Shown: one piece after another, positions 1 through 64,000 of the stretch
Layout of the letters: each line of letters begins with the position of its first letter
How positions within the stretch are numbered: the stretch's first letter is position 1
From: an uncultured Bacteroidota bacterium
Lineage (GTDB): Bacteria > Bacteroidota > Bacteroidia > Bacteroidales > F082
Direction: 5' to 3'
DNA: 64,000 nucleotides
Assembly: GCA_913055825.1 (NCBI GenBank)
Contig: CAJXKB010000004.1
Coordinates: 1 to 64,000 of the forward strand
The notes under the pieces: generated by a model
The model's database searches: none
Told to the model about the DNA's origin: nothing
Seen by the model: only the letters and a program-made list of their open reading frames with translations
Program-made: the position numbers and the translations under genes

Positions 1-59
1 TTCGTCAACACCACGTTCAGATTGGGCCGTCCCGGCCATCAGAACGCTAATTGTTATAC
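1..59 (-). other. attC-like recombination site (candidate, truncated)
   Basis: Immediately after the toxin stop, the minus strand reads GTATAAC (59-53), a 5-nt spacer, GCGTTC (47-42), an imperfect GC-rich palindrome (40-20) and the complementary GAACGT (18-13). This R''-spacer-L''...L' layout resembles an integron attC site. The distal R' box would lie at or beyond the window edge. The reverse complement of the R'' box, GTTATAC, occurs on the minus strand at 676-670 upstream of the antitoxin, where a cassette boundary would be expected. No integrase is visible, so this is a structural suggestion only. Confidence 0.35.
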
Positions 60-68
60 ACTTGGCGT

Positions 69-377
69 TTATATTTCTTTCATTTTTTCAGGATTCTGCC
101 TACAATCAAACACGGTTGCTATTTTTATGTAATTGTCCTGTTTCCAATAAATGATCTTATAATTGCCTTCTACTAAATACCTGTATTCAAATTTTCTTTC
201 GGAGAGCAATGGCTCTTTCGGTCCGCTATTAGGATTCTTTTCTAGTTGAATTGTTCTGTCAATGATTTGTTTGACTAGCTTTTTGGCAATTCTTATGCTT
301 GCCTTGTCTTTATAGTAATTAAAGATGTCTTCTAATTGAAACCTGGCCGTATCTGTCCAAAATACTCTTAATTCCAT
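69..377 (-). CDS. parE: RelE/ParE-family toxin
   Basis: A 102-residue protein of the type II toxin RelE/ParE superfamily, the usual length for this fold. It has the N-terminal pattern FWTDTARFQLEDIFNYY, a basic helix with repeated Lys/Arg (residues about 24-45), and a C-terminal strand region EYRYLVEGNYKIIYW...VFDCRQNPEKM that matches ParE-type toxins. ParE members inhibit gyrase and RelE members cut ribosome-bound mRNA. The sequence alone favours the ParE branch because a RelE catalytic set is not evident. It overlaps the upstream antitoxin by 10 bp, so the two are translationally coupled. It lies between attC-like signals, which suggests a mobile addiction cassette. Confidence 0.85.
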   Translation of the reverse strand: MELRVFWTDTARFQLEDIFNYYKDKASIRIAKKLVKQIIDRTIQLEKNPNSGPKEPLLSERKFEYRYLVEGNYKIIYWKQDNYIKIATVFDCRQNPEKMKEI

Positions 378-610
378 GAATCAATTTCATTTTTAAGTTC
401 TCTGGCAGATGTTAATCTTCCGTTTTCGGAATCAGATTCAGCGCTGTCAATTAAATCATTGAATTCCTTTTGACTAAGAGGGTTTAATTCTTTTTCAATT
501 TTCTTCTTTTTTTCAATTCTTAGCAAATCACTAAGTTTGTCAATTAGGTTTTCATCCTTTAGTCTGAGGAACTCCTGAACAAAATGAAGTTTTTTTGTTT
601 GAATGTCCAT
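368..610 (-). CDS. ParD-like antitoxin of a type II TA pair
   Basis: An 80-residue, highly charged protein encoded just upstream of the toxin with a 10-bp overlap, the standard antitoxin-first order. The C-terminal part (NDLIDSAESDSENGRLTSA followed by RELKNEIDSW) is typical of the short addiction-module components that partner ParE-like toxins, where the C-terminal tail wraps the toxin. The N-terminal half (KKLHFVQEFLRLKDENLIDKL) probably forms a dimerisation or DNA-binding helix pair, as in other autoregulating antitoxins. I see no clear ribbon-helix-helix signature. Function is inferred mainly from position, size and the tail motif. Confidence 0.75.
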   Translation of the reverse strand: MDIQTKKLHFVQEFLRLKDENLIDKLSDLLRIEKKKKIEKELNPLSQKEFNDLIDSAESDSENGRLTSARELKNEIDSWN

Positions 611-835
611 TTCTTTAATCTTTCTACAAAGGTATTAAATATTATTCAATTTTCTTTTTTACGCCTTATGTATAACTATATTATATCAGGGACAAACTTA
701 TCTAATATTTTGGCATTTTGCAATTTATGTGTGGTTTGTATTGCTTTTTAGATTCATTTCATCGAAAGGGCTTTTTATCTAATACGCTTCTCCCATTTTT
801 AAAATGTAATGTAAAGAAAGTTTTGGATATGTGGG

Positions 836-899
836 TGTAGTGGTAAACTACACATAGGGAAAGGTCATGTGATATGCAGATTCGTAGTTACACACTACG
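836..899. repeat. Paired REP-like palindromes
   Basis: Two short inverted repeats of the same family: TGTAGT-ggtaa-ACTACA at 836-852 and CGTAGT-tacac-ACTACG at 883-899. Each has a 6-bp stem and 5-nt loop, separated by 30 bp. The shared GTAGT/ACTAC core suggests a dispersed REP/BIME-type element rather than a terminator, because no T-tract follows. Confidence 0.5.
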
Positions 900-959
900 C
901 CCAGGCAGGGGGAATTATAGCGTTACTAACTTCTGGTACAGTTTTCCAAGGGTATTATA

Positions 960-979
960 CTCGTTGCAAACTAGGACGA
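960..979. repeat. Copy A of a dispersed 20-bp repeat
   Basis: CTCGTTGCAAACTAGGACGA. It matches 4637-4656 at 19 of 20 positions. The copy at 4 kb sits in a perfect hairpin, whereas this copy has lost part of the left arm. Confidence 0.55.
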
Positions 980-1053
980 AATTATTTTTAGATGACCCTA
1001 TACTGAAAATTTATTTGACTTTAAACAACCTAATTGCATCAACTGAAATTTGA

Positions 1054-1061
1054 TACATTTG
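1054..1061 (+). promoter_or_regulatory. Bacteroidota -7 element (TACATTTG)
   Basis: Matches TAnnTTTG, with a TTG at 1034-1036 placed 17 bp upstream as a -33 element. The element ends 4 nt before the TTG start of the MFS gene, so transcription would begin at about the start codon. Confidence 0.6.
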
Positions 1062-1065
1062 CTCC

Positions 1066-2229
1066 TTGAAAAAAAATATTTTCAATCGGAGTAAAGTTTT
1101 AGCTATCTCATCTGCACATTTCCTGCACGATGTTTATTCCTCTTTTCTTGCCCCGCTCTTACCGTTACTGCTTAAAAAATATGGCATTGACCTGTCGGTG
1201 GCAAGCTGGTTAAGCCTTATTCAGCGCATTCCTTCACTTTTTAGCATTGTGCTGGGTACTTTTGCACACAAAATACCCTGGCGTCCCATCATTATCCTTG
1301 CCCCTTTGATAACTGCTATCGGAGGTAGCTTGCTTGGTGCTGCGCCCAATATTTTGTTGTTGGGAATTTTACTTTTCACAATTGGTATGAGTTCTGCCAT
1401 GTTTCACGTGCCGGCACCGGTGATGATAAAAAATTTCGCCGGAAACCGTACCGGAAAAGGCATGAGTTTTTATATGCTAGGAGGTGAAAGTGCCCGTATG
1501 CTGGGGCCGCTGTTGATTGTCAGTGCTGTTTCGTGGTGGGGCCTTGAAGGAACATGGAGGCTGGCAATTCCGGCCATACTCGCTGTAGTAATTCTCTCGT
1601 TTACATTGGAAAAAATTCCTTATGAAACCATTGATGTAGAGGATAAAACGAAACTCAGGTGGAAAACCACTTTGATAAAATACCGTGGTTTTTTCGTTGC
1701 CCTTACAATTTATATGCTTTTCAGGTCGGTAATGAGAGGTGCACTTTCTACTTTTCTCCCTACCTACATGGTGGGGTTGAAAGGAAGCAGCCTTTTGTTC
1801 GGGGCATTTTCGTTATCCATTTTACAGGCTACTGCTGTTTTAGGCACATATGTGGCAGGAAGTATATCCGACAGGATCGGACGTTTCAACACATTGCTCA
1901 TACTCGCCATCGTCTCACCGTTTTTAATGTTTCTCTTTGTTTGGTCAGGACCTGTTCTGCAATTGCTCTCCTTGCTGCTTTTGGGATTCGTTTTGGCAGC
2001 CTCAACGCCTGTTTTACTTGCGCTTGTCCAGGAACAGGGTTCCAACCAACCGGCTTTGATGAATGGAACTTTTACCACCATTAATTTCTTGACCGGAGCT
2101 TTGTCAGTATTGGCAGCCGGCTATATTGGTGATGCCATAGGCCTGGAAAAAACGTTTCAAATGTCGGGTTATCTTGCATTTGTAGCTATCCCTACCGTGT
2201 TCCTTTTAAAGAATAAAAGCCGAAAATAA
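1066..2229 (+). CDS. MFS transporter, fosmidomycin-resistance (Fsr)-like
   Basis: A 387-residue major facilitator superfamily protein with about 12 hydrophobic segments. The N-terminus (SSAHFLHDVYSSFLAPLLP) and the TM2-TM3 region (WLSLIQRIPSLFS) are characteristic of the Fsr branch, proton-driven drug exporters of the inner membrane. An MFS motif-A-like loop, GSISDRIGRFNT, follows TM8. A stop lies 15 nt upstream in frame, so the only plausible starts are TTG at 1066 or ATT at 1057. The promoter lies directly against the start, suggesting a leaderless message. Substrate cannot be assigned. Fosmidomycin resistance is a family name, not a demonstrated activity here. Confidence 0.85.
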   Translation: MKKNIFNRSKVLAISSAHFLHDVYSSFLAPLLPLLLKKYGIDLSVASWLSLIQRIPSLFSIVLGTFAHKIPWRPIIILAPLITAIGGSLLGAAPNILLLGILLFTIGMSSAMFHVPAPVMIKNFAGNRTGKGMSFYMLGGESARMLGPLLIVSAVSWWGLEGTWRLAIPAILAVVILSFTLEKIPYETIDVEDKTKLRWKTTLIKYRGFFVALTIYMLFRSVMRGALSTFLPTYMVGLKGSSLLFGAFSLSILQATAVLGTYVAGSISDRIGRFNTLLILAIVSPFLMFLFVWSGPVLQLLSLLLLGFVLAASTPVLLALVQEQGSNQPALMNGTFTTINFLTGALSVLAAGYIGDAIGLEKTFQMSGYLAFVAIPTVFLLKNKSRK

Positions 2230-2271
2230 TCTTGCTTTGACCACCCTCTCTCAAAGTCCATCTATTATATC

Positions 2272-2279
2272 TACTTTTG
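2272..2279 (+). promoter_or_regulatory. Bacteroidota -7 element (TACTTTTG)
   Basis: TAnnTTTG element ending 12 nt before the ATG of the DUF255 lipoprotein gene. Its -33 partner is weak. Confidence 0.5.
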
Positions 2280-2291
2280 AAATAAAATTCA

Positions 2292-4400
2292 ATGCACCGG
2301 TATCTCATCCTCTTTTTACTGCTTTCGGTGATTGTTTCCTGCGAAAGCCAAAACAAGAAACCTATGATCAAATATAAATACACCAATAATTTAATAAACG
2401 AAACCAGTCCTTATTTACTGCAACATGCTCATAATCCGGTAAATTGGCATGCATGGAATAAGGGGGCTTTGGCATTGGCTAAAAAAGAAAATAAATTACT
2501 GATAATTTCAATTGGCTACTCCTCTTGCCATTGGTGTCATGTGATGGAACATGAAAGTTTTGAAGATACTGCTGTTGCCAGCGTCATGAACGATAACTTT
2601 TTAAGCATAAAAGTTGACCGTGAAGAAAGGCCCGACATTGACCAGATTTATATGACCGCCGTTCAGTTGATGACCGGAAGCGGGGGATGGCCTTTGAATG
2701 TGGTGGCTTTACCCGATGGGCGTCCTGTTTGGGGTGGAACTTTTTTTAGGAAATCCGATTGGGTACGAATATTGAGTCAATTAGCAGACATGTACAAAAA
2801 AAATCCTGAGAAAGTTGAAGCCTATGCGGCTAATTTAACCAACGGTGTGAAACAAAGCGGGTTGATTACTTTAAATACCTCAAAAAAAGCATTTGACTCA
2901 ACTGAGCTTGAACAGGCCATCAACAAATGGCAAAAGAATTTTGATGAAAAAATGGGAGGGGAAAAAGGTGCCCCCAAATTCCCCATACCCAATAATTTGA
3001 ATTTCCTGTTGCAATATGCTTTCCAAACCCACAATTCAGGACTTTTAAAATATGTAAATACAAGCCTGACAAAAATGGCCTACGGCGGGATTTACGACCA
3101 GATTGGAGGTGGTTTTTCCCGTTATTCTACCGATGCGCGCTGGCATATACCCCATTTTGAAAAGATGTTGTACGACAATGGCCAACTATTGAGTTTATAT
3201 GCCAATGCTTATGCCGCAACCAAAAATACGCTTTATAAAAAGGTAGTTTATCAAACGGCTGCTTTCATCGAACGCGATTTACTGGATAAAAGCGGGGCTT
3301 TTTATTCATCTCTCGACGCAGATAGCCGTGATGAAAACGGGAAACTTAAAGAAGGGGCTTATTATTCCTGGACCGAGCCGGAATTAAAAAATATTTTAGG
3401 ACCGGATTTCAACCTCTTTTCAGATTATTATAACGTAAATCCCGAAGGGAAATGGGAAAACGGCGCTTATGTATTTATCCGTACCCAATCAGATGATTCC
3501 ATTGCAACAGCACACCATCTTACACGCTCCGGGTTGGATGCCAAAGTCAGGCACTGGCAAAATATTCTCCTTAAGGCAAGAGAAAAACGTCATAAACCCA
3601 GGTTGGATGATAAATCGCTCACTTCGTGGAATGCCTTAACTTTGAAAGGATTTATTGATGCCTATAAAGCTTTCGGTGATCCCTTTTTTTTAAGTGTAGC
3701 CATGAACAACGCCAATTTCATCAAAGACAAAATGTTGCAACCAGATGGTAGTTTATACCGAAATTATAAAAACGGGAAAGCCAACATCGACGCTTATTTG
3801 GAAGATTATGCAACGGTTGCCGATGCTTTCATTGATTTGTATCAGGTAACTTTAAACCAGAAATGGCTAACCCTGGCCAAACAATTGACCGATTACTGTT
3901 TTGAGCATTTCTTCGATGCTAAATCACAGATGTTTTATTTTACTTCAAATACCCAATCGGCCCTCATTGTCAGGAAGGTTGAAACCAACGACGGTGTAAT
4001 TCCATCTTCCAATTCCATTACAGCCCTGAACCTCTTTAAGCTGTATCATTATTATAGCGAAACAAGATATTTGGATGTGGCCATGCAAATGTTGCGTAAT
4101 GTGAAAGATAACGCCATTGCTTACTGTGCCGGGGCATCAAACTGGTTGACTTTATATAACTTTAGCGTTGAAAAATATTATGAGGTTGCTATTGTGGGTG
4201 AAAATGCTCCAAAACTTTCCCGGGAAATTAATGCAAAGTATTTGCCAAATGCTTTGTTAGCAGGCAGCAAAAGTCCTTCATTGCTTCCATTGCTCAAAAA
4301 CCGGTTTGTATCGGGACATACCTACATCTATGTGTGTGTGGATATGGCCTGTAAAATGCCTGTTCAAGACGTTTCGGAAGCGATGAAACTTATGCAGTGA
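2292..4400 (+). CDS. Thioredoxin-fold DUF255 protein (YyaL/SPATA20 family), lipoprotein
   Basis: A 702-residue protein. The N-terminus is a lipoprotein signal with the lipidated Cys at residue 17 (SVIVSCES). The thioredoxin-like DUF255 domain follows (about 30-190), with the family signature [14 protein letters not shown] and a CHWC redox motif at residues 79-82 ([18 protein letters not shown]). The remainder, about 220-690, is the alpha/alpha-barrel region resembling six-hairpin glycosidases or epimerases ([20 protein letters not shown], then [10 protein letters not shown]). The family is widespread from bacteria to humans but its biochemical role is unsettled; a thiol-redox or sugar-processing role is only suggested by fold. 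Most relatives are cytoplasmic, so the lipobox is notable. Full length for the family. Confidence 0.9.
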
Positions 4401-4632
4401 GGAATTTTATGTAAAAGGTCAATTAATCTAAAAAATTAGGGTTTTCACAAAGGCGCTCGAAGGAAAAAACCTGTCGCCTCGAATAACGCAGGCCGGTGTG
4501 TAGGTGTGAGATGTCTTCCGGAAAAATGGTCTCTTCCATTTTATTCGACCTTTCAGGAGCAAGGCCACCTGAAAGGACACCCCGAAGGTCATAACAACAT
4601 GGGGCGTGATTTTCAGTTTGTTTCCTAAAATG

Positions 4633-4655
4633 CGTCCTCGTTGCAAACGAGGACG
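4633..4655. repeat. Perfect hairpin, copy B of the dispersed repeat
   Basis: A 10-bp stem CGTCCTCGTT/AACGAGGACG with a 3-nt loop. Its 20-bp core (4637-4656) recurs at 960-979 with one mismatch. It looks like a REP-type element rather than a terminator, because no T-run follows. Confidence 0.55.
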
Positions 4656-4722
4656 AGGAAAATGCAGATAAAAAATTGTTTACGAAATTATGGTATCAGG
4701 TTTTTACATTCAAAAATTTTTA

Positions 4723-4730
4723 TACATTTG
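4723..4730 (+). promoter_or_regulatory. Promoter -7 element of the B12 operon (TACATTTG)
   Basis: TAnnTTTG element placed so that transcription starts at about 4735, a few bases before the conserved cobalamin riboswitch core. Position and match make it the likely operon promoter. Confidence 0.65.
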
Positions 4731-4737
4731 CATCAGA

Positions 4738-4900
4738 TAATGGTCAAGGGAATCCTGTGCAAAACAGGAGCTGTCCCCGCAGCCGTAATCCTGATCCCGG
4801 AATTTCGGGATAAAAGTTTTTAAACATCCTTTGCCACTGTCGCGCCCCTGGCGAGATGGGAAGGCCGTTTAAAAATCAGGAGAGCCGGAAGACCTGCCAT
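4738..4900 (+). promoter_or_regulatory. Cobalamin riboswitch
   Basis: Conserved landmarks occur in the right order. GGTCAAGGGAATCCTGTG begins at 4742. It is followed by the B12-box region GCTGTCCCCGCAGCCGTAA (about 4769-4788), then GCCACTG (4831-4837), GAGATGGGAAGGC and finally GCCGGAAGACCTGCC ending near 4899. The aptamer binds adenosyl- or other cobalamins and represses B12 uptake genes when vitamin is plentiful. It lies directly upstream of two surface proteins, a TonB receptor and a propeller lipoprotein, so those genes are almost certainly for corrinoid uptake. Confidence 0.95.
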
Positions 4901-4915
4901 TGTTGTTGTTTTCGA

Positions 4916-4965
4916 AGCTTTCGGTGGAAAAGCTGGAGGAAATATCCTTTCTTCCCCCTTTTTGT
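4916..4965 (+). terminator. Probable riboswitch expression platform (tandem hairpins)
   Basis: After the aptamer come AGCTTT/AAAGCT (4916-4921 with 4929-4934) and GGAGGAAA/TTTCTTCC (4935-4942 with 4948-4955, loop of 5). The second is followed by CCCTTTTTG. It is consistent with a conditional intrinsic terminator, although the T-tract is short and control of translation is not excluded. Confidence 0.5.
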
Positions 4966-5028
4966 GTCCGGTTGGCTTACGAAAATTAGGTTTTAATTTT
5001 TGTAATGTTTAACTAAACAATTTCTATC

Positions 5029-6006
5029 ATGAAAAAAAATTACTTTCTGTCAGTTTTGCTGACCTTAGGCCTGCTTGTGCCTTTCATTTTGCAGGCGCAA
5101 ATCTCAACTTTTGACGATTTGCAACTTGATTCGACAAACGCATACTGGAATGGTTCCGATACGACGGGAGGGTTCCAAAGCGGAAGTGCTTATTTTTACA
5201 ATAGTTACAATGTTGACTGGGGTAGCTGGTCGGGGTTTGCATATTCCAACATGACCGATGATACTACTGCCGGTTGGGGCAACCAATACAGTGCTATCAC
5301 TGCATCGGGGGTCAATGGGTCTGCCAACTATGCTGTTTCTTATGCAGGATCCCCTTCGTCGGTAAAATTAAAGGGAGACCTGGCCGGAACTGTGCTTAAA
5401 GGCGTTTTTGTCACCAATTCAACTTATGCGGCTTTGTCGATGCAGGATGGCGATGCTTATGCCAAGAAATTCGGCGGTGCCGACGGTACTGATCCTGACT
5501 GGTTCTTGCTGACAATCAAAGGTTATGAAGATGGTAACTACACCGATTCAGTAAACTTTTACCTCGCCGATTTCCGCTCGGACGATCCGCAACAGGATTA
5601 CATTTTAAAAAGTTGGGGCTGGGTTGATTTACAACCACTTGGTGCAGTGGATAGTCTGACTTTTGAGCTGCATTCCAGCGATGTGGGGGATTATGGCATG
5701 AATACGCCGGCGTATTTTTGTATGGACAATTTAAACGACATCACCAATGGCATTGAGCCTCATGCAGCTTCGTCCGGTGCTTTCACATGGAGCGTATTTC
5801 CCAATCCGGTATCGGATATTGTGCATGTGCAGGGGGTAAAAGATGCCGCGATCCGTGTGTTTGATCTGAGTGGAAGGGTCATTTATCAGGCTAATTCATC
5901 GGCCAATACACAAAATATTCATTTGTCGGGATCGCCGAAAGGCATATATCTCATCCAGGTTCGTAAAGGACACGTTTTGGAAACGAAAAAAGTTTTTAAA
6001 CAATAA
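5029..6006 (+). CDS. DUF4465 surface protein with T9SS sorting domain, B12 operon
   Basis: 325 residues. There is a Sec signal peptide (residues 1-24, ending LQAQ) and a DUF4465 domain (about 28-245) with family hallmarks SWSGFAYSNMTDDT, NQYSA, AKKFGGADGTDPDWF, FYLADFR and MNTPAYFCMDN. A type A T9SS C-terminal domain follows (about 255-325: VFPNPVSD...VFDLSGRVIYQ...PKGIYLIQV). It would be exported across the outer membrane and anchored at the surface. It is the first gene behind the cobalamin riboswitch, so a corrinoid-capture role is a strong contextual inference. DUF4465-like proteins also sit in B12 loci of gut Bacteroides, where surface B12-binding lipoproteins (BtuG, BtuH) have been described. 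Equivalence to BtuH is my inference. Confidence 0.9.
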   Translation: MKKNYFLSVLLTLGLLVPFILQAQISTFDDLQLDSTNAYWNGSDTTGGFQSGSAYFYNSYNVDWGSWSGFAYSNMTDDTTAGWGNQYSAITASGVNGSANYAVSYAGSPSSVKLKGDLAGTVLKGVFVTNSTYAALSMQDGDAYAKKFGGADGTDPDWFLLTIKGYEDGNYTDSVNFYLADFRSDDPQQDYILKSWGWVDLQPLGAVDSLTFELHSSDVGDYGMNTPAYFCMDNLNDITNGIEPHAASSGAFTWSVFPNPVSDIVHVQGVKDAAIRVFDLSGRVIYQANSSANTQNIHLSGSPKGIYLIQVRKGHVLETKKVFKQ

Positions 6007-6022
6007 GGTTAAACAATAGTAA

Positions 6023-7060
6023 ATGCTCTCTTTCAGGAACATTATTGTTATTCTGTTTGTTCTGCCCCTTGGTGCAACGGCACAGTTTGCACCCGGGGTC
6101 GGGCAGGCGGGAACGACTGCTGTTTTCAAAGACAGTTCGGTTTTTAAGGCATGGGCGACCACTTGTACGGTAAAGCGGGGTTTTATCAATATTGAAGACA
6201 CCACGGCCACTTACACACAGGGCGACACCACCTCAAACCATGCTTTTTTTGGAAATGCCGGTGCTGCACTGGGGCCTCCGGGCGGGGCTTTGGATGTGGT
6301 GAGCCTCGGCGATGGCGGCTCGGCGGTTTTGGGTTTCGCACATCCGATTGCAAATGGCCCGGGTCCTGATTTTGCTGTGTTTGAAAACGGTTTCCCCGCT
6401 CAAACTGCGCCTTTCGGCGATTATCTGGAATTGGCTTTTGTGGAGGTGAGTTCCGACGGGCAACATTTTGTTCGTTTTCCATCGGTTTCACTGACTCAGG
6501 ATACTGTTCAAATTGACGGTTTCGGGCAATTAAACCCGGAAAAAATTCACAATTTGGCCGGAAAATATGTGGTAAATTATGGTACTCCATTCGATTTGGA
6601 TGATGTAGCCGACAGCGCCGGAATTGATGTTGATAGTATCTGCTTTGTGCGTATTGTTGATGTGGTGGGCGATTTGCATGATGATTTTGCGCGCTACGAT
6701 TCGCAAGGACATAAAATCAATGACCCGTGGCCATCGCCTTACTGGAGCGGCGGTTTCGATCTGGATGCCGTGGGGGTTATGCATCAAAAAGGTGATGTAA
6801 CCGGACTTCCTGTGTTTGAACATCCGGAAGAAAGTTTCAGGGTGTATCCCAATCCGGCAAACGCTATTGTCAACGTGCGTTTTGTTAAAAGTAACGAATT
6901 TAAGACTTTTAACATGAATCTGCTTAATCTTTCCGGACAAACACTGATCTCATCTTCAGGAAAACAGCTTAATGTGTCAGGCATTCCCAACGGACTCTAT
7001 ATTTTGAAAATGAGTGCCGGTAAAAATATACAATTCAAAAAGGTTCTCATCAGACATTAG
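6023..7060 (+). CDS. T9SS-exported surface protein, B12 operon
   Basis: 345 residues: signal peptide (1-21, ending GATAQ), a globular domain of about 250 residues, and a T9SS C-terminal domain (about 272-345: RVYPNPANAIVNVRF...LNLSGQTLI...PNGLYILKM). The central part (FAPGVGQAGTTAVFKDSSVF, SLGDGGSAVLGF, GPDFAVFENGF) belongs to a conserved cell-surface family seen in Bacteroidota and in some bacteria with PEP-CTERM sorting. The Gly-Asp-rich loops (LGDGG, DLDDVADSAGIDVDSICFVRI) could bind Ca2+. It starts 17 bp after the DUF4465 gene, within the riboswitch-controlled operon. I infer a surface-exposed corrinoid-binding or receptor-capping role; no catalytic motif is visible. Confidence 0.85.
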   Translation: MLSFRNIIVILFVLPLGATAQFAPGVGQAGTTAVFKDSSVFKAWATTCTVKRGFINIEDTTATYTQGDTTSNHAFFGNAGAALGPPGGALDVVSLGDGGSAVLGFAHPIANGPGPDFAVFENGFPAQTAPFGDYLELAFVEVSSDGQHFVRFPSVSLTQDTVQIDGFGQLNPEKIHNLAGKYVVNYGTPFDLDDVADSAGIDVDSICFVRIVDVVGDLHDDFARYDSQGHKINDPWPSPYWSGGFDLDAVGVMHQKGDVTGLPVFEHPEESFRVYPNPANAIVNVRFVKSNEFKTFNMNLLNLSGQTLISSSGKQLNVSGIPNGLYILKMSAGKNIQFKKVLIRH

Positions 7061-7259
7061 AATATTCTAAATTAACGATTTTTCGAAGAAGATAACATTG
7101 ACCAATTGACAATTAAATATCAGATATCCAATGCGTAGGCATGCTCAAATCAGGGGTAAATGGCTTGCCGGGAGATGGCTATACTGTGTTCGCAATGACG
7201 ATGGTTTGCATTATCCGGTGAATTTCCACATTACGATAAGCAAAACTTATTTTTGGTAT

Positions 7260-9257
7260 TTGTTGTTTAAAAATTGGAATGTAAATCTTACACTGTTTTT
7301 CCTTTTTCTCAGCACTGTGGCGTTTCCCCAGATGCTTCCCGATACGCTTTCGATTCCCGAAGTAGAAATTCATACTGCTAAAAAATTAAAGACTGCCGGT
7401 TTACAGGTTGAAAAGGTCGATTCTTTGGTGATGATGCGTGAAGCCGATGTTTCGTTGTCCGATTTACTAAACGCACACAGCACGGTTTTTATTAAAAGTG
7501 AGGGCAGGGGAGCCTTGGCAACGGCTTCTTTTCGTGGAACGGATGCCTCGCATACGGCAGTTTACTGGAATGGTATCAGCCTGAACTCGCCCATGCTGGG
7601 ACAGGTTGACTTTTCACAAATTCCGGTTTATCTGATGAACAGCATTAGTCTGCACCCGGGAGCTTCGTCAATTGTTGACGGGAGTGGCAGCCTGGGGGGA
7701 AGTATCCTCCTGAATACTGCATTGAATTGGAAAAAGCAGTTGGGCATAAAAGTCATGTCGGCTTATGGTAGTTACCGGACATTTAACAACTACCTGAACA
7801 TAAGTGCCGGAACAGCGCGTTTCCAGTCATCCACGCAAGTGTATTCAAACCGGTCAAAAAACGACTTCCCGTTTTACAACAAAAACATTGCTGACATTGA
7901 CCCGGTAACGGGTGCTTATATTTATCCGCTGCAGAAAAATAAATTTGCCAATTATCAGCTTTCGGGGGTGATGCAGTCGTTTGCCTTCCGGTTTAAAAAA
8001 CAATATTTGCTACAACTTCACTATTGGTTCCAAAATTCATCACGTTCGCTGCCACGACTGAACACTTATGAAGGCGATGATTATGCCAACCGCAGCAGGC
8101 AACACTCTCTGGCGCACCGGGCTGTCCTTCATTTGATCCGTTTCGGAAAAAAAAGCCGTTTAGAATGGAATGCCGGACTGGTGGCTGAAAATATGGATTA
8201 CCGCGTACAAAACCTGATCCTGGGAAAGGATTATTATAATGCTGTTTATTCTGTTTCAAAATCGTTAAGTAGTTATAATAAAATAATTTACAGATATCAA
8301 TTATCCGGACGTACCTTGTTAAAGGTTGCGTATGATTTTAATTTTTATCATGTAAATACGCTGGACTCGGTTTCGCAAAACGGATACAACCGGTTTCGGC
8401 GAAATCACCGCGTGTTTTTTTCCTGGCAACAGCAGTTTGGCACGAGGCTTTCCACATCGGTAATTTTACGAAAAGAATGGGTCAATGGATTTTCTATTCC
8501 GCTGATTCCCTATTTCGGATTCGACTGGTCTGTTGACAAAAAAAAGCAGTGGTTGTTGCACGGGAATATCGCGAGAAATTATCATTATCCCGATATGAAT
8601 GATTTGTACTGGCAACCGGGTGGCAACCCTGATTTAAAACCTGAGGAGGGGTTGGCTTCCGAGTTGGGAATGAAGTTCATTCCGGATTGGAAAAAAGTGG
8701 GTTTTCAGGCCGGGCTGACGGCTTTTTATCAGGATATCCGGAATTGGATCCTCTGGATGCCCAGCCCCATGGGGTATTGGACACCCGAAAATATCCGACA
8801 TGTAATTGCCAGAGGTTTCGATGCCCATGTGCAACTGAATGTTCAGATTAATAAGGTTTCGGTATTGCTGAAAGCCGGCTATTCTTTCACCAAAAGCCAA
8901 AACGATGGCAATGCAGGCAGATGGGGTACTGACGCCATCGGTAAACAAATTCCTTACGTACCTGTGCATTCAGGTAATTTTATGGCCGATGTCCGGTGGA
9001 AAGGGTTCAACCTTAGTTGGGTAAACAACGATTATTCGGAGCGTTTTACCACCTCAACAAATGAAAACAGCTTACGCGACTGGCTTTATCCCTATTTTAT
9101 GAATAATCTTTATGTGGGTAAAAAAGTCCGGTGGAAACGGAGCAGCCTGCGTGTTCAGCTGAAGATTTATAATTTGTTTAACGAAGATTACCGCTCGGTT
9201 TTGGGGCGGCCTATGCCGGGACGAAATTATTTGCTGGTACTGACTTATAAGCTATGA
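7260..9257 (+). CDS. btuB: TonB-dependent outer-membrane receptor, BtuB-type (cobalamin)
   Basis: About 665 residues. The plug domain follows the mature N-terminus, with SLSDLLNAHSTVFIKSEG and the TonB-receptor signatures ASFRGTDASHTAVYWNGISL and GASSIVDGSGSLGGSILLNT. A 22-strand barrel region ends in an aromatic C-terminal strand (NYLLVLTYKL). The receptor takes corrinoid from surface partners and moves it across the outer membrane using TonB energy. The frame stays open to an ATG at 7131, but the signal peptide (LLFKNWNVNLTLFFLFLSTV then AFPQ) begins at about 7260, so I place the start at the TTG there; the upstream 43 codons look non-coding. It overlaps the next gene by 4 bp (ATGA). Substrate is assigned from the riboswitch and neighbours. 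Confidence 0.88.
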   Translation: MLFKNWNVNLTLFFLFLSTVAFPQMLPDTLSIPEVEIHTAKKLKTAGLQVEKVDSLVMMREADVSLSDLLNAHSTVFIKSEGRGALATASFRGTDASHTAVYWNGISLNSPMLGQVDFSQIPVYLMNSISLHPGASSIVDGSGSLGGSILLNTALNWKKQLGIKVMSAYGSYRTFNNYLNISAGTARFQSSTQVYSNRSKNDFPFYNKNIADIDPVTGAYIYPLQKNKFANYQLSGVMQSFAFRFKKQYLLQLHYWFQNSSRSLPRLNTYEGDDYANRSRQHSLAHRAVLHLIRFGKKSRLEWNAGLVAENMDYRVQNLILGKDYYNAVYSVSKSLSSYNKIIYRYQLSGRTLLKVAYDFNFYHVNTLDSVSQNGYNRFRRNHRVFFSWQQQFGTRLSTSVILRKEWVNGFSIPLIPYFGFDWSVDKKKQWLLHGNIARNYHYPDMNDLYWQPGGNPDLKPEEGLASELGMKFIPDWKKVGFQAGLTAFYQDIRNWILWMPSPMGYWTPENIRHVIARGFDAHVQLNVQINKVSVLLKAGYSFTKSQNDGNAGRWGTDAIGKQIPYVPVHSGNFMADVRWKGFNLSWVNNDYSERFTTSTNENSLRDWLYPYFMNNLYVGKKVRWKRSSLRVQLKIYNLFNEDYRSVLGRPMPGRNYLLVLTYKL

Positions 9258-10369
9258 AAAATCGGAAATTCAAATGTTTGATTTTTATTGTGTTGATGGC
9301 GTTGCTTTCGTCATGCATGAATGATGATGCATTGCGCGATTTTCACCGATTGGTCGTCCGGCACGATGAAAAAGCGGTTTTTATTGTAAACGAAGGCAAT
9401 TTTATGTACGGAAATGCCTCGCTCACTTTTTACAACCCGAAATCGGGTGAAGTGCAAAACGACATTTTTTACAATACCAATGCTTTGCCGTTGGGCGATG
9501 TGGCCTATTCGATGCAAATCCGGGATTCGTTGGCGTACATCGTGGTAAACAATTCGGGGAAAATCTACATTATGAATGTGAATAATTTCCGATATGTTGG
9601 AAAAATTACCGGGTTTACTTCGCCACGGCATATTCTGTTTTTAAATAGTCACAAAGCCTATGTGAGCGATTTGTATGCACGTTCCATAAGCATTATAGAT
9701 CCTGAAACAAGGCAAATTACGGGCAAAATTGACATTGATGACCATACTCATGATTTTAACAGGCATTCGTCGGAACAGATGATCCGCTTTGGCGATTTTG
9801 TTTTCACCAATTCATGGTCGTACGACAATAAAATTCTGATCATAGACAGTCGTACAGATCGTCTGGTTGATTCCATCACCGTGGCAAAACAGCCCAACAG
9901 CATGGCGCTTGACAAAAACAACAAACTTTGGGTGCTTTCTGACGGTGGGTTTCAGGGGAGTAAATATGGCCGGGCTATGGCAGCACTTACACGTATTGAT
10001 GCCAATAGCAGGAAAGTTGAGAAGGTTTTCCTTTTTGCCGACAGTCTGGCTTCGCCTAACGGCCTAACCATGAATCCTGCACTGGACAGTCTGTATTTCT
10101 TGTACAACAGCTGGGCAGGTGGGAAAATAGCCCGTGCCGGGCTTTATGTTATGGCCGTTAACGACTTGCAACTTCCGGGGGAACCCGTTATCAGCCAAAA
10201 CAACAGGATGTTTTATGCGCTTGGCATTGATCCGTCGTCGGGGCATATTTATTTGTCGGATGCTATTGATTTTGTACAAAGGGGCAAAGTGCTTATCTAT
10301 TCGCAACGATCTGTCTTACTGGATAGCCTGAGGGCCGGAATTATACCTTCGGCGTTTTGTTTCAGGTAG
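9254..10369 (+). CDS. btuG: BtuG-like surface beta-propeller lipoprotein
   Basis: 371 residues with a lipoprotein signal, lipid Cys at residue 21 (LLSSCMND). The rest is a repeated beta-propeller of the YncE/DUF5074 type: FIVNEGNFMYGNASLTFYNP, DSLAYIVVNNSGKIYIMN, NSHKAYVSDLYARSISIIDP, DNKILIIDSRTDRLVDSI. This is the architecture and size of BtuG, the surface lipoprotein that binds B12 very tightly and caps BtuB in Bacteroides. Here it is translationally coupled to the TonB receptor (ATGA overlap) and under a cobalamin riboswitch, so the BtuG assignment rests on three independent lines. A strong hairpin follows the gene and closes the operon. Confidence 0.85.
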   Translation: MKNRKFKCLIFIVLMALLSSCMNDDALRDFHRLVVRHDEKAVFIVNEGNFMYGNASLTFYNPKSGEVQNDIFYNTNALPLGDVAYSMQIRDSLAYIVVNNSGKIYIMNVNNFRYVGKITGFTSPRHILFLNSHKAYVSDLYARSISIIDPETRQITGKIDIDDHTHDFNRHSSEQMIRFGDFVFTNSWSYDNKILIIDSRTDRLVDSITVAKQPNSMALDKNNKLWVLSDGGFQGSKYGRAMAALTRIDANSRKVEKVFLFADSLASPNGLTMNPALDSLYFLYNSWAGGKIARAGLYVMAVNDLQLPGEPVISQNNRMFYALGIDPSSGHIYLSDAIDFVQRGKVLIYSQRSVLLDSLRAGIIPSAFCFR

Positions 10370-10413
10370 GGCGGGCATCACCGGAAAATTTTTAAGGTGA
10401 AACTATAGCGGAC

Positions 10414-10456
10414 AGCCGGTTAAAATATTAGAGACCTTTTTAGACCGGCTTCATTG
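10414..10456 (+). terminator. Terminator hairpin after the B12 operon
   Basis: AGCCGGT (10414-10420) pairs with ACCGGCT (10444-10450), extended by AAAA/TTTT pairing inside the stem. The T-tract is poor, so termination efficiency is uncertain. Confidence 0.55.
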
Positions 10457-10466
10457 ATATTTTATT

Positions 10467-10474
10467 TATTTTTG
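10467..10474 (+). promoter_or_regulatory. Promoter -7 element (TATTTTTG) for DUF4290-murA
   Basis: TAnnTTTG match about 118 bp before the DUF4290 ATG, downstream of the B12 operon terminator. It implies a leader of roughly 110 nt. Confidence 0.45.
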
Positions 10475-10592
10475 CAAACGGAAGCTTTTACAGTACTTTA
10501 CTTTAACTTTTTCCAATTCGTTAGTTACAACCTAAAAAATAAAGATCGCTTACCTGAGCAACTTGTTACACAAAATAGAAGTACACAAAATT

Positions 10593-11231
10593 ATGGAATA
10601 CAATACAGCACGTGAGAAAATGGCCATTCCTGAGTATGGCCGTAATGTCCAAAAAATGGTTCGGTATGTTTTAGGCTTGGAAAACCGTGACGAGCGTACC
10701 CGTGCCGCTTATCTTATTGTCGCAGTGATGGCCAGCATGCATCCTAACATAAAAGAGTCGAACGATTACGAGCATAAGCTCTGGGATCATTTGTACATTA
10801 TTTCCGATTTTAAATTGGATGTGGACAGTCCTTTTCCACCCCCGGACAAGAAAAATGTGACGCGTAAGCCCGATCGCCTTCCTTACAGTGAAGATCACAT
10901 TCGTTATAAACATTATGGCATGCACCTTGAAAAAATGATTTCTCATGCTGTCGATATGGAAGACGGGGATGAAAAAGACGAATTGGTACATCTGATTGCC
11001 AATCAAATGAAAAAATCGTATCTAAACTGGAATCGCGAATCGGTGAGTGATCAGATGATTTTAAATCAATTGGACGAACTTTCGGGTGGAAAGTTGAAAT
11101 TGAAGGAAGGAGATCAGCTTGTTGCCACGAGCACAATATTATCGGTCAAACATACTTCCAAAAAGAAAAAAAGCAACCAAAGAAAAGATAGTAACAGGGG
11201 CAAACGAAATTATAGTCGCAAAAGTTATTAA
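10593..11231 (+). CDS. DUF4290 family protein
   Basis: 212 residues. Matches the Bacteroidota-specific DUF4290 family (N-terminus MEYNTAREKMAIPEYGRNVQ, then YVLGLENRDERTRAAY, RYKHYGMHLEKMI), all-alpha and cytoplasmic, with a very basic Lys/Arg/Ser tail (last 30 residues) that may bind nucleic acid. An in-frame TTG 30 bp upstream exists, but family members begin at this ATG. It lies 2 bp before murA, an arrangement common in the phylum that suggests a link to envelope growth. Function is unknown. Confidence 0.85.
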   Translation: MEYNTAREKMAIPEYGRNVQKMVRYVLGLENRDERTRAAYLIVAVMASMHPNIKESNDYEHKLWDHLYIISDFKLDVDSPFPPPDKKNVTRKPDRLPYSEDHIRYKHYGMHLEKMISHAVDMEDGDEKDELVHLIANQMKKSYLNWNRESVSDQMILNQLDELSGGKLKLKEGDQLVATSTILSVKHTSKKKKSNQRKDSNRGKRNYSRKSY

Positions 11232-11233
11232 AC

Positions 11234-12538
11234 ATGGGGTCTTTTAAAATAATTGGTGGAAAATCTTTGCATGGTTCCATTCGCCCACAGGGGGCAAAAA
11301 ATGAAGCATTGCAAATTATTTGTGCCTGTTTGCTTACCCCGGAAGAGGTTGTTTTGCACAATGTGCCGGATATCAGCGATGTAAATAAGCTGATGGGTTT
11401 GCTCAAAGGGTTAGGCGTCCGCATTGAAAAGCAAGCCCCCGAAACTTACCTTTTACAAGCAAAAACACTTCATCTGGACTATTTGCATAGCGATGATTTT
11501 GCCCGTAAGGCCACCAGTATTCGTGGTAGCATTATGATTTTAGGCCCCTTATTGGCACGTTATGGCAAAGGCGTTATCCCACAACCGGGAGGTGATAAAA
11601 TTGGCCGCCGCAGGTTAGATACACACTTTAACGGTTTGGAAAAACTGGGTGTTATATTTACCTATGATGAAAAAGAAAAACGTTTTGAAGTTGTGGCTAA
11701 GCAACTTAAAGGAAACACGATGTTGTTGGAAGAGGCTTCGGTTACCGGTACGGCAAACATTCTGATGGCGGCTGTTATGGCCAAAGGAAAAACCACAATT
11801 TTTAATGCTGCCTGCGAACCTTACCTTGTTCAGTTGAGTAAAATGCTGAACCGCATGGGAGCTAAAATTTCAGGTATTGGTTCCAACCTGTTGACCATAG
11901 AAGGGGTAAAAGAATTGAAAGGAACAACACATACCATGTTAGCTGATATGATTGAAGTGGGAAGTTTTATCGGTATGGCAGCCATGACACATTCGGAATT
12001 GCGTGTTAAAAATGTTTTTTTAGATGATTTGGGGTTGATCCCGCAGGTGTTCCGTAAACTTGGTGTTGATTTACATCAGGATGGTGAAGATATCCTGATT
12101 CCTGCCAAAGCGGAATATGCCATTGAAACATTTATCGACGGTTCTATTATGACTATTGCCGATGCGCCTTGGCCGGGTTTTACCCCTGACCTGATTAGTA
12201 TTGTGCTGGTGGTGGCTACCCAGGCTAAAGGCAGTGTGTTGATTCATCAGAAAATGTTTGAAAGCCGTTTGTTTTTTGTGGATAAACTCATCGATATGGG
12301 TGCGCGGATTATTCTTTGTGACCCACATCGTGCCACGGTAATTGGCCTTAATGGCGAGCAGCCTTTACGTGGTATCAGGATGACTTCGCCCGACATACGT
12401 GCGGGGGTGGCTTTGCTTATTGCCGCTTTATCTGCCGAAGGTACCAGCATTATCGACAATATTGAACAAATCGACCGGGGTTATCAACAAATTGATGAAC
12501 GCCTGCGTCGCCTCGGTGCGGATATACAGAGGTTGTAG
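11234..12538 (+). CDS. murA: UDP-N-acetylglucosamine 1-carboxyvinyltransferase MurA, Asp-type
   Basis: 434 residues, full length. It transfers enolpyruvate from PEP to UDP-GlcNAc, the first committed step of peptidoglycan synthesis, in the cytoplasm. The PEP-loop motif KNEAL is at 22-26 (GAKNEALQIICA). The catalytic loop reads PQPGGDKIGRRRLDTHFNG, so the position of the usual fosfomycin-reactive Cys (E. coli Cys115) is Asp121. Asp-type MurA enzymes, known from mycobacteria and chlamydiae, are active but intrinsically insensitive to fosfomycin. Other motifs (EEASVTGTANILMAA, RAGVALLIAAL) are intact. Two base pairs separate it from the DUF4290 gene. Confidence 0.97.
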   Translation: MGSFKIIGGKSLHGSIRPQGAKNEALQIICACLLTPEEVVLHNVPDISDVNKLMGLLKGLGVRIEKQAPETYLLQAKTLHLDYLHSDDFARKATSIRGSIMILGPLLARYGKGVIPQPGGDKIGRRRLDTHFNGLEKLGVIFTYDEKEKRFEVVAKQLKGNTMLLEEASVTGTANILMAAVMAKGKTTIFNAACEPYLVQLSKMLNRMGAKISGIGSNLLTIEGVKELKGTTHTMLADMIEVGSFIGMAAMTHSELRVKNVFLDDLGLIPQVFRKLGVDLHQDGEDILIPAKAEYAIETFIDGSIMTIADAPWPGFTPDLISIVLVVATQAKGSVLIHQKMFESRLFFVDKLIDMGARIILCDPHRATVIGLNGEQPLRGIRMTSPDIRAGVALLIAALSAEGTSIIDNIEQIDRGYQQIDERLRRLGADIQRL

Positions 12539-12639
12539 GATTTTAGATGTGAGATGTTTTACGTTGGATATGTTGATGTCTTTGAATGTTTTTTGGCGGG
12601 TTTTGTAATTATCGAACTATACACTTTCCCTTTTTAATG

Positions 12640-12647
12640 TAGTTTTG
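12640..12647 (+). promoter_or_regulatory. Promoter -7 element (TAGTTTTG) for grpE-dnaJ
   Basis: TAnnTTTG element about 104 bp before the grpE ATG; no good -33 partner. A second candidate (AACTTTTG near 12710) lies closer, so which one serves is uncertain. Confidence 0.4.
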
Positions 12648-12653
12648 CGGAAA

Positions 12654-12685
12654 ATTGTCAGCATTCGTATTTTGATGCTGTCAAT
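12654..12685. promoter_or_regulatory. Inverted repeat in the grpE leader
   Basis: ATTGTCAGCAT (12654-12664) and ATGCTGTCAAT (12675-12685) form an 11-bp inverted repeat with one mismatch and a 10-nt spacer. It lies just after the predicted transcription start of the grpE-dnaJ operon. It could be a repressor operator or a leader hairpin. It is not a CIRCE element. Confidence 0.45.
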
Positions 12686-12750
12686 TTGGCCGTATGTTTC
12701 GTGTGGCAAAACTTTTGCATGAGAAACGGGAATTTAAACTGAAGTGAAAA

Positions 12751-13377
12751 ATGAGTGATAAGGAAATAAAAAAAGATACTAAAACGGAGAAAGAAGGTGC
12801 TGAAGATGTAACTTTTGAAAATCAGAAGCAAGTGAGCGAGGAGCCTGAATCTGATAAGGAAAAAGGGGGAAAGACTAAATCGCTTTCCAAAAAGGGTCCA
12901 CGCAAGCCTAAAAAAACATCCTCACAAAAGAAGATAGAAAATCTTCAAAAAAGCCTGGATGAGTTGAACGATAAATATTTGCGACTTTATTCTGAATTTG
13001 ATAACTATCGTAAACGCACTTCAAAAGAACGTATCGAACTGTTAAAGTCGGCTTCTCAGGAGGTGATACTGGATATTTTACCGGTGGTGGACGATTTGGA
13101 ACGTTCTATTCAATCTTTTGAGGAACACAAGCTGAGTAAGGAAGCCAAACAGGGGGTTGAGTTGATTTACAATAAATTGATGAATATACTCAAGCAGAAA
13201 GGCCTGGAAAAGATAGATGCGAAAGAAAAGGATTTCGATACTGATTTTCATGAAGCCATCACAAACATACCGGCACCGAGCAAGGAGTTGAAAGGCAAAG
13301 TGATTGATGTAATTCAAAACGGATATTTGCTAAATGGAAAAATTATTCGCTTTGCCAAAGTTGTTGTAGGACAATAA
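12751..13377 (+). CDS. grpE: Nucleotide exchange factor GrpE
   Basis: 208 residues. An acidic/lysine-rich disordered N-terminus (1-65) precedes the long dimeric coiled coil (66-110: DELNDKYLRLYSEFDNYRKR). The beta-wing domain follows, with the family signature (DILPVVDDLERSI, FDTDFHEAITNIP, GKVIDVIQNGYLLNGKIIRFAKVVVG). GrpE drives ADP release from DnaK. It is followed 55 bp later by dnaJ, the usual chaperone pair; dnaK is not in the window. An inverted repeat in the leader may control heat-shock expression. Confidence 0.97.
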   Translation: MSDKEIKKDTKTEKEGAEDVTFENQKQVSEEPESDKEKGGKTKSLSKKGPRKPKKTSSQKKIENLQKSLDELNDKYLRLYSEFDNYRKRTSKERIELLKSASQEVILDILPVVDDLERSIQSFEEHKLSKEAKQGVELIYNKLMNILKQKGLEKIDAKEKDFDTDFHEAITNIPAPSKELKGKVIDVIQNGYLLNGKIIRFAKVVVGQ

Positions 13378-13432
13378 AAAAACAAACGAAATGGCTTAGC
13401 CGTTTTATATCTTAAAAAAAAGAGGATTTTAC

Positions 13433-14599
13433 ATGAATAAGCGTGATTATTACGACGTATTAGGGGTTTCAAAAAATGCTTCACTCGCTGAGATAAAAAA
13501 GGCCTACCGAAAAATGGCCATCAAATACCATCCCGACAAAAATCCGGATAACAAAGAGGCCGAAGAGAAATTTAAGGAGGCTGCAGAAGCGTATGAAGTG
13601 TTGGGCAACGAAGAAAAGCGCGCCCGATACGACCGTTTTGGCCATGAAGGTGTGCGGGGAGCGGCTTCAAACGGTTTTAGCGGAGGCGGCATGAGCATGG
13701 ATGATATTTTTGAACACTTTGGCGATATTTTCGGTGGGCATTTTGGCTTTGGTAGTGGTGGTTTTGGTGGAAGCGGTTTTGGTAGTAGTTCGGGCCGGCG
13801 CCGGGTAAACAAAGGTTCCAACTTAAGGGTGCGGGTTAAACTGACCCTTTCCGAAATGGCCCATGGCGTTGAAAAGAAAATTAAGATTAAAAAATATGTT
13901 CCCTGTTCCGCATGTGGGGGAACAGGTGCCGCAAAAGGCAGTAAAGCCACTACTTGTCCCACTTGTCATGGTTCGGGGCATGTAACACGTATTACCAATA
14001 CTTTTCTGGGACAAATGCAAACATCGTCTACCTGTCCGCAATGTGGTGGCGAGGGATCTATTATTACCGATAAATGCAGGGTATGTCATGGTGATGGTAT
14101 TGTTCGTGCCGAAGAAGTTATAACCGTAAAGATACCTGCCGGGGTTAACGAAGGAATGCAGTTGAGCATGGGCGGTAAAGGAAATGCTGCTGCACGCGGT
14201 GGAATTCCCGGCGATTTAATTGTACTGATCGAAGAAAAAGCTCATCCCTATTTAAAAAGGGATGGTAACAACCTGTTGTACGATTTGTATGTGAGTTTTC
14301 CTGATGCTGCATTGGGTACTACAGTTGAAATCCCTACTGTGGACGGTAAAGTGCGTGTAAAACTGCCTGCCGGAACACAAGGTGGGAAAGTGATGCGGCT
14401 CAAAGGTAAGGGGCTTCCCGATGTGAATGGTTACGGAAAAGGTGATATTTTGGTAAATGTAAATATCTGGACCCCAAAATCGCTGAGCCATGATGAAAAG
14501 GCGTTGCTTGAAAAACTAAGAAAATCAGGTAATTTTAAACCTAATCCTACTTCCAAAGATAGAAGCTATTTTGACCGTATGCGTGAATTTTTCACTTAG
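13433..14599 (+). CDS. dnaJ: Chaperone DnaJ (Hsp40, class A)
   Basis: 388 residues with complete class A architecture. The J domain (1-70) has HPD at 33-35. The Gly/Phe-rich linker (72-125) includes [14 protein letters not shown] zinc region with four CxxCxGxG modules follows ([32 protein letters not shown]), then two C-terminal peptide-binding beta domains ([10 protein letters not shown]...; [12 protein letters not shown]...). It stimulates DnaK ATPase and delivers unfolded clients in the cytoplasm. Transcribed with grpE. A dispersed 22-bp repeat in inverse orientation starts at its stop codon. Confidence 0.97.
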
Positions 14600-14616
14600 T
14601 GTTTGTTAAGAAATAA
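14595..14616 (-). repeat. Inverted copy of the TTATTTCTTAACAA repeat
   Basis: Read on the minus strand it is TTATTTCTTAACAAACACTAAG, overlapping the dnaJ stop. It is the reverse-oriented relative of the two direct copies at 14737 and 15696. Confidence 0.5.
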
Positions 14617-14736
14617 AGTTTACAGAATTGACGCGGTTATTTTTTTTATTTTCGAGGCATAAAAGTTGCGAATAGCCACAGTTTATTTAAGACTTTTATA
14701 ACGATGAAAATAAGTAAAAGAACAAGTCAAAATGAT

Positions 14737-14764
14737 AAGGTTATTTCTTAACAAGCACTTAGGA
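14737..14764 (+). repeat. 28-bp direct repeat, left of the ABC gene
   Basis: Begins AAGGTTATTTCTTAACAAGC and ends 4 bp before the ABC ATPase ATG. Identical at 26 of 28 positions to 15696-15723. Confidence 0.65.
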
Positions 14765-14768
14765 TATT

Positions 14769-15695
14769 ATGTATAAACTCCAGGCACTCGACGTTACAAA
14801 ACGCTATGATAAATTCATGGCGCTGGATCGTGTGAGTATTGAAATTCCCAATCAGTCGATTTATGGTCTGCTGGGCCCCAATGGTGCCGGAAAAACTACG
14901 TTAATCAGAATTATTAATATGATTAGTGCAGCTGACGGGGGGCGTATTTTGCTGGAAGGAAAGCCGATTCGGCAGGAGGATATAATAAAAATCGGTTACC
15001 TGCCCGAAGAAAGGGGCTTGTATAAAAAAATGAAAGTGGGCGAACAAGCCTTATACCTGGCCCGCTTAAAAGGAATGACGGCCCACGACGCCCGCTCCCG
15101 CCTGAAATACTGGTTTGAGAAGTTTGAGATGGACTCCTGGTGGAACAAAAAAGTGGAAGACCTTTCCAAAGGGATGCAGCAAAAAGTGCAGTTTATCGTA
15201 ACTATTCTTCACGATCCGAAATTGCTCATTTTTGATGAACCTTTCAGCGGTTTTGATCCTATCAACGTCAATCTCCTGAAAGAAGAAATCCTGAACTTGC
15301 AAAAGCAGGGGGCTACCATTATTTTTTCGACACATAACATGGCTTCCGTGGAGGAGCTTTGTGATCATATTGCACTGATTCACAAAGGAAAAAAAATACT
15401 TTCCGGTGAGATTCATTCCATAAAAGAAGAAAATAAATCGCATCTTTTTGAGCTGGCTTACCGCACCGAAACTAAACTCGAAAGCCTGCTGAATCAGCAG
15501 CAGTTCTCTATTATTGAAAACAAACCCGACCATAATCATCAAATTGCCCGGATTAAGATGCTGGACACGTCGGTTCGTTCCAATGATTTATTAAAGCAAA
15601 TTATTTCCGGAGTTGAGATTATTTCTTTCCGTGAAATTCTACCTTCTATCAACGATATTTTTATCAGGGAGGTGAGCGGAAAGGATGAAGGGTAA
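14769..15695 (+). CDS. ABC transporter ATP-binding protein (NatA-like, DUF4162)
   Basis: 308 residues. The nucleotide-binding domain (about 4-215) has Walker A GPNGAGKT (36-43), signature DLSKGMQQKVQF, Walker B LLIFDEPFSG and a switch His (FSTHNM). The C-terminal DUF4162 part is typical of ATPases paired with NatB/ABC-2 type exporters. It would energise export of ions, drugs or peptides at the inner membrane. The expected permease gene is missing on either side. The gene is bracketed by a 28-bp direct repeat that starts immediately after its stop codon. It is intact, so it may work with a permease elsewhere or be a relic of a disrupted operon. Confidence 0.92.
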   Translation: MYKLQALDVTKRYDKFMALDRVSIEIPNQSIYGLLGPNGAGKTTLIRIINMISAADGGRILLEGKPIRQEDIIKIGYLPEERGLYKKMKVGEQALYLARLKGMTAHDARSRLKYWFEKFEMDSWWNKKVEDLSKGMQQKVQFIVTILHDPKLLIFDEPFSGFDPINVNLLKEEILNLQKQGATIIFSTHNMASVEELCDHIALIHKGKKILSGEIHSIKEENKSHLFELAYRTETKLESLLNQQQFSIIENKPDHNHQIARIKMLDTSVRSNDLLKQIISGVEIISFREILPSINDIFIREVSGKDEG

Positions 15696-15723
15696 AAGGT
15701 TATTTCTTAACAAACACTCAGGA
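15696..15723 (+). repeat. 28-bp direct repeat, right of the ABC gene
   Basis: Begins right after the ABC stop codon (AAGGTTATTTCTTAACAAAC) and matches 14737-14764 at 26 of 28 bases. Confidence 0.65.
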
Positions 15724-16002
15724 AAAAATAATTCATCTTACTCCATAATCAGATGTCCGGTTACTCTATGAGATTGCTTCAGTCGTACCTCCTTACCAGC
15801 GACAACTATGATTAAGTAGCTGTTATATAAGACGTAAGCCTTGTAAGAACGAGCGTCATTGCGATGAACTTAGGGAAGATTTGTGGGCAAGCGTGAAGAA
15901 GCAATCTCATTAGGAATTAGCCGTTTTTTTTCATTTCACAACTTTTCGTTAACGTTTCATTTTTTCCGACTTTTGCAACTCATTTTAAAAGAAGTTACGG
16001 GT
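15724..16002. other. Intergenic remnant region with dispersed-repeat-like sequence
   Basis: No convincing gene. Around 15855-15915 the sequence (GAGCGTCATTGCGATGAAC, then GAAGAAGCAATCTCATTAGG) resembles the dispersed CGTCATTGCGA...GAAGCAATCTC repeat known from many Bacteroidota genomes. An in-frame extension of the next gene to 15883 runs through this repeat and is not credible as protein. A GACTTTTG box (15968-15975) may be that gene's promoter. Confidence 0.45.
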
Positions 16003-16770
16003 TTGGATAAAATTGCGAATATTTATTTGTATTGCGATCGCTGGTGTGAGCGTTGTGCTTTTGGTAACCGATGTGAGGCCTTTGCCGCCAATGAAACTTA
16101 TCGTAAAAAAGAAAACATGCAGGCTGATGACGAAAAGAACAGGCTGTTTTGGGAAGATATTGAGAGTAAAATGGATGGGGTTTTCCATGAACTTGAAGAA
16201 AAAGCCAGGGTTCTTGGAAAGGATTTAACCGTATTTGAAGGGCTTTCCAAAGCGAAAAAATTTGATCTTTTTCAGCGAAAAGCAGTAAGCAATGATGTGC
16301 TCAAAGCCGGTCGTAAATATGAAGACCTCGTGGATGACTGGTTGGATGCCATGGCGGACAAAGGGGTATTGAAGATGATGGAATTTTTGCCCGGCTCGGT
16401 GTTTCGTGTGGCTGCAGATGACTTTACCGAAGATGAAAAAAACCACGCCAACAGCCTGATTGAGGTGATTATGCGTTATCAGTTACAGATTTATCTTAAA
16501 CTCTCGCGTTTATATTACACACTGGGAAAAGAGTCTGAAGAAGACTGGAATTCCGGCGATGAAATGGCTTCAGATGTTACTGCCAAAATGGTTTTGCATA
16601 TTATCCGGCGCTCGCTGGTAGCCTGGTCGGGTTTAATGAAATATTTCCCTGACGGGGATGGACACGCATTACTTGACATATCATTGCTGTTAATGCGGAT
16701 GAAAAACCGCCTTGAAATGGAATTTCCCCATGCTGATATGGCTGTAAGACCAGGATTCGATGGTTATTAA
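16003..16770 (+). CDS. Conserved hypothetical protein with N-terminal Cys4 motif
   Basis: About 255 residues from the TTG at 16003. I prefer this start because upstream codons derive from a repeat and the conserved-looking segment starts here. The N-terminus has C-x3-C-x2-C-x5-C at residues 11, 15, 18 and 24 (YCDRWCERCAFGNRC), plausibly a zinc or iron-sulfur site. The rest is alpha-helical and acidic, without membrane segments; SRLYYTLGKESEEDW and MVLHIIRRSLVAWSGL look like helical-bundle segments. It is not a family I recognise. It converges with the SurA-like gene and overlaps its stop by 4 bp. Confidence 0.65.
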   Translation: MDKIANIYLYCDRWCERCAFGNRCEAFAANETYRKKENMQADDEKNRLFWEDIESKMDGVFHELEEKARVLGKDLTVFEGLSKAKKFDLFQRKAVSNDVLKAGRKYEDLVDDWLDAMADKGVLKMMEFLPGSVFRVAADDFTEDEKNHANSLIEVIMRYQLQIYLKLSRLYYTLGKESEEDWNSGDEMASDVTAKMVLHIIRRSLVAWSGLMKYFPDGDGHALLDISLLLMRMKNRLEMEFPHADMAVRPGFDGY

Positions 16771-18188
16771 TTTTTCTTCAGCCAATGGTGTCTAAAATGA
16801 CAAGTTGTATATTCAGGAATAATTTTGATATAAGTACTTTGTGCTTTATCATTAATCCAGTTGTCGATTGCTTTGCGTTGTTTGGCCTGCAAAGCCCATT
16901 GTTCAATTTTTGGGTAATCCTCTTTTAAATTTGCCCTGTGGGGAGGTATCTTTTTTTCGAGGTACAGTAAACGAAAAGCGTCTTTTTGTTCTTCGGTTTT
17001 AAAAGGCACAGGATTGGAAATTTGCCCGGGTTTTAATTTATTCACCGTGAACGAAACCTGTGGATCCAACTGGTCGCCTTCAAATTCAATGCCTCCTGTT
17101 TGCGGGTTCAGCAAATAACCTCCATTATTTTTATTTTTTCCATCCGAATATTTTTCAACCGCCTTATCAAAAGTTAGTGAATCGGAACGGATTTCGCGAA
17201 CAACGGTATCTAACTGCATTTTTGCTTTTTCCAAATCGAGCGGGGAAACTTTTGGAGTCAGTAAAATATGACGTACGTTGATGTAATCGCCTTTTCGGGC
17301 AATCATTTGGATGATATGATAACCGGCTTTGGTTTCCACCACATCCGAAATTTCACCGGGTTTTAATTTATAAGCTGCAGCTTCAAAAGCAGGATAAAGC
17401 TGTCCGCGACCATAAAACCCCAACTCACCTCCTTTTTTGGCAGACCCGGGGTCTTCGGAATATAGTATCGCGAGTGTTGAAAAACTTTCGCCATCCAAAA
17501 TGCGTTTCCGAAGTTCGAGCAATTCCTTTTTCACCCGAAGTTTTTCTTCAATGCTCACCGGAGGTTCTTTTACAATTTGCCGGATAATATATTCGGTTTT
17601 TATCAATGGAATGCTGTCTTTCGGGATGTTGTTAAAGTAAGTGGTAATTTCGGAAGGGGTAACGGTTACTTTTCCGGTTATTTTTTGCTGAACCTGTTGC
17701 GCAAGTAACTGGTCTTTTACAATATCGTGTAATTCTGATTTAATTTCCGTCAGGGATTTCCCGTAATATTTTTCCATTTTCTCCTGACTGCCGAACTGAT
17801 TGATAAAAGTAGATAATCGGCGCTCCAGCTCGCCGGCTACCTGTACTTCGTCAACTGTTAAGCTGTCTACTTCGGCCTGAGCCACCATGAGTTTTTGGTA
17901 AAGAATACTTTCCAGTATCTGACACTTCATCTGTGTTTCGGTGCCTTCAATGCCTCCTTGCATACGATAGTTAAGGTATTGATTTTCGATATCCGATTGC
18001 AAAATAATACTTTTACCCACTACGGCTACTACTTGATCTAATATTTTACCTTTTGGTTTTTCGTTGTCCTGTGCAAGCAGGTTCAGCGAAAAAAATAGCA
18101 AAAAGACCAACAACCCGTAACCCGGTTTAAATTTTTCAATTCCGGTATTCAATAGTTTTGTTTGTTTCATACGACTAATAAATCTCAT
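16767..18188 (-). CDS. surA: SurA-like peptidylprolyl isomerase / periplasmic chaperone
   Basis: 473 residues. Signal sequence (to about residue 40, ending LNLLAQ), a SurA N-terminal chaperone region (ILDQVVAVVGKSIILQSDIE onward), and two parvulin (rotamase) domains. The first (about 210-305) has YSEDPGSAKKGGELGFYGRG and AGYHIIQMI. The second is more divergent (VRHILLTPKVSPLDLEKAK...YSDGKNKNNGGYL). It likely escorts outer-membrane proteins to the BAM complex. The start overlaps the upstream lipoprotein gene by 14 bp; an internal Met at 18170 would remove the overlap. Third and last chaperone gene after guaB in an apparent operon. Confidence 0.9.
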   Translation of the reverse strand: MRFISRMKQTKLLNTGIEKFKPGYGLLVFLLFFSLNLLAQDNEKPKGKILDQVVAVVGKSIILQSDIENQYLNYRMQGGIEGTETQMKCQILESILYQKLMVAQAEVDSLTVDEVQVAGELERRLSTFINQFGSQEKMEKYYGKSLTEIKSELHDIVKDQLLAQQVQQKITGKVTVTPSEITTYFNNIPKDSIPLIKTEYIIRQIVKEPPVSIEEKLRVKKELLELRKRILDGESFSTLAILYSEDPGSAKKGGELGFYGRGQLYPAFEAAAYKLKPGEISDVVETKAGYHIIQMIARKGDYINVRHILLTPKVSPLDLEKAKMQLDTVVREIRSDSLTFDKAVEKYSDGKNKNNGGYLLNPQTGGIEFEGDQLDPQVSFTVNKLKPGQISNPVPFKTEEQKDAFRLLYLEKKIPPHRANLKEDYPKIEQWALQAKQRKAIDNWINDKAQSTYIKIIPEYTTCHFRHHWLKKN

Positions 18189-19089
18189 ATTCTTTGTTTT
18201 TGCCGGCTTGTTTCAGAATATCTTTTCTCAACTTTTTTACCAGCAATGTTTTTCTTTTATTGAGGATAATGCTCCTGATGAACCTTGACTCCAGTTCCAA
18301 AGGCGAAGTTTCATCTTTAATTTTAAAGTTGACAAATTTAAGCAGATAAAGCTTGTTATCGTCATTTAAACGAATAAATCGGTGATTTTTTAAATAAAGT
18401 TCCTGATTATAAGTTTCTATGGGGACTACGTGCAGAATCTCGTTGAAGGGTATCCAGGTATTGGTGTCGGCTGAATAAGCCAGTACCCTCGTCGGGGAAT
18501 ACTTGTCTAACGAATCAAGCATCAAACTGTCAGGCAGGTGTAATATTTTCTCAAAATTCTTTTTCAGCAATTTAAAATCGCTCCTTTTTCGGTCTAAGAT
18601 GACATAAACCACTTTCACAATATTTTCTTTCAATTCAAAATCTTTTAGGTGATTTTGATAATAAAGTTTAATTTTCTTATCGCTGACCAGGGTGTCCAGA
18701 TGTTGTTTTACGTATTCTGTTTCATATTGATAAATAATTAAGGAGTTTCGATACTCTTCCAATTGTTTTTCAAAATTTAACTTTTCTGACGGAAGGCTTT
18801 TTTCAGCCTGCTGTACCATCAGTTGAGTCTGTATCCATTTGTTTATGTAGCTTTTACTCAACAAGAGGCTGTCGCTCGGACTTGCACCTTTCGGAATTAT
18901 TTCCTGTAAATCACTTTCATACAAATAGGTGTCGCCGACCTTTGCCAAAGGGATGTCCTTAGTTTGAGTGCTGTGGCGATGACAACTATTTAATGTGGAT
19001 AAGGCAAGGAGGGCCAGCAAAAGAACCCCCGGCAGCCATAAACCGGGTAACTGCTTACGATATAAACTTATCGGTAATTGCCTTGGCAT
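18175..19089 (-). CDS. SurA_N-like lipoprotein lacking a parvulin domain
   Basis: 304 residues. A hydrophobic N-terminus ends in a lipobox (LALSTLNSCHRH), followed by a SurA/PpiD-type helical segment (IPLAKVGDTYLYESDLQEII, then SYINKWIQTQLMVQQAEK). The segment where a rotamase domain would be expected (ENIVKVVYVILDRKRSDFKL...) lacks the parvulin signature. It is therefore probably a holdase or partner subunit rather than an isomerase. Sandwiched between two parvulin-type genes, with 13 bp to one and a 14-bp overlap with the other, it is likely part of one periplasmic or inner-membrane chaperone system for outer-membrane proteins. Confidence 0.75.
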   Translation of the reverse strand: MPRQLPISLYRKQLPGLWLPGVLLLALLALSTLNSCHRHSTQTKDIPLAKVGDTYLYESDLQEIIPKGASPSDSLLLSKSYINKWIQTQLMVQQAEKSLPSEKLNFEKQLEEYRNSLIIYQYETEYVKQHLDTLVSDKKIKLYYQNHLKDFELKENIVKVVYVILDRKRSDFKLLKKNFEKILHLPDSLMLDSLDKYSPTRVLAYSADTNTWIPFNEILHVVPIETYNQELYLKNHRFIRLNDDNKLYLLKFVNFKIKDETSPLELESRFIRSIILNKRKTLLVKKLRKDILKQAGKNKEYEIY

Positions 19090-19102
19090 GTTGTTTATTG
19101 AT

Positions 19103-21127
19103 TTAGTGTTTCTTTGCCTGCTTGTGTATGAGTTTTTGCAGGACCTTATTATTAATTTGTACAGGATATTTCTTTTTTAATTGTTGTATCCATTGTTGTT
19201 CTAAGAAATCCTGATAATCAGCGATAATCTGGCCGCGTGCTTCTTCGAAAGTTTTGGGTGCAGCTGGTAACAATTTTTGGATATAAACCATAGATGCCTT
19301 GTTTTCCACATCGGAAAGTATCGGTTTTGAAAGGCCTGTTTTCCATTCGACAGCATCAAGTACTTTCGTTTCACCTTTCTGAAAAATGCCGGTATCTGCT
19401 TTTAACACAGGAATTTCTTTAATTTTATGGGTATCAATACTGCGTGCCAGGCCCATTTTATCAGGGTAAGCTGTAATCAATGTTTTCAAACGCGAAATCC
19501 ACTGTTTCTCAGTTTGAAAAATGATGGCCTGTGCACGTTTCCCCCATTGGTATTTTACATGATGTTCCTTGTAATAGTTTTTCAGTCCCGTTGTGTCCTG
19601 AACGGCTTTGCTCCACACCTTCCTATCCATCAGGTTAAACAGTAATATGCCATCGTGATATTCTTTCACCAGCGCTTTAAAATCAGGATAAAAATCTTCG
19701 AGATGCCGGTTTTCAAATTCAACACATTTTTCATTAACAAACTGTTGGAAAAGCTGGTTTAGAAACTGTTGTTTCGACATGATTTTTCTTTGATTCTGGT
19801 GTTTTTGGATAAAACGCGCCAAATCATATTGCGTAAAAGTAGTGGTATTTTGTTTTTCCCCAATGGTCATCACCGGTTTTGTCATTTGTTTCAGGCTGTC
19901 GGCTGTAAATTTGCCTTTCAAAAAGCTTGAATTGATGGCTGCAGACAATTCCCCGCGTGCTTGCAGGTAAGTTTTCAGATGATGTTCTTTCTTAATTTGG
20001 GCGATTGCACTTTCCTTGCTTTTTTTGACCCGTTGGCTTCTTTCCACTCGTTCTTTAAGGGTTGGCTCTTCCTGTTTAAAAGTGCCGGGATGTTTAATGT
20101 TCAGCAGTTTTATGATATGAAACCCATAACTTGTTTGGAAAGGCCTGGATATCTGGCCTGGGTTTAAAGCGTCGATATGTAATATAAATTCGGGGACAAT
20201 TCGGTTGGAAGTAAATTTGGGTAACTCACCGCCCTTGGCAGATGAGCCTTTGTCTTCAGAATATTTTCGAGCTGCTTCTTCAAACGACATCCCGGCTTTT
20301 ATTTTAGAATAAATGGTATTGATTTTTTTCCATCCGCGGGCAGAATCGGCAGGGGTAGCATCCGGCGCCAAACGAACAAAAATATGAGCTACCTGTGCCA
20401 CGCCCATAGCAGGCCGTTTGTCGGTTACTTTAATCAAATGATAACCAAAACGGGTTCGAACAGGTTTGGAAACATTTCCGACAGGCGTGTTAAAAGCTAC
20501 ATTTTCAAAAGGGTATACCATATTAAAAACCGAGAAATAACCCAAATCGCCATGGTTTCCCTTATGTGCTCTTTGTTTGCCGGGAATCGCTTTGCGGTCA
20601 CGTGCAGAAGGATCCTCAGAATATTCGGCAGCAGCTTGTCCGAAGTTTTTTCCTTTTAAGATCTCATCCCGTATTTTATTGATTTTATTCCAAGCTTTTA
20701 AAGTGTCTGCAGGGCTGGCATCCGGTTTCAGACGAATTAAAATATGACTGGCACGCAAATCGTATTGCTTACGCTGATAGGCTTCTTTTACCAGCGCATC
20801 GGTTACGCGCTCATCCACAAAATAAGGCTTGGCCAGTTGTTTGCGGTAGCCTGCCAGTTCCTTTTTAAATGAGCTGACCGTATCCATTTTCAGGGCTTCT
20901 GCTTCCATAACCTTAAGTCTGAAGTTGATGTACAATTTCAGATAAGCTTCAATGGATAAGCTGTCCTGCCCTTTGTATTTAGAGTAGACGTCCATAAATT
21001 CGCCCACACTGACTTTTTGTCCGCCAATATTTATCAACTCTTTTCGGTTGAACGAACGTTGGGCTTGAACCGAAAAGGTTAATAAAAATGAAAATAACAG
21101 TGTGAAATAAATAGGGTATTTTCTCAT
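19103..21127 (-). CDS. Two-domain parvulin peptidylprolyl isomerase (PrsA/SurA type)
   Basis: 674 residues. Signal peptide (1-22, ending SVQAQ), then tandem parvulin domains at about 125-235 and 240-345, each with clear motifs: RASHILIRLKPDASP...EYSEDPSARDRK...GDLGYFSVF...RFGYHLIKV and AHIFVRLAPDATP...YSEDKGSSAKGGELP...SYGFHIIKL. The long C-terminal part (350-674) is helical and resembles SurA-like chaperone regions. Periplasmic proline isomerisation and chaperoning are expected. It lies 18 bp downstream of guaB and upstream of the two other SurA-type genes, so it is probably co-transcribed with them. Confidence 0.9.
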   Translation of the reverse strand: MRKYPIYFTLLFSFLLTFSVQAQRSFNRKELINIGGQKVSVGEFMDVYSKYKGQDSLSIEAYLKLYINFRLKVMEAEALKMDTVSSFKKELAGYRKQLAKPYFVDERVTDALVKEAYQRKQYDLRASHILIRLKPDASPADTLKAWNKINKIRDEILKGKNFGQAAAEYSEDPSARDRKAIPGKQRAHKGNHGDLGYFSVFNMVYPFENVAFNTPVGNVSKPVRTRFGYHLIKVTDKRPAMGVAQVAHIFVRLAPDATPADSARGWKKINTIYSKIKAGMSFEEAARKYSEDKGSSAKGGELPKFTSNRIVPEFILHIDALNPGQISRPFQTSYGFHIIKLLNIKHPGTFKQEEPTLKERVERSQRVKKSKESAIAQIKKEHHLKTYLQARGELSAAINSSFLKGKFTADSLKQMTKPVMTIGEKQNTTTFTQYDLARFIQKHQNQRKIMSKQQFLNQLFQQFVNEKCVEFENRHLEDFYPDFKALVKEYHDGILLFNLMDRKVWSKAVQDTTGLKNYYKEHHVKYQWGKRAQAIIFQTEKQWISRLKTLITAYPDKMGLARSIDTHKIKEIPVLKADTGIFQKGETKVLDAVEWKTGLSKPILSDVENKASMVYIQKLLPAAPKTFEEARGQIIADYQDFLEQQWIQQLKKKYPVQINNKVLQKLIHKQAKKH

Positions 21128-21145
21128 AGCTAAAAAATCATAAAT

Positions 21146-22660
<1,515 letters not shown>

Positions 22661-22769
22661 TCATCGATGAGGCAATCGACTCCTGACAATAATTTATTTA
22701 ACAAGATTTAACGGGCTCGTATGTTTGATGTATGACGTTTGGATGAAAAAGGGTTATTCGAAAAATTTG

Positions 22770-22777
22770 CATCTTTG
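22770..22777 (+). promoter_or_regulatory. Promoter -7-like element (CATCTTTG) of the NRAMP-like gene
   Basis: One mismatch to TAnnTTTG, ending 5 nt before the ATG, with TTTG at about 22739 as a -33 candidate. Transcription would begin at or beside the start codon. Confidence 0.45.
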
Positions 22778-22782
22778 TACTG

Positions 22783-24084
22783 ATGCGCAAACGATTGTTA
22801 AACATTTTATTTTGGTCGGTGATTTCGGCGGCTTTCATTGGCCCCGGAACTATTACCACGGCAGCCAAAGCAGGTGCTGAATTTGGTTTTTCATTACTTT
22901 GGGCCCTTCTGTTTTCCACCATAGCCTGCCTGGTTTTGCAGGAAGCAGCAGCACGCTTAAGCATTCTTTCCGGAAAAAGTCTGGGCAACGCCATCGCCGA
23001 ACATTACAAAAATAAAAAAGGGGGCTGGCTGATTTTTGTATTGGTTATCGGTGCCATTATTTTGGGCTCGGCAGCTTATCAAACCGGTAATTTACTGGGC
23101 GCTGCCGAGGGTATCCGCATCTTTATAAACATCCCAACTATTGTTTTGGTGTTGATTATAGGGTTAATAGCATTTATTGCCCTGCTGTTTCCCGGTTTAA
23201 AAATAATTGCCCGAATGCTGGGCTTTCTAGTGGTTTTAATGGGTATTGCGTTTCTTTATACGGCAATCACCATTAAACCCGATATAACAAATGTAGTACA
23301 TGGGGTGCTTGTTACTTCTTTTCCGGAGGGCTCGGGCTTATTGCTTTTGGGTTTGGTTGGTACTACGGTGGTTCCCTATAATTTGTTTCTCGGCTCAGGT
23401 ATTGCTGACAAAAAGCAAAGCCTTGTTGAAATGCGATGGGGAATCTCAGTGGCTATTATCCTTGGCGGGATTATTTCGATGGCCGTTTTGATTACAGGTA
23501 CGGCTGTGAATAATGAATTCTCATTTTTAGCATTAGGCCGGGTACTGGGTGGCAAGATGGGTAGCACGGCAGTTTGGTTGTTTGGATTCGGACTGTTTGC
23601 TGCCGGTTTTTCTTCGGCTGTAACAGCACCATTGGCTTCGGCCATTACAGCGAAAGATATTTTTGAAAAACCTGGTGAAAAGAGGTGGCAACCCCACGGA
23701 CTTTATTATAAACTGACCTGGATGTTCGTTTTGTTCACCGGATTGGGTTTCGGAATGGCCGGTTTCAAACCTATCCCTGCCATCATCACCGCACAAGCAC
23801 TTAACGGATTAATATTACCTTTTGTAAGTATTTTCCTCTGGGTGGCTATCAACGATCGGAAACTTGTTCATCAAAAACTTAATTCCATTTGGAGTAATCT
23901 GCTGTTCGGACTTGTGGTTTGGGTTAGCTTGCTGTTGGGGAGCTGGAACATTTTGCGACTTATCGTAAATATGAACACCACCTCAACGGGTATAACTTAT
24001 ATTATGGTAATTTTACTGGGTATAAACCTTGTTTTTACACTCTTAGTGTGGTTTTTATTGATTAGAAAACAGAGGATGAAATGA
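22783..24084 (+). CDS. NRAMP-fold transporter with non-canonical substrate site
   Basis: 433 residues, about 11 membrane segments, NRAMP (SLC11/MntH) fold. The first helix aligns with MntH (IGPGTITTAAKAGAEFGFSLLW against the DPGN helix), but the metal-binding Asp and Asn are Gly20 and Thr23. In helix 6 the metal-ligand Met of MPH is Val197 (GTTVVPYN). Canonical Mn2+/Fe2+ coordination is therefore absent. The gene overlaps a 5-oxoprolinase/hydantoinase gene by 4 bp (ATGA). I infer a proton- or sodium-coupled importer of 5-oxoproline, hydantoin or a similar small organic substrate rather than a metal transporter. A divergent metal or Mg2+ carrier remains possible. Confidence 0.85.
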   Translation: MRKRLLNILFWSVISAAFIGPGTITTAAKAGAEFGFSLLWALLFSTIACLVLQEAAARLSILSGKSLGNAIAEHYKNKKGGWLIFVLVIGAIILGSAAYQTGNLLGAAEGIRIFINIPTIVLVLIIGLIAFIALLFPGLKIIARMLGFLVVLMGIAFLYTAITIKPDITNVVHGVLVTSFPEGSGLLLLGLVGTTVVPYNLFLGSGIADKKQSLVEMRWGISVAIILGGIISMAVLITGTAVNNEFSFLALGRVLGGKMGSTAVWLFGFGLFAAGFSSAVTAPLASAITAKDIFEKPGEKRWQPHGLYYKLTWMFVLFTGLGFGMAGFKPIPAIITAQALNGLILPFVSIFLWVAINDRKLVHQKLNSIWSNLLFGLVVWVSLLLGSWNILRLIVNMNTTSTGITYIMVILLGINLVFTLLVWFLLIRKQRMK

Positions 24085-27000
24085 AAAATCAATCCTATGA
24101 AATTTATATTGATACAGGTGGGACATTCACCGATGTGCTGGCTTACGCCGATGACAACAGGGTTTATAAACTAAAGATACTGAGCAAAGGAAGCCTGAGG
24201 GGGAAAATTGTTTCGCGACAAGCTGACAAAACCTATCAAATAAAAGAAAACTGGCATTTGGAGAAAGATATCCTCCGGGGATTTACTTTTACTTTACTGA
24301 GGGATGCAGCCAAAACTTTCCGTGTAGATGCTTTCGACCCAAAACGAAATTTGTTGACACTTGATCGGCCCATTGAATTCGACAAAAGCCTTTTAAATCT
24401 TCCGTTTGAAATTTCCAGTGGTGAAGAAGCACCTGTGCTGGCAGCCCGTATCATTACGCAAACATCACTTAGTGCGGCATTTCCACCCCTGAAAATGCAA
24501 CTTGGAACCACCAAAGGTACTAATGCCTTATTGGAATCGAAAGGAGCAAAAAGTGTGTTGTTTACTACCAAAGGTTTCGGCGATTTGTTGAAAATTGGCA
24601 CCCAACAACGCCCCGGCATTTTTAGCTTGGTTATTCCGCCGAAACAGATACTTCCAGCCCGTATTGTTGAAATTGATGAACGGCTGGCAGCCGATGGCTC
24701 TGTGTTAATTTCGCTGGACGAAAACAAATACAAAAAAACTTTACAAAAATTAAATGAGGAGGGTTTTACGTCGGCTGCGGTGGCTTTTCTTCATTCCTGG
24801 AAAAATTCCGAACACGAAATACGTTTTCGTCAACTTCTTGAAAAATACGGCTTCCGGTACATCTCCATTTCTTCAGATTTATCCCCACTCATAAAAATTC
24901 TTGAACGCACCCAAACCACCACGGTCAATGCCTACCTTGATCCCATTATTAACAACTACCTGAATGGGATTATGCAGTACACCGGCAAAAGATTGTTGGT
25001 GATGAATAGTGCCGGGGGACTGGTGCCTGCCGATGAATTTTATCCCAAGGACAGTCTGTTAAGCGGTCCTGCAGGTGGTGTTGTGGGAGCTGTAAACGTG
25101 GGGAAACAGTGTGGCCGTAAAAATCTCATCACTTTCGATATGGGAGGTACTTCAACAGATGTGTCGCGCTATAGTGAACAGTTTGATTATCAATACGAAA
25201 TAGCTTTTGGGAATGCCAGGGTTTTTAGTCCTGCTATCGCCATTGAAACAGTGGCAGCGGGAGGTGGTTCAATTTGCACATTTGATGGTTTCAAAATGAC
25301 CGTGGGACCTGAAAGTGCAGGTGCTTATCCCGGTCCGGCCTGTTATGGTGCCGGAGGTCCGCTTACGCTAACTGATATTAACCTGCTCAGCGGGAGATTA
25401 GACGTTAAGAGTTTTGGAATTCCTGTAGATTTGGAAGCTGCCGGTATCCGTCTTGAAGAGTTGATACATGAAATGGCAATGAAAACAGGGAAAACGCCGA
25501 AAAAGGAAAAAATTCTGGCTGGTTTTCTCTCCATTGCCAACGAGATTATGGCTGGTGCCATCCGGAAAATATCTGTATCCAAAGGCTTTAACCCTGCTGA
25601 TTATGCTTTGCTTGCTTTTGGCGGGGCAGGCGGACTGCATGCCTGTGCAATTGCCGACAGTTTAGGAGTCGGGGAAATTATTGTCCCTGCCGATGCCGGT
25701 ATTCTTAGTGCAGCAGGTATAGGACAGGCCCGCTTGGAAAAACGTTCTGAACAGCAACTGTTGCTCGATTTTGAAGACGAAAAAAGTCATCTTGATTTTT
25801 ATTTTAAGAAGTTAGGTGATGAACTGTTTTCGTCGGTACCGGCCAATGAATTTGAAATCAGTCAGCGTAAATTGTTCCTTCGTTTCAAAGGACAGGATTC
25901 GAGCCTGCCTGTGGATTGGAACGGAGATAGCCGGGCCTGCTTGCAATCGTTTCATGAAGCTTACCAAAAACTTTTTGGCCACTGGATTGACAACCGTCCC
26001 ATCGAAATTGAATCCATTCGTATCAGTATTCAATCTAAGGAACAACACCACGTTGGTAAGACTGATTCAATGCTGTTGAAAAGCAAAGCAAAAGTACACC
26101 ATTATCAAAATGGCTTTACCGGTTTAGAGTGGGAAAAGGTGCCTGTGTATTTAAAAACAGAGATGAAACCCGGAAACTTCATCCCGGGTCCGGCACTGAC
26201 TACCGACGACAAAAGCACAACCTTTCTGGAAAAATACTGGCAGGCCGATGTGGATGGTTTTGGAAACCTTATTTTGAAGAAAACCTCACATCAAAAAGAA
26301 ATCACACCTAAAAAACAATTTGAGACGCAGCTTGAACTGTTCACCAACCGTTTTAAAATGCTGGCCGAAAATATGGGTGCCGTTTTGCAGCGTACAGCCT
26401 TGTCGGTCAATATAAAGGAACGTATGGATTTTTCGTGTGCCCTGCTGGACAAAAATGGCTATCTTGTGGCCAATGCCCCGCACATTCCGGTGCACTTGGG
26501 CGGACTGGGTATTTGTGTCCGCGAAGTTATGAAGGATTTTACCTTTTCGCCGGGTGACACACTCGTTACCAATCATCCGGCTTATGGTGGTTCCCACCTG
26601 CCCGACGTTACCCTCATCACTCCGGTTTTCGATAAAAAAGACAATCTGTTGGCTTTCGTGGTCAACCGGGCACATCATGCTGAAATCGGGGGAATCGCAC
26701 CTGGTTCTATGCCGCCTTCCGCTACCCGGCTTTCCGAGGAAGGCGTAGTGATTGCCCCCACTTATTTGGCAAAACATGGAAAAGTATTATGGTATCAGAT
26801 GGAACAGCTTTTTAAATCGGGAAAATATCCCAGCCGTTCTGTGCCTGAAAACATGGCTGACCTGAAAGCAGCGTTGGCAGCGAATTACAACGGGCAGAAT
26901 GCTTTTCTTCAAATGTTGGATGATTACGGAGAAGAAGAGGTGTTGCAATACATGCGTGCGCTTCGCGATATGGCCACGAACAAAATGCGTCATGTGTTGT

Positions 27001-27860
27001 CTGGTTTTCCCAATGGAGAATACCGTGCAGCTGAAAAGCTGGATGACGGCAGTTTGATTCAGGTGAAAATCACTATTCGTGAGGATAAGATTCATTTTGA
27101 TTTTTCCGGTAGCTCGCCGGTACACCCAGGCAATATGAACGCCAACCGGGCTATCGTAAACTCCGTGATCATCTACGTGATGCGTCTGCTTTTAAATGAA
27201 GATATCCCACTTAACGACGGACTTATGGAGCCGGTTAGCATGAATCTGCCTACTGGTTTGCTGAATCCTGTGTTTGGTGATAATCCTGATGAATGCCCGG
27301 CAGTGGTGGGAGGCAATGTTGAAATCAGCCAGCGGCTTACTGATACGTTGTTGAAAGCTTTTGGCATTGCAGCCTGTAGTCAGGGGACCATGAACAACGT
27401 GCTGTTTGGTAACCGGCATTTCGGCTATTACGAAACTGTTGCAGGCGGTGTTGGGGCTACAAAAAATTCCGATGGAGCTTCAGCCGTTCACCAACACATG
27501 ACCAATACACGTATCACAGACCCGGAAATTATGGAATACCGCTATCCCATTAGAATAAAACGATTCGAAATCAGACATGAGTCCGGAGGAAGGGGAAACC
27601 ATAAAGGCGGGAACGGAGTGGTCCGTGAATATGAATTCCTTGATGATATGGAGCTGTCTATACTCAGCCAGCACCGTAAGTTTGCCCCTTACGGGATGGC
27701 AGGCGGTGAAGCCGGAATGACCGGTGAGCAGTGGCTGATTACAGCCGGGGGTGAAAAAAAGCAACTCAAAGGAATCACGCAACTCACGGTGCATAAAAAC
27801 GATGTTTTTTTGTTGAAAACCCCTGGAGGCGGAGGCTTTGGCCACGTTGCTGATAAATGA
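24081..27860 (+). CDS. 5-oxoprolinase / N-methylhydantoinase (HyuA-HyuB fusion)
   Basis: 1259 residues, close to eukaryotic OPLAH (about 1290). The HyuA half (1-690) has the ATPase motifs DTGGTFTDVLAY, LGTTKGTNALLESKG, SGPAGGVVGAVNVGK, FDMGGTSTDVSRY and ALLAFGGAGGLHACA. The HyuB half (745-1255) has MGAVLQRTALSVNIKERMDF, HPAYGGSHLPDVTLITPVF, RAHHAEIGGIAPGSMPP and GGNVEISQRLTD. The enzyme hydrolyses 5-oxo-L-proline, or a hydantoin or related cyclic amide, with ATP; the exact substrate cannot be read from sequence. Cytoplasmic, translationally coupled to the NRAMP-like transporter. Most bacterial versions are two separate genes, so the fused form is worth noting. Confidence 0.93.
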   Translation: MKNQSYEIYIDTGGTFTDVLAYADDNRVYKLKILSKGSLRGKIVSRQADKTYQIKENWHLEKDILRGFTFTLLRDAAKTFRVDAFDPKRNLLTLDRPIEFDKSLLNLPFEISSGEEAPVLAARIITQTSLSAAFPPLKMQLGTTKGTNALLESKGAKSVLFTTKGFGDLLKIGTQQRPGIFSLVIPPKQILPARIVEIDERLAADGSVLISLDENKYKKTLQKLNEEGFTSAAVAFLHSWKNSEHEIRFRQLLEKYGFRYISISSDLSPLIKILERTQTTTVNAYLDPIINNYLNGIMQYTGKRLLVMNSAGGLVPADEFYPKDSLLSGPAGGVVGAVNVGKQCGRKNLITFDMGGTSTDVSRYSEQFDYQYEIAFGNARVFSPAIAIETVAAGGGSICTFDGFKMTVGPESAGAYPGPACYGAGGPLTLTDINLLSGRLDVKSFGIPVDLEAAGIRLEELIHEMAMKTGKTPKKEKILAGFLSIANEIMAGAIRKISVSKGFNPADYALLAFGGAGGLHACAIADSLGVGEIIVPADAGILSAAGIGQARLEKRSEQQLLLDFEDEKSHLDFYFKKLGDELFSSVPANEFEISQRKLFLRFKGQDSSLPVDWNGDSRACLQSFHEAYQKLFGHWIDNRPIEIESIRISIQSKEQHHVGKTDSMLLKSKAKVHHYQNGFTGLEWEKVPVYLKTEMKPGNFIPGPALTTDDKSTTFLEKYWQADVDGFGNLILKKTSHQKEITPKKQFETQLELFTNRFKMLAENMGAVLQRTALSVNIKERMDFSCALLDKNGYLVANAPHIPVHLGGLGICVREVMKDFTFSPGDTLVTNHPAYGGSHLPDVTLITPVFDKKDNLLAFVVNRAHHAEIGGIAPGSMPPSATRLSEEGVVIAPTYLAKHGKVLWYQMEQLFKSGKYPSRSVPENMADLKAALAANYNGQNAFLQMLDDYGEEEVLQYMRALRDMATNKMRHVLSGFPNGEYRAAEKLDDGSLIQVKITIREDKIHFDFSGSSPVHPGNMNANRAIVNSVIIYVMRLLLNEDIPLNDGLMEPVSMNLPTGLLNPVFGDNPDECPAVVGGNVEISQRLTDTLLKAFGIAACSQGTMNNVLFGNRHFGYYETVAGGVGATKNSDGASAVHQHMTNTRITDPEIMEYRYPIRIKRFEIRHESGGRGNHKGGNGVVREYEFLDDMELSILSQHRKFAPYGMAGGEAGMTGEQWLITAGGEKKQLKGITQLTVHKNDVFLLKTPGGGGFGHVADK

Positions 27861-27916
27861 GCAGATTTATCCATTTATCTATCTCCGTTTCAATTCAACC
27901 AATTGCCTAAAATAAA

Positions 27917-27924
27917 TACCTTTG
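27917..27924 (+). promoter_or_regulatory. Promoter -7 element of priA (TACCTTTG)
   Basis: Perfect TAnnTTTG ending 4 nt before the priA ATG, implying a leaderless or nearly leaderless transcript. Confidence 0.6.
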
Positions 27925-27928
27925 TTGT

Positions 27929-30421
27929 ATGGAGCGTACGACACTATTTGCTGAAATATTATTACCTCTGCCAATTCCGGGAACTTTTACTTACCGGGTG
28001 CCTTTTGCCATGAATGAATTGGTGATGGTAGGCCAACGAGTTACCGTGCAGTTCGGTAAACGACGTGTTTACTCAGGGCTGGTGATGAAGTTACACAAAA
28101 CCCCTCCTGCCAAAGGTATTCCAAAATACATTCTTTCTATTCTGGATGAAAAGCCGCTTATTAATGCCATTCAAATAAAATTTTGGCACTGGATGGCCGA
28201 ATATTATATGTGTAACCTCGGTGATGTGATGGGGGTAGCCATACCAACTGTTTTTAAACTGAGTAGCGAATCGAAAATTGTTCTTTCAGAAACTTTTCAA
28301 CCCGATATTGAAAACCTGAATGAATCGGAATTCCGGATTACAGAAGCTTTGTTGCAGAAGAAAAAAATCACTATAAAAGAGGTGAGCGAAATTGTGGGTT
28401 TTCAGAAAGTGTTGCCCTTGCTGAAAACCATGATCGAACGCCGGTTTATTTTTATGGAGGAAGAACTTACTTCTTTGTATAAGCCTAAAAAAGAGAAACT
28501 TGTTAAATTGAATGAAGATTTGTTGCTTGATGAAAAGTTACAGGAAGTGATGGATCAGTTGGGCAAAAGAGCCCACAAACAGCTGGAATTATTAATGGCT
28601 TTTTTGAGTATGGCCGGCTTTCCGTTACAGGCAGATATATCCATTCAGAAAACGGTTTTGCTGAAAAAATCAAAAGCCGGACAAGCAGCGTTTAAAGCCC
28701 TTGTTGTCAAAGGTGTTTTTGTGGAAGAAGAGCGGATTATCAGTCGTTTTGATGAAGATGAAAAAGACCAAAAAGCGACATTTACACTTAGCAGTTCACA
28801 GCAACAGGCTTATGCACAACTCAGGGCAGAGATGGGGAAACATCTCGTAACGCTCTTACACGGTGTGACTTCCAGCGGTAAAACAGAGATTTATATCAAA
28901 CTCATCGAAGATGCGCTGGCCCAAAACAAACAAGTGCTGTATCTGCTGCCTGAGATTGCCCTGACTACGCAAATTATCCAGCGATTACGCAAGCATTTTG
29001 GTGATGAAATCGGGGTTTATCATTCGCGATACAACCAAAACGAACGGGCAGAGGTATGGGAAAACATTGCCGGTTTTCAGCAATCGGAGGATATCCATAA
29101 AAAATATCGTATTATCCTGGGACCACGCTCGGCCATGTTCCTCCCGTTTGATAATTTAGGTTTGGTAATTGTGGATGAAGAACACGACCAGTCGTATAAA
29201 CAGTTTGATCCCGCCCCGCGTTATCATGCCCGCGATGCAGCCATTGTTTTGGCATCGATGCATAAGGCTAAAGTAGTACTGGGCTCGGCTACCCCGGCCA
29301 TCGAAACCTATTTTAACGCCAAAAGCGGGAAATACGGACTGGTTTCGTTAAACGAGCGATTTGGCGGTATGCAAATGCCGGAGATTCTGGTAGTTAATTT
29401 GAAAGAAGAAAAACGTCGCCGGCAATTGCGTTCTCATTTTTCATCTGTACTTTTAAATCACCTGAAACAGGCATTGGACAATCATCAGCAAGCCATCCTT
29501 TTTCAGAACCGGCGTGGTTTTTCGTTGCGCATTGAGTGTGAGGAATGCAACTGGGTCCCGCAGTGTAAAAACTGCGACGTTACCATGACATACCACAAAA
29601 AGCAGGAACTGCTCAAATGCCACTATTGCGGTTATTCACGGCCTGTTCCGCCCGTTTGTGAAGAGTGTGGAAGCCCACATTTGGTTATGCAGGGATTTGG
29701 TACCGAAAAAGTGGAAGAAGAATTATCGATAATTCTTCCCGATGCAAAAATCGACCGTATGGACCTGGATACCACGCGTTCAAAAAATGCTTTCCATCGT
29801 ATATTCAACGATTTTGTGAACCGTAAAACCGATATTCTAACGGGAACACAAATGGTAACCAAGGGTCTTGATTTTGATCATGTACAGGTGGTAGGGGTGC
29901 TCAGTGCCGATAATATGCTCAGCTTTCCCGATTTTAGGGCGCACGAACGCAGTTTTCAAATGATGGAGCAGGTGAGCGGACGGGCCGGCCGCAAAAACAA
30001 ACAGGGAACGGTCATTATTCAAAGTTGGCAACCGGGCCATCCCGTTATCCGTGATGTGGTCCGCCATGATTATGAAAGCATGTATCATTGTGAACTGGCC
30101 GAACGTCAACGATTTAAGTACCCACCTTATTTTCGCCTGGTCATGGTGAAAATGAAACACAAAGACTATAATTTACTGAATCGCGCTGCTGCGTCTTTGG
30201 CTCGTGAAATGAAAGCTCAATTTGGCAATTTGGTGTATGGCCCCGAATATCCCATGGTGTCACGGGTAAAAAACAAATTTATCAAACAAATCCTGTTAAA
30301 AATTCCGCGCAACCTTCAGCAGGCCGATCAGAAAAACAAACTGCGGAAAACGATTGATGATTTTAAGGGCCTGACCGCTTATAAATCGGTGATCATTCAG
30401 TTAGACGTGGATCCGCAATAA
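27929..30421 (+). CDS. priA: Primosomal replication restart helicase PriA
   Basis: 830 residues, full length. N-terminal 3'-DNA-binding domain (FAEILLPLPIPGTFTYRVP), a winged-helix region, then superfamily 2 helicase motifs: GVTSSGKTEIY (Walker A), LLPEIALT, VDEEHDQSYKQ (motif II), GSATPAIET, TQMVTKGLDFDHV and QVSGRAGR. The zinc module carries paired Cys motifs (CEECNWVPQCKNC, CHYCGYSRPVPPVCEEC). It reloads DnaB at stalled forks. The start is fixed by the family N-terminus. The promoter element ends 4 nt before the ATG. Confidence 0.97.
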   Translation: MERTTLFAEILLPLPIPGTFTYRVPFAMNELVMVGQRVTVQFGKRRVYSGLVMKLHKTPPAKGIPKYILSILDEKPLINAIQIKFWHWMAEYYMCNLGDVMGVAIPTVFKLSSESKIVLSETFQPDIENLNESEFRITEALLQKKKITIKEVSEIVGFQKVLPLLKTMIERRFIFMEEELTSLYKPKKEKLVKLNEDLLLDEKLQEVMDQLGKRAHKQLELLMAFLSMAGFPLQADISIQKTVLLKKSKAGQAAFKALVVKGVFVEEERIISRFDEDEKDQKATFTLSSSQQQAYAQLRAEMGKHLVTLLHGVTSSGKTEIYIKLIEDALAQNKQVLYLLPEIALTTQIIQRLRKHFGDEIGVYHSRYNQNERAEVWENIAGFQQSEDIHKKYRIILGPRSAMFLPFDNLGLVIVDEEHDQSYKQFDPAPRYHARDAAIVLASMHKAKVVLGSATPAIETYFNAKSGKYGLVSLNERFGGMQMPEILVVNLKEEKRRRQLRSHFSSVLLNHLKQALDNHQQAILFQNRRGFSLRIECEECNWVPQCKNCDVTMTYHKKQELLKCHYCGYSRPVPPVCEECGSPHLVMQGFGTEKVEEELSIILPDAKIDRMDLDTTRSKNAFHRIFNDFVNRKTDILTGTQMVTKGLDFDHVQVVGVLSADNMLSFPDFRAHERSFQMMEQVSGRAGRKNKQGTVIIQSWQPGHPVIRDVVRHDYESMYHCELAERQRFKYPPYFRLVMVKMKHKDYNLLNRAAASLAREMKAQFGNLVYGPEYPMVSRVKNKFIKQILLKIPRNLQQADQKNKLRKTIDDFKGLTAYKSVIIQLDVDPQ

Positions 30422-30422
30422 A

Positions 30423-30459
30423 AAATGCCCCGACAACGGTGAGGCTGTCAGGGCATTTG
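30423..30459. terminator. Bidirectional terminator between priA and the peroxiredoxin gene
   Basis: AAATGCCCCGACA (30423-30435) pairs with TGTCAGGGCATTT (30446-30458) across a 10-nt loop, with A- and T-rich flanks. It serves the convergent priA and peroxiredoxin genes. Confidence 0.8.
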
Positions 30460-30478
30460 AAAAATTGGTTTCTTGTTG

Positions 30479-31105
30479 CTATTCCGACATAATTTCTTCA
30501 ATGGTTACATAGTCGCCTACTCTTCCTGTCATTGCTTCAGCGTCGGTGTTTACCGGAAGGGTTTTTTTGCCGGGACGCCATCCTGCAGGACAAACTTCGC
30601 CTGTTTTGTGGGCATGTTGATGGGCTTCAATCTGGCGGATGAATTCTTTTACACTACGGCCAACCGGTGGGGCTTGTACCTCTTGTGCCATCACTATCCC
30701 GTCAGGGTTTACAAGAAAACGACCGCGCAAAGCAATGCCTTCATCTTCAATCAGTACACCGAATTTGCGGGCAACTTCACCGGTTGAGTCGGCACCAATG
30801 GTTAGTTTCAGGTCTTTCAGCAAGGGTTCGGTTTCGGCAAACCTTTTGTGGCTGAACTTGGTATCGGTTGAAATAGCCAACACTTCGCATCCCAGTTTAT
30901 CGTGAATTTCATTCAGGCTGGCGTTCATAGCCGCAATTTCTGTTGGGCAGACAAAGGTGAAGTCGGCCGGATAAAAACAAATAACGGTCCATTTGCCTTT
31001 GTAATCATCCGAGTTTACTTCTACATAATGCCCTGTGGCAGCATCATAAGCTTCCATTTTAAATTCGGGCATGGGTTTTAATACTAATACTCCATTTTGT
31101 TCCAT
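30479..31105 (-). CDS. ahpC: 2-Cys peroxiredoxin (AhpC/Prx1 type)
   Basis: 208 residues from the ATG at 31105. An in-frame upstream extension to 31168 is low-complexity and lies before the family N-terminus. Thioredoxin fold with peroxidatic Cys53 (FYPADFTFVCPTE), the conserved Arg region (LRGRFLVNPDG) and a resolving Cys in the tail (TGEVCPAGWRPG). It reduces H2O2 and organic peroxides in the cytoplasm. The AhpF reductase is not adjacent, so the electron donor is unknown. Confidence 0.95.
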   Translation of the reverse strand: MEQNGVLVLKPMPEFKMEAYDAATGHYVEVNSDDYKGKWTVICFYPADFTFVCPTEIAAMNASLNEIHDKLGCEVLAISTDTKFSHKRFAETEPLLKDLKLTIGADSTGEVARKFGVLIEDEGIALRGRFLVNPDGIVMAQEVQAPPVGRSVKEFIRQIEAHQHAHKTGEVCPAGWRPGKKTLPVNTDAEAMTGRVGDYVTIEEIMSE

Positions 31106-31261
31106 GATTTTGTAATTTTTTTGATTTGATGAATATAATTTCTGTGAAGAATATGTTTCTGATTTCAAGTACGAAATTACTTAATAGTTGGTTTGGATCG
31201 ATGTGTTTAAATTTTTTTAAGAAAAATATTTTTTTAAGCGAATACTCATGATGAAAGGCTC

Positions 31262-31308
31262 AGCTAGCGCAAGCGTCCCCTGCTAGCGCGAGCGTCCGCT
31301 CGTGCTCC
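31262..31308. repeat. Dispersed GC-rich repeat (GCTAGCGC-AGCGTCC family)
   Basis: Two tandem units of about 22 bp, GCTAGCGCAAGCGTCC and GCTAGCGCGAGCGTCC, ending CGCTCGTGCTC. Strikingly GC-rich against the surrounding AT-rich sequence. It resembles a repeat common in Bacteroidota intergenic regions; a decayed relative (GAGCGGATGCTCGAACCAGC) occurs at about 61271-61290. Confidence 0.55.
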
Positions 31309-31313
31309 TCACT

Positions 31314-31613
31314 TCATTTCGATTTGTCGCGGATAATCACATAAATATCTTCGTTTTTCTTTTTCATGAAGTATTTTTCGCGGGCAAACTTTTCCAGTTG
31401 GGCAGTGTCGTACGTGAGTGCTTTAATGGCACTTTTGTTCTTAGCAATTTCTTCCTGATAGAAACTCTTTTTCTGCTCCAGTTTATCAATCTTTTTTTTT
31501 AGTTTCATTTGCTGGAGTATGTTATCACTATCGAAGAATACCATCCACACCACAAAAGCAAGGCTGGTGTAAAAGTATCTGTTATTGATATATTTTTTAA
31601 AAAAGCGAATCAT
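31314..31613 (-). CDS. FtsB/DivIC-type septum formation initiator
   Basis: 99 residues: short basic cytoplasmic N-terminus, one membrane helix (about 14-31: FYTSLAFVVWMVFFDSDN), a periplasmic coiled coil (33-75) and the family C-terminus (LEKFAREKYFMKKKNEDIYV), typical of FtsB/DivIC. It forms the FtsQLB-like regulator of septal peptidoglycan synthesis at the divisome. Stands alone with 126 bp on the upstream side. Length is normal for the family. Confidence 0.88.
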   Translation of the reverse strand: MIRFFKKYINNRYFYTSLAFVVWMVFFDSDNILQQMKLKKKIDKLEQKKSFYQEEIAKNKSAIKALTYDTAQLEKFAREKYFMKKKNEDIYVIIRDKSK

Positions 31614-31739
31614 AAGTCACCACAAAAGTAATAGAATATGAGGCTTCGATATGTGATTTTAAAAAAAATATGAACGATGGTATGTTAGCCGGGAAAGTAA
31701 AATGTGTGGTCATCTCAAAATCCACTTTTATCCCCGGGT

Positions 31740-33782
31740 TTATTTTTTGTTACAGTACTGTTTAATAACAACATAGGCATCACTTATCCCCAGTTCACCT
31801 GCTTTGCTCAAATCTTTGCAGGCGAGCTTATTTTCTTTCAGATAAAGTAAGACCAATGCTCTGTTGTAGTAAGCTTCAGCAATTTTGGGCCCAAGGCGGA
31901 TGGCAGTGGAATAGTCGTTTATGGCCTGCTGGTAATGCTTTAAGTGTAATTTGAGATTAGCCAAGTTATAGTAGGTAAAGGGTAACGTAGAATCCATTTT
32001 GATTACCCGTTGATAATCGGCCAGGCTTTTTTTATGTTGTGGGGGTGGAATATCACCAACCGGCTTTTTATGCTGAAAATTACTTCGGCTAATGCTGATG
32101 GCATTCTCATACTGTCGTTCGGCATAAGCTGATTCCTTCTGTTCCGAGCGCGTAGCCGCCCGGTTAAAATAGGCATACAAAACATTGGGATTTATCATCA
32201 GGCAACTGTCGTAGGCTCTGATGGCGGTGAAATAATTTTGCAACATGCTGTTCACTACCCCTTTAAGTAAATAAGCTACTGCCGTGTCGCCGGCAATAAT
32301 TATTCTGCGGTCGATTTTTCGAAGTGTTTTTACCGCTTTATTTTGGCTTACGGGCCATTGCCGGGTAGTAAACATTAGTTTGATTCCCAGATTGTTATTG
32401 GCATTAAATAAGCTTAATTTTTTGTCGTAGTATTCTGCTTTTCGGTATTGTTCATAAACGGAATCAGGCAAATCAAAGGCATAAGTAACAAATATGTCCG
32501 GTTTTGGTTCAATGTTAATTCGTCGAAACTGAACACGTCCTTTACGCATTTCGCCATTGAGGAAATCGGCTTCAAACTCAATGATTTTATTAAAATATGT
32601 GGAATCGCGGTATTTATTAAACAATTCCTGATTGGCTTTTCCTTTGCCGTTAACCGATGCAATAATTTGCATGGCTTTGTCGTGATCCTTTTTTGCTCCG
32701 GTTGTATCGCCAAAACTTTCGCGGGCATAGGAACGATTGATATAAGCTGCAATAAAATCGGGAAATATTTCCAACGCACGGGTATAATCGTCGGCAGCAT
32801 CTCGCGGTTTATTGGTTTTGAGTTCTACTATTCCCCGGTTGTAGTATGCATAAACATTACGTGGATTAATCTGGATGACTTTGCTGTAATCATCAATGGC
32901 ACCCTTGTAATTGTTCATCATCGACTTCAGGATGGCACGGTTATAATAGGTGAGTGCATTGGTTGAATCGAGTGCCAGCACCTTGTCATAATCATTCATG
33001 CAGGCGGTAGTGTCGCCAAGCTTTAAATAGGTGAGCGCCCGTTGAAAGTAGATGTAAGGATAATCGGCATTAATGGTGGTAGCATGGTTAAAATCTTTAA
33101 TTGCAGCTCGGAGGCTGTCCATCTCGTATCTAATCATCCCGCGTTTAATCCAGGCATCAACATTAAAATAATCGAGATGGATGGATTTATTGATATCGCG
33201 TATGGCCAGGCTGTCATTTTTAAGCAAATGATAGGCTACCCCACGGTTTAAATAGGCAGCACCCGATTTAAAATCGAGCTGAATGGCCTCTGAATAATCT
33301 TTTATGGCTTCCCGGTAATCATGAAGGTGCATCTTGGTATCGCCGCGGGCGAGGTAAATTTCCGGGTTGAAAGGGTCAAGGCTCAGGGCATGGTCAAAAT
33401 CAGAAATAGCGTGGGAGTAATCATTGAGCCGGTCGCGGCAAATACCACGATATTGAAAAGCCCGTGTGTATAAGGGGTGAATGTTTACGGTGCGGGTAAA
33501 ATCGTCGGCAGCTCCTTTGTAATCACCCAAACTATATTTGGCAATTCCGCGAAGGAAATAAGCTTCAAAACCATTTTGTTTTGCGCTAATTGCCGTGTTG
33601 AAATCGTAAATGGCCTGGGTATAGTTTTTTTTAGATAACTCAATTTGCCCCACCCATATAAAATGTTGATAGTTAATTTGAGCAAGTCCGAATCGTGGAA
33701 ACAGCAAAAGCATAATGACAGACAGTAAAAGCCATTTATTATTTATTTTTTTTGATGATTTTCGTGTTTTCAAGGTAACCAA
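31740..33782 (-). CDS. TPR-repeat protein, secreted or periplasmic
   Basis: 680 residues. A hydrophobic signal segment (about 18-35, ending FGLAQ) precedes at least ten tandem tetratricopeptide repeats (about 38-370; for example AYFLRGIAKYSLGDYKGAAD, AYLNRGVAYHLLKNDSLAIR). A non-TPR insert (about 395-480) follows, then more TPRs to the end. TPR arrays are protein-interaction scaffolds. The first codon is TTG at 33782, 4 bp after the Omp85-like stop; no better upstream start exists because it would enter that gene. Its operon partners are a small Omp85 barrel and a CBS protein, suggesting a periplasmic adaptor for that outer-membrane system. Confidence 0.8.
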   Translation of the reverse strand: MVTLKTRKSSKKINNKWLLLSVIMLLLFPRFGLAQINYQHFIWVGQIELSKKNYTQAIYDFNTAISAKQNGFEAYFLRGIAKYSLGDYKGAADDFTRTVNIHPLYTRAFQYRGICRDRLNDYSHAISDFDHALSLDPFNPEIYLARGDTKMHLHDYREAIKDYSEAIQLDFKSGAAYLNRGVAYHLLKNDSLAIRDINKSIHLDYFNVDAWIKRGMIRYEMDSLRAAIKDFNHATTINADYPYIYFQRALTYLKLGDTTACMNDYDKVLALDSTNALTYYNRAILKSMMNNYKGAIDDYSKVIQINPRNVYAYYNRGIVELKTNKPRDAADDYTRALEIFPDFIAAYINRSYARESFGDTTGAKKDHDKAMQIIASVNGKGKANQELFNKYRDSTYFNKIIEFEADFLNGEMRKGRVQFRRINIEPKPDIFVTYAFDLPDSVYEQYRKAEYYDKKLSLFNANNNLGIKLMFTTRQWPVSQNKAVKTLRKIDRRIIIAGDTAVAYLLKGVVNSMLQNYFTAIRAYDSCLMINPNVLYAYFNRAATRSEQKESAYAERQYENAISISRSNFQHKKPVGDIPPPQHKKSLADYQRVIKMDSTLPFTYYNLANLKLHLKHYQQAINDYSTAIRLGPKIAEAYYNRALVLLYLKENKLACKDLSKAGELGISDAYVVIKQYCNKK

Positions 33783-33785
33783 ATA

Positions 33786-35195
33786 TTAAATAGGTGCTAT
33801 AAAACTAATAAAAAATCCTTTTTCTTTTTGTCTGTTTATGGAGTACTCAAGTCTCAGGACAACATCGTAATACGAAACAATATCCAGGCCGATACCTGTG
33901 CTGTATAGTAATTTATTATTTAGGGAAGGTGGTACCGGGCTTTGCCGGTCAGCTACATAACCGGCATCGAAAAACAGATTGGCATAAATAGCATAAAATA
34001 TTTTTCCGAATTTATTTGACTTGATAAAAGGGATATCCATGACCTTTTTAGGGATAAGTTCAAATTTCAGGTTCGATCGCATTAAAGCAATCTGCTGTCC
34101 GTTTACAATATGTAGTTGATACCCCCTGATTGTCATGGGCAGAAAACCAAGTCCTTTTTGAAGAAAATAAGGCTGGTAACGGTTTGTAACTACTTTTGAG
34201 GAAATATTATAGGCAAAAAACCAACGCTTGGATAATTTAAAATATTGATCGAAAACTAAATAAAATGAAAAAAGGTTTACTTTTTTATCCAGTAAATTTA
34301 ATCCTTCTTTCAATGCATTAAATTCGAAGTAATATCCCCTCAAAGGATAAGGGGCATAATCGCGATAATCGAGTTTGAAGTTGTATTCCAGTGTAAAATA
34401 GGAGTAGCGGTTGGGTCCGTAAGCAAAAGTTGGATTCAATATCTGAAGGCTGTCGGCAAAACGATCCTGATAAAAACAGAGATAAAAAGTATGGGTTATC
34501 CTGTATTTGGGACGATAGGTTGCTCCTATTTTAGCAAAATATTGTTTCCGGACGAATTGATCATCTTCACGATAGTAAAGCTTTTTACTGTTATGTAGCC
34601 CATAATCGGTTTCATGGTTATAAACAAGGCCTCCGCTCAAAACCAGTCCCCACTTTTGGGCATAATTTATATAGGGGATATGCCATTCGAGGCTGAGGGT
34701 TTTATCGTAGCCTTCCTGAAAAATGAAGTCAAGTCGTTCTTTTCTACCCCTGAAATTGTAAATGGTGAGGTCAATACCAAAATTAGTGCGCTTAAAGTCT
34801 TTGTTTTTCCACCAGATATTGAAATTACGGTCGGCATAAGTCAAGATAGGCACAGGCCATATATACCAACGTTCAGTAACTTTTACAAGCAGTTTTATCT
34901 TGTTAAAATCGTATCGTGTTGTGGTTATGTCAACAAAATTGAACAAGGATTGGTTTAAAAGGTTTTCTCGGCTTTGTTTTATTTTTTGGGCTAAATCATG
35001 CGGATAAAGGGTGTCCCCGGTTTTCATTTCCAGTTCACGAAGGATAATTCTTTCCTTTGTGATTTTATTCCCGGAAATTTCTATGCTATCGACGATCAGT
35101 GCTGTGTCGGAAACCGGCTGAAACTTTTTTTGGGCATGGGCCAACGGCACAATGAGTAGCAGCAGCAAGAGCAAAGTGAGAAAACGCTTATACAT
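33786..35195 (-). CDS. Small Omp85-family outer-membrane protein (one POTRA, barrel)
   Basis: 469 residues. Signal peptide (1-21, ending AHAQ), a single POTRA-like domain (about 30-110: IVDSIEISGNKITKERIILR, LLNQSLFNFVDI, KLLVKVTERW), then a 16-strand-type barrel (115-469). An Omp85 loop-6-like IRGYQ is present (PMTIRGYQLHIVNGQ), and the C-terminal strand ends in hydrophobics. It is shorter than BamA or TamA. Possible roles are secretion, lipid transport or surface assembly. Overlaps the upstream CBS gene by 8 bp and is followed closely by the TPR gene. Confidence 0.82.
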   Translation of the reverse strand: MYKRFLTLLLLLLLIVPLAHAQKKFQPVSDTALIVDSIEISGNKITKERIILRELEMKTGDTLYPHDLAQKIKQSRENLLNQSLFNFVDITTTRYDFNKIKLLVKVTERWYIWPVPILTYADRNFNIWWKNKDFKRTNFGIDLTIYNFRGRKERLDFIFQEGYDKTLSLEWHIPYINYAQKWGLVLSGGLVYNHETDYGLHNSKKLYYREDDQFVRKQYFAKIGATYRPKYRITHTFYLCFYQDRFADSLQILNPTFAYGPNRYSYFTLEYNFKLDYRDYAPYPLRGYYFEFNALKEGLNLLDKKVNLFSFYLVFDQYFKLSKRWFFAYNISSKVVTNRYQPYFLQKGLGFLPMTIRGYQLHIVNGQQIALMRSNLKFELIPKKVMDIPFIKSNKFGKIFYAIYANLFFDAGYVADRQSPVPPSLNNKLLYSTGIGLDIVSYYDVVLRLEYSINRQKEKGFFISFIAPI

Positions 35196-35850
35196 TTAGG
35201 TAATTCATCAATGAGTTAAAACGATCCTGTATGTCGTCGGTGTCGGGATTCTCGTTAAAAGAATCTTTAATAAAATATCCAAATCGGTCAAAAGTTCTGA
35301 GGATGGGTTCCATTTCTATTTTGTTAATTTTTAGCACAACTTCTAAGTGTGTGGAATCTTCGTGACTGAGAATAAAAGTACTTAGGATTTTAGCGTCATT
35401 TTGCTCCACAATATTTGCAATTTCAGTCAGGCTGTAATTGTTTGAAGCCATGTCGAGCACAATAATTCCACCGGGATTATCAATGGATAGTGACTGAGCA
35501 AAATATTTCAACAGGTTTTGGGTGGTAATGCAGCCGAGATAGTCCTGGTGGTCATTCAACACAGGAACCACCGTCAGGTTTTGAGCGCTAACCAGTTTTA
35601 GCAAGTCGTAAATATGCTGATGTTCATTTACATAAGGATTGCTTAGATGAAGTTTGTGATTCCCCAGGGGTTCGTCAAAACGATTAAGGTCGTAAATATC
35701 GAGTTCGGAAATCAAGCCCAAAAATTTCTGGTCGTTAACAATTGGCAAGTGCGACACTTTGTATTCTTCCATCCACTCAAGGGCCGATTTTCCTGTGTCG
35801 GAGGTTTTTAGCGGCATAATTCCGTCGGTAATCAAATGTCGGGCAATCAT
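35188..35850 (-). CDS. Tandem CBS-domain protein
   Basis: 220 residues, soluble. Two CBS motifs (residues about 8-60: SALEWMEEYKVSHLPIVND, and about 72-125: QNLTVVPVLNDHQDYLG) form a Bateman module likely to bind adenine nucleotides. The C-terminal third (130-195: LDMASNNYSLTEIANIVEQN, then AKILSTFIL) resembles an ACT-like fold seen in AcuB-type proteins. Cytoplasmic energy or nucleotide sensor. First gene of the CBS/Omp85/TPR operon, an odd combination of a cytosolic sensor with envelope proteins. Confidence 0.85.
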   Translation of the reverse strand: MIARHLITDGIMPLKTSDTGKSALEWMEEYKVSHLPIVNDQKFLGLISELDIYDLNRFDEPLGNHKLHLSNPYVNEHQHIYDLLKLVSAQNLTVVPVLNDHQDYLGCITTQNLLKYFAQSLSIDNPGGIIVLDMASNNYSLTEIANIVEQNDAKILSTFILSHEDSTHLEVVLKINKIEMEPILRTFDRFGYFIKDSFNENPDTDDIQDRFNSLMNYLNV

Positions 35851-35960
35851 TTTTATCCGAATTATTTACTGATTAATAATTTCTGTGAGCAACAAATATA
35901 CAGCAAAGGAAGTGAAAATTTCAAAAGAATGGATTTTTTAAGGACTTTTAATGGTTTGCG

Positions 35961-35993
35961 AAAAAAAAAGGCCATCAGATTCTGATGGCCTTT
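35961..35993 (-). terminator. Native terminator of the tRNA-Gly/tRNA-Leu unit, displaced by the island
   Basis: On the minus strand, AAAGGCCATCAGA/TCTGATGGCCTTT with a T9 run. It lies 2 bp outside the left 17-bp att repeat, exactly where sequence downstream of the tRNA 3' end would be before integration. Confidence 0.75.
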
Positions 35994-35995
35994 AA

Positions 35996-36012
35996 AAGTA
36001 CCCGGAGTGGGA
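35996..36012. repeat. attL: 17-bp duplicate of the tRNA-Leu 3' end
   Basis: AAGTACCCGGAGTGGGA, identical to 41568-41584 inside and just beyond the tRNA-Leu 3' end. It marks the left boundary of the integrated element. Confidence 0.9.
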
Positions 36013-36153
36013 GTACAAAGGATTCAATTTGATATTTTAAAAAAACCTTAAAAACCAACATAAATACCTTGTAAAATCAATGTTAGTAGTATTTTGTAAA
36101 AAAAGAAAATAGTTTAAACAGAATGAATAAAATTGAATAAAATTGTAAATAGG

Positions 36154-36181
36154 TTGGGAAAATGTTGGGTAATTTTCCCAA
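36154..36181. promoter_or_regulatory. Inverted repeat upstream of the integrase; possible arm site or operator
   Basis: TTGGGAAAAT (36154-36163) and ATTTTCCCAA (36172-36181), a perfect 10-bp inverted repeat whose spacer repeats GTTGGG. GTTGGGAAA recurs near the right end at 41495-41503, as expected for integrase arm-type sites. Confidence 0.5.
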
Positions 36182-36189
36182 CGGATTAT

Positions 36190-36206
36190 TATTTTTGTTA
36201 TTTTTG
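36190..36206 (+). promoter_or_regulatory. Tandem -7 elements before the integrase
   Basis: Two overlapping-register TATTTTTG boxes (36190-36197 and 36199-36206), both TAnnTTTG. They place transcription start near 36205-36215 and favour ATG 36228 as the integrase start over the in-frame ATG at 36162. Confidence 0.5.
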
Positions 36207-36227
36207 TTATGTTCAAAAGTTAAAAAC

Positions 36228-37532
36228 ATGGCATCAATTAAATTTAGACTAAGAAGTACATTAAAAAAGAACGTTTCTATTTACATTCGTGTATCAATAA
36301 GTAGGGGAAACGTTTTTGAATTAAAAACAGGTTTTATAGTCAATCCTTCCGATTGGAATAATGACAAACAAAGACCAAAACAGAACACTCCCGAGAACAA
36401 AAACCTTTATAGCAGTTTAAACAAGTTGGAAACGTTTATTTATGACAACCTCAACAAAGATTTAGATAAAGGGGTTAGCATAGATAAATATTGGGTTGAA
36501 ACGAAAATAAAAGAATGTTTTAACCGTGTTGAAAAGACTGATACGGGTCTTGTTACTAATCATATCCAGTATATCATTGACAATGCAAGCACCCGGGTAA
36601 TTGGGAGCGGCAAAGTGGGCTTGTCAGTAAATAGGGTAAAAGGTTACAATACTTTTAAGAACATTTTTGAGAATTACGAAAAACACAAACGCAAAAAGTT
36701 TAATTTTCTGGATATAAATAAAGCCTTTGTAGAAGATTTTAAAAACTGGCTTACAAATATTAAACATTATTCAAGAAATCATGCAGGCAAACAACTTGCC
36801 AACCTTAGAGCCGTTTGTATTGATGCTATGACGATGGATATACCTACGCATGAATACGCAAAGAACATAAAAGGATTTAAAGAACGCAAAGAAAACCGCT
36901 TTATTCAAACGCTTTCATTTAAGGAGCTGGAACAAATCCGAAATGCAGACATAACACAACCCGAACTGGTAAACGCCCGCAATTGGTTGTTAATTGGTTG
37001 TGAAATAGGGCAACGTGTTAGCGACTTAATGAACATAACAAAAGAAAATATCAGATATGAGAGAGGCAATATTTATCTGGATATTACCCAACAAAAAACC
37101 GGCAAAGATGTAACAGTAGGCATAATTGCCCCACATGTAATTGATATTATTGAGAATGATTTTCCCCATAAAATAAGCACCCAAAAATTAAATGTGTACA
37201 TAAAAAGAGTTTGTAAAATTGCAGGGATTGACACTATTGTCAAGGGTTCAAAACTCAATCCGAAAACAAAGCGCAAAGAGGTGGGTATGTATCCAAAATA
37301 TGAACTAATTACTTCACATTGTTTCAGGCGTTCATTTGCCACCAACTATTATAAAAAAATGCCAACGGCAATACTGATAAACATAACTGGCCACTCCCGG
37401 GAGTCAATGTTTCTTGAGTACATAAATGAATCAGAGGACAAAGACGCAAACGCTGATATGTTTATGAAATTTTATGAAGATATTCACAAAGAGAAAAAAC
37501 CAGTAATGAGGGTAATTAGGAGGGCAAACTAA
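36228..37532 (+). CDS. int: Tyrosine recombinase / integrase
   Basis: 434 residues from the ATG at 36228. N-terminal arm-binding domain (MASIKFRLRSTLKKNVSIYI, FELKTGFIVNPSDWNND), SAM-like core-binding domain (about 110-215) and catalytic domain with Arg in CEIGQRVSDLM, H-x-x-R in SHCFRRSFATNYY, the GHS box and nucleophile Tyr near residue 398 (FLEYI). It catalyses integration and excision at tRNA-Leu. Typical Bacteroidota mobile-element integrase in sequence and length. Its stop overlaps the next start (TAATG). An upstream ATG at 36162 would add a hydrophobic stretch that lies across the promoter and operator. Confidence 0.95.
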   Translation: MASIKFRLRSTLKKNVSIYIRVSISRGNVFELKTGFIVNPSDWNNDKQRPKQNTPENKNLYSSLNKLETFIYDNLNKDLDKGVSIDKYWVETKIKECFNRVEKTDTGLVTNHIQYIIDNASTRVIGSGKVGLSVNRVKGYNTFKNIFENYEKHKRKKFNFLDINKAFVEDFKNWLTNIKHYSRNHAGKQLANLRAVCIDAMTMDIPTHEYAKNIKGFKERKENRFIQTLSFKELEQIRNADITQPELVNARNWLLIGCEIGQRVSDLMNITKENIRYERGNIYLDITQQKTGKDVTVGIIAPHVIDIIENDFPHKISTQKLNVYIKRVCKIAGIDTIVKGSKLNPKTKRKEVGMYPKYELITSHCFRRSFATNYYKKMPTAILINITGHSRESMFLEYINESEDKDANADMFMKFYEDIHKEKKPVMRVIRRAN

Positions 37533-38200
37533 TGAAAAAAACAACAAAAGTATATACAGAATTTAATCAGTTGTTGCTAAGTCAGTACAAAGACAAACCG
37601 GCAATGAAAGCAGAGTATTATTCAACCTATGGTAAATTATACAAAGACTTTTTTAAGGAATATTGGGAAAGAATTACACGTGTGAGCGAAAACCTTAGAG
37701 GTGAAATCTTGATGTTAGAAAACCCCTCTAAGATACCTCTATTCAATATCTTATTAGACCTTGTTAGCGACAATATAACACTATTAAAAAAGGAAAAAAA
37801 CCAATATGCAGAATATCAAAAAGACATGTCGATTGAGTTACTCCGGTGGTTAAAAACAAGGCTCCCTAAAGAAAATTTAGCAATTAAAAAGGATGTTAGA
37901 AGCTATTATTTTAGAGAGTTAAAAGCCTATTTCAACCCACAGGCACAATTTAAAAATTTTATTTATAATAAGGAATTTACAACAATTGACTTTACAGGTA
38001 CACAGGCACAATTAGCAGGTATATTTATACAAATAAATAGTAATAACGATCTTATTAAATCTAATTGGAAAAATGTTGCTATCTATATTTTCAACAATTT
38101 CACAGCCAAAGGAAAAGAAACTAACAGAAACACAATAGAAAGTTATTTAACAGGCAAAAAAACAATATCAAAAAAAAATGAGATTGAAATAAAAATCTAA
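37532..38200 (+). CDS. Island protein of unknown function, RteC-like C-terminus
   Basis: 222 residues, helical and very Lys-rich. The C-terminal segment (TIDFTGTQAQLAGIFIQINS, then NWKNVAIYIFNNF and KGKETNRNTIESYLTGKK) resembles the tail of RteC-type and related proteins common in Bacteroidota mobile elements, which control excision or mobilisation. The N-terminal half is unfamiliar. It starts within the integrase stop codon and is followed by a terminator, so integrase and this gene form one unit. A regulatory role is inference. Confidence 0.65.
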   Translation: MKKTTKVYTEFNQLLLSQYKDKPAMKAEYYSTYGKLYKDFFKEYWERITRVSENLRGEILMLENPSKIPLFNILLDLVSDNITLLKKEKNQYAEYQKDMSIELLRWLKTRLPKENLAIKKDVRSYYFRELKAYFNPQAQFKNFIYNKEFTTIDFTGTQAQLAGIFIQINSNNDLIKSNWKNVAIYIFNNFTAKGKETNRNTIESYLTGKKTISKKNEIEIKI

Positions 38201-38229
38201 TCATTATTAAACTTTATTCTATTTGAAAT

Positions 38230-38262
38230 TGGGGGGTACTTTTGGTGTCCCCCATTTTTTAT
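38230..38262 (+). terminator. Terminator of the integrase unit
   Basis: GGGGG...CCCCC hairpin (38231-38253) with inner GTAC/GTGT partial pairing, followed by ATTTTTTATT. Separates integrase/RteC-like genes from the cargo operon. Confidence 0.75.
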
Positions 38263-38310
38263 TGAATTGAATCTGCTAAAATTTGCATTGTAATAATAAA
38301 AATAATTGAT

Positions 38311-38592
38311 ATGCAGACAGTACAATTCATTCAAACAACCCCGGACGAATTACAGCAACAAATCAATGAGGGGGTAAAAGCTCAATTAGAAGCATTCCTA
38401 AAAGAGTTTAAACCAAAGCAACCTAATGAGTATCTCACACGCAAAGAAGTTGCAAAACTCTTTAAAGTGGATATTTCAACTATTCATAATTGGTGCAAGT
38501 CAAAGAAACTAAAGCCCCTTGGTATTGGTTCACGTGTTTACTTTTTGCGTTCAGATATTGAAAAAAGTTTGCAGCCTTTGAATGCCGAATAA
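38311..38592 (+). CDS. Excisionase-like helix-turn-helix protein
   Basis: 93 residues. An N-terminal helix (QQINEGVKAQLEAFLKEFKP) is followed by a MerR/Xis-type HTH_17 domain (about 44-90: EYLTRKEVAKLFKVDISTIH, then NWCKSKKLKPLGIGSRVYFL). These proteins usually bind att-proximal DNA and bias the integrase towards excision, or act as transcriptional regulators. First gene of the cargo operon; its stop overlaps the next start (TAATG). The HTH assignment is firm, and the excisionase role is inferred from the element context. Confidence 0.85.
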   Translation: MQTVQFIQTTPDELQQQINEGVKAQLEAFLKEFKPKQPNEYLTRKEVAKLFKVDISTIHNWCKSKKLKPLGIGSRVYFLRSDIEKSLQPLNAE

Positions 38593-39299
38593 TGAAACTC
38601 AATACCTACATATCACCGGAGTTAATCATTAATGCCGATAATCAAAAGGCAATGATATTTTTCTTTTATCTGAAATCAAAGTACGATAATAGTGTATTCT
38701 ATGGATACACCCCGGAAAAACTTTCACAGCTCACAGGATTGGCAATAAACACGGTTAGAAAGTATGTAGGGTATTTAGTGCGCAAAGGTTATGCAAAACG
38801 CTTAAATGGCACTCTATGGCTAAAATCAACGTATAAGATTAGCAATGAAAGGTTAATTAAAGTTGATACCCGACCATGGACAACCTTTGAGCAATTCATG
38901 CACCGTGTCTATGCTGCAATAATAAAATGGAATATTACAAAACAAGCCTTTCATTATGAAATGAAAAGCCTGCCGGGAAATCTTAAGAAGAAAATTGATG
39001 TTCGTAAACACCGTAATTATATTAGAACCTACGGCAAATATACGAAAGAATCCGAACTTTGTAAACCCATTAACAGCATTAGACAAATAGCAAGGTTATT
39101 TAACCGCTCCCAGGGATGGGCGCAAAAAATGCTATCCCGGTTGGTTAAAATGAAATACGCAACCATTAGCCAACAAATTGAGGGCTTGACGGGTTACGTA
39201 CCACCAAAATATTACACCGGTTTTGGTTTTGCTTATTTCAACAAACACCGGGGTATTACTTGTATCCATCATGGCACATTAATAAAATTAACTTATTGA
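38592..39299 (+). CDS. Winged-helix protein, possible replication initiator of the element
   Basis: 235 residues. Two HTH-like segments: about 40-85 (YTPEKLSQLTGLAINTVRKY, VRKGYAKRL), and about 155-195 (SIRQIARLFNRSQGWAQKML, VKMKYATI). Between them lies a basic helical linker. A pair of winged helices is reminiscent of small plasmid or satellite initiator proteins, but I do not recognise the family with confidence. Translationally coupled to the excisionase-like gene. A transcriptional regulator is the alternative. Confidence 0.6.
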   Translation: MKLNTYISPELIINADNQKAMIFFFYLKSKYDNSVFYGYTPEKLSQLTGLAINTVRKYVGYLVRKGYAKRLNGTLWLKSTYKISNERLIKVDTRPWTTFEQFMHRVYAAIIKWNITKQAFHYEMKSLPGNLKKKIDVRKHRNYIRTYGKYTKESELCKPINSIRQIARLFNRSQGWAQKMLSRLVKMKYATISQQIEGLTGYVPPKYYTGFGFAYFNKHRGITCIHHGTLIKLTY

Positions 39300-39301
39300 A
39301 A

Positions 39302-39418
39302 ATGAACCATTCAATTAAAAAGTATACAGACTTAAGAAGACTTAAAACAATACTCACCTATTGCAATGGGTTATCTCCGGTTAGAATTAATCCATTTTCA
39401 GAAATATTTAATCATTAA
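39302..39418 (+). CDS. Small ORF, 38 aa
   Basis: MNHSIKKYTDLRRLKTILTY and onward, 38 codons ending TAA at 39416-39418. It starts 3 bp after the preceding stop, in the same strand and compact spacing as the other cargo genes. No known family. Coding status rests only on position and spacing. Confidence 0.35.
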   Translation: MNHSIKKYTDLRRLKTILTYCNGLSPVRINPFSEIFNH

Positions 39419-39430
39419 ATGCTTTAAACA

Positions 39431-39580
39431 ATGGAAATAGTAAGATTGGAAAAATCAGGCAAAAAAAAGCCAAAAAAAACGTACAAGGTTATGACCTCTG
39501 AACAAAAAATAGAAATATTGGCACACAATTTCAAAGTACTATTTGACAAGGTTTCCAAATTAGAAAGCAAAATAAAATGA
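39431..39580 (+). CDS. Small basic protein, 49 aa
   Basis: A 49-codon gene: MEIVRLEKSGKKKPKKTYKV, followed by a helix ending in DKVSKLESKIK. Very basic N-terminus plus a short amphipathic coiled-coil-like tail. Its stop overlaps the start of the next gene as ATGA, good evidence that both are translated. Function unknown; it may bind nucleic acid. Confidence 0.6.
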   Translation: MEIVRLEKSGKKKPKKTYKVMTSEQKIEILAHNFKVLFDKVSKLESKIK

Positions 39581-40020
39581 AGCTAACCGGGAGAGAAAAA
39601 CAAATTCAAATAAAAGCATCATTGGACTTTTTAGAATCGTTCAAGGATAATAATTCACATAAAATAAAAAAAATGAAATTAAAAAATCAAGAAATTGCAG
39701 GACTTAAACGAGGTTTATTTGCTGCTATGGGAAGCATACAAGGTGCAACCCCTGACAAAGCCCGTGAAATAGCAACACAGGCTATTACAGACTTAAAAAA
39801 GAAACTTTCCGGTGTTGATACCGATAAGAGGTATTTGGATGCACTAACACTGACACTAAATGACAATATTGCCATGTCAGAAAAGTTACAAAAGGAGGCG
39901 CAAGACTTTGATAAATTATCAGAGGATGCCGCCCGGTTACAAAAAGAAGAATTAATTCAACCATTCCATGAGTGCCTAAAAATTGCAGTTGGTATATTGG
40001 ATGAACAAAACCAGTTATAA
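39577..40020 (+). CDS. Island hypothetical, coiled-coil
   Basis: 147 residues, helical and charged, with heptad-like segments (about 90-135: LTLNDNIAMSEKLQKEAQDF, DKLSEDAARLQKEELIQPF). No motif identifies a function. ATGA overlap with the 49-aa gene and 1 bp from the following gene place it in the cargo operon. Confidence 0.7.
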   Translation: MKLTGREKQIQIKASLDFLESFKDNNSHKIKKMKLKNQEIAGLKRGLFAAMGSIQGATPDKAREIATQAITDLKKKLSGVDTDKRYLDALTLTLNDNIAMSEKLQKEAQDFDKLSEDAARLQKEELIQPFHECLKIAVGILDEQNQL

Positions 40021-40021
40021 A

Positions 40022-40567
40022 ATGAAAAAGTTAGTACACTTCCAGAGAATAGCCTATTTACAGCAAACGAATACTATCAAAAATGAACGTTGGTATATCC
40101 GTTTATGGTTGGATGAATACAACAAAATTGAGAATCTCCCGGACATTACACCCCAGACCTTTAATGAATGGGTTCAAGACCCAGTACAATACTTTGAGAA
40201 TCAAGTTAAAAACTTAAAGGAAAAGCAAGCAAATGGACTGGTTCTAAATGACAATAGTTTTAGAGAAATGTATAATCTTTACTTTACGCCTCCTTCGCAA
40301 CGTTTCTTTAATATTGAATATTTCAAAATGGACAAAGACGGGGAGATTATTCAAAATAAACAGGCGTTTGATAAGCTCAAAGAGAGCTATATGGTTTATA
40401 CCTCCGACCCGGTTTTAATAGAAAAGCTCGAGTCAATAGAAAATCTTATAAAAGATTACCGGGAATTATGCAACCGTTTTAACATTCCAAACCAACATGA
40501 CTTTAAAGAATTGTACTGGAATGAAAGTGAGAAACAATTTGATGCAATTGTGTTGAGCAAACTATAA
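40022..40567 (+). CDS. Island hypothetical protein
   Basis: 181 residues from the ATG at 40022. An in-frame start at 39983 would overlap the preceding gene by 38 bp and is less likely. Rich in aromatic and charged residues (RIAYLQQTNTIKNERWYIRL, FTPPSQRFFNIEYFKMDKD), soluble, no recognised domain. Its size and position next to the DUF5681 gene recall packaging-related accessory genes, but that is only context. Confidence 0.7.
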   Translation: MKKLVHFQRIAYLQQTNTIKNERWYIRLWLDEYNKIENLPDITPQTFNEWVQDPVQYFENQVKNLKEKQANGLVLNDNSFREMYNLYFTPPSQRFFNIEYFKMDKDGEIIQNKQAFDKLKESYMVYTSDPVLIEKLESIENLIKDYRELCNRFNIPNQHDFKELYWNESEKQFDAIVLSKL

Positions 40568-40587
40568 CACCGATAAAAACACCGAAT

Positions 40588-41007
40588 ATGAATAAATTAG
40601 ATAATTTGAAACCGGCATGGAAACCGGGACAATCAGGCAACCCAAATGGCAGGCCGCCGGGAACGTTTGGTCTTACAAATATTCTAAGGGAAACAATCAA
40701 TAATGGATTGAATTTTCAAATTTATACCGGTGAGTTAATTAATGAAAAAAACGAACCTACCGGCAAAACTGTAAGAATCAGGGTACAACACCCAACAGGC
40801 AAAGCAATAGCCTCAAAAGTATTGAAAATGGCAGCAAAGGGCAATATGAGGGCTATTGAATTTGTTTTTGACAGACTGGAGGGGAAACAAACCCAACCGA
40901 TTGAAGTTGAAAATAAACCAGTTATATACCAACCACCAGAAGCCCTATCAAAGATGAGCAATAAGCAATTAATTGAGCAACTAAAACAACTTGAAAATGA
41001 AACGTGA
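40588..41007 (+). CDS. DUF5681 protein (terminase small subunit-like context)
   Basis: 139 residues. The N-terminal signature NLKPAWKPGQSGNPNGRPPG is diagnostic of DUF5681, a family found mainly in phages and integrated elements and often encoded next to terminase genes. A basic helical middle follows (GKAIASKVLKMAAKGNMRAI, EFVFDRLEGKQ). It may recognise DNA for packaging. In a capsid-less element this suggests that the element redirects a helper phage's packaging. That functional reading is inference. It overlaps the next gene by 11 bp. Confidence 0.78.
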   Translation: MNKLDNLKPAWKPGQSGNPNGRPPGTFGLTNILRETINNGLNFQIYTGELINEKNEPTGKTVRIRVQHPTGKAIASKVLKMAAKGNMRAIEFVFDRLEGKQTQPIEVENKPVIYQPPEALSKMSNKQLIEQLKQLENET

Positions 41008-41326
41008 GCAAATCATTATCGAACTTGACAAAAGGCAAAAAGTTAAAGCCTTAAAAGACCATATCCGGGAGCAATGCAAAGGTAAAAAGTTAAAGGATTG
41101 CCCGGATATTGTGTTTTCAAATGAAACCCGGTCTTTGTTTTTTGATACCTTACAGATTAATTGTTCAAAAGAAGAAAAGGCCGCATTATTAAGCGAACCG
41201 CATCAAGTAGTATTTAATATGGACATGGAAAGTATTTTACTTGAAGGATATTTCCGGGAACTATACCCAAAAGCAAGTTTAGGCAATTATATGAAGTTTG
41301 GATATGATGGTGAGTTGGTGTTGTAA
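40997..41326 (+). CDS. Island hypothetical, 109 aa
   Basis: About 109 residues from the ATG at 40997 (MKREQIIIELDKRQKVKALK). Basic N-terminal helix, a Cys-Lys segment (EQCKGKKLKDCPDIVFSNET) and an acidic C-terminus. Last cargo gene, followed by a strong terminator. No family recognised. Confidence 0.65.
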   Translation: MKREQIIIELDKRQKVKALKDHIREQCKGKKLKDCPDIVFSNETRSLFFDTLQINCSKEEKAALLSEPHQVVFNMDMESILLEGYFRELYPKASLGNYMKFGYDGELVL

Positions 41327-41346
41327 ATAAGTTTTGAAATTGTTCT

Positions 41347-41376
41347 AAGCCTGTAAGAAATTGCAGGCTTTTTTTA
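41347..41376 (+). terminator. Terminator of the island cargo operon
   Basis: AAGCCTG (41347-41353) / CAGGCTT (41364-41370) followed by TTTTTAT. A second hairpin, AGGGGAG/CTCCCCT (41391-41413), lies just beyond. Confidence 0.85.
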
Positions 41377-41494
41377 TATCCGGGAAAAAAAGGGGAGTTG
41401 TTCATGCTCCCCTAAACTTTGTTCAAAAGTTAGTTTCAACAAGCATCGTTAAAACCAGTACAAAAGTACCTTATTTTATTCATTTTTGGAAATG

Positions 41495-41513
41495 GTTGGG
41501 AAATAGTTAGGAA
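41495..41513. repeat. GTTGGGAAA repeat near attR (candidate arm site)
   Basis: GTTGGGAAATAGTTAGGAAA. It parallels the left-end GTTGGGAAAATGTTGGGTAA (from 36153). A shared end motif suggests integrase arm binding. Confidence 0.45.
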
Positions 41514-41523
41514 AAAATAAATA

Positions 41524-41567
41524 AAAAAATCCGCAATACTTGAATGTCAAGTAATTACGGATTTTAT
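41524..41567 (-). terminator. Element-borne replacement terminator for tRNA-Leu
   Basis: On the minus strand, directly after the tRNA 3' end: AAATCCG...ACTTG-acatt-CAAGT...CGGATTTTTTTAT, a long hairpin with a T-run. It sits inside the island at attR and would end tRNA transcription that lost its native terminator. Confidence 0.65.
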
Positions 41568-41584
41568 AAGTACCCGGAGTGGGA
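41568..41584. repeat. attR: 17-bp direct repeat within tRNA-Leu
   Basis: AAGTACCCGGAGTGGGA, identical to attL at 35996-36012. It covers the acceptor 3' strand and part of the T arm of tRNA-Leu. Confidence 0.9.
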
Positions 41585-41655
41585 CTTGAACCCACACGGC
41601 CGCAATGGCCATTGGATTTTAAGTCCAACGTGTCTACCAATTCCACCATCCGGGC
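41571..41655 (-). tRNA. tRNA-Leu (UAA)
   Basis: 85-nt class II tRNA. Acceptor GCCCGGA/TCCGGGT with discriminator A, D-arm (TGGTGGAATTGGTAGACAC), anticodon loop CTTAAAA with anticodon TAA, a long variable arm (TGGCCATTGCGGCCG) and T-loop GGTTCAAGTCC. CCA is not encoded. The 3' end is the integration site of the mobile element; the gene remains intact. Confidence 0.97.
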
Positions 41656-41710
41656 ACAATGTCAAAGAAAAAAAATCCCAGACCCGATAACCATCGGATT
41701 CGGGATTGCG

Positions 41711-41783
<73 letters not shown>

Positions 41784-41799
41784 CTTTAAAATTGGAGTG

Positions 41800-41807
41800 C
41801 AAATGTA
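41800..41807 (-). promoter_or_regulatory. Promoter -7 element of the tRNA unit (TACATTTG)
   Basis: Perfect TAnnTTTG on the minus strand, 16 nt upstream of tRNA-Gly. Confidence 0.65.
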
Positions 41808-41887
41808 AAAACTTTTTTATTTCCCCAACAAGCAAAATGAAAAAATTTAGGATTTTTTTTATATCGTGTTTGTCGAATGCCTTGATT

Positions 41888-44497
41888 TTAATCAATACCT
41901 TTAAGTAAGTTTTTGATTTGATTGAGTTTCATCAGCGCTTCAACAGGGGTCAATGTGTCAATATCCGTATTCAGGATGTCTTGTTTAATTTGATAAAGCA
42001 GGGGGTCGTCAAGCTGTATAAAACTCAATTGTAAATCATCGGTGGGGCTTGAACTTTCCGTGTGATACTCTAATTTGTTGTGAGTGTGTGATTTTTCGAG
42101 TACTTCCAGCAACTCTTTTGCCCTTTTCAAAATTTTAACCGGCATGCCTGCCATTTCGGCTACATGAATCCCAAAGCTGTGTTCACTGCCGCCTTTTTTT
42201 AGTTTCCGTAGAAAGATAACCTTGTTGCCCATTTCTTTAATGGCGATATGATAGTTTTTGATTCGTGGCATACTGGCGGCCATCTCATTTAATTCGTGAT
42301 AGTGTGTGGCAAACAATACTTTGGCGCGGTAAGCTTTGTGATTGTGAAGAAATTCGCCGATAGACCAGGCAATACTGATGCCGTCGTAGGTGCTGGTGCC
42401 ACGGCCGATTTCATCCAGTAAAATCAAACTACGGTTTGAAATGTTATTGAGAATACTGGCGGTTTCGTTCATTTCAACCATAAAAGTGGATTCGCCCGAT
42501 GAAATATTATCGGAAGCTCCCACCCGTGTAAAAACCTTGTCCACCAATCCCAGATTTGCTGCTTCGGCCGGAACATAACAACCCATTTGGGCCATCAGTA
42601 CAATCAGGGCGGTTTGCCTGAGCAAAGCCGATTTACCAGACATATTTGGGCCGGTAAGTATGATGATTTGCTGCTTACTGTTGTCGAGATAAATATCGTT
42701 GGGTATGTAATGCTCGTCAGAGGGCATGTTTTGTTCAATAACCGGATGACGGCCCGCCTTTATGTCGAGAGCGTATTCATCATTGAGTTGTGGTTTGTGA
42801 TAATCGTTTTCTAACGAAATAGTTGCAAATGACAACAAGCAGTCGAGTTTTGCTATTAAATTGGCATCCAATTGAATGGGCTGTACAAAAGTGGCTGTAA
42901 AGCGTACAATGTTTTCAAATAGCTGTTGCTCCAGTATATGTATTTTATCTTCGGCGCCCAGGATTTTCTGCTCGTATTCTTTTAACTCGGCAGTGATGTA
43001 CCGTTCGGCATTGGTGAGGGTTTGTTTGCGGTGCCATTCTTCAGGAACTTTATCTTTATGTGTATTAGTAACTTCGAGATAATACCCAAAAACATTATTG
43101 TAACCAATTTTGAGCGAAGGGATTCCGGTGCGCTTACTTTCACGTTCCCGGATTTGTTGGAGGAAATCTTTTCCCGAATAAGCAATTTTTCTCAATTCGT
43201 CCAGCTCATCCGAAACGCCGTCGGCAATTACCTGTCCTTTGTTTATTGAAGCCGGGGGATCCTCTTTCAGTTCGTTTTTTAATTTATTGGAAAGCGTGCT
43301 GCACGTATTGAGCTGATCGGCCAATTTTTCGATGACAGGGAGGCCGCTACCGGTACAGTTGTTTTTAATTTCGTTTACCGAATCAAGAGAGCGGTGCAAC
43401 TGGACCAGTTCGCGGGGGTTTACCCTGAAAGTAGCAACTTTTGAGATCAGTCTTTCCAGATCGCCCAATCTCTTTAATGTAACTTTCATGGCTTCGTTTT
43501 GTTCCTGATGTTCCATAAAATATCCCACGGCTTCAAGACGTTCCTCAATTTCATGCTTGTCTTTTAACGGCAGACTGATCCAGCGTCTGAGCAGGCGGGC
43601 ACCCATGGGCGACCGGGTCCGGTCCATCACATCCAGCAACGATTTTCCTTCTGGTGATAACGGGTACAACAACTCCAGGTTACGGATGGTAAATTTATCG
43701 AGCCATACATATTTTCCTTCGTCAATGCGGCTGATTGTTGAAATATGGTCCAGATTTTCGTGATGGGTTTCGTAAAGATAATGAATAGCTGCTCCTGCGG
43801 CAATAGTTCCGGATTTAATGTGCTCGATACCAAATCCTTTCAGCGAATTTGTTTTAAAATGGCGCAGTAAAATATCGTTGGCAAAGTCATCGGTAAACAC
43901 CCAATCATCAAAAAAAGTAAGGTAAAATTTGTTTCCGAATTCTTCGGTAAATCGGATGCGGTTTTGACGCTGGACAATCACTTCGCTGGGGTCAAAACCC
44001 TGAAGTAGTTTGTCGATATATTCGTGATTGCCTTCTGCGATAAAAAATTCGCCGGTGGAAATATCCAAAAAAGAAACGCCTGAAATCCCGTTGGTGAGGT
44101 GTACCGCAGCCAGAAAGTTGTTTTCTTTTTGTTCAAGTACATTGTCGTTGAGTGATACTCCGGGTGTAACCAGTTCGGTAACACCGCGCTTTACTATTTT
44201 TTTTGCCAGTTTTGGGTCTTCCAGCTGGTCGCAAATGGCTACCCGGTAACCGGCCCTGACTAATTTAGGCAAATAAGTATCCAGGGCATGGTGGGGGAAA
44301 CCGGCCAACTCCACAAAAGAAGCCGAGCCATTTCTCCTGCGTGTGAGCACAATACCCAAAATGCCGGATGTTTTGATGGCATCTTCACCAAAAGTTTCGT
44401 AAAAATCGCCTACCCTGAATAAAAGCAAAGCATCCGGATATTTTGATTTGATGCTGTTGTATTGCTTCATCAGGGGAGTTTCCACGTATTTTGCCAT
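41888..44497 (-). CDS. mutS: DNA mismatch repair protein MutS
   Basis: 869 residues from the ATG at 44497. The promoter element at 44528-44521 overlaps an in-frame GTG at 44521 and excludes that longer start. Domain I carries the mismatch-reading Phe-x-Glu ([12 protein letters not shown]). The connector, clamp and core follow. The ATPase has Walker [14 protein letters not shown], Walker [17 protein letters not shown] and the ATP-binding His region (FATHYHEL). The C-terminal tail ends in a dimerisation helix. It detects base mismatches and recruits MutL. Confidence 0.97.
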
Positions 44498-44520
44498 AGG
44501 TGCACAATTTTTTTTGCCCA

Positions 44521-44528
44521 CAAAGGTA
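44521..44528 (-). promoter_or_regulatory. Promoter -7 element of mutS (TACCTTTG)
   Basis: Perfect TAnnTTTG on the minus strand, 23 nt before the mutS ATG. Decides the mutS start. Confidence 0.65.
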
Positions 44529-44615
44529 ATAATTGCCTGAAAGAAGATGGGTGAACAGTTGATTTTGCCTAAATATTATTTTGATGAAGAAAGATTCACG
44601 ACTTAAAAAAGAAAT

Positions 44616-44623
44616 TAATTTTG
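44616..44623 (+). promoter_or_regulatory. Promoter -7 element (TAATTTTG) of the SpoU methyltransferase gene
   Basis: TAnnTTTG match, 22 nt before the ATG at 44646, divergent from mutS. Confidence 0.6.
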
Positions 44624-44645
44624 CAAAGAAATTTCCCGGAACAAA

Positions 44646-45179
44646 ATGAGAAAATTAATGAATGAAGAATTAAACCGCCTCGATGTGGACGGTTTTAAAC
44701 GAGCGCCAAAAAACCCTTTTGTGCTCGTGCTTGATAATATCCGGAGTTTGAACAATATAGGCTCTGCTTTTCGAACAGCAGATGCTTTTCGGATTGAGGC
44801 CGTTTACCTGTGTGGAATTACGGCAAAGCCCCCACATCGTGACATACAAAAAACAGCTTTGGGTGCTACCGAATCGGTGGAGTGGAAATATTTTGAGCAA
44901 ACGGAGGATGCTATTAGTGAACTTCGAAACCGCGATTATCTGATTGTGGCGGTTGAACAGGCAGATCATAGTATTTCACTGGCTGATTTTTCGGTTGAAA
45001 AGGGACAAAAGTATGCCCTGGTTTTTGGTAATGAAGTTAGGGGCGTTGGAGAAACAATCGTTAAAAATGCTGATGAGGTTGTTGAAATTCCCCAATTTGG
45101 CACCAAGCATTCATTAAATATTTCTGTAAGTGTAGGTGTTGCTTTATGGGGTATATGGCTGAAATATAGCGTATTATAA
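44646..45179 (+). CDS. SpoU/TrmH-family RNA 2'-O-methyltransferase
   Basis: 177 residues, a single SPOUT domain with the three family motifs: NIGSAFRTADAF (motif 1, with Asn and Arg), ALVFGNEVRGVGE (motif 2) and IPQFGTKHSLNISVSVGVAL (motif 3, the knot). It methylates ribose 2'-OH in tRNA or rRNA using S-adenosylmethionine. It lacks the extra N-terminal substrate domain of RlmB, so a tRNA target is more likely, but the position is unknown. Confidence 0.92.
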   Translation: MRKLMNEELNRLDVDGFKRAPKNPFVLVLDNIRSLNNIGSAFRTADAFRIEAVYLCGITAKPPHRDIQKTALGATESVEWKYFEQTEDAISELRNRDYLIVAVEQADHSISLADFSVEKGQKYALVFGNEVRGVGETIVKNADEVVEIPQFGTKHSLNISVSVGVALWGIWLKYSVL

Positions 45180-45274
45180 GATGGTGCTATTGATATCAAC
45201 GTATAATTCCTGTTTTAATCACATGCTGTTTGTTTTATTTGAAAAAAAAATAGTTGCTCCGTAAAAAATAATAT

Positions 45275-45282
45275 TATCTTTG
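45275..45282 (+). promoter_or_regulatory. Promoter of the OmpA-family gene (TATCTTTG)
   Basis: TAnnTTTG with TTG (45254-45256) 18 bp upstream as -33 element. A leader of about 85 nt, very AT-rich, precedes the ATG. Pattern expected for an abundant outer-membrane protein. Confidence 0.6.
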
Positions 45283-45372
45283 CATAAGGCTATATGTTAT
45301 TTGTGGCCAATTAATTACTTTTGAAAAATAATTATATTATAATATTTTAAGTTCATCTAAAAATCACAAAAA

Positions 45373-47886
45373 ATGAAAAAAAATTATTCTTTGCTAACTA
45401 AGGTGCTTTTTTTCAGTCTTTTTATGGCTGTGCCTCTAATGTTTTTCGGGCAGGTAAGCACTACAGCTAAAAAAGCCCCGAAGACACAGAAAAGTACCAG
45501 CTTTACCCCTCATTTATTTATCCAGGGCGATTTTGGCTCAAGCTGGCCAAACGCTGAAGCAGCTACCACCAATTACGTTCCTGATTTTCGTCAGTTTCAG
45601 GTGAATGGCGATTTGGCTTTTGGGTGGCAATTTCTTTCATGGATGAATGCTTACATCAATGCAACGCGCGGTTTTTTAGGGGGTCAGCGTGCGATTTCAA
45701 AAAACACTTATCCTACTTTCCCCGGCAGGGCTCTGAATTTTGACGCCGACTATTACGGAGGAGACATAAACTTGGGTTTTAACCTGTCTAATTTATTTGC
45801 AGGTTATAAAGACCGAACGGTAAATTTTGGTATTCATGCCGGTTTAGGTCAAAATCAGTGGAAATCGAGAACCTTTGATAAAACTACCGGAACTTATCTC
45901 GCTTCTCATGGTTATAAGGGAAATAGCGACTCTCACAATGGTGGAATCCATAACCGGAAAGTGGCTTTGTCAGTCCCCCTCGGTGCCAATGTTGATTTTC
46001 GCGTTAATGACAAATGGGATCTTTTTGCCGATTATACTTATACGTGGTTAGATACTGACCTTTTAGATGGTGTGGTTTCAGGTTATGGAAATTCTGGTAG
46101 GGATGGTTATACAAGGGCTAATATTGGTGCGCGTTTGAAAATTTATACCAACGGAATCAAATCCATGGAGAAAAAATTTGATGCCGAGGCTAAAATTGAA
46201 GTAACCCCACAACCTTTGGTTAAAAAAGGCGATTCCGTCGAACTTACGGTTAAAGGAACTTTCCCGCCAAAATATTTTAACAAAAAGGCGGTTATGATCG
46301 TCCAGTCTGTTTTGAAATATGAAGGAGGCGAAATGGCTTTGGATCCTATTAAGTTAAAAGGTGAAGAAGTAGCCGGTGATGGCGAATTGATTAGTTATAC
46401 CAACGGCGGGTCATTCAGCCATACCATGAAAGTTCCTTACAAAAAAGGGATGGAAGTTGCCAATGTTGCCGCGGCTCCTGTAATTTACACTTATTCGGGG
46501 ACTGATTATAAAACAGCTAAGGATGCTTTGGCCGGAGATAAAAAAGCAGTTCAACTGGCTTCTAAGAACCTGGCTACCGGAACTATTGTTACGCCCGATT
46601 ATATGATCCACAGCGAAACCTTTGCTTTTGCACCTGACGGATACAAAAAAGTTACTGTTTCAACACAGCAGGCAAACCTGTATTTCAAAATAAATGTGGC
46701 AAACCTTAACTGGCATATTGCTTTAAATAAAAATAAGGAGAATTATAATAAACTGAAAAATAACCTTTCCGATTTAGATAAAGGGTGGGCTGTAAAAGGA
46801 ATTACCATTGATGGTTGGGCCTCCCCCGAAGGAGAAGAAACTTTCAACCAGGGCCTTTCGCAACGTCGTGCTGCAACCGCAGAAAAATACATGAAAAATA
46901 AAATCAAAAGAGAATTGCGAAAAAAAGGTAATGCCTTTTCTTTCAAAAGTTTAAGCGATGTTACATTTACCGCCAATGCCAATGGCCCCGACTGGAATGG
47001 TTTTATGAAAGCAGTGGAAAAGTCGAATATTTCTGACAAAGCCGCTATCTTGAATGTAGTGAACTCTGCCGACGAAAGTAAAAAAGAAGAGGAAATCAGA
47101 AATATGATTCAGATTTATCCTGAATTGGCCCGTGATATTCTCCCTCCATTGCGCCGTGCTATTATCAAAGTAAATGCATTTGAACCTAAACATACAGATG
47201 CAGAAATTGCTGCTTTGGCAACCAGTCCCGATTACGCAAAGCTGAAATTAAATGAATTGTTGTATGCTGCTACGCTTACCAACGATTTGAATACCAAAAA
47301 ACAAATTTACGCCAATGCAATGGCTAAAGAGCCTCGTTGTTGGAGAGCAGTAGCCAATGCAGGTGCTGTTGATCTGGAGTTAGGCAATTTTGATGCTGCG
47401 AAAACTTTGCTCCAAAAAGCTAATAAAATGAATGGGAAATCATATCAGATTTATAATAGCATGGGTATCATGTGTGCCATAAAAGGAAATTTTGCTAATG
47501 CTGAAAAGGCTTATAAAAAAGCTCAAAGCCTTGGTGCTAATGAAACCTATAACTTGGGTTTGGTAAACATCATGAAAGGTGATTATGCAGCAGCTGAACA
47601 AATGCTTGTGTCATCTAAATGTGATTATAACCTGGGACTGGCCCAGTTGTTGAACGGCCATTACGCAGCGGCTGCCGGTACATTGAAATGTGCCAGGGAA
47701 ACTGCAAAGGTCGATTATCTGTTGGCGATTGACGGTGCACGTCAAAACAACAAATCCATGATGTTGGAATATTTGTCAAAAGCTGTTAAGTCGGATGCTT
47801 CTTATGCTTCAAAAGCTGCTCGTGATCGTGAATTTTTTAAATTCTTTAAAGATGCTGACTTCAAAGCTTTGGTAAGTGCAAAATAA
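45373..47886 (+). CDS. Barrel-OmpA-TPR outer-membrane protein
   Basis: 837 residues. Signal peptide (1-27, ending FFGQ), a beta-barrel (about 45-255, e.g. FDADYYGGDINLGFNLSN, NVDFRVNDKWDLFADYTYTW), a beta-rich middle (270-430), an OmpA-like peptidoglycan-binding domain (about 435-610: ITIDGWASPEGEETFNQGLS, then QRRAATAEKYM) and C-terminal TPR-like repeats (about 640-800: AKTLLQKANKMNGKSYQIYN). The OmpA domain is interrupted by an insert with an asparagine-rich helix. Probably a structural tether between outer membrane and cell wall with a protein-binding tail. A strong terminator follows. Confidence 0.82.
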   Translation: MKKNYSLLTKVLFFSLFMAVPLMFFGQVSTTAKKAPKTQKSTSFTPHLFIQGDFGSSWPNAEAATTNYVPDFRQFQVNGDLAFGWQFLSWMNAYINATRGFLGGQRAISKNTYPTFPGRALNFDADYYGGDINLGFNLSNLFAGYKDRTVNFGIHAGLGQNQWKSRTFDKTTGTYLASHGYKGNSDSHNGGIHNRKVALSVPLGANVDFRVNDKWDLFADYTYTWLDTDLLDGVVSGYGNSGRDGYTRANIGARLKIYTNGIKSMEKKFDAEAKIEVTPQPLVKKGDSVELTVKGTFPPKYFNKKAVMIVQSVLKYEGGEMALDPIKLKGEEVAGDGELISYTNGGSFSHTMKVPYKKGMEVANVAAAPVIYTYSGTDYKTAKDALAGDKKAVQLASKNLATGTIVTPDYMIHSETFAFAPDGYKKVTVSTQQANLYFKINVANLNWHIALNKNKENYNKLKNNLSDLDKGWAVKGITIDGWASPEGEETFNQGLSQRRAATAEKYMKNKIKRELRKKGNAFSFKSLSDVTFTANANGPDWNGFMKAVEKSNISDKAAILNVVNSADESKKEEEIRNMIQIYPELARDILPPLRRAIIKVNAFEPKHTDAEIAALATSPDYAKLKLNELLYAATLTNDLNTKKQIYANAMAKEPRCWRAVANAGAVDLELGNFDAAKTLLQKANKMNGKSYQIYNSMGIMCAIKGNFANAEKAYKKAQSLGANETYNLGLVNIMKGDYAAAEQMLVSSKCDYNLGLAQLLNGHYAAAAGTLKCARETAKVDYLLAIDGARQNNKSMMLEYLSKAVKSDASYASKAARDREFFKFFKDADFKALVSAK

Positions 47887-47902
47887 AACTTTCATTTTTT
47901 GT

Positions 47903-47938
47903 ATTAAAAAAGGGAGCTGTAAGGCTCCCTTTTTTAAT
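47903..47938. terminator. Bidirectional terminator
   Basis: ATTAAAAAAGGGAGC/GCTCCCTTTTTTAAT with a 6-nt loop, between the convergent OmpA-family and aminopeptidase genes. Confidence 0.9.
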
Positions 47939-47950
47939 GTTTAATCGGTA

Positions 47951-49246
47951 TTACAGTTTTGCCTGCATAAGTGCTTCAATTTCCTCCACTTCTATGGGGA
48001 ATCCTGCCATCAGATCGACAGGTTGTCCGTCGGTTATTAAAATATCATTCTCAATACGAATGCCCAGATGCTCTTCCGTGATGTAAATACCCGGCTCACA
48101 GGTTAAAACCATGCCCGGTTTCAGGGGCTCATGTTTTGCTCCAACATCATGCACGTCTAATCCCATGAAATGTGAAGTGCCATGCATAAAATACTTCTTA
48201 AAAAGAGGCTGGGAGGGGTCTTGCTTTTGAATATCTTCTTTGTTAAATAAACCCAAACCAATCATTTCCTCTTCCATCAATTTATTGGTGGCTTCATTAA
48301 TATCGTTGATGGTATTACCGGGGACATACAGTTTCTTCACCTCTTTCATAACTCTTAAAACCGCATTGTAGCAAGCTTTTTGCCGATCAGTAAATCGACC
48401 GCTTACTGGTATGGTTCTGCTCATGTCGGCAGTGTAATTGGCATATTCGGCTCCAAAATCCATCAATAACAAGTCTCCTTTTTTGCAGGCTTTGTCGTTC
48501 TCGGTATAATGCAATGCGCAAGCGCTTTTTCCTGAGGCGATAATTGGCGCATAACCGTGACCAGTTGCTCCTTGCCTGATAAATTCGTGCGTTATTTCAG
48601 CTTCCACTTCATATTCCATTTTACCGGGTTTGGTAAAGTTTAAAACCCTGCGAAAAGCATCGTTGGTAATTTGACAGGCCTTTTTAATCAATTCAATTTC
48701 TTCCTTGCTTTTGATAAGGCGTTGGCGGGTTAATAAAGGTGCTGCACGTTTATAATGGTGCAACGGATAGTTTTTTTGTATCTTTTTTCCTAAGCGTGTT
48801 TCTCTACTTTCCACCTCTGGAAAGAATTTGATGTATTCGTTGGCATTTAAATACACTTGATGCACATAGGTCATGAGTTCTTTAAGATAGGCTTCAAAAT
48901 CATCCAGCACAAAAACATTTTCAATTCCTGAAATTTTACGCGCTTCCTCCGGGGTATATTTATGCCCTTCCCAGGTTTCCAGAATAGGATTCGATTTAAG
49001 AATAAACAAGGCCTCACGCAGGTTTTCGTTTGGCGATTGAGGAGCCAGAATCAGGATGCTTTTTTCTTGTTCGATACCCGTGAGATAGAAAAAATCGGAG
49101 CTTTGGCGATAAGGGTGAAATTGGTCGCCATTCCTCGGACATTGATCGTTTGAGAAAAAAATTGCTGCTGATTGCTGTTCCATTTGACTGGAAAAGTCTT
49201 TTCTGTTTTTTTTATACAGGTTGTTACTTATTGGCTGATAGCGCAT
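47951..49246 (-). CDS. pepP: Aminopeptidase P family protein (M24B)
   Basis: 431 residues. N-terminal AMP_N domain (about 1-135: SAAIFFSNDQCPRNGDQFHP, then YRQSSDFFYLTG) and C-terminal pita-bread metallopeptidase with the metal ligands Asp (LLMDFGAEY), Asp (YTADMSRT), His (GTSHFMGLDVHDVG), Glu (LTCEPGIYI) and Glu (GIRIENDILI). It removes the N-terminal residue preceding proline, using a Mn2+ pair in the cytoplasm. Full length and complete active site. Confidence 0.94.
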   Translation of the reverse strand: MRYQPISNNLYKKNRKDFSSQMEQQSAAIFFSNDQCPRNGDQFHPYRQSSDFFYLTGIEQEKSILILAPQSPNENLREALFILKSNPILETWEGHKYTPEEARKISGIENVFVLDDFEAYLKELMTYVHQVYLNANEYIKFFPEVESRETRLGKKIQKNYPLHHYKRAAPLLTRQRLIKSKEEIELIKKACQITNDAFRRVLNFTKPGKMEYEVEAEITHEFIRQGATGHGYAPIIASGKSACALHYTENDKACKKGDLLLMDFGAEYANYTADMSRTIPVSGRFTDRQKACYNAVLRVMKEVKKLYVPGNTINDINEATNKLMEEEMIGLGLFNKEDIQKQDPSQPLFKKYFMHGTSHFMGLDVHDVGAKHEPLKPGMVLTCEPGIYITEEHLGIRIENDILITDGQPVDLMAGFPIEVEEIEALMQAKL

Positions 49247-49308
49247 AATTCTAAAATTTAAACTTGTTATAAATTATCTATTGAACTAAAAATTTCCAAA
49301 TACTTTGA

Positions 49309-49316
49309 TACCTTTG
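49309..49316 (+). promoter_or_regulatory. Promoter -7 element of sdhCAB (TACCTTTG)
   Basis: Perfect TAnnTTTG. It places the transcription start near 49321 and supports the ATG at 49376 rather than the in-frame TTG at 49316 as the sdhC start. Confidence 0.6.
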
Positions 49317-49375
49317 TGCATCATCATTTTGCAAAATTAATTAATAGGTTCATACAATATGTAAATTTCAATCTT

Positions 49376-50035
49376 ATGAGTAACAAACCTTACTATTCTT
49401 CCATAACGAAGAAAATTATCATGTCGTTGATGGGGCTGTTTTTGTTGACGTTTTTATTGGTGCATCTCACCTTAAATTCGTTCTTGCTCTTCGACAAAGA
49501 ATTGTTTAATGAAGGGGCCCATTTTATGGGAACTAATCCCTTTATCCAGGTTTTCCAGTGGGTGCTGTTTGCAGGATTTGCCATCCACATTATTTATGGA
49601 ATTATCCTGCAAATCCAGAATTGGATGTCACGGCCTACCGGCTATAAAAAAAGAGCCTTTATGGAACAGTCGCCCTTTTCAAAGTATATGATTTATACAG
49701 GGCTGCTGATTTTTATTTTCCTGGCGATTCATTTGACCAACTTTTTCTTTGTAAAAATGGGATGGGTTGGAAATGGTATCCCCGAAGTGGGCGGTAAGGA
49801 AGATATGGGGCAACTGGTCATCGACCTGTTCCATAATGGAGGTTATGTAACTTTATACGTGGTGTTGATTTTGTTGATGGGCTTTCACCTCGATCATGCA
49901 TTTCAGTCGGCTTTTCAAACTTTGGGACTTAACCATAAAACTTATTGGGGTTTTATTAAAGGTCTGAGCCGTGTATACGCCATAGTCGTAACCCTTGGCT
50001 TTGTGATTATTCCTTTGATTTTACATTTTAAATAG
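49376..50035 (+). CDS. sdhC: Succinate dehydrogenase / fumarate reductase cytochrome b subunit
   Basis: 219 residues from the ATG at 49376. Five membrane helices of the fused di-haem type used with menaquinone; haem-ligand His candidates are in the helices (LVHLTLNSF, AIHIIYGI, AIHLTNFFF, GFHLDHAF). It anchors SdhA/SdhB to the inner membrane and links succinate/fumarate chemistry to the quinone pool. First gene of sdhCAB. Confidence 0.95.
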   Translation: MSNKPYYSSITKKIIMSLMGLFLLTFLLVHLTLNSFLLFDKELFNEGAHFMGTNPFIQVFQWVLFAGFAIHIIYGIILQIQNWMSRPTGYKKRAFMEQSPFSKYMIYTGLLIFIFLAIHLTNFFFVKMGWVGNGIPEVGGKEDMGQLVIDLFHNGGYVTLYVVLILLMGFHLDHAFQSAFQTLGLNHKTYWGFIKGLSRVYAIVVTLGFVIIPLILHFK

Positions 50036-50044
50036 TATTGCGTT

Positions 50045-51991
50045 ATGACTAAAATAGATTCAAAAATTCCTGAAGGGCCTTTGGCCAATAAATGGACACA
50101 TTATAAAGAACATCAGAAGCTGGTGAACCCACCCAACAAGAGTAAAATTGATATTATTGTTGTGGGTACGGGACTTGCCGGTGGCGCTGCTGCTGCCAGT
50201 TTGGGTGAGATGGGATTTAATGTAAAAGTGTTTTGTATCCAGGATAGCCCGAGAAGGGCGCACAGTATTGCTGCCCAGGGTGGTATTAATGCAGCCAAAA
50301 ATTATCCCAACGATGGAGACAGCATTTACCGCTTGTTTTACGATACGGTAAAAGGTGGTGACTACCGTGGCCGTGAAGCCAATACCTATCGTCTTGCAGA
50401 AGTAAGTAATAATATCATTGACCAATGCGTTGCTCAAGGCGTTCCTTTTGCCCGTGAATACGGTGGATACCTTGCTACCCGTTCATTCGGTGGTGCACAG
50501 GTGTCGCGTACATTCTATGCCCGTGGTCAGACCGGACAGCAATTGCTTTTGGGTGCTTATGGCGCTTTAAGTAAAGAAATTAAACGGGGTTCGGTTGAAT
50601 TGTTTACCCGTCGCGAAATGGTTGACCTTGTGGTGATGAAAGACGGTCGTGCACGTGGTATCATCGTAAGAAACTTGTTTACCGGTGAAATTGAGCGTTA
50701 TAGTGCTCATGCCGTTTTATTGGCTACCGGTGGTTATGGTAATTTATATTACCTCTCTACCAATGCCATGACTTCCAATGGTAGTGCTGCCTGGCGTGCC
50801 TACAAACGGGGTGCATATTTTGCTAACCCGTGTTATGTGCAAATTCACCCAACATGTATCCCTGTTCATGGTGACTATCAGTCGAAACTGACACTGATGA
50901 GTGAAAGTTTGAGGAACGACGGTCGTATTTGGGTACCGAAAAAGAAAGAAGATGCGGAAAGAATCAGGAATAAAGAGATTCGTCCACGTGAAATCCCGGA
51001 AGAAGATCGCGATTATTACCTCGAAAGAAGGTATCCTGCCTTTGGTAACCTGGTTCCACGTGATGTGGCTTCCCGGGCAGCCAAAGAACGTTGCGATGCC
51101 GGTTACGGTGTAGGGACAGGTAAGGCTGTTTTCCTAGATTTTAAAGATGCCATTGCCCGTTTAGGTAAAGATGTGATTAAGGCACGCTATGGCAACCTGT
51201 TCGATATGTACGAACGCATTGTTGATGACGATCCGTATGAAACACCTATGATGATTTATCCTGCCATTCACTATGTCATGGGTGGACTTTGGGTTGATTA
51301 TGAATTGCAAAGTAATATTCCTGGTTTGTTTGTTGGTGGCGAAGCCAACTTCTCTGACCATGGTGCCAACCGTTTGGGAGCTTCTGCTTTGATGCAGGGA
51401 TTGTCCGATGGCTATTTCGTTTTACCATATACCATGCAGAATTATTTAGCTGACCAAATTACCGTAGGTAAAATACCGACAGATTCGCCTGAATTTGAGG
51501 CTGCTGAAAAAGAAGTGCACGAGAGAATTGATAAATTATTATCAATTAATGGAACCGAAACAGTTGATTCCATTCATAAACGTTTGGGACACATTATGTG
51601 GGATCATGCCGGTATGGCACGTACCAAAGAAGGCCTGGAAGAAGGCATCAAAATGATTCAGGAATTGCGCCAGGAGTTCTGGACAAATGTTAGAGTTCCC
51701 GGAACCAAGGAAGGAATCAATATTGAACTCGAAAAGGCTTTGCGCTTGGCTGATTTTCTTGAGCTGGGCGAATTGCTTGCACGCGATGCTTTACATCGTG
51801 AAGAATCGGCCGGAGGCCATTTCCGCGAGGAGCACCAAACGCCTGAAGGTGAAGCCTTGCGTAACGACAAAGACTTTATGTATGTCGCTGCCTGGGAGTA
51901 TCAGGGTGATGATAAAGCTCCAAAACTCAATAAAGAGCCCCTTGTTTATGAAAATATCGAGGTGAAAACACGTAACTATAAAACAGCCTAA
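50045..51991 (+). CDS. sdhA: Succinate dehydrogenase / fumarate reductase flavoprotein subunit
   Basis: 648 residues. FAD-binding motif [19 protein letters not shown], and covalent FAD-linkage His in the segment [16 protein letters not shown]. Substrate-binding and catalytic regions include HPTCIPVHG and an Arg-rich capping segment ([16 protein letters not shown]), plus [13 protein letters not shown]. It interconverts succinate and fumarate. Nine bp after sdhC. The long Bacteroidota-type sequence is used in both respiratory directions in anaerobes, so direction cannot be assigned. Confidence 0.97.
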
Positions 51992-52032
51992 TTGAGTATC
52001 AATCAGTTTAATAACAATTAAAAAATAGAACA

Positions 52033-52773
52033 ATGGATCTAAAATTAAAAATATGGCGTCAAGCCTCCCCAACTGATAAGGGTAAGTTTGTAGATTACGA
52101 AGTTCACAACATATCTTCCGATGCCTCTTTTTTGGAAATGATTGACATCTTAAATGATGAGCTCATTGCAAAAGGTGAACGTCCTGTGGCATTTGATCAT
52201 GATTGTCGTGAAGGAATCTGCGGAATGTGTAGCATGTTCATCAATGGTCATCCCCATGGCCCCGAAGCGGCCACCACTACCTGCCAGTTGCACATGCGTA
52301 AATTTAAAGATGGTGAAACGATTGTCATTGAACCATGGCGCGCCAAACCTTTCCCGGTAATTAGAGACTTGATTGTGGATCGTTCCGCATTTGATCTGAT
52401 TATTCAGGAAGCCGGTTATATTTCAGCATCTACCGGTGGTACCCCCGATGCCAATGCCATTCCCATCAAAAAGGAAAATGCTGACCTGGCTATGGATGCA
52501 GCCGCTTGTATTGGTTGTGGTGCCTGTGTAGCTGCCTGTAAAAATGCATCTGCCATGCTTTTCGTTTCGGCCAAAGTTTCGCAATTTGCACTTTTACCCC
52601 AAGGTAAAGTGGAAGCCAAAGACCGTGTGAAAAAAATGGTTGCCAAAATGGATGAATTGGGATTTGGTAACTGTACCAATACCTATGCTTGTGAAGCCGA
52701 ATGTCCAAAAGAGATTTCAATTACCAATATTGCCCGTATGAACCGTCAGTTTATTGGCGCAAAATTGGGTTAA
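52033..52773 (+). CDS. sdhB: Succinate dehydrogenase / fumarate reductase iron-sulfur subunit
   Basis: 246 residues with all three cluster motifs: [2Fe-2S] [12 protein letters not shown] with a later Cys (TTTCQLH), [4Fe-4S] [15 protein letters not shown], and [3Fe-4S] [17 protein letters not shown]. It carries electrons between the flavin of SdhA and quinone at SdhC. Last gene of the operon, closed by a terminator. Confidence 0.97.
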
Positions 52774-52795
52774 GTAATAGAAATTTAGTTGCAGA

Positions 52796-52837
52796 AGCAG
52801 GTATCTTCCTTTGGGGGAGTGGTACCTGCTTTTTTTA
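52796..52837 (+). terminator. Terminator of sdhCAB
   Basis: AGCAGGTA (52796-52803) / TACCTGCT (52823-52830) with a T7 run. Confidence 0.88.
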
Positions 52838-52899
52838 TGAAAAGATAAGTGTTCGTTTTTTTCCTGAATATTAGGTGGGCGGCACTAAGGCAAATCCTG

Positions 52900-52907
52900 T
52901 ATTTTTG
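52900..52907 (+). promoter_or_regulatory. Promoter -7 element of holB (TATTTTTG)
   Basis: TAnnTTTG match 19 nt before the GTG start of holB. Confidence 0.55.
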
Positions 52908-52926
52908 AACAATTAAAATCTTAATT

Positions 52927-54081
52927 GTGCAGTTTAAAAAGATCGTAGGCCAGCAGGCCGTAAAACAAAAACTTATAAATGCCGTAAGCGGTAACAGGGT
53001 GGCACACACTATGCTTTTTCTGGGCCCGGAAGGTGCCGGGGCATTGCCGCTTGCCATTGCTTTTGCCCAGTATGTTAATTGTACCAATAAACAAAACGGA
53101 GATAGCTGTGGAAAATGTCCTTCCTGTGTTAAATATGAAAAATTTGCCCATCCCGACCTGCATTTTATTTTTCCGACTACGACCAATGATACAGTAAAAA
53201 AAGATCCCGAATCTGCCTTGTTTACGAATGAATGGCGCGATTATTTACAGAAAAATCAAGCTTATGTGACGCAAAATGGCTGGTACGGTTATTTGGGAGT
53301 GGGAAATAAACAGGGGTCGATATATGCCAGAGATGCCAATCAGGTTATAAAAAAGCTGGGATTAAAGGCGTATGAAGCGGAATATAAGGTGGTAATTATT
53401 TATCTTGCTGAAAAGTTGAATGCATCGGCATCGAACAAACTTTTAAAGAGTTTGGAAGAACCGCCGGACAACACTTTGATTATTCTTGTGGCCGAACGTT
53501 ACGAAATGATTATCCCTACCGTTCGTTCCCGTGCACAATTGGTGAAAATTCCACGTTTGTCAAATAAAGATATTCAACAAGCGCTTCTTGCCGAAAATTT
53601 TTCAGGGTTAACTGAAGTTCAGGCAGAGCAACTGGCTGTACTGGCCAATGGAAATTGGAATCAGGCACTGGACTTAAAAGACGAAAATGATGAAAATGAG
53701 TTTAATTTTCTGAAATTCCGCGACTGGATGCGACTTTGCTTCCGTCCGGCTGATTATCTCGATTTGTATGCTTTAATTCAGGATTTATCGCGGCTGGGCC
53801 GCGAAAAACAAAAACGTTTCCTGACATATGGCTTAAAGGTGATCCACAGTTGTTTAATTGTTACTAATGGCCTTGGTGACAAAGTGCCTGCCAATGAGGA
53901 CGAAAAAAATTATTTCATCAAATTTGCCCCTTTTATCAATGCTGCCAATCAAAAACAGATATACCAACTGCTGAATGAGGCTGTTTATCATATCGAACGC
54001 AATGCCCACCCCGGCATTTTGTTTGCCGATTTAAGTTTTCAATTTATTGAATTGCTTAAGGCCGGCCGTAAATTTTCTTAA
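52927..54081 (+). CDS. holB: DNA polymerase III delta' subunit
   Basis: 384 residues, GTG start. AAA+ clamp-loader fold: MLFLGPEGAGALPLAIAFAQ is the P-loop position without the Lys, as in delta' subunits that do not bind ATP. A zinc module CTNKQNGDSCGKCPSC follows, then SNKLLKSLEEPPDNTLII and a sensor region with VRSRAQLVKIPRL. It is the wrench of the clamp loader. It leads the holB-ricT-gldH-pbp1A cluster. Confidence 0.92.
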   Translation: MQFKKIVGQQAVKQKLINAVSGNRVAHTMLFLGPEGAGALPLAIAFAQYVNCTNKQNGDSCGKCPSCVKYEKFAHPDLHFIFPTTTNDTVKKDPESALFTNEWRDYLQKNQAYVTQNGWYGYLGVGNKQGSIYARDANQVIKKLGLKAYEAEYKVVIIYLAEKLNASASNKLLKSLEEPPDNTLIILVAERYEMIIPTVRSRAQLVKIPRLSNKDIQQALLAENFSGLTEVQAEQLAVLANGNWNQALDLKDENDENEFNFLKFRDWMRLCFRPADYLDLYALIQDLSRLGREKQKRFLTYGLKVIHSCLIVTNGLGDKVPANEDEKNYFIKFAPFINAANQKQIYQLLNEAVYHIERNAHPGILFADLSFQFIELLKAGRKFS

Positions 54082-54183
54082 CTAACAATCTCAGTTCAAC
54101 CTACGATTTATACTACAGAAACAATTTCATTTTTACATGCTTTTTCATGTTATAAATGAATAATTCAAGAGTATAAATTTTTC

Positions 54184-54191
54184 TACCTTTG
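54184..54191 (+). promoter_or_regulatory. Promoter -7 element of ricT (TACCTTTG)
   Basis: Perfect TAnnTTTG. It overlaps an in-frame TTG at 54189, so translation must begin at the ATG at 54219. Confidence 0.6.
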
Positions 54192-54218
54192 TACGCACTT
54201 TATTTAAGTATCCAAACT

Positions 54219-55328
54219 ATGGATGAACAATTAAAAAACAATAATATAGAGATTAAAACTGATTCAGGCCGGGGGTGTTGTATAACTACAAGGGAAATGC
54301 CACCGGGTTCTAAAATAAACCAGTCGAGTTGTTGCAAACTGTCGTCATTTAACTGGCTTAAAGGGTATGAATCTCCGGGTAATACCCAAAAAGAAAAATT
54401 TGTCGAAGTACGATTTAAAAATGATCGTAAGGATTTCTTTTTATGTCCTGCAGAGTTAAGCTTGTCGGAAGGTGAAATTGTGGCTGTTGAGGCAAACCCC
54501 GGACATGATTTGGGAATTGTGGCGCTCACCGGGGAAGCTGTGCGTTTGCAAATGAATCGGAAAAAATATGATCCGGCACGCGTTGAAATGAAAAAGGTGT
54601 ATCGTTATGCAAGGAGTGGCGATATAGAGAAATGGCTTGATGCCATTGCGCTGGAAAAACCCGTCTTGCTTCGAACACGAAAAATTGCCGATGACCTGGA
54701 CTTGGAGATGAAGATGAACGATGTTGAGTTTCAGGGTGACAAGACCAAGGCTATTTTTTATTATACGGCTGACGAAAGGGTTGATTTTCGCCAGTTAATC
54801 CGGCGGCTGGCCGATGAATTTAAAGTACGTGTGGAGATGCGCCAGATTGGTATAAGGCAGGAAGCGGCCAAAATAGGAGGTATCGGCTCCTGCGGGCGCG
54901 AATTGTGCTGCGCTTCACATATGAGTGCCTTTAAAAGTGTTTCGACCAACTCAGCTCGTGTGCAGCAACTTTCACTTAATCCACAAAAACTCGCCGGACA
55001 GTGTGGAAAATTAAAATGCTGTTTAAATTTTGAACTGGATAATTATCAGGATGCACTTAAATCTTTTCCTGATAACCGTATTGTCCTGAAAACAAAAAAA
55101 GGACTGGCTTATTATCATAAAAGTGATGTGTTTCAGAAAATTATGTGGTATGCTTATGCTGACGAACCCAATAATTTAATGGCTATCCCCATACGGCAGG
55201 TAAAGCAGATTATTGAAATGAACAAGAAAAGAAAATTTCCTGACGATCTGGAGCATTTTGCCCGCCAGAAAGAACAAAAAGCGGTTGAAGATATAAACAA
55301 CGGTGATAATTATGTTTCTTATATTTAA
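54219..55328 (+). CDS. ricT: RicT / PSP1-domain protein
   Basis: 369 residues from the ATG at 54219. Central PSP1 domain (about 55-225) with the Cys signatures GSCGRELCCASHM and LAGQCGKLKCCLNFELDNY. In Bacillus, RicT (YaaT) joins RicA and RicF in a [4Fe-4S] complex that affects RNase Y and development. In Bacteroidota the gene is conserved next to gldH and pbp1A with unknown role. An extra N-terminal Cys pair (GRGCCITT) and SSCCKL may add metal sites. Cytoplasmic. Confidence 0.9.
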   Translation: MDEQLKNNNIEIKTDSGRGCCITTREMPPGSKINQSSCCKLSSFNWLKGYESPGNTQKEKFVEVRFKNDRKDFFLCPAELSLSEGEIVAVEANPGHDLGIVALTGEAVRLQMNRKKYDPARVEMKKVYRYARSGDIEKWLDAIALEKPVLLRTRKIADDLDLEMKMNDVEFQGDKTKAIFYYTADERVDFRQLIRRLADEFKVRVEMRQIGIRQEAAKIGGIGSCGRELCCASHMSAFKSVSTNSARVQQLSLNPQKLAGQCGKLKCCLNFELDNYQDALKSFPDNRIVLKTKKGLAYYHKSDVFQKIMWYAYADEPNNLMAIPIRQVKQIIEMNKKRKFPDDLEHFARQKEQKAVEDINNGDNYVSYI

Positions 55329-55358
55329 ATAATTTGCATTTTGCAATGTTAACAGGTG

Positions 55359-55844
55359 ATGAATATGTTTCTTTTTCGTCATAAAAGTTTGTCAATATGT
55401 TTTTTAGCTGCTGCTATTGTCTTGTTCTCGTCGTGTGGGTCAAGGGCTTTGCTCGATAGTACAGTTAAGCTTAATAATTATTGGTATAAGTTGGATGCGG
55501 CCGGTTTCAACACGGAAGTGACTGACACGGTGAGTAATTATAATTTTTATTTGAATGTGAGGCACAGTACCCATTACCGTTTCAGTAATTTGTATTTATT
55601 TTTGGAAACCCGTTTTCCAAACGGAAACAGTACACGTGATACACTGGAGCTTGTTCTGGCTAATGCTGAAGGCAAATGGTTGGGAAAAGGCTGGGGCGAC
55701 CTCCGGGAAGATCATATTTTATTAAAAAAAAATCTCCGCTTCCCCTTAAAAGGTCCTTACAGGTTTATGATTTGGCAAGCCATGCGCCGCGATACACTTA
55801 AGGGTATTTATGATGTGGGAATACAAATAATAAGGGTAAAATAA
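55359..55844 (+). CDS. gldH: Gliding motility lipoprotein GldH
   Basis: 161 residues. Lipoprotein signal with lipobox (IVLFSSCGSRALLD), then a beta-sandwich of the GldH family (YNFYLNVRHSTHYRFSNLYL, FLETRFPNG, GKWLGKGWGDLREDHILL, GPYRFMIWQAMRRDTLKGIY). GldH is required for gliding and T9SS-associated functions in Flavobacterium and fits the T9SS cargo elsewhere in the window. The gene is 30 bp after ricT and 23 bp before the PBP gene. Confidence 0.9.
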   Translation: MNMFLFRHKSLSICFLAAAIVLFSSCGSRALLDSTVKLNNYWYKLDAAGFNTEVTDTVSNYNFYLNVRHSTHYRFSNLYLFLETRFPNGNSTRDTLELVLANAEGKWLGKGWGDLREDHILLKKNLRFPLKGPYRFMIWQAMRRDTLKGIYDVGIQIIRVK

Positions 55845-55867
55845 ATTTCTAAGCCGGTACAATACCT

Positions 55868-58165
55868 ATGAATACGGAAAATATGGGATCAAACACACAA
55901 AAAAAGAAGAAATTTTTTAATTACATTACCAAATTCTGGCTTTTGTATCTCATTGGCCTTGGGTTGGTTGTTCTGCTATTTTATGGCGTAGTTTCAGAAT
56001 TTTTCGGGCCTCTGCCAACTTTTAAACAGTTAGAAAATCCGCAGACTAACCTCGCCTCTGAAGTAATCTCATCCGATGGCGTGTTGTTAGGAACGTATTA
56101 CATTGAAAACCGTTCAAATGTTACCTATCGTCAAATTTCACCTAATTTGATTAATGCGCTGATTGCCATAGAAGATGTTCGTTTTGAAGAGCATTCGGGG
56201 ATAGATGAACGTGCTTTATTGCGGGTGATTTACGGCTTAATTACAGGAAAGCACAAAGGGGGCGGGAGTACCATCACACAGCAATTGGCAAAAAACCTTT
56301 TCCCCCGCGGGCAGCACCTGAATAAATTACAACTTGTTATACGGAAATTTCAGGAATGGGTAACAGCCATAAAATTGGAACGGTATTATTCCAAAGAAGA
56401 AATTATTGCCATGTATTTAAACACGGTTTTTTTCGGACACAATTCCTACGGTATTAAATCGGCAGCAAAAACATTTTTTAACAAAACGCCTGACTCACTC
56501 AATCTTCAGGAGTCGGCACTTATGGCAGGCGTGGTGAACCTTCCCACACATTACAGCCCCATTTTACATCCTGAAAATGCATTAAAAAGACGAAATCTGG
56601 TTTTACATCAGATGTTTAAGTACGGTTTTATCAATCGTGAAACCCTCGATTCGGTACAACGTCTTCCGCTGGGAGTTGAAAATTTTGGCGTGTTAAACCA
56701 TAATGCCGGCCTGGCCCGTTATTTTCGGGAATATCTGCGTAAGCAAATGAAAATATGGTGTAAGAGCCATTTTAAAAGTAATGGGAAGGCTTACGATTTA
56801 TATAAAGACGGGCTGCGGATTTATACCACAATTGACTCACGTATGCAACGTTATGCCGAGGAAGCCGTGGCCGAACATCTTGGCAATGACTTGCAACCAA
56901 CATTTTATAAGCACTGGCAGGGACATCCTGATGCTCCTTTCGTTTTTAAAGGAGATAGCATTCAGGTGAGGCATCAGGTTCAAAATATTTTAGAACAGGC
57001 CATGCACCGTAGTCAACGCTTTAAAAAAATGAAACGGGCCGGAATTCCTGTCGATTCCATAAAAATGTCATTTGAACAGCCTGTCCACATGAAAGTATTT
57101 TCATGGCATGGTACTGTTGATACTGTAATGACACCCATGGATTCTATCCGGTATTATAAGTTTTTTCTACAAGCCGGACTCATGTCAATGGAGTCAACCA
57201 CGGGTTTTGTAAGGGCGTATGTGGGTGGAAATGATTATCGTTTTTTTAAGTACGATCATGTAACACAAGCCAAACGGCAGGTGGGCTCCACTTTTAAGCC
57301 TTTTCTTTATACTTTGGCCATGCAGGAAGGCGAGTATAGCCCCTGTTACAAAGTGCCGAATATTTCATATAGTGTTCCTCAACCCAATGGCAAATACTGG
57401 ACACCACATAATGCTGATACGAAACGTATTGGCGAGGAAGTTACCCTTAAATGGGCATTGGCCAACTCAAATAACTGGATTTCGGCCTGGCTCATTCGAC
57501 GGTTTTCTCCCCAATCGGTGATACAAATGGCCCGGAAAATGGGAGTTACTTCTCCCATTCCGGCTGTCCCTTCCATTGCGCTTGGCGTGGCCGATTTATC
57601 ACTTTATGAAATGGTTGGCGCAATGAATACTTTTGCCGATAAAGGCGTGTATATCAAGCCGGTTTTTGTTACCAAAATAGAAGATAAAAACGGAAATGTA
57701 TTGGAACGTTTTGTGCCTAAAAAAACAGAGGCGATGAGTGAAGTAACAGCTTACAAAATGATTAAATTGCTCGAAGGTGTTGTTGAAAGTGGGACAGGAA
57801 TTCGCTTGCGATACAAATACGGTTATCGAAATCCTATTGCCGGAAAAACAGGAACTACTCAAAATCAGTCGGATGGCTGGTTTATGGGGATTACCCCAAA
57901 ACTGACCACCGGTATTTGGGTAGGAGCCGAAGACCGTTCCGTCCATTTCCGAACCATTAAACTCGGACAGGGGGCAAACATGGCCTTGCCGATTTGGGCA
58001 ATTTATATGAAAAAAGTGTATGCTGATCCTTCACTCGGTATTAGCAAAAGTGATGATTTCACAAAACCATTGAAAAATATTGACGTTGAGTTCGATTGTG
58101 GAAAGTATGATAAAAAACATAAGGCTGCAACAGATATTGATGAAAACCGGAAAGATCATTTCTAA
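55868..58165 (+). CDS. Class A penicillin-binding protein 1A
   Basis: 765 residues. N-terminal membrane helix (about 25-45). GT51 glycosyltransferase domain (70-250) with catalytic Glu in IAIEDVRFEEHSG and the motif KGGGSTITQQLAKNLF. Transpeptidase domain (about 420-720) with STFKPF (SxxK, active Ser), SNN (LANSNNW) and KTGTTQN. It polymerises and cross-links peptidoglycan at the inner membrane. Last gene in the holB-ricT-gldH cluster. Confidence 0.96.
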   Translation: MNTENMGSNTQKKKKFFNYITKFWLLYLIGLGLVVLLFYGVVSEFFGPLPTFKQLENPQTNLASEVISSDGVLLGTYYIENRSNVTYRQISPNLINALIAIEDVRFEEHSGIDERALLRVIYGLITGKHKGGGSTITQQLAKNLFPRGQHLNKLQLVIRKFQEWVTAIKLERYYSKEEIIAMYLNTVFFGHNSYGIKSAAKTFFNKTPDSLNLQESALMAGVVNLPTHYSPILHPENALKRRNLVLHQMFKYGFINRETLDSVQRLPLGVENFGVLNHNAGLARYFREYLRKQMKIWCKSHFKSNGKAYDLYKDGLRIYTTIDSRMQRYAEEAVAEHLGNDLQPTFYKHWQGHPDAPFVFKGDSIQVRHQVQNILEQAMHRSQRFKKMKRAGIPVDSIKMSFEQPVHMKVFSWHGTVDTVMTPMDSIRYYKFFLQAGLMSMESTTGFVRAYVGGNDYRFFKYDHVTQAKRQVGSTFKPFLYTLAMQEGEYSPCYKVPNISYSVPQPNGKYWTPHNADTKRIGEEVTLKWALANSNNWISAWLIRRFSPQSVIQMARKMGVTSPIPAVPSIALGVADLSLYEMVGAMNTFADKGVYIKPVFVTKIEDKNGNVLERFVPKKTEAMSEVTAYKMIKLLEGVVESGTGIRLRYKYGYRNPIAGKTGTTQNQSDGWFMGITPKLTTGIWVGAEDRSVHFRTIKLGQGANMALPIWAIYMKKVYADPSLGISKSDDFTKPLKNIDVEFDCGKYDKKHKAATDIDENRKDHF

Positions 58166-58259
58166 AAAATTGCTAACTTTACATCAAACTTGCAAGGCAA
58201 AAACCATGGTGGAACTTATTCTTTGTTGATTGTACTTCTATAACTTGAAAAATTAAAAT

Positions 58260-61109
58260 ATGCTACAAACTACTATTAAATATTATAAATGCCTCGGTAT
58301 AAAGCCTGTTCCGTTACTCTTGTTGTTGATCACGGTTTTTTTGGTTTTTCCGATGAAATTTGTTGAGGCTCATGTGGCAAAAAAGGATTCGACGCATATC
58401 ATAGCTTTAATTGATTCGGCAAAAGCTAATGAATTCAAGATGAGCCTGGCTTTAGCCGATTTGGATACTGCCCGTCAGATAGCTAAACTTGTTCATTCGG
58501 AGCAATTGCTTGCCAATGTGCTTATGGAAAAAGGAAATGTTTATCTGAAAAACAGTTTGTTGGCTCAGGCAGATAGTAATTTTAGGCAGGCCAGGAGCTT
58601 AATGGATAAGTATCCCAAAAAGGAAAACTATTTGGAATTAATACGGCGGCAGGCAGTTTGTGCTTATTCTGGTGGAGATTATCAAAAGGTACTGCATTTG
58701 GCGACAGGAGGTTTAAAAGAGGCCCGGGCGCAAAAAAACCAATCGTTCACGGCTACTTTTTTTAATATTTCGGGTGTAGCCTATTCGGGAATGGAAGACC
58801 AAACTGCTGCTTTGAAATATTATTTAAAAGCATTTGACATTTTTAACCAAATGAATAATCTGGAGAAAATTGCCAGTGTGGAGGTTAATATTGGTACGAT
58901 TTATCAGACTCAGGGTAATGATGAGTTGGCTGAAAATTATTACTTAAAAGCGTTGCAAATTGGAAAAAAGATAAATGACAAACTGATAATTTCCACGGCA
59001 TTAAATAACCTTGGTGATATTTCGGCCGGACGAAATGAATTTAAAAAATCATTAAATTATTTCTTGCAGGCGTTAGAGATGAACCGAAAGATGAAAGATG
59101 ATTTCGGGATGGCCATGAGCCTGAGCAATGTGGGAGATGCTTATAAGGGCCTTAACGATGCTTCAGATGAATATTTATACTATGATTCGGCTCGAATCCT
59201 GGCAAAACAAATTGGTGACAATGTAACTTATGCATTAAGTTTAACAAATCTTGCTGAATTTTACAGTAATGAAAGAAATGATCTGCCAAAAGCTATCACA
59301 TATGGAGAGCATGCCTTGTCGGTAGCGAGGCGGGGAAACAATACTAACAACATGCTGGAGGCCTTTAAGCTGTTAAACAGCTTGTATGCGAAAGGCGGAA
59401 AATACAAGATGGCCTATTCTTTTTTGAAGAAATACAATAAACTGTATGACAGTCTCTATTCCAAAGAAAAGTCATTGCAGTTGGTTAAGCTGCAAAAACA
59501 GTACGAATTTCGTGAGAAAGACCGTGAAATGGCCCTGGCTGTTCAAAAAAAGAAAGTCTTTCAAGCCTATCTTATTGCGTCTATTCTGGCGTTGCTGGTG
59601 GTAACAGGGTTTTTCCTTTTCATTAGCCGAATACGCTTCGTAAAAAGCCGTGCATTAAAAAAGCAGAAACGGTTTGTAGATAATTTACTTGAAGAATCTG
59701 AGACTCATGTGTTGGTGCTTGATCGTTTTGCACATAACATTTATCTGAGCCCTTCATATGAGAAACATTTTGGATATAAAGTGGAGGATCGACTGGGTAA
59801 AAATGCCATGGAATTTGTCCATCCTAAGGACCAGCCGGCTTTAAAAGGATTGCTTAAGAATCTTCAGCAGGGAAAAATTACCCGGTCGGAGCTTTCTTTT
59901 CGACTTAGAAATCAAAAGGGTGAATATCGTGAGGTTAAGGGTATTGTGAAGAACATGTTAAATAATCCTGAAATTGAAGGTTTTATCCTTAACTTTTGGG
60001 ATGTTACCGATGCTAAAAAAGCTGAAATGGCATTGGAAGAAAGCGAGCGAAAATACCGGCAGATATTTAATGCCATTTCCGATATTTATTTTCGTTTGGA
60101 TAACCATGGTGTTATTACTGAGATAAGCCCTTCAGTAAAACAAGTTGCAGGCTATAAACCAACTGAAATAATTGGTAAGCCTGTAGATGATTTTATGATA
60201 CTTGATGTGGGATGGGATAAGGCCGGAAGAATGTTCTCGCGTTGGGGGCGGATTGATGATTTTGATATTATGATCAAAGCCCATGATGGCCATAAGATTC
60301 ACTGCTCATTGAATGCTCATGTGCTTCTTAATGCCGAAAAAAAACATGAGGGTTTTGAAGGAACCCTGCGTGACATCAGTACACGGGTAAAAGCGGAGCA
60401 GGAACTTAAGAAAGCCAACGAATCAAAAGATAAGATTCTCTCTATCATCGGACACGATTTAATGGGCCCTATTGGAACTCAAAAATCAATTCTTGATATG
60501 ATTTCTGATGACATTGATGATTTCTCTAAAGAAGAAATGATACAACTTATAAAAACGATGCGCCCGGCAATGGATGCAACTTTCACAATGATTGAAAACC
60601 TGTTGTCGTGGGCCCGTATTATGCGAAAAAGCATTACCCCGAATTTGACCGAAAATGATATTTATCCCATTGTAGCTAAGTCGTTCGATTTGTTAAAGCA
60701 GCAGGCACAAAAGAAAAATATACAACTGGTTTATGAAGGCAATGACGATTTTAGGGCTGTTTTTGATAAAAACCTTATGGAGATTGTTGTCAGGAATCTT
60801 TTATCAAATGCCATTAAGTTCTCAAAACCGGGAGATAAGGTGGTGGTAAAGGCTGAAAAAACAAAGGATTTTTACGAGGTGAGTGTTTCTGATCAAGGTG
60901 TTGGTATGACGGATGAAGACATCAGGAAAATTTTTAGTGAAACTGAAAAGATGGAATCAAAAATAGGAACGAATCGTGAAAAAGGAACCGGCCTGGGACT
61001 GATTATTGTAAAAGAATTTATCCAAAAAAATAATGGTCAACTTTATATTAAAAGTGAAGAGGGTAAGGGAACTACTTTTACATTTAAATTGCCAAAGGCG
61101 GGTTTGTGA
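58260..61109 (+). CDS. TPR-PAS-PAS sensor histidine kinase
   Basis: 949 residues. Signal/anchor (about 17-35), periplasmic TPR domain (about 60-400; for example SVEVNIGTIYQTQGNDELAE, ALNNLGDISAGRNEFKKSLN), membrane helix (about 435-455), then two PAS domains (about 475-590 and 595-710). HisKA carries the phospho-His in SIIGHDLMGPIG (about 731). The HATPase (about 820-945) has NAIKF, DQGVGM and GTGLGLIIVKEF boxes. No receiver domain and no adjacent response regulator, so the partner is unknown. The TPR input suggests sensing a periplasmic protein. The HisKA box reads HDLMGP where many kinases have HELRTP. Confidence 0.93.
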   Translation: MLQTTIKYYKCLGIKPVPLLLLLITVFLVFPMKFVEAHVAKKDSTHIIALIDSAKANEFKMSLALADLDTARQIAKLVHSEQLLANVLMEKGNVYLKNSLLAQADSNFRQARSLMDKYPKKENYLELIRRQAVCAYSGGDYQKVLHLATGGLKEARAQKNQSFTATFFNISGVAYSGMEDQTAALKYYLKAFDIFNQMNNLEKIASVEVNIGTIYQTQGNDELAENYYLKALQIGKKINDKLIISTALNNLGDISAGRNEFKKSLNYFLQALEMNRKMKDDFGMAMSLSNVGDAYKGLNDASDEYLYYDSARILAKQIGDNVTYALSLTNLAEFYSNERNDLPKAITYGEHALSVARRGNNTNNMLEAFKLLNSLYAKGGKYKMAYSFLKKYNKLYDSLYSKEKSLQLVKLQKQYEFREKDREMALAVQKKKVFQAYLIASILALLVVTGFFLFISRIRFVKSRALKKQKRFVDNLLEESETHVLVLDRFAHNIYLSPSYEKHFGYKVEDRLGKNAMEFVHPKDQPALKGLLKNLQQGKITRSELSFRLRNQKGEYREVKGIVKNMLNNPEIEGFILNFWDVTDAKKAEMALEESERKYRQIFNAISDIYFRLDNHGVITEISPSVKQVAGYKPTEIIGKPVDDFMILDVGWDKAGRMFSRWGRIDDFDIMIKAHDGHKIHCSLNAHVLLNAEKKHEGFEGTLRDISTRVKAEQELKKANESKDKILSIIGHDLMGPIGTQKSILDMISDDIDDFSKEEMIQLIKTMRPAMDATFTMIENLLSWARIMRKSITPNLTENDIYPIVAKSFDLLKQQAQKKNIQLVYEGNDDFRAVFDKNLMEIVVRNLLSNAIKFSKPGDKVVVKAEKTKDFYEVSVSDQGVGMTDEDIRKIFSETEKMESKIGTNREKGTGLGLIIVKEFIQKNNGQLYIKSEEGKGTTFTFKLPKAGL

Positions 61110-61320
61110 ATGGTGAGAGGGGGTTAACCTTACAGGTGGGCTTACAGATGGAAGGTTGAAGAAGATATCTTGATTTGTAGAGTAATCAGAATGTAAAATG
61201 AGCCAAAGATTTTAAATAGTAATTAGTGGCAAAGAGTAAGAACTATATTTATGAGGTTGGGGTTTGGTCCGAGCGGATGCTCGAACCAGCTTGAAGAAAA
61301 AATATAATTAAAAAAAATAA
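61110..61320. other. Intergenic region with decayed repeat
   Basis: No gene evident. At 61271-61290 lies GAGCGGATGCTCGAACCAGC, resembling the GAGCGGACGCTCGCGCTAGC repeat at 31 kb (its complement). Confidence 0.4.
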
Positions 61321-62454
61321 ATGATAAAATATCCTATGGTTGACCTGCCGGGTCAATACAAAAAAATAAAACCGGAAGTGGATGCGGCCATGGCTGAGGT
61401 AATCGCTTCGGCTTCTTTTATCAAAGGGCCGGCAGTAAAGGTATTTCAACGGCACCTCGAAGAGTATCTCGGGGTGAAACACGTTATCCCTTGCGGGAAT
61501 GGTACCGATGCCCTGCAACTTGCACTGATGGTACTTGATTTGAAACCCGGTGATGAGGTAATTACTACTTCGTTTACCTTTATTGCTACGGCTGAGGTGA
61601 TTGCCCTTTTGCATCTAAAACCCGTTTTGGTAGATGTGCTGCCCGATACGTACAACATTGACCCCGAGGCTGTTGAAAAGGCCATTGGTCCTCACACAAA
61701 AGCCATTATTCCGGTTCATCTTTTTGGGCAAACCGCAGATATGCACGCTATTTTGGAAATAGCAAAAAAGCATCACCTTTATGTGATAGAAGATACGGCG
61801 CAGGCTATTGGTGCTGATTTTACCTGCTATGAAAGCGGCAAAACCCGAAAAGCCGGAACATTAGGCGATATGGGCTGCACATCATTTTTTCCGTCAAAAA
61901 ATTTAGGTGCTTTTGGGGATGGCGGGGCTGTGTTTACCGATAATGATTCTCTGGCTGAAAAACTTCAAATGTTGGCCAATCATGGCATGAAAGTGCGGTA
62001 TTATCATGATTATGTGGGGATTAATTCGCGGCTCGACAGCTTGCAGGCAGCCATTTTGGATGTTAAACTCAAACATTTGGATGAATATGCTGCTGCCCGT
62101 CAAAAAGCAGCCGCGTTTTATGATATGGCTTTCGCCGATTGCGAAAAAATTAAAACGCCCCGAACGGCTGATTTTACAACACATGTTTATCATCAATACA
62201 CTGTGGTTTTAAAGGATGTTGATCGCACAGGGCTTATGAAGCATCTTGCCGGGAAAGGGATTGCATCGGCAGTTTATTATCCTGTGCCGCTGCACCTTCA
62301 AAAAGCTTATCGCGATGTGCGTTATGCCGAAGGTGACTTCCCGGTAACGGAAATGTTGAGCCATTCGGTTTTGTCGCTGCCCATGCATACCGAATTAACA
62401 GAAACGATCCAGCAGGAGATAGTGGATGCAGTTTTAGAATTTGTAAAGAAATAA
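61321..62454 (+). CDS. DegT/DnrJ/EryC1-family sugar aminotransferase (WbpE-like)
   Basis: 377 residues, fold-type I PLP enzyme. Substrate/PLP motifs: [37 protein letters not shown] (Asp stacking PLP) and the PLP-binding Lys in [18 protein letters not shown]-terminal [16 protein letters not shown]. The neighbour is a WbpD-like acetyltransferase, so it likely aminates UDP-3-keto-GlcNAcA to UDP-GlcNAc3NA, en route to a 2,3-diacetamido uronic acid in O-antigen or capsule. Substrate is inferred from the pair. Five bp separate the two genes. Confidence 0.9.
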
Positions 62455-62459
62455 AAAGT

Positions 62460-63038
62460 ATGGAAAAAGAATATTTTGCACACGAAACAGCCGTCATCGA
62501 CGAGGGTTGTGAGATTGGAAAAGGAACGAAAATCTGGCATTTCTCGCACATTATGAGTGGTTGTAAGCTTGGTGAACAGTGTAATATCGGCCAGAATGTT
62601 GTGGTTTCGCCGCAGGTGGTGTTGGGAAAAAATGTCAAAGTTCAAAATAATGTTTCTATTTACACCGGGGTGATTTGCGAAGACGATGTTTTTCTGGGTC
62701 CGTCAATGGTTTTTACCAATGTGGTGAATCCCAGAAGCAACGTAAATCGTCGTGGACAGTACACGAAAACAGTAGTGAAACACGGGGCCAGTATTGGTGC
62801 CAATGCAACCATCGTTTGTGGCAACGATATCGGTCGTTTTGCCTTTATTGGTGCAGGGGCTGTTGTTACTAAAGAAGTTCCCGATTATGCGTTGGTTGTG
62901 GGAAATCCTGCCCGTCATGCAGGATGGATGAGTGAGTACGGTCACCGTTTAAATTTTGATGAAAACGGAATGGCTGAGTGCCCCGAGAGTCATGAGAAAT
63001 ATCAACTTTTGAATGGAAAGGTGAGGAAGATAGAATAG
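62460..63038 (+). CDS. WbpD-like UDP-amino-sugar N-acetyltransferase
   Basis: 192 residues, left-handed beta-helix with hexapeptide repeats ([54 protein letters not shown]). The diagnostic WbpD/WlbB segments are [15 protein letters not shown] and [19 protein letters not shown]. It acetylates the 3-amino group of UDP-GlcNAc3NA(A) with acetyl-CoA. Forms a trimer, cytoplasmic. Clustered with the aminotransferase and galE at the start of a polysaccharide gene region. Confidence 0.9.
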
Positions 63039-63055
63039 CTCGCAGAATGGAGTAT

Positions 63056-63092
63056 TAATAATGAATAATGAAAAATGAAAAATGAATAATGG
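63056..63092. repeat. Simple AATGA-type repeat
   Basis: Imperfect tandem ATGAATAATG / AAAAATGA units between the acetyltransferase and galE. A low-complexity intergenic filler, as often seen in Bacteroidota. Confidence 0.5.
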
Positions 63093-63179
63093 ATGGGATT
63101 AACGATTGTCCTGAAAAAAGTTTGCCTATTTCGGCAATTTCGTTTACTTTTATCTTCTTAATTAATAAAAGAATACAAT

Positions 63180-64000
63180 ATGAAAATTCTCGTCACCGGC
63201 GGAACCGGATACATTGGCTCTCACACAGTGGTTGAGCTTCAAAATAAAGGATTTGAGGTTGTGATTGTAGATAATTTATCCAATTCAAGTGCTGAAATTG
63301 TTGACCATATCGAAGAAATTACAGGCGTCAGGCCCGTGCTGGAAGTTTTTGATTTGGTGGATCGTGAAAAGACTGCCGATTTCTTTAAAAGGCATCACGA
63401 TATTGCCGGCCTGATTCATTTTGCTGCTTTCAAAGCTGTGGGCGAGTCCGTTGAAAAACCCTTGAAGTACTACCGTAACAACCTGGTTGCTCTGATGAAT
63501 ATCCTGGAAAGTATGCGTGAAAACAAAATCAAAAATATTGTGTTTTCATCTTCCTGCACAGTTTATGGTCAGCCCGACGAATTGCCGGTTTCGGAGAATG
63601 CGCCCATAAAAAAGGCGGAATCGCCCTATGGCAATACCAAACAGATTTCGGAAGAGATTATGCAGGACACCATTAAAACGGCTGACATCCACGGAATTGC
63701 TCTTCGATATTTTAATCCCATCGGGGCACACCCGAGTGCGTTGATTGGTGAATTGCCCATTGGTGTCCCTAATAATCTGGTGCCATTTATCACGCAAACG
63801 GCCATTGGCTTGCGCGATCAATTAAGCGTGTTTGGAAATGATTATCCAACACCCGACGGCACGCCCATCCGCGATTATATTCATGTGGTGGATTTGGCCA
63901 AGGCACATGTGGTGGCCATCGACCGGATGGTTAATCAAAAGATGAAAAAAGATTTTGAGGTGTTTAACCTGGGTACCGGAAATGGATATTCGGTATTGGA
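63180..64000 (+). CDS. galE: UDP-glucose 4-epimerase GalE (partial, runs off the window)
   Basis: The first 273 residues are visible, with no stop before the window end. Rossmann motif TGGTGYIGSH (7-16), catalytic Ser/Thr region SSSCTVYGQP and YxxxK (YGNTK), family segment LRYFNPIGAHPSALIGE, then PTPDGTPIRDYIHVVDLAKAH. It interconverts UDP-glucose and UDP-galactose (some also the N-acetyl forms) via bound NAD+. Upstream are surface-sugar genes, so it probably feeds polysaccharide synthesis. Confidence 0.96.
   Translation, partial: MKILVTGGTGYIGSHTVVELQNKGFEVVIVDNLSNSSAEIVDHIEEITGVRPVLEVFDLVDREKTADFFKRHHDIAGLIHFAAFKAVGESVEKPLKYYRNNLVALMNILESMRENKIKNIVFSSSCTVYGQPDELPVSENAPIKKAESPYGNTKQISEEIMQDTIKTADIHGIALRYFNPIGAHPSALIGELPIGVPNNLVPFITQTAIGLRDQLSVFGNDYPTPDGTPIRDYIHVVDLAKAHVVAIDRMVNQKMKKDFEVFNLGTGNGYSVL

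Follow-up and report, generated by a model that had tools for sequence, protein, structure and literature searches.

What does an NRAMP-related protein carry when the residues that bind the metal ion have been replaced and its gene overlaps that of an ATP-dependent lactamase? This question is raised by two genes in a stretch of 64,000 nucleotides, here called the window, from an uncultured bacterium of the Bacteroidales (contig CAJXKB010000004.1). The two open reading frames lie on the plus strand at 22783-24084 (433 amino acids) and 24081-27860 (1259 amino acids), and these coordinates were confirmed as exact. An earlier note on this DNA had described an ATGA overlap between an NRAMP gene and a HyuA-HyuB gene; the ends of the reading frames and the Pfam domains bear this out. 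The features of the pair are as follows.

22783..24084, plus strand: NRAMP-related transporter, proposed 5-oxoproline importer (PF01566, AlphaFold model, Foldseek)
22840..22851, plus strand: TM1 motif GPGT (residues 20-23) replacing DPGN (alignment; helix break at 20 in the model)
23077..23091, plus strand: TM3 motif YQTGN (residues 99-103), covering the proton-path Asp/Glu columns (alignment)
23371..23382, plus strand: TM6 motif VPYN (residues 197-200) replacing MPHN (alignment; helix break at 196-197 in the model)
24081..24084, plus strand: ATGA overlap of transporter stop and enzyme start
24081..27860, plus strand: fused HyuA-HyuB ATP-dependent lactamase, proposed 5-oxoprolinase (PF05378, PF01968, PF02538)
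24111..24134, plus strand: ATP phosphate-1 motif DTGGTFTD (residues 11-18; role from PMC8453981)
25137..25160, plus strand: ATP phosphate-2 motif DMGGTSTD (residues 353-360; PMC8453981)
25320..25343, plus strand: adenosine motif GAYPGPAC (residues 414-421; PMC8453981)
26325..27845, plus strand: HyuB half (Pfam; metal ligands named in PMC8453981)
26418-26444, plus strand: metal-site motif ERMDFSCAL (PMC8453981)
26586-26606, plus strand: metal-site motif GGSHLPD (PMC8453981)
26673-26693, plus strand: metal-site motif HHAEIGG (PMC8453981)

The neighbors of the pair, named by eye, are a guaB-like gene, which is divergent, and a priA-like gene; the unit therefore probably consists of the pair alone. 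Promoter and terminator scans returned about as many sites as in shuffled sequence. Reading by eye also placed the guaB-like gene at 21146-22654, preceded by three consecutive genes for SurA/PpiC-type periplasmic foldase-like proteins at 16767-21127 on the minus strand.

To place the transporter, we compared its product with the Pfam Nramp profile (PF01566), which it matched at 224.5 bits (cut-off 29.8). The AlphaFold model (pLDDT 84, pTM 0.86) had NRAMPs as its best solved matches in Foldseek, with a TM score of 0.88 to DraNramp, and its first and sixth transmembrane helices are broken at residue 20 and at residues 196-197, respectively. The profile match and the LeuT-like NRAMP fold make the protein a member of the NRAMP superfamily. 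These properties, including the TM1 and TM6 breaks, are common to the canonical NRAMP/SLC11 importers (DraNramp, EcoDMT, BfraNramp and the MntH encoded in the same genome).

The motifs, on the other hand, are not those of a canonical importer. Motif columns were read from a 108-sequence alignment with the MntH of the same genome (L001) as reference. This MntH carries MDPGNW and VMPHN and, as judged by eye, a C-terminal extension resembling a stress-protein domain, and its gene adjoins one for a metal-type regulator-like protein. At the MntH ligand columns the window protein has Gly20 for the TM1 Asp, Thr23 for the TM1 Asn, Thr194 for the TM6 Ala, Val197 for Met and Tyr199 for His. The Asp and Glu of the TM3 proton path are replaced by Gln100 and Asn103, and across the group these positions hold Glu or Gln, and Asn. 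The alignment thus upholds the claim that GPGT stands in place of DPGN and VPYN in place of MPHx. The loss of Asp, Asn and Met that had been claimed with it is also real, but the list was incomplete because the TM6 His and Ala are gone as well. The window protein therefore has neither the DPGN and MPH metal ligands nor the acidic TM3 residues of the canonical proteins.

These replacements are not peculiar to one sequence. All 78 window-type members that cover the ligand sites have Gly, Thr or Ser, Val and Tyr there; the only departure at these fixed sites is one Ser in the Thr23 column, while the TM6 proline varies to Thr, Ala or Gly in some members. Such group-wide fixation speaks against both chance and sequencing error. 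The absence of canonical ligands is shared with the EleNRMT-type Mg2+ transporter, the second-best PDB profile match to the window protein. According to a 2026 preprint, the EleNRMT type transports Mg2+ (PMC12873925); we know of no link between it and oxoprolinases.

The enzyme holds the Hydant_A_N, Hydantoinase_A and Hydantoinase_B domains in one chain of 1259 residues. It shares the fused HyuA-HyuB order, the ATP motifs and the Asp/His/Asp/His metal site, all intact, with OPLAH-type 5-oxoprolinases and the HyuAB lactamases, and differs from them in that residues about 30-139 have no match in solved homologues. Among solved structures, N-methylhydantoinase (7hk5) and caprolactamase (6yra) come closest, and the substrate therefore cannot be read from the sequence alone. 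We found no fused-type 5-oxoprolinase among the solved homologues, and the NCBIfam matches fell so far below their cut-offs that no substrate was read from them. The vicinal Cys-Cys pair of caprolactamase is absent from the window enzyme.

To find what accompanies this transporter elsewhere, we searched 296 Bacteroidota genomes for the window-type NRAMP, for HyuB and for PxpA of the PxpABC enzyme, reported to be a 5-oxoprolinase (PMC13274462); all counts below that are not said to be from plasmids are within Bacteroidota. Matches to the window protein split cleanly, with 63 at 172 bits or more and the remainder at 94 or fewer. Every one of the 63 transporter genomes encoded exactly one of the two enzyme types (PxpA in 40, HyuB in 23, both in none, neither in none), as compared to only 38 of the 233 genomes without the transporter that encoded either. 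The association was strong by genome (Fisher p = 4.5e-38) and by genus (an enzyme in 30 of 30 transporter genera but in 56 of 140 genera overall; p = 2e-15), although these p values overstate independence because the genomes share ancestry. Outside the sample, genomes of a new family had HyuB only (G296 and G475) or PxpA only, adjoining the transporter (G368). The co-occurrence is one-way: no transporter occurred without an enzyme, whereas 38 genomes had an enzyme without the transporter. The transporter thus depends on the enzyme and not the reverse, a pattern expected for nutrient uptake.

Within its own order the NRAMP-HyuAB operon is sporadic. The window's genome (G000) has it and encodes no PxpA, while none of nine other genomes of the order has a window-type NRAMP, HyuB or PxpA. 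This suggests either transfer into the window's lineage or repeated loss.

Conservation of the adjacency had been named beforehand as one of the points on which the idea could fail. It is conserved: the transporter gene lies within 6.5 kb of an enzyme gene in 45 of 63 genomes, compared to 0 of 42 for other NRAMP matches, which rules out a chance neighbourhood. The 18 transporters that are not beside an enzyme count against a role in 5-oxoproline uptake. In 30 of the 63 loci pxpA, pxpB and pxpC follow the transporter directly. Among its seven close relatives (46-60% identity), HyuAB is directly downstream in five, one of them cut by the end of a contig; in the other two (L007 and L008) a gene of the gamma-glutamyl cyclotransferase family, whose reaction yields 5-oxoproline, lies directly upstream. 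We count this gene in favor of a 5-oxoproline role, as we do the canonical MntH that the window's genome encodes beside a metal-type regulator.

Outside the Bacteroidota the evidence consists of selected plasmid records. Haloarchaeal plasmids have the order regulator, NRAMP, hyuA, hyuB; Haloferax gibbonsii is one haloarchaeon that has the NRAMP-hyuA-hyuB cluster. For three plasmid-borne window-type NRAMPs (L135, L138 and L144) no oxoprolinase was found within the stretch read, and three further plasmid matches (L147, L148 and L172) were kept apart as members of other NRAMP-related groups near metal genes.

Several other neighbors were seen repeatedly. Five of the haloarchaeal NRAMP-hyuA-hyuB clusters (L136, L137, L141, L142 and L143) are preceded by a gene for a ribbon-helix-helix regulator, and downstream of three of them lies a racemase/maleate-isomerase-type gene. 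At seven loci a DUF2891 gene (PF11199) precedes the NRAMP gene on the same strand by one or two genes, generally with NRAMP-pxpABC (L084, L086, L091, L092 and L100), but with NRAMP-hyuAB in L056 and with the NRAMP alone in L107; this family of unknown function is possibly linked to 5-oxoproline. At L089, L093, L105, L106, L109 and L112, window-type NRAMPs with the TM6 motif V[TA]YN are preceded by genes for proteins with 2-oxoacid:ferredoxin oxidoreductase domains (POR, TPP), in genomes that encode HyuB elsewhere. At L103, L110 and L116 a window-type NRAMP is near TrkA/TrkH-like potassium uptake genes (by eye), and pxpA is elsewhere.

In the tree, the window type forms a single clade apart from canonical NRAMPs, and at least two switches of the partner enzyme map onto it. 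One member (L101, in G282) falls inside the pxp clade, yet a fused HyuAB gene lies convergent to it 619 bases away and its genome has no PxpA. Window-type transporters have PxpABC as their other partner, whose protein families are unrelated to HyuAB. That one transporter type has exchanged one neighboring enzyme for an unrelated one points to the substrate common to both, 5-oxoproline, and on the basis of this exchange we propose that the window enzyme is a 5-oxoprolinase. With this substrate shared by both partners, uptake of 5-oxoproline is the best reading of the transporter.

A second NRAMP-related group bears on this reading. In a 2017 paper, YcsG of B. subtilis was reportedly first proposed to serve 5-oxoproline. 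That paper is cited by work showing that C. glutamicum needs PxpT, which has 50% identity to YcsG, in order to grow on 5-oxoproline and that PxpT complements (PMC13274462), and also by work on Mn2+ (PMC10448178). YcsG has been reported as an MntR-regulated Mn2+ importer whose overexpression raised cell Mn2+, and was renamed MntG (PMC10448178, PMC13055313). The 2026 preprint assigns MntG to a 'G-motif 3' group (PMC12873925). Like the window type, the YcsG/PxpT group is NRAMP-related, has GPG in TM1, lacks the DPGN/MPH ligands and is encoded with 5-oxoprolinase genes, but its motifs are GPGF and VGGY instead of GPGT and VPYN, and its identity to the window protein is about 23-26%. A Lactiplantibacillus plasmid, for example, carries pxpB, pxpC, biotin-related genes, a gene of the D-glutamate cyclase family, pxpA and an NRAMP with GPGF and VGGY that shares 26% identity with the window protein.

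We found this second type in 11 Bacteroidota genomes. A model of it matched B. subtilis YcsG (9a52) at 60% identity, as compared to 23% for the window model. An enzyme is encoded in all 11 genomes (PxpA in 10, HyuB only in 1), with the transporter within 3 kb of pxpA in nine. None of the 11 also has the window type (chance 7.6e-6 among 101 enzyme-bearing genomes). The window and YcsG types are separate clades with supports of 100/99 and 100/100, although a joint clade was not rejected (AU p = 0.33). The window protein does not cluster with YcsG, and it has the link to 5-oxoprolinases (63/63 by genome, 45/63 by neighborhood). The low identity, the separate clades and the differing TM6 motif rule out that it is a YcsG orthologue. 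The earlier note had taken ycsG as a member of the window protein's own branch; instead, two NRAMP-related groups appear to serve 5-oxoprolinases.

Taken together, these data make it probable, as far as sequence comparison can tell, that the window pair takes up 5-oxoproline and opens its ring. The two genes would form a unit for salvage of 5-oxoproline (pyroglutamate), in which the NRAMP-related protein would import the compound through a LeuT-fold pore, the broken TM1 and TM6 (GPGT and VPYN) binding an organic acid in place of a metal ion, and the fused HyuA-HyuB would open the ring with ATP to yield glutamate. As in amino-acid transporters that share this fold, the glycine-rich break in TM1 may bind the carboxylate. 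Both 5-oxoproline as the substrate and the inward direction are what we infer from the partner genes. The earlier note had envisaged import of 5-oxoproline or a related cyclic amide. The first is strongly supported by the co-occurrence and the neighborhood, while hydantoins are less likely, given that transporters of this type are also paired with PxpABC.

One could argue that the protein still imports Mn2+ or a similar divalent metal through other ligands, feeding a metal-dependent oxoprolinase or a general need for Mn. Cells that overexpress YcsG/MntG contain more Mn2+, and attempts to make an mntH mntA ycsG triple mutant failed (PMC10448178), a growth defect linked to Mn was relieved when MntG was induced (PMC13055313), MumT, an NRAMP relative encoded with urea carboxylase, affects Mn (PMC5050338), and HyuB-type enzymes do bind metal (PMC8453981). 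However, the YcsG data belong to another NRAMP-related group; in the window protein all TM1 and TM6 ligand side chains and both TM3 proton-path residues are replaced, the ligand positions being replaced in every window-type member, and a canonical MntH is already present in the same genome. Furthermore, metal import should benefit a cell with or without the enzyme, yet none of the 63 genomes has the transporter alone, and the window type tracks 5-oxoprolinases without exception, unlike canonical and other NRAMP matches. We consider metal import unlikely. A combined mode, in which 5-oxoproline is cotransported with a divalent metal and supplies the lost ligands (a metal-chelate symporter), would account for both the Mn2+ and the 5-oxoproline phenotypes published for the analogous YcsG/PxpT proteins, but we regard it as very unlikely. 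To our knowledge, no such mode is known in the NRAMP superfamily.

It is quite unlikely that the imported compound is another cyclic amide hydrolysed by HyuAB, such as a hydantoin, a lactam or a dihydropyrimidine. The nearest solved relatives of the enzyme, the activity of HyuAB enzymes on hydantoins and lactams as well, the same general fold of the hydantoin transporter Mhp1 (low in the Foldseek list) and the gene of the Asp/Glu/hydantoin racemase clan in haloarchaeal clusters all speak for it. On the other hand, the same transporter type is paired with the 5-oxoprolinase PxpABC in 40 genomes (PMC13274462), PxpA and HyuB avoid each other (together in 1 of the 296 genomes against 8.7 expected), and the window enzyme has no caprolactamase Cys pair. 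The least probable alternative, which we consider remote, is that the protein moves glutamate or exports 5-oxoproline, easing an internal build-up and not scavenging. The compound arises spontaneously in cells (PMC13274462), the gamma-glutamyl cyclotransferase-family gene upstream at L007 and L008 would produce it intracellularly, and the direction of transport cannot be read from sequence. Export would nevertheless bring the greatest benefit to cells that lack the enzyme, yet 0 of 63 genomes lack it, and C. glutamicum needs its analogous PxpT to grow on external 5-oxoproline (PMC13274462). Uptake of 5-oxoproline thus remains our preferred reading.

A role in 5-oxoproline uptake was already proposed for the NRAMP-related YcsG/C. 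glutamicum PxpT group (PMC13274462). What is new here is a second such group, its HyuAB partner, the exchange of that partner with PxpABC and the exceptionless co-occurrence; our literature search found no paper naming both 'nramp' and 'hydantoinase'. With the metal ligands lost and a 5-oxoprolinase as constant partner, the automatic annotation of the window group in Bacteroidota and haloarchaea as 'Nramp family divalent metal transporter' is probably an error, and 5-oxoproline importer is the most likely description. In the 2026 preprint, NRAMP-related groups beyond the Mg2+ transporter and MntG groups are called 'entirely uncharacterised' (PMC12873925); one of them now gains a specific and testable substrate. 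The finding also sharpens the open dispute over whether YcsG imports Mn2+ or 5-oxoproline, and two separate NRAMP-related groups for organic-acid uptake would bear on how the metal selectivity of SLC11 arose from ancestors resembling amino-acid transporters.
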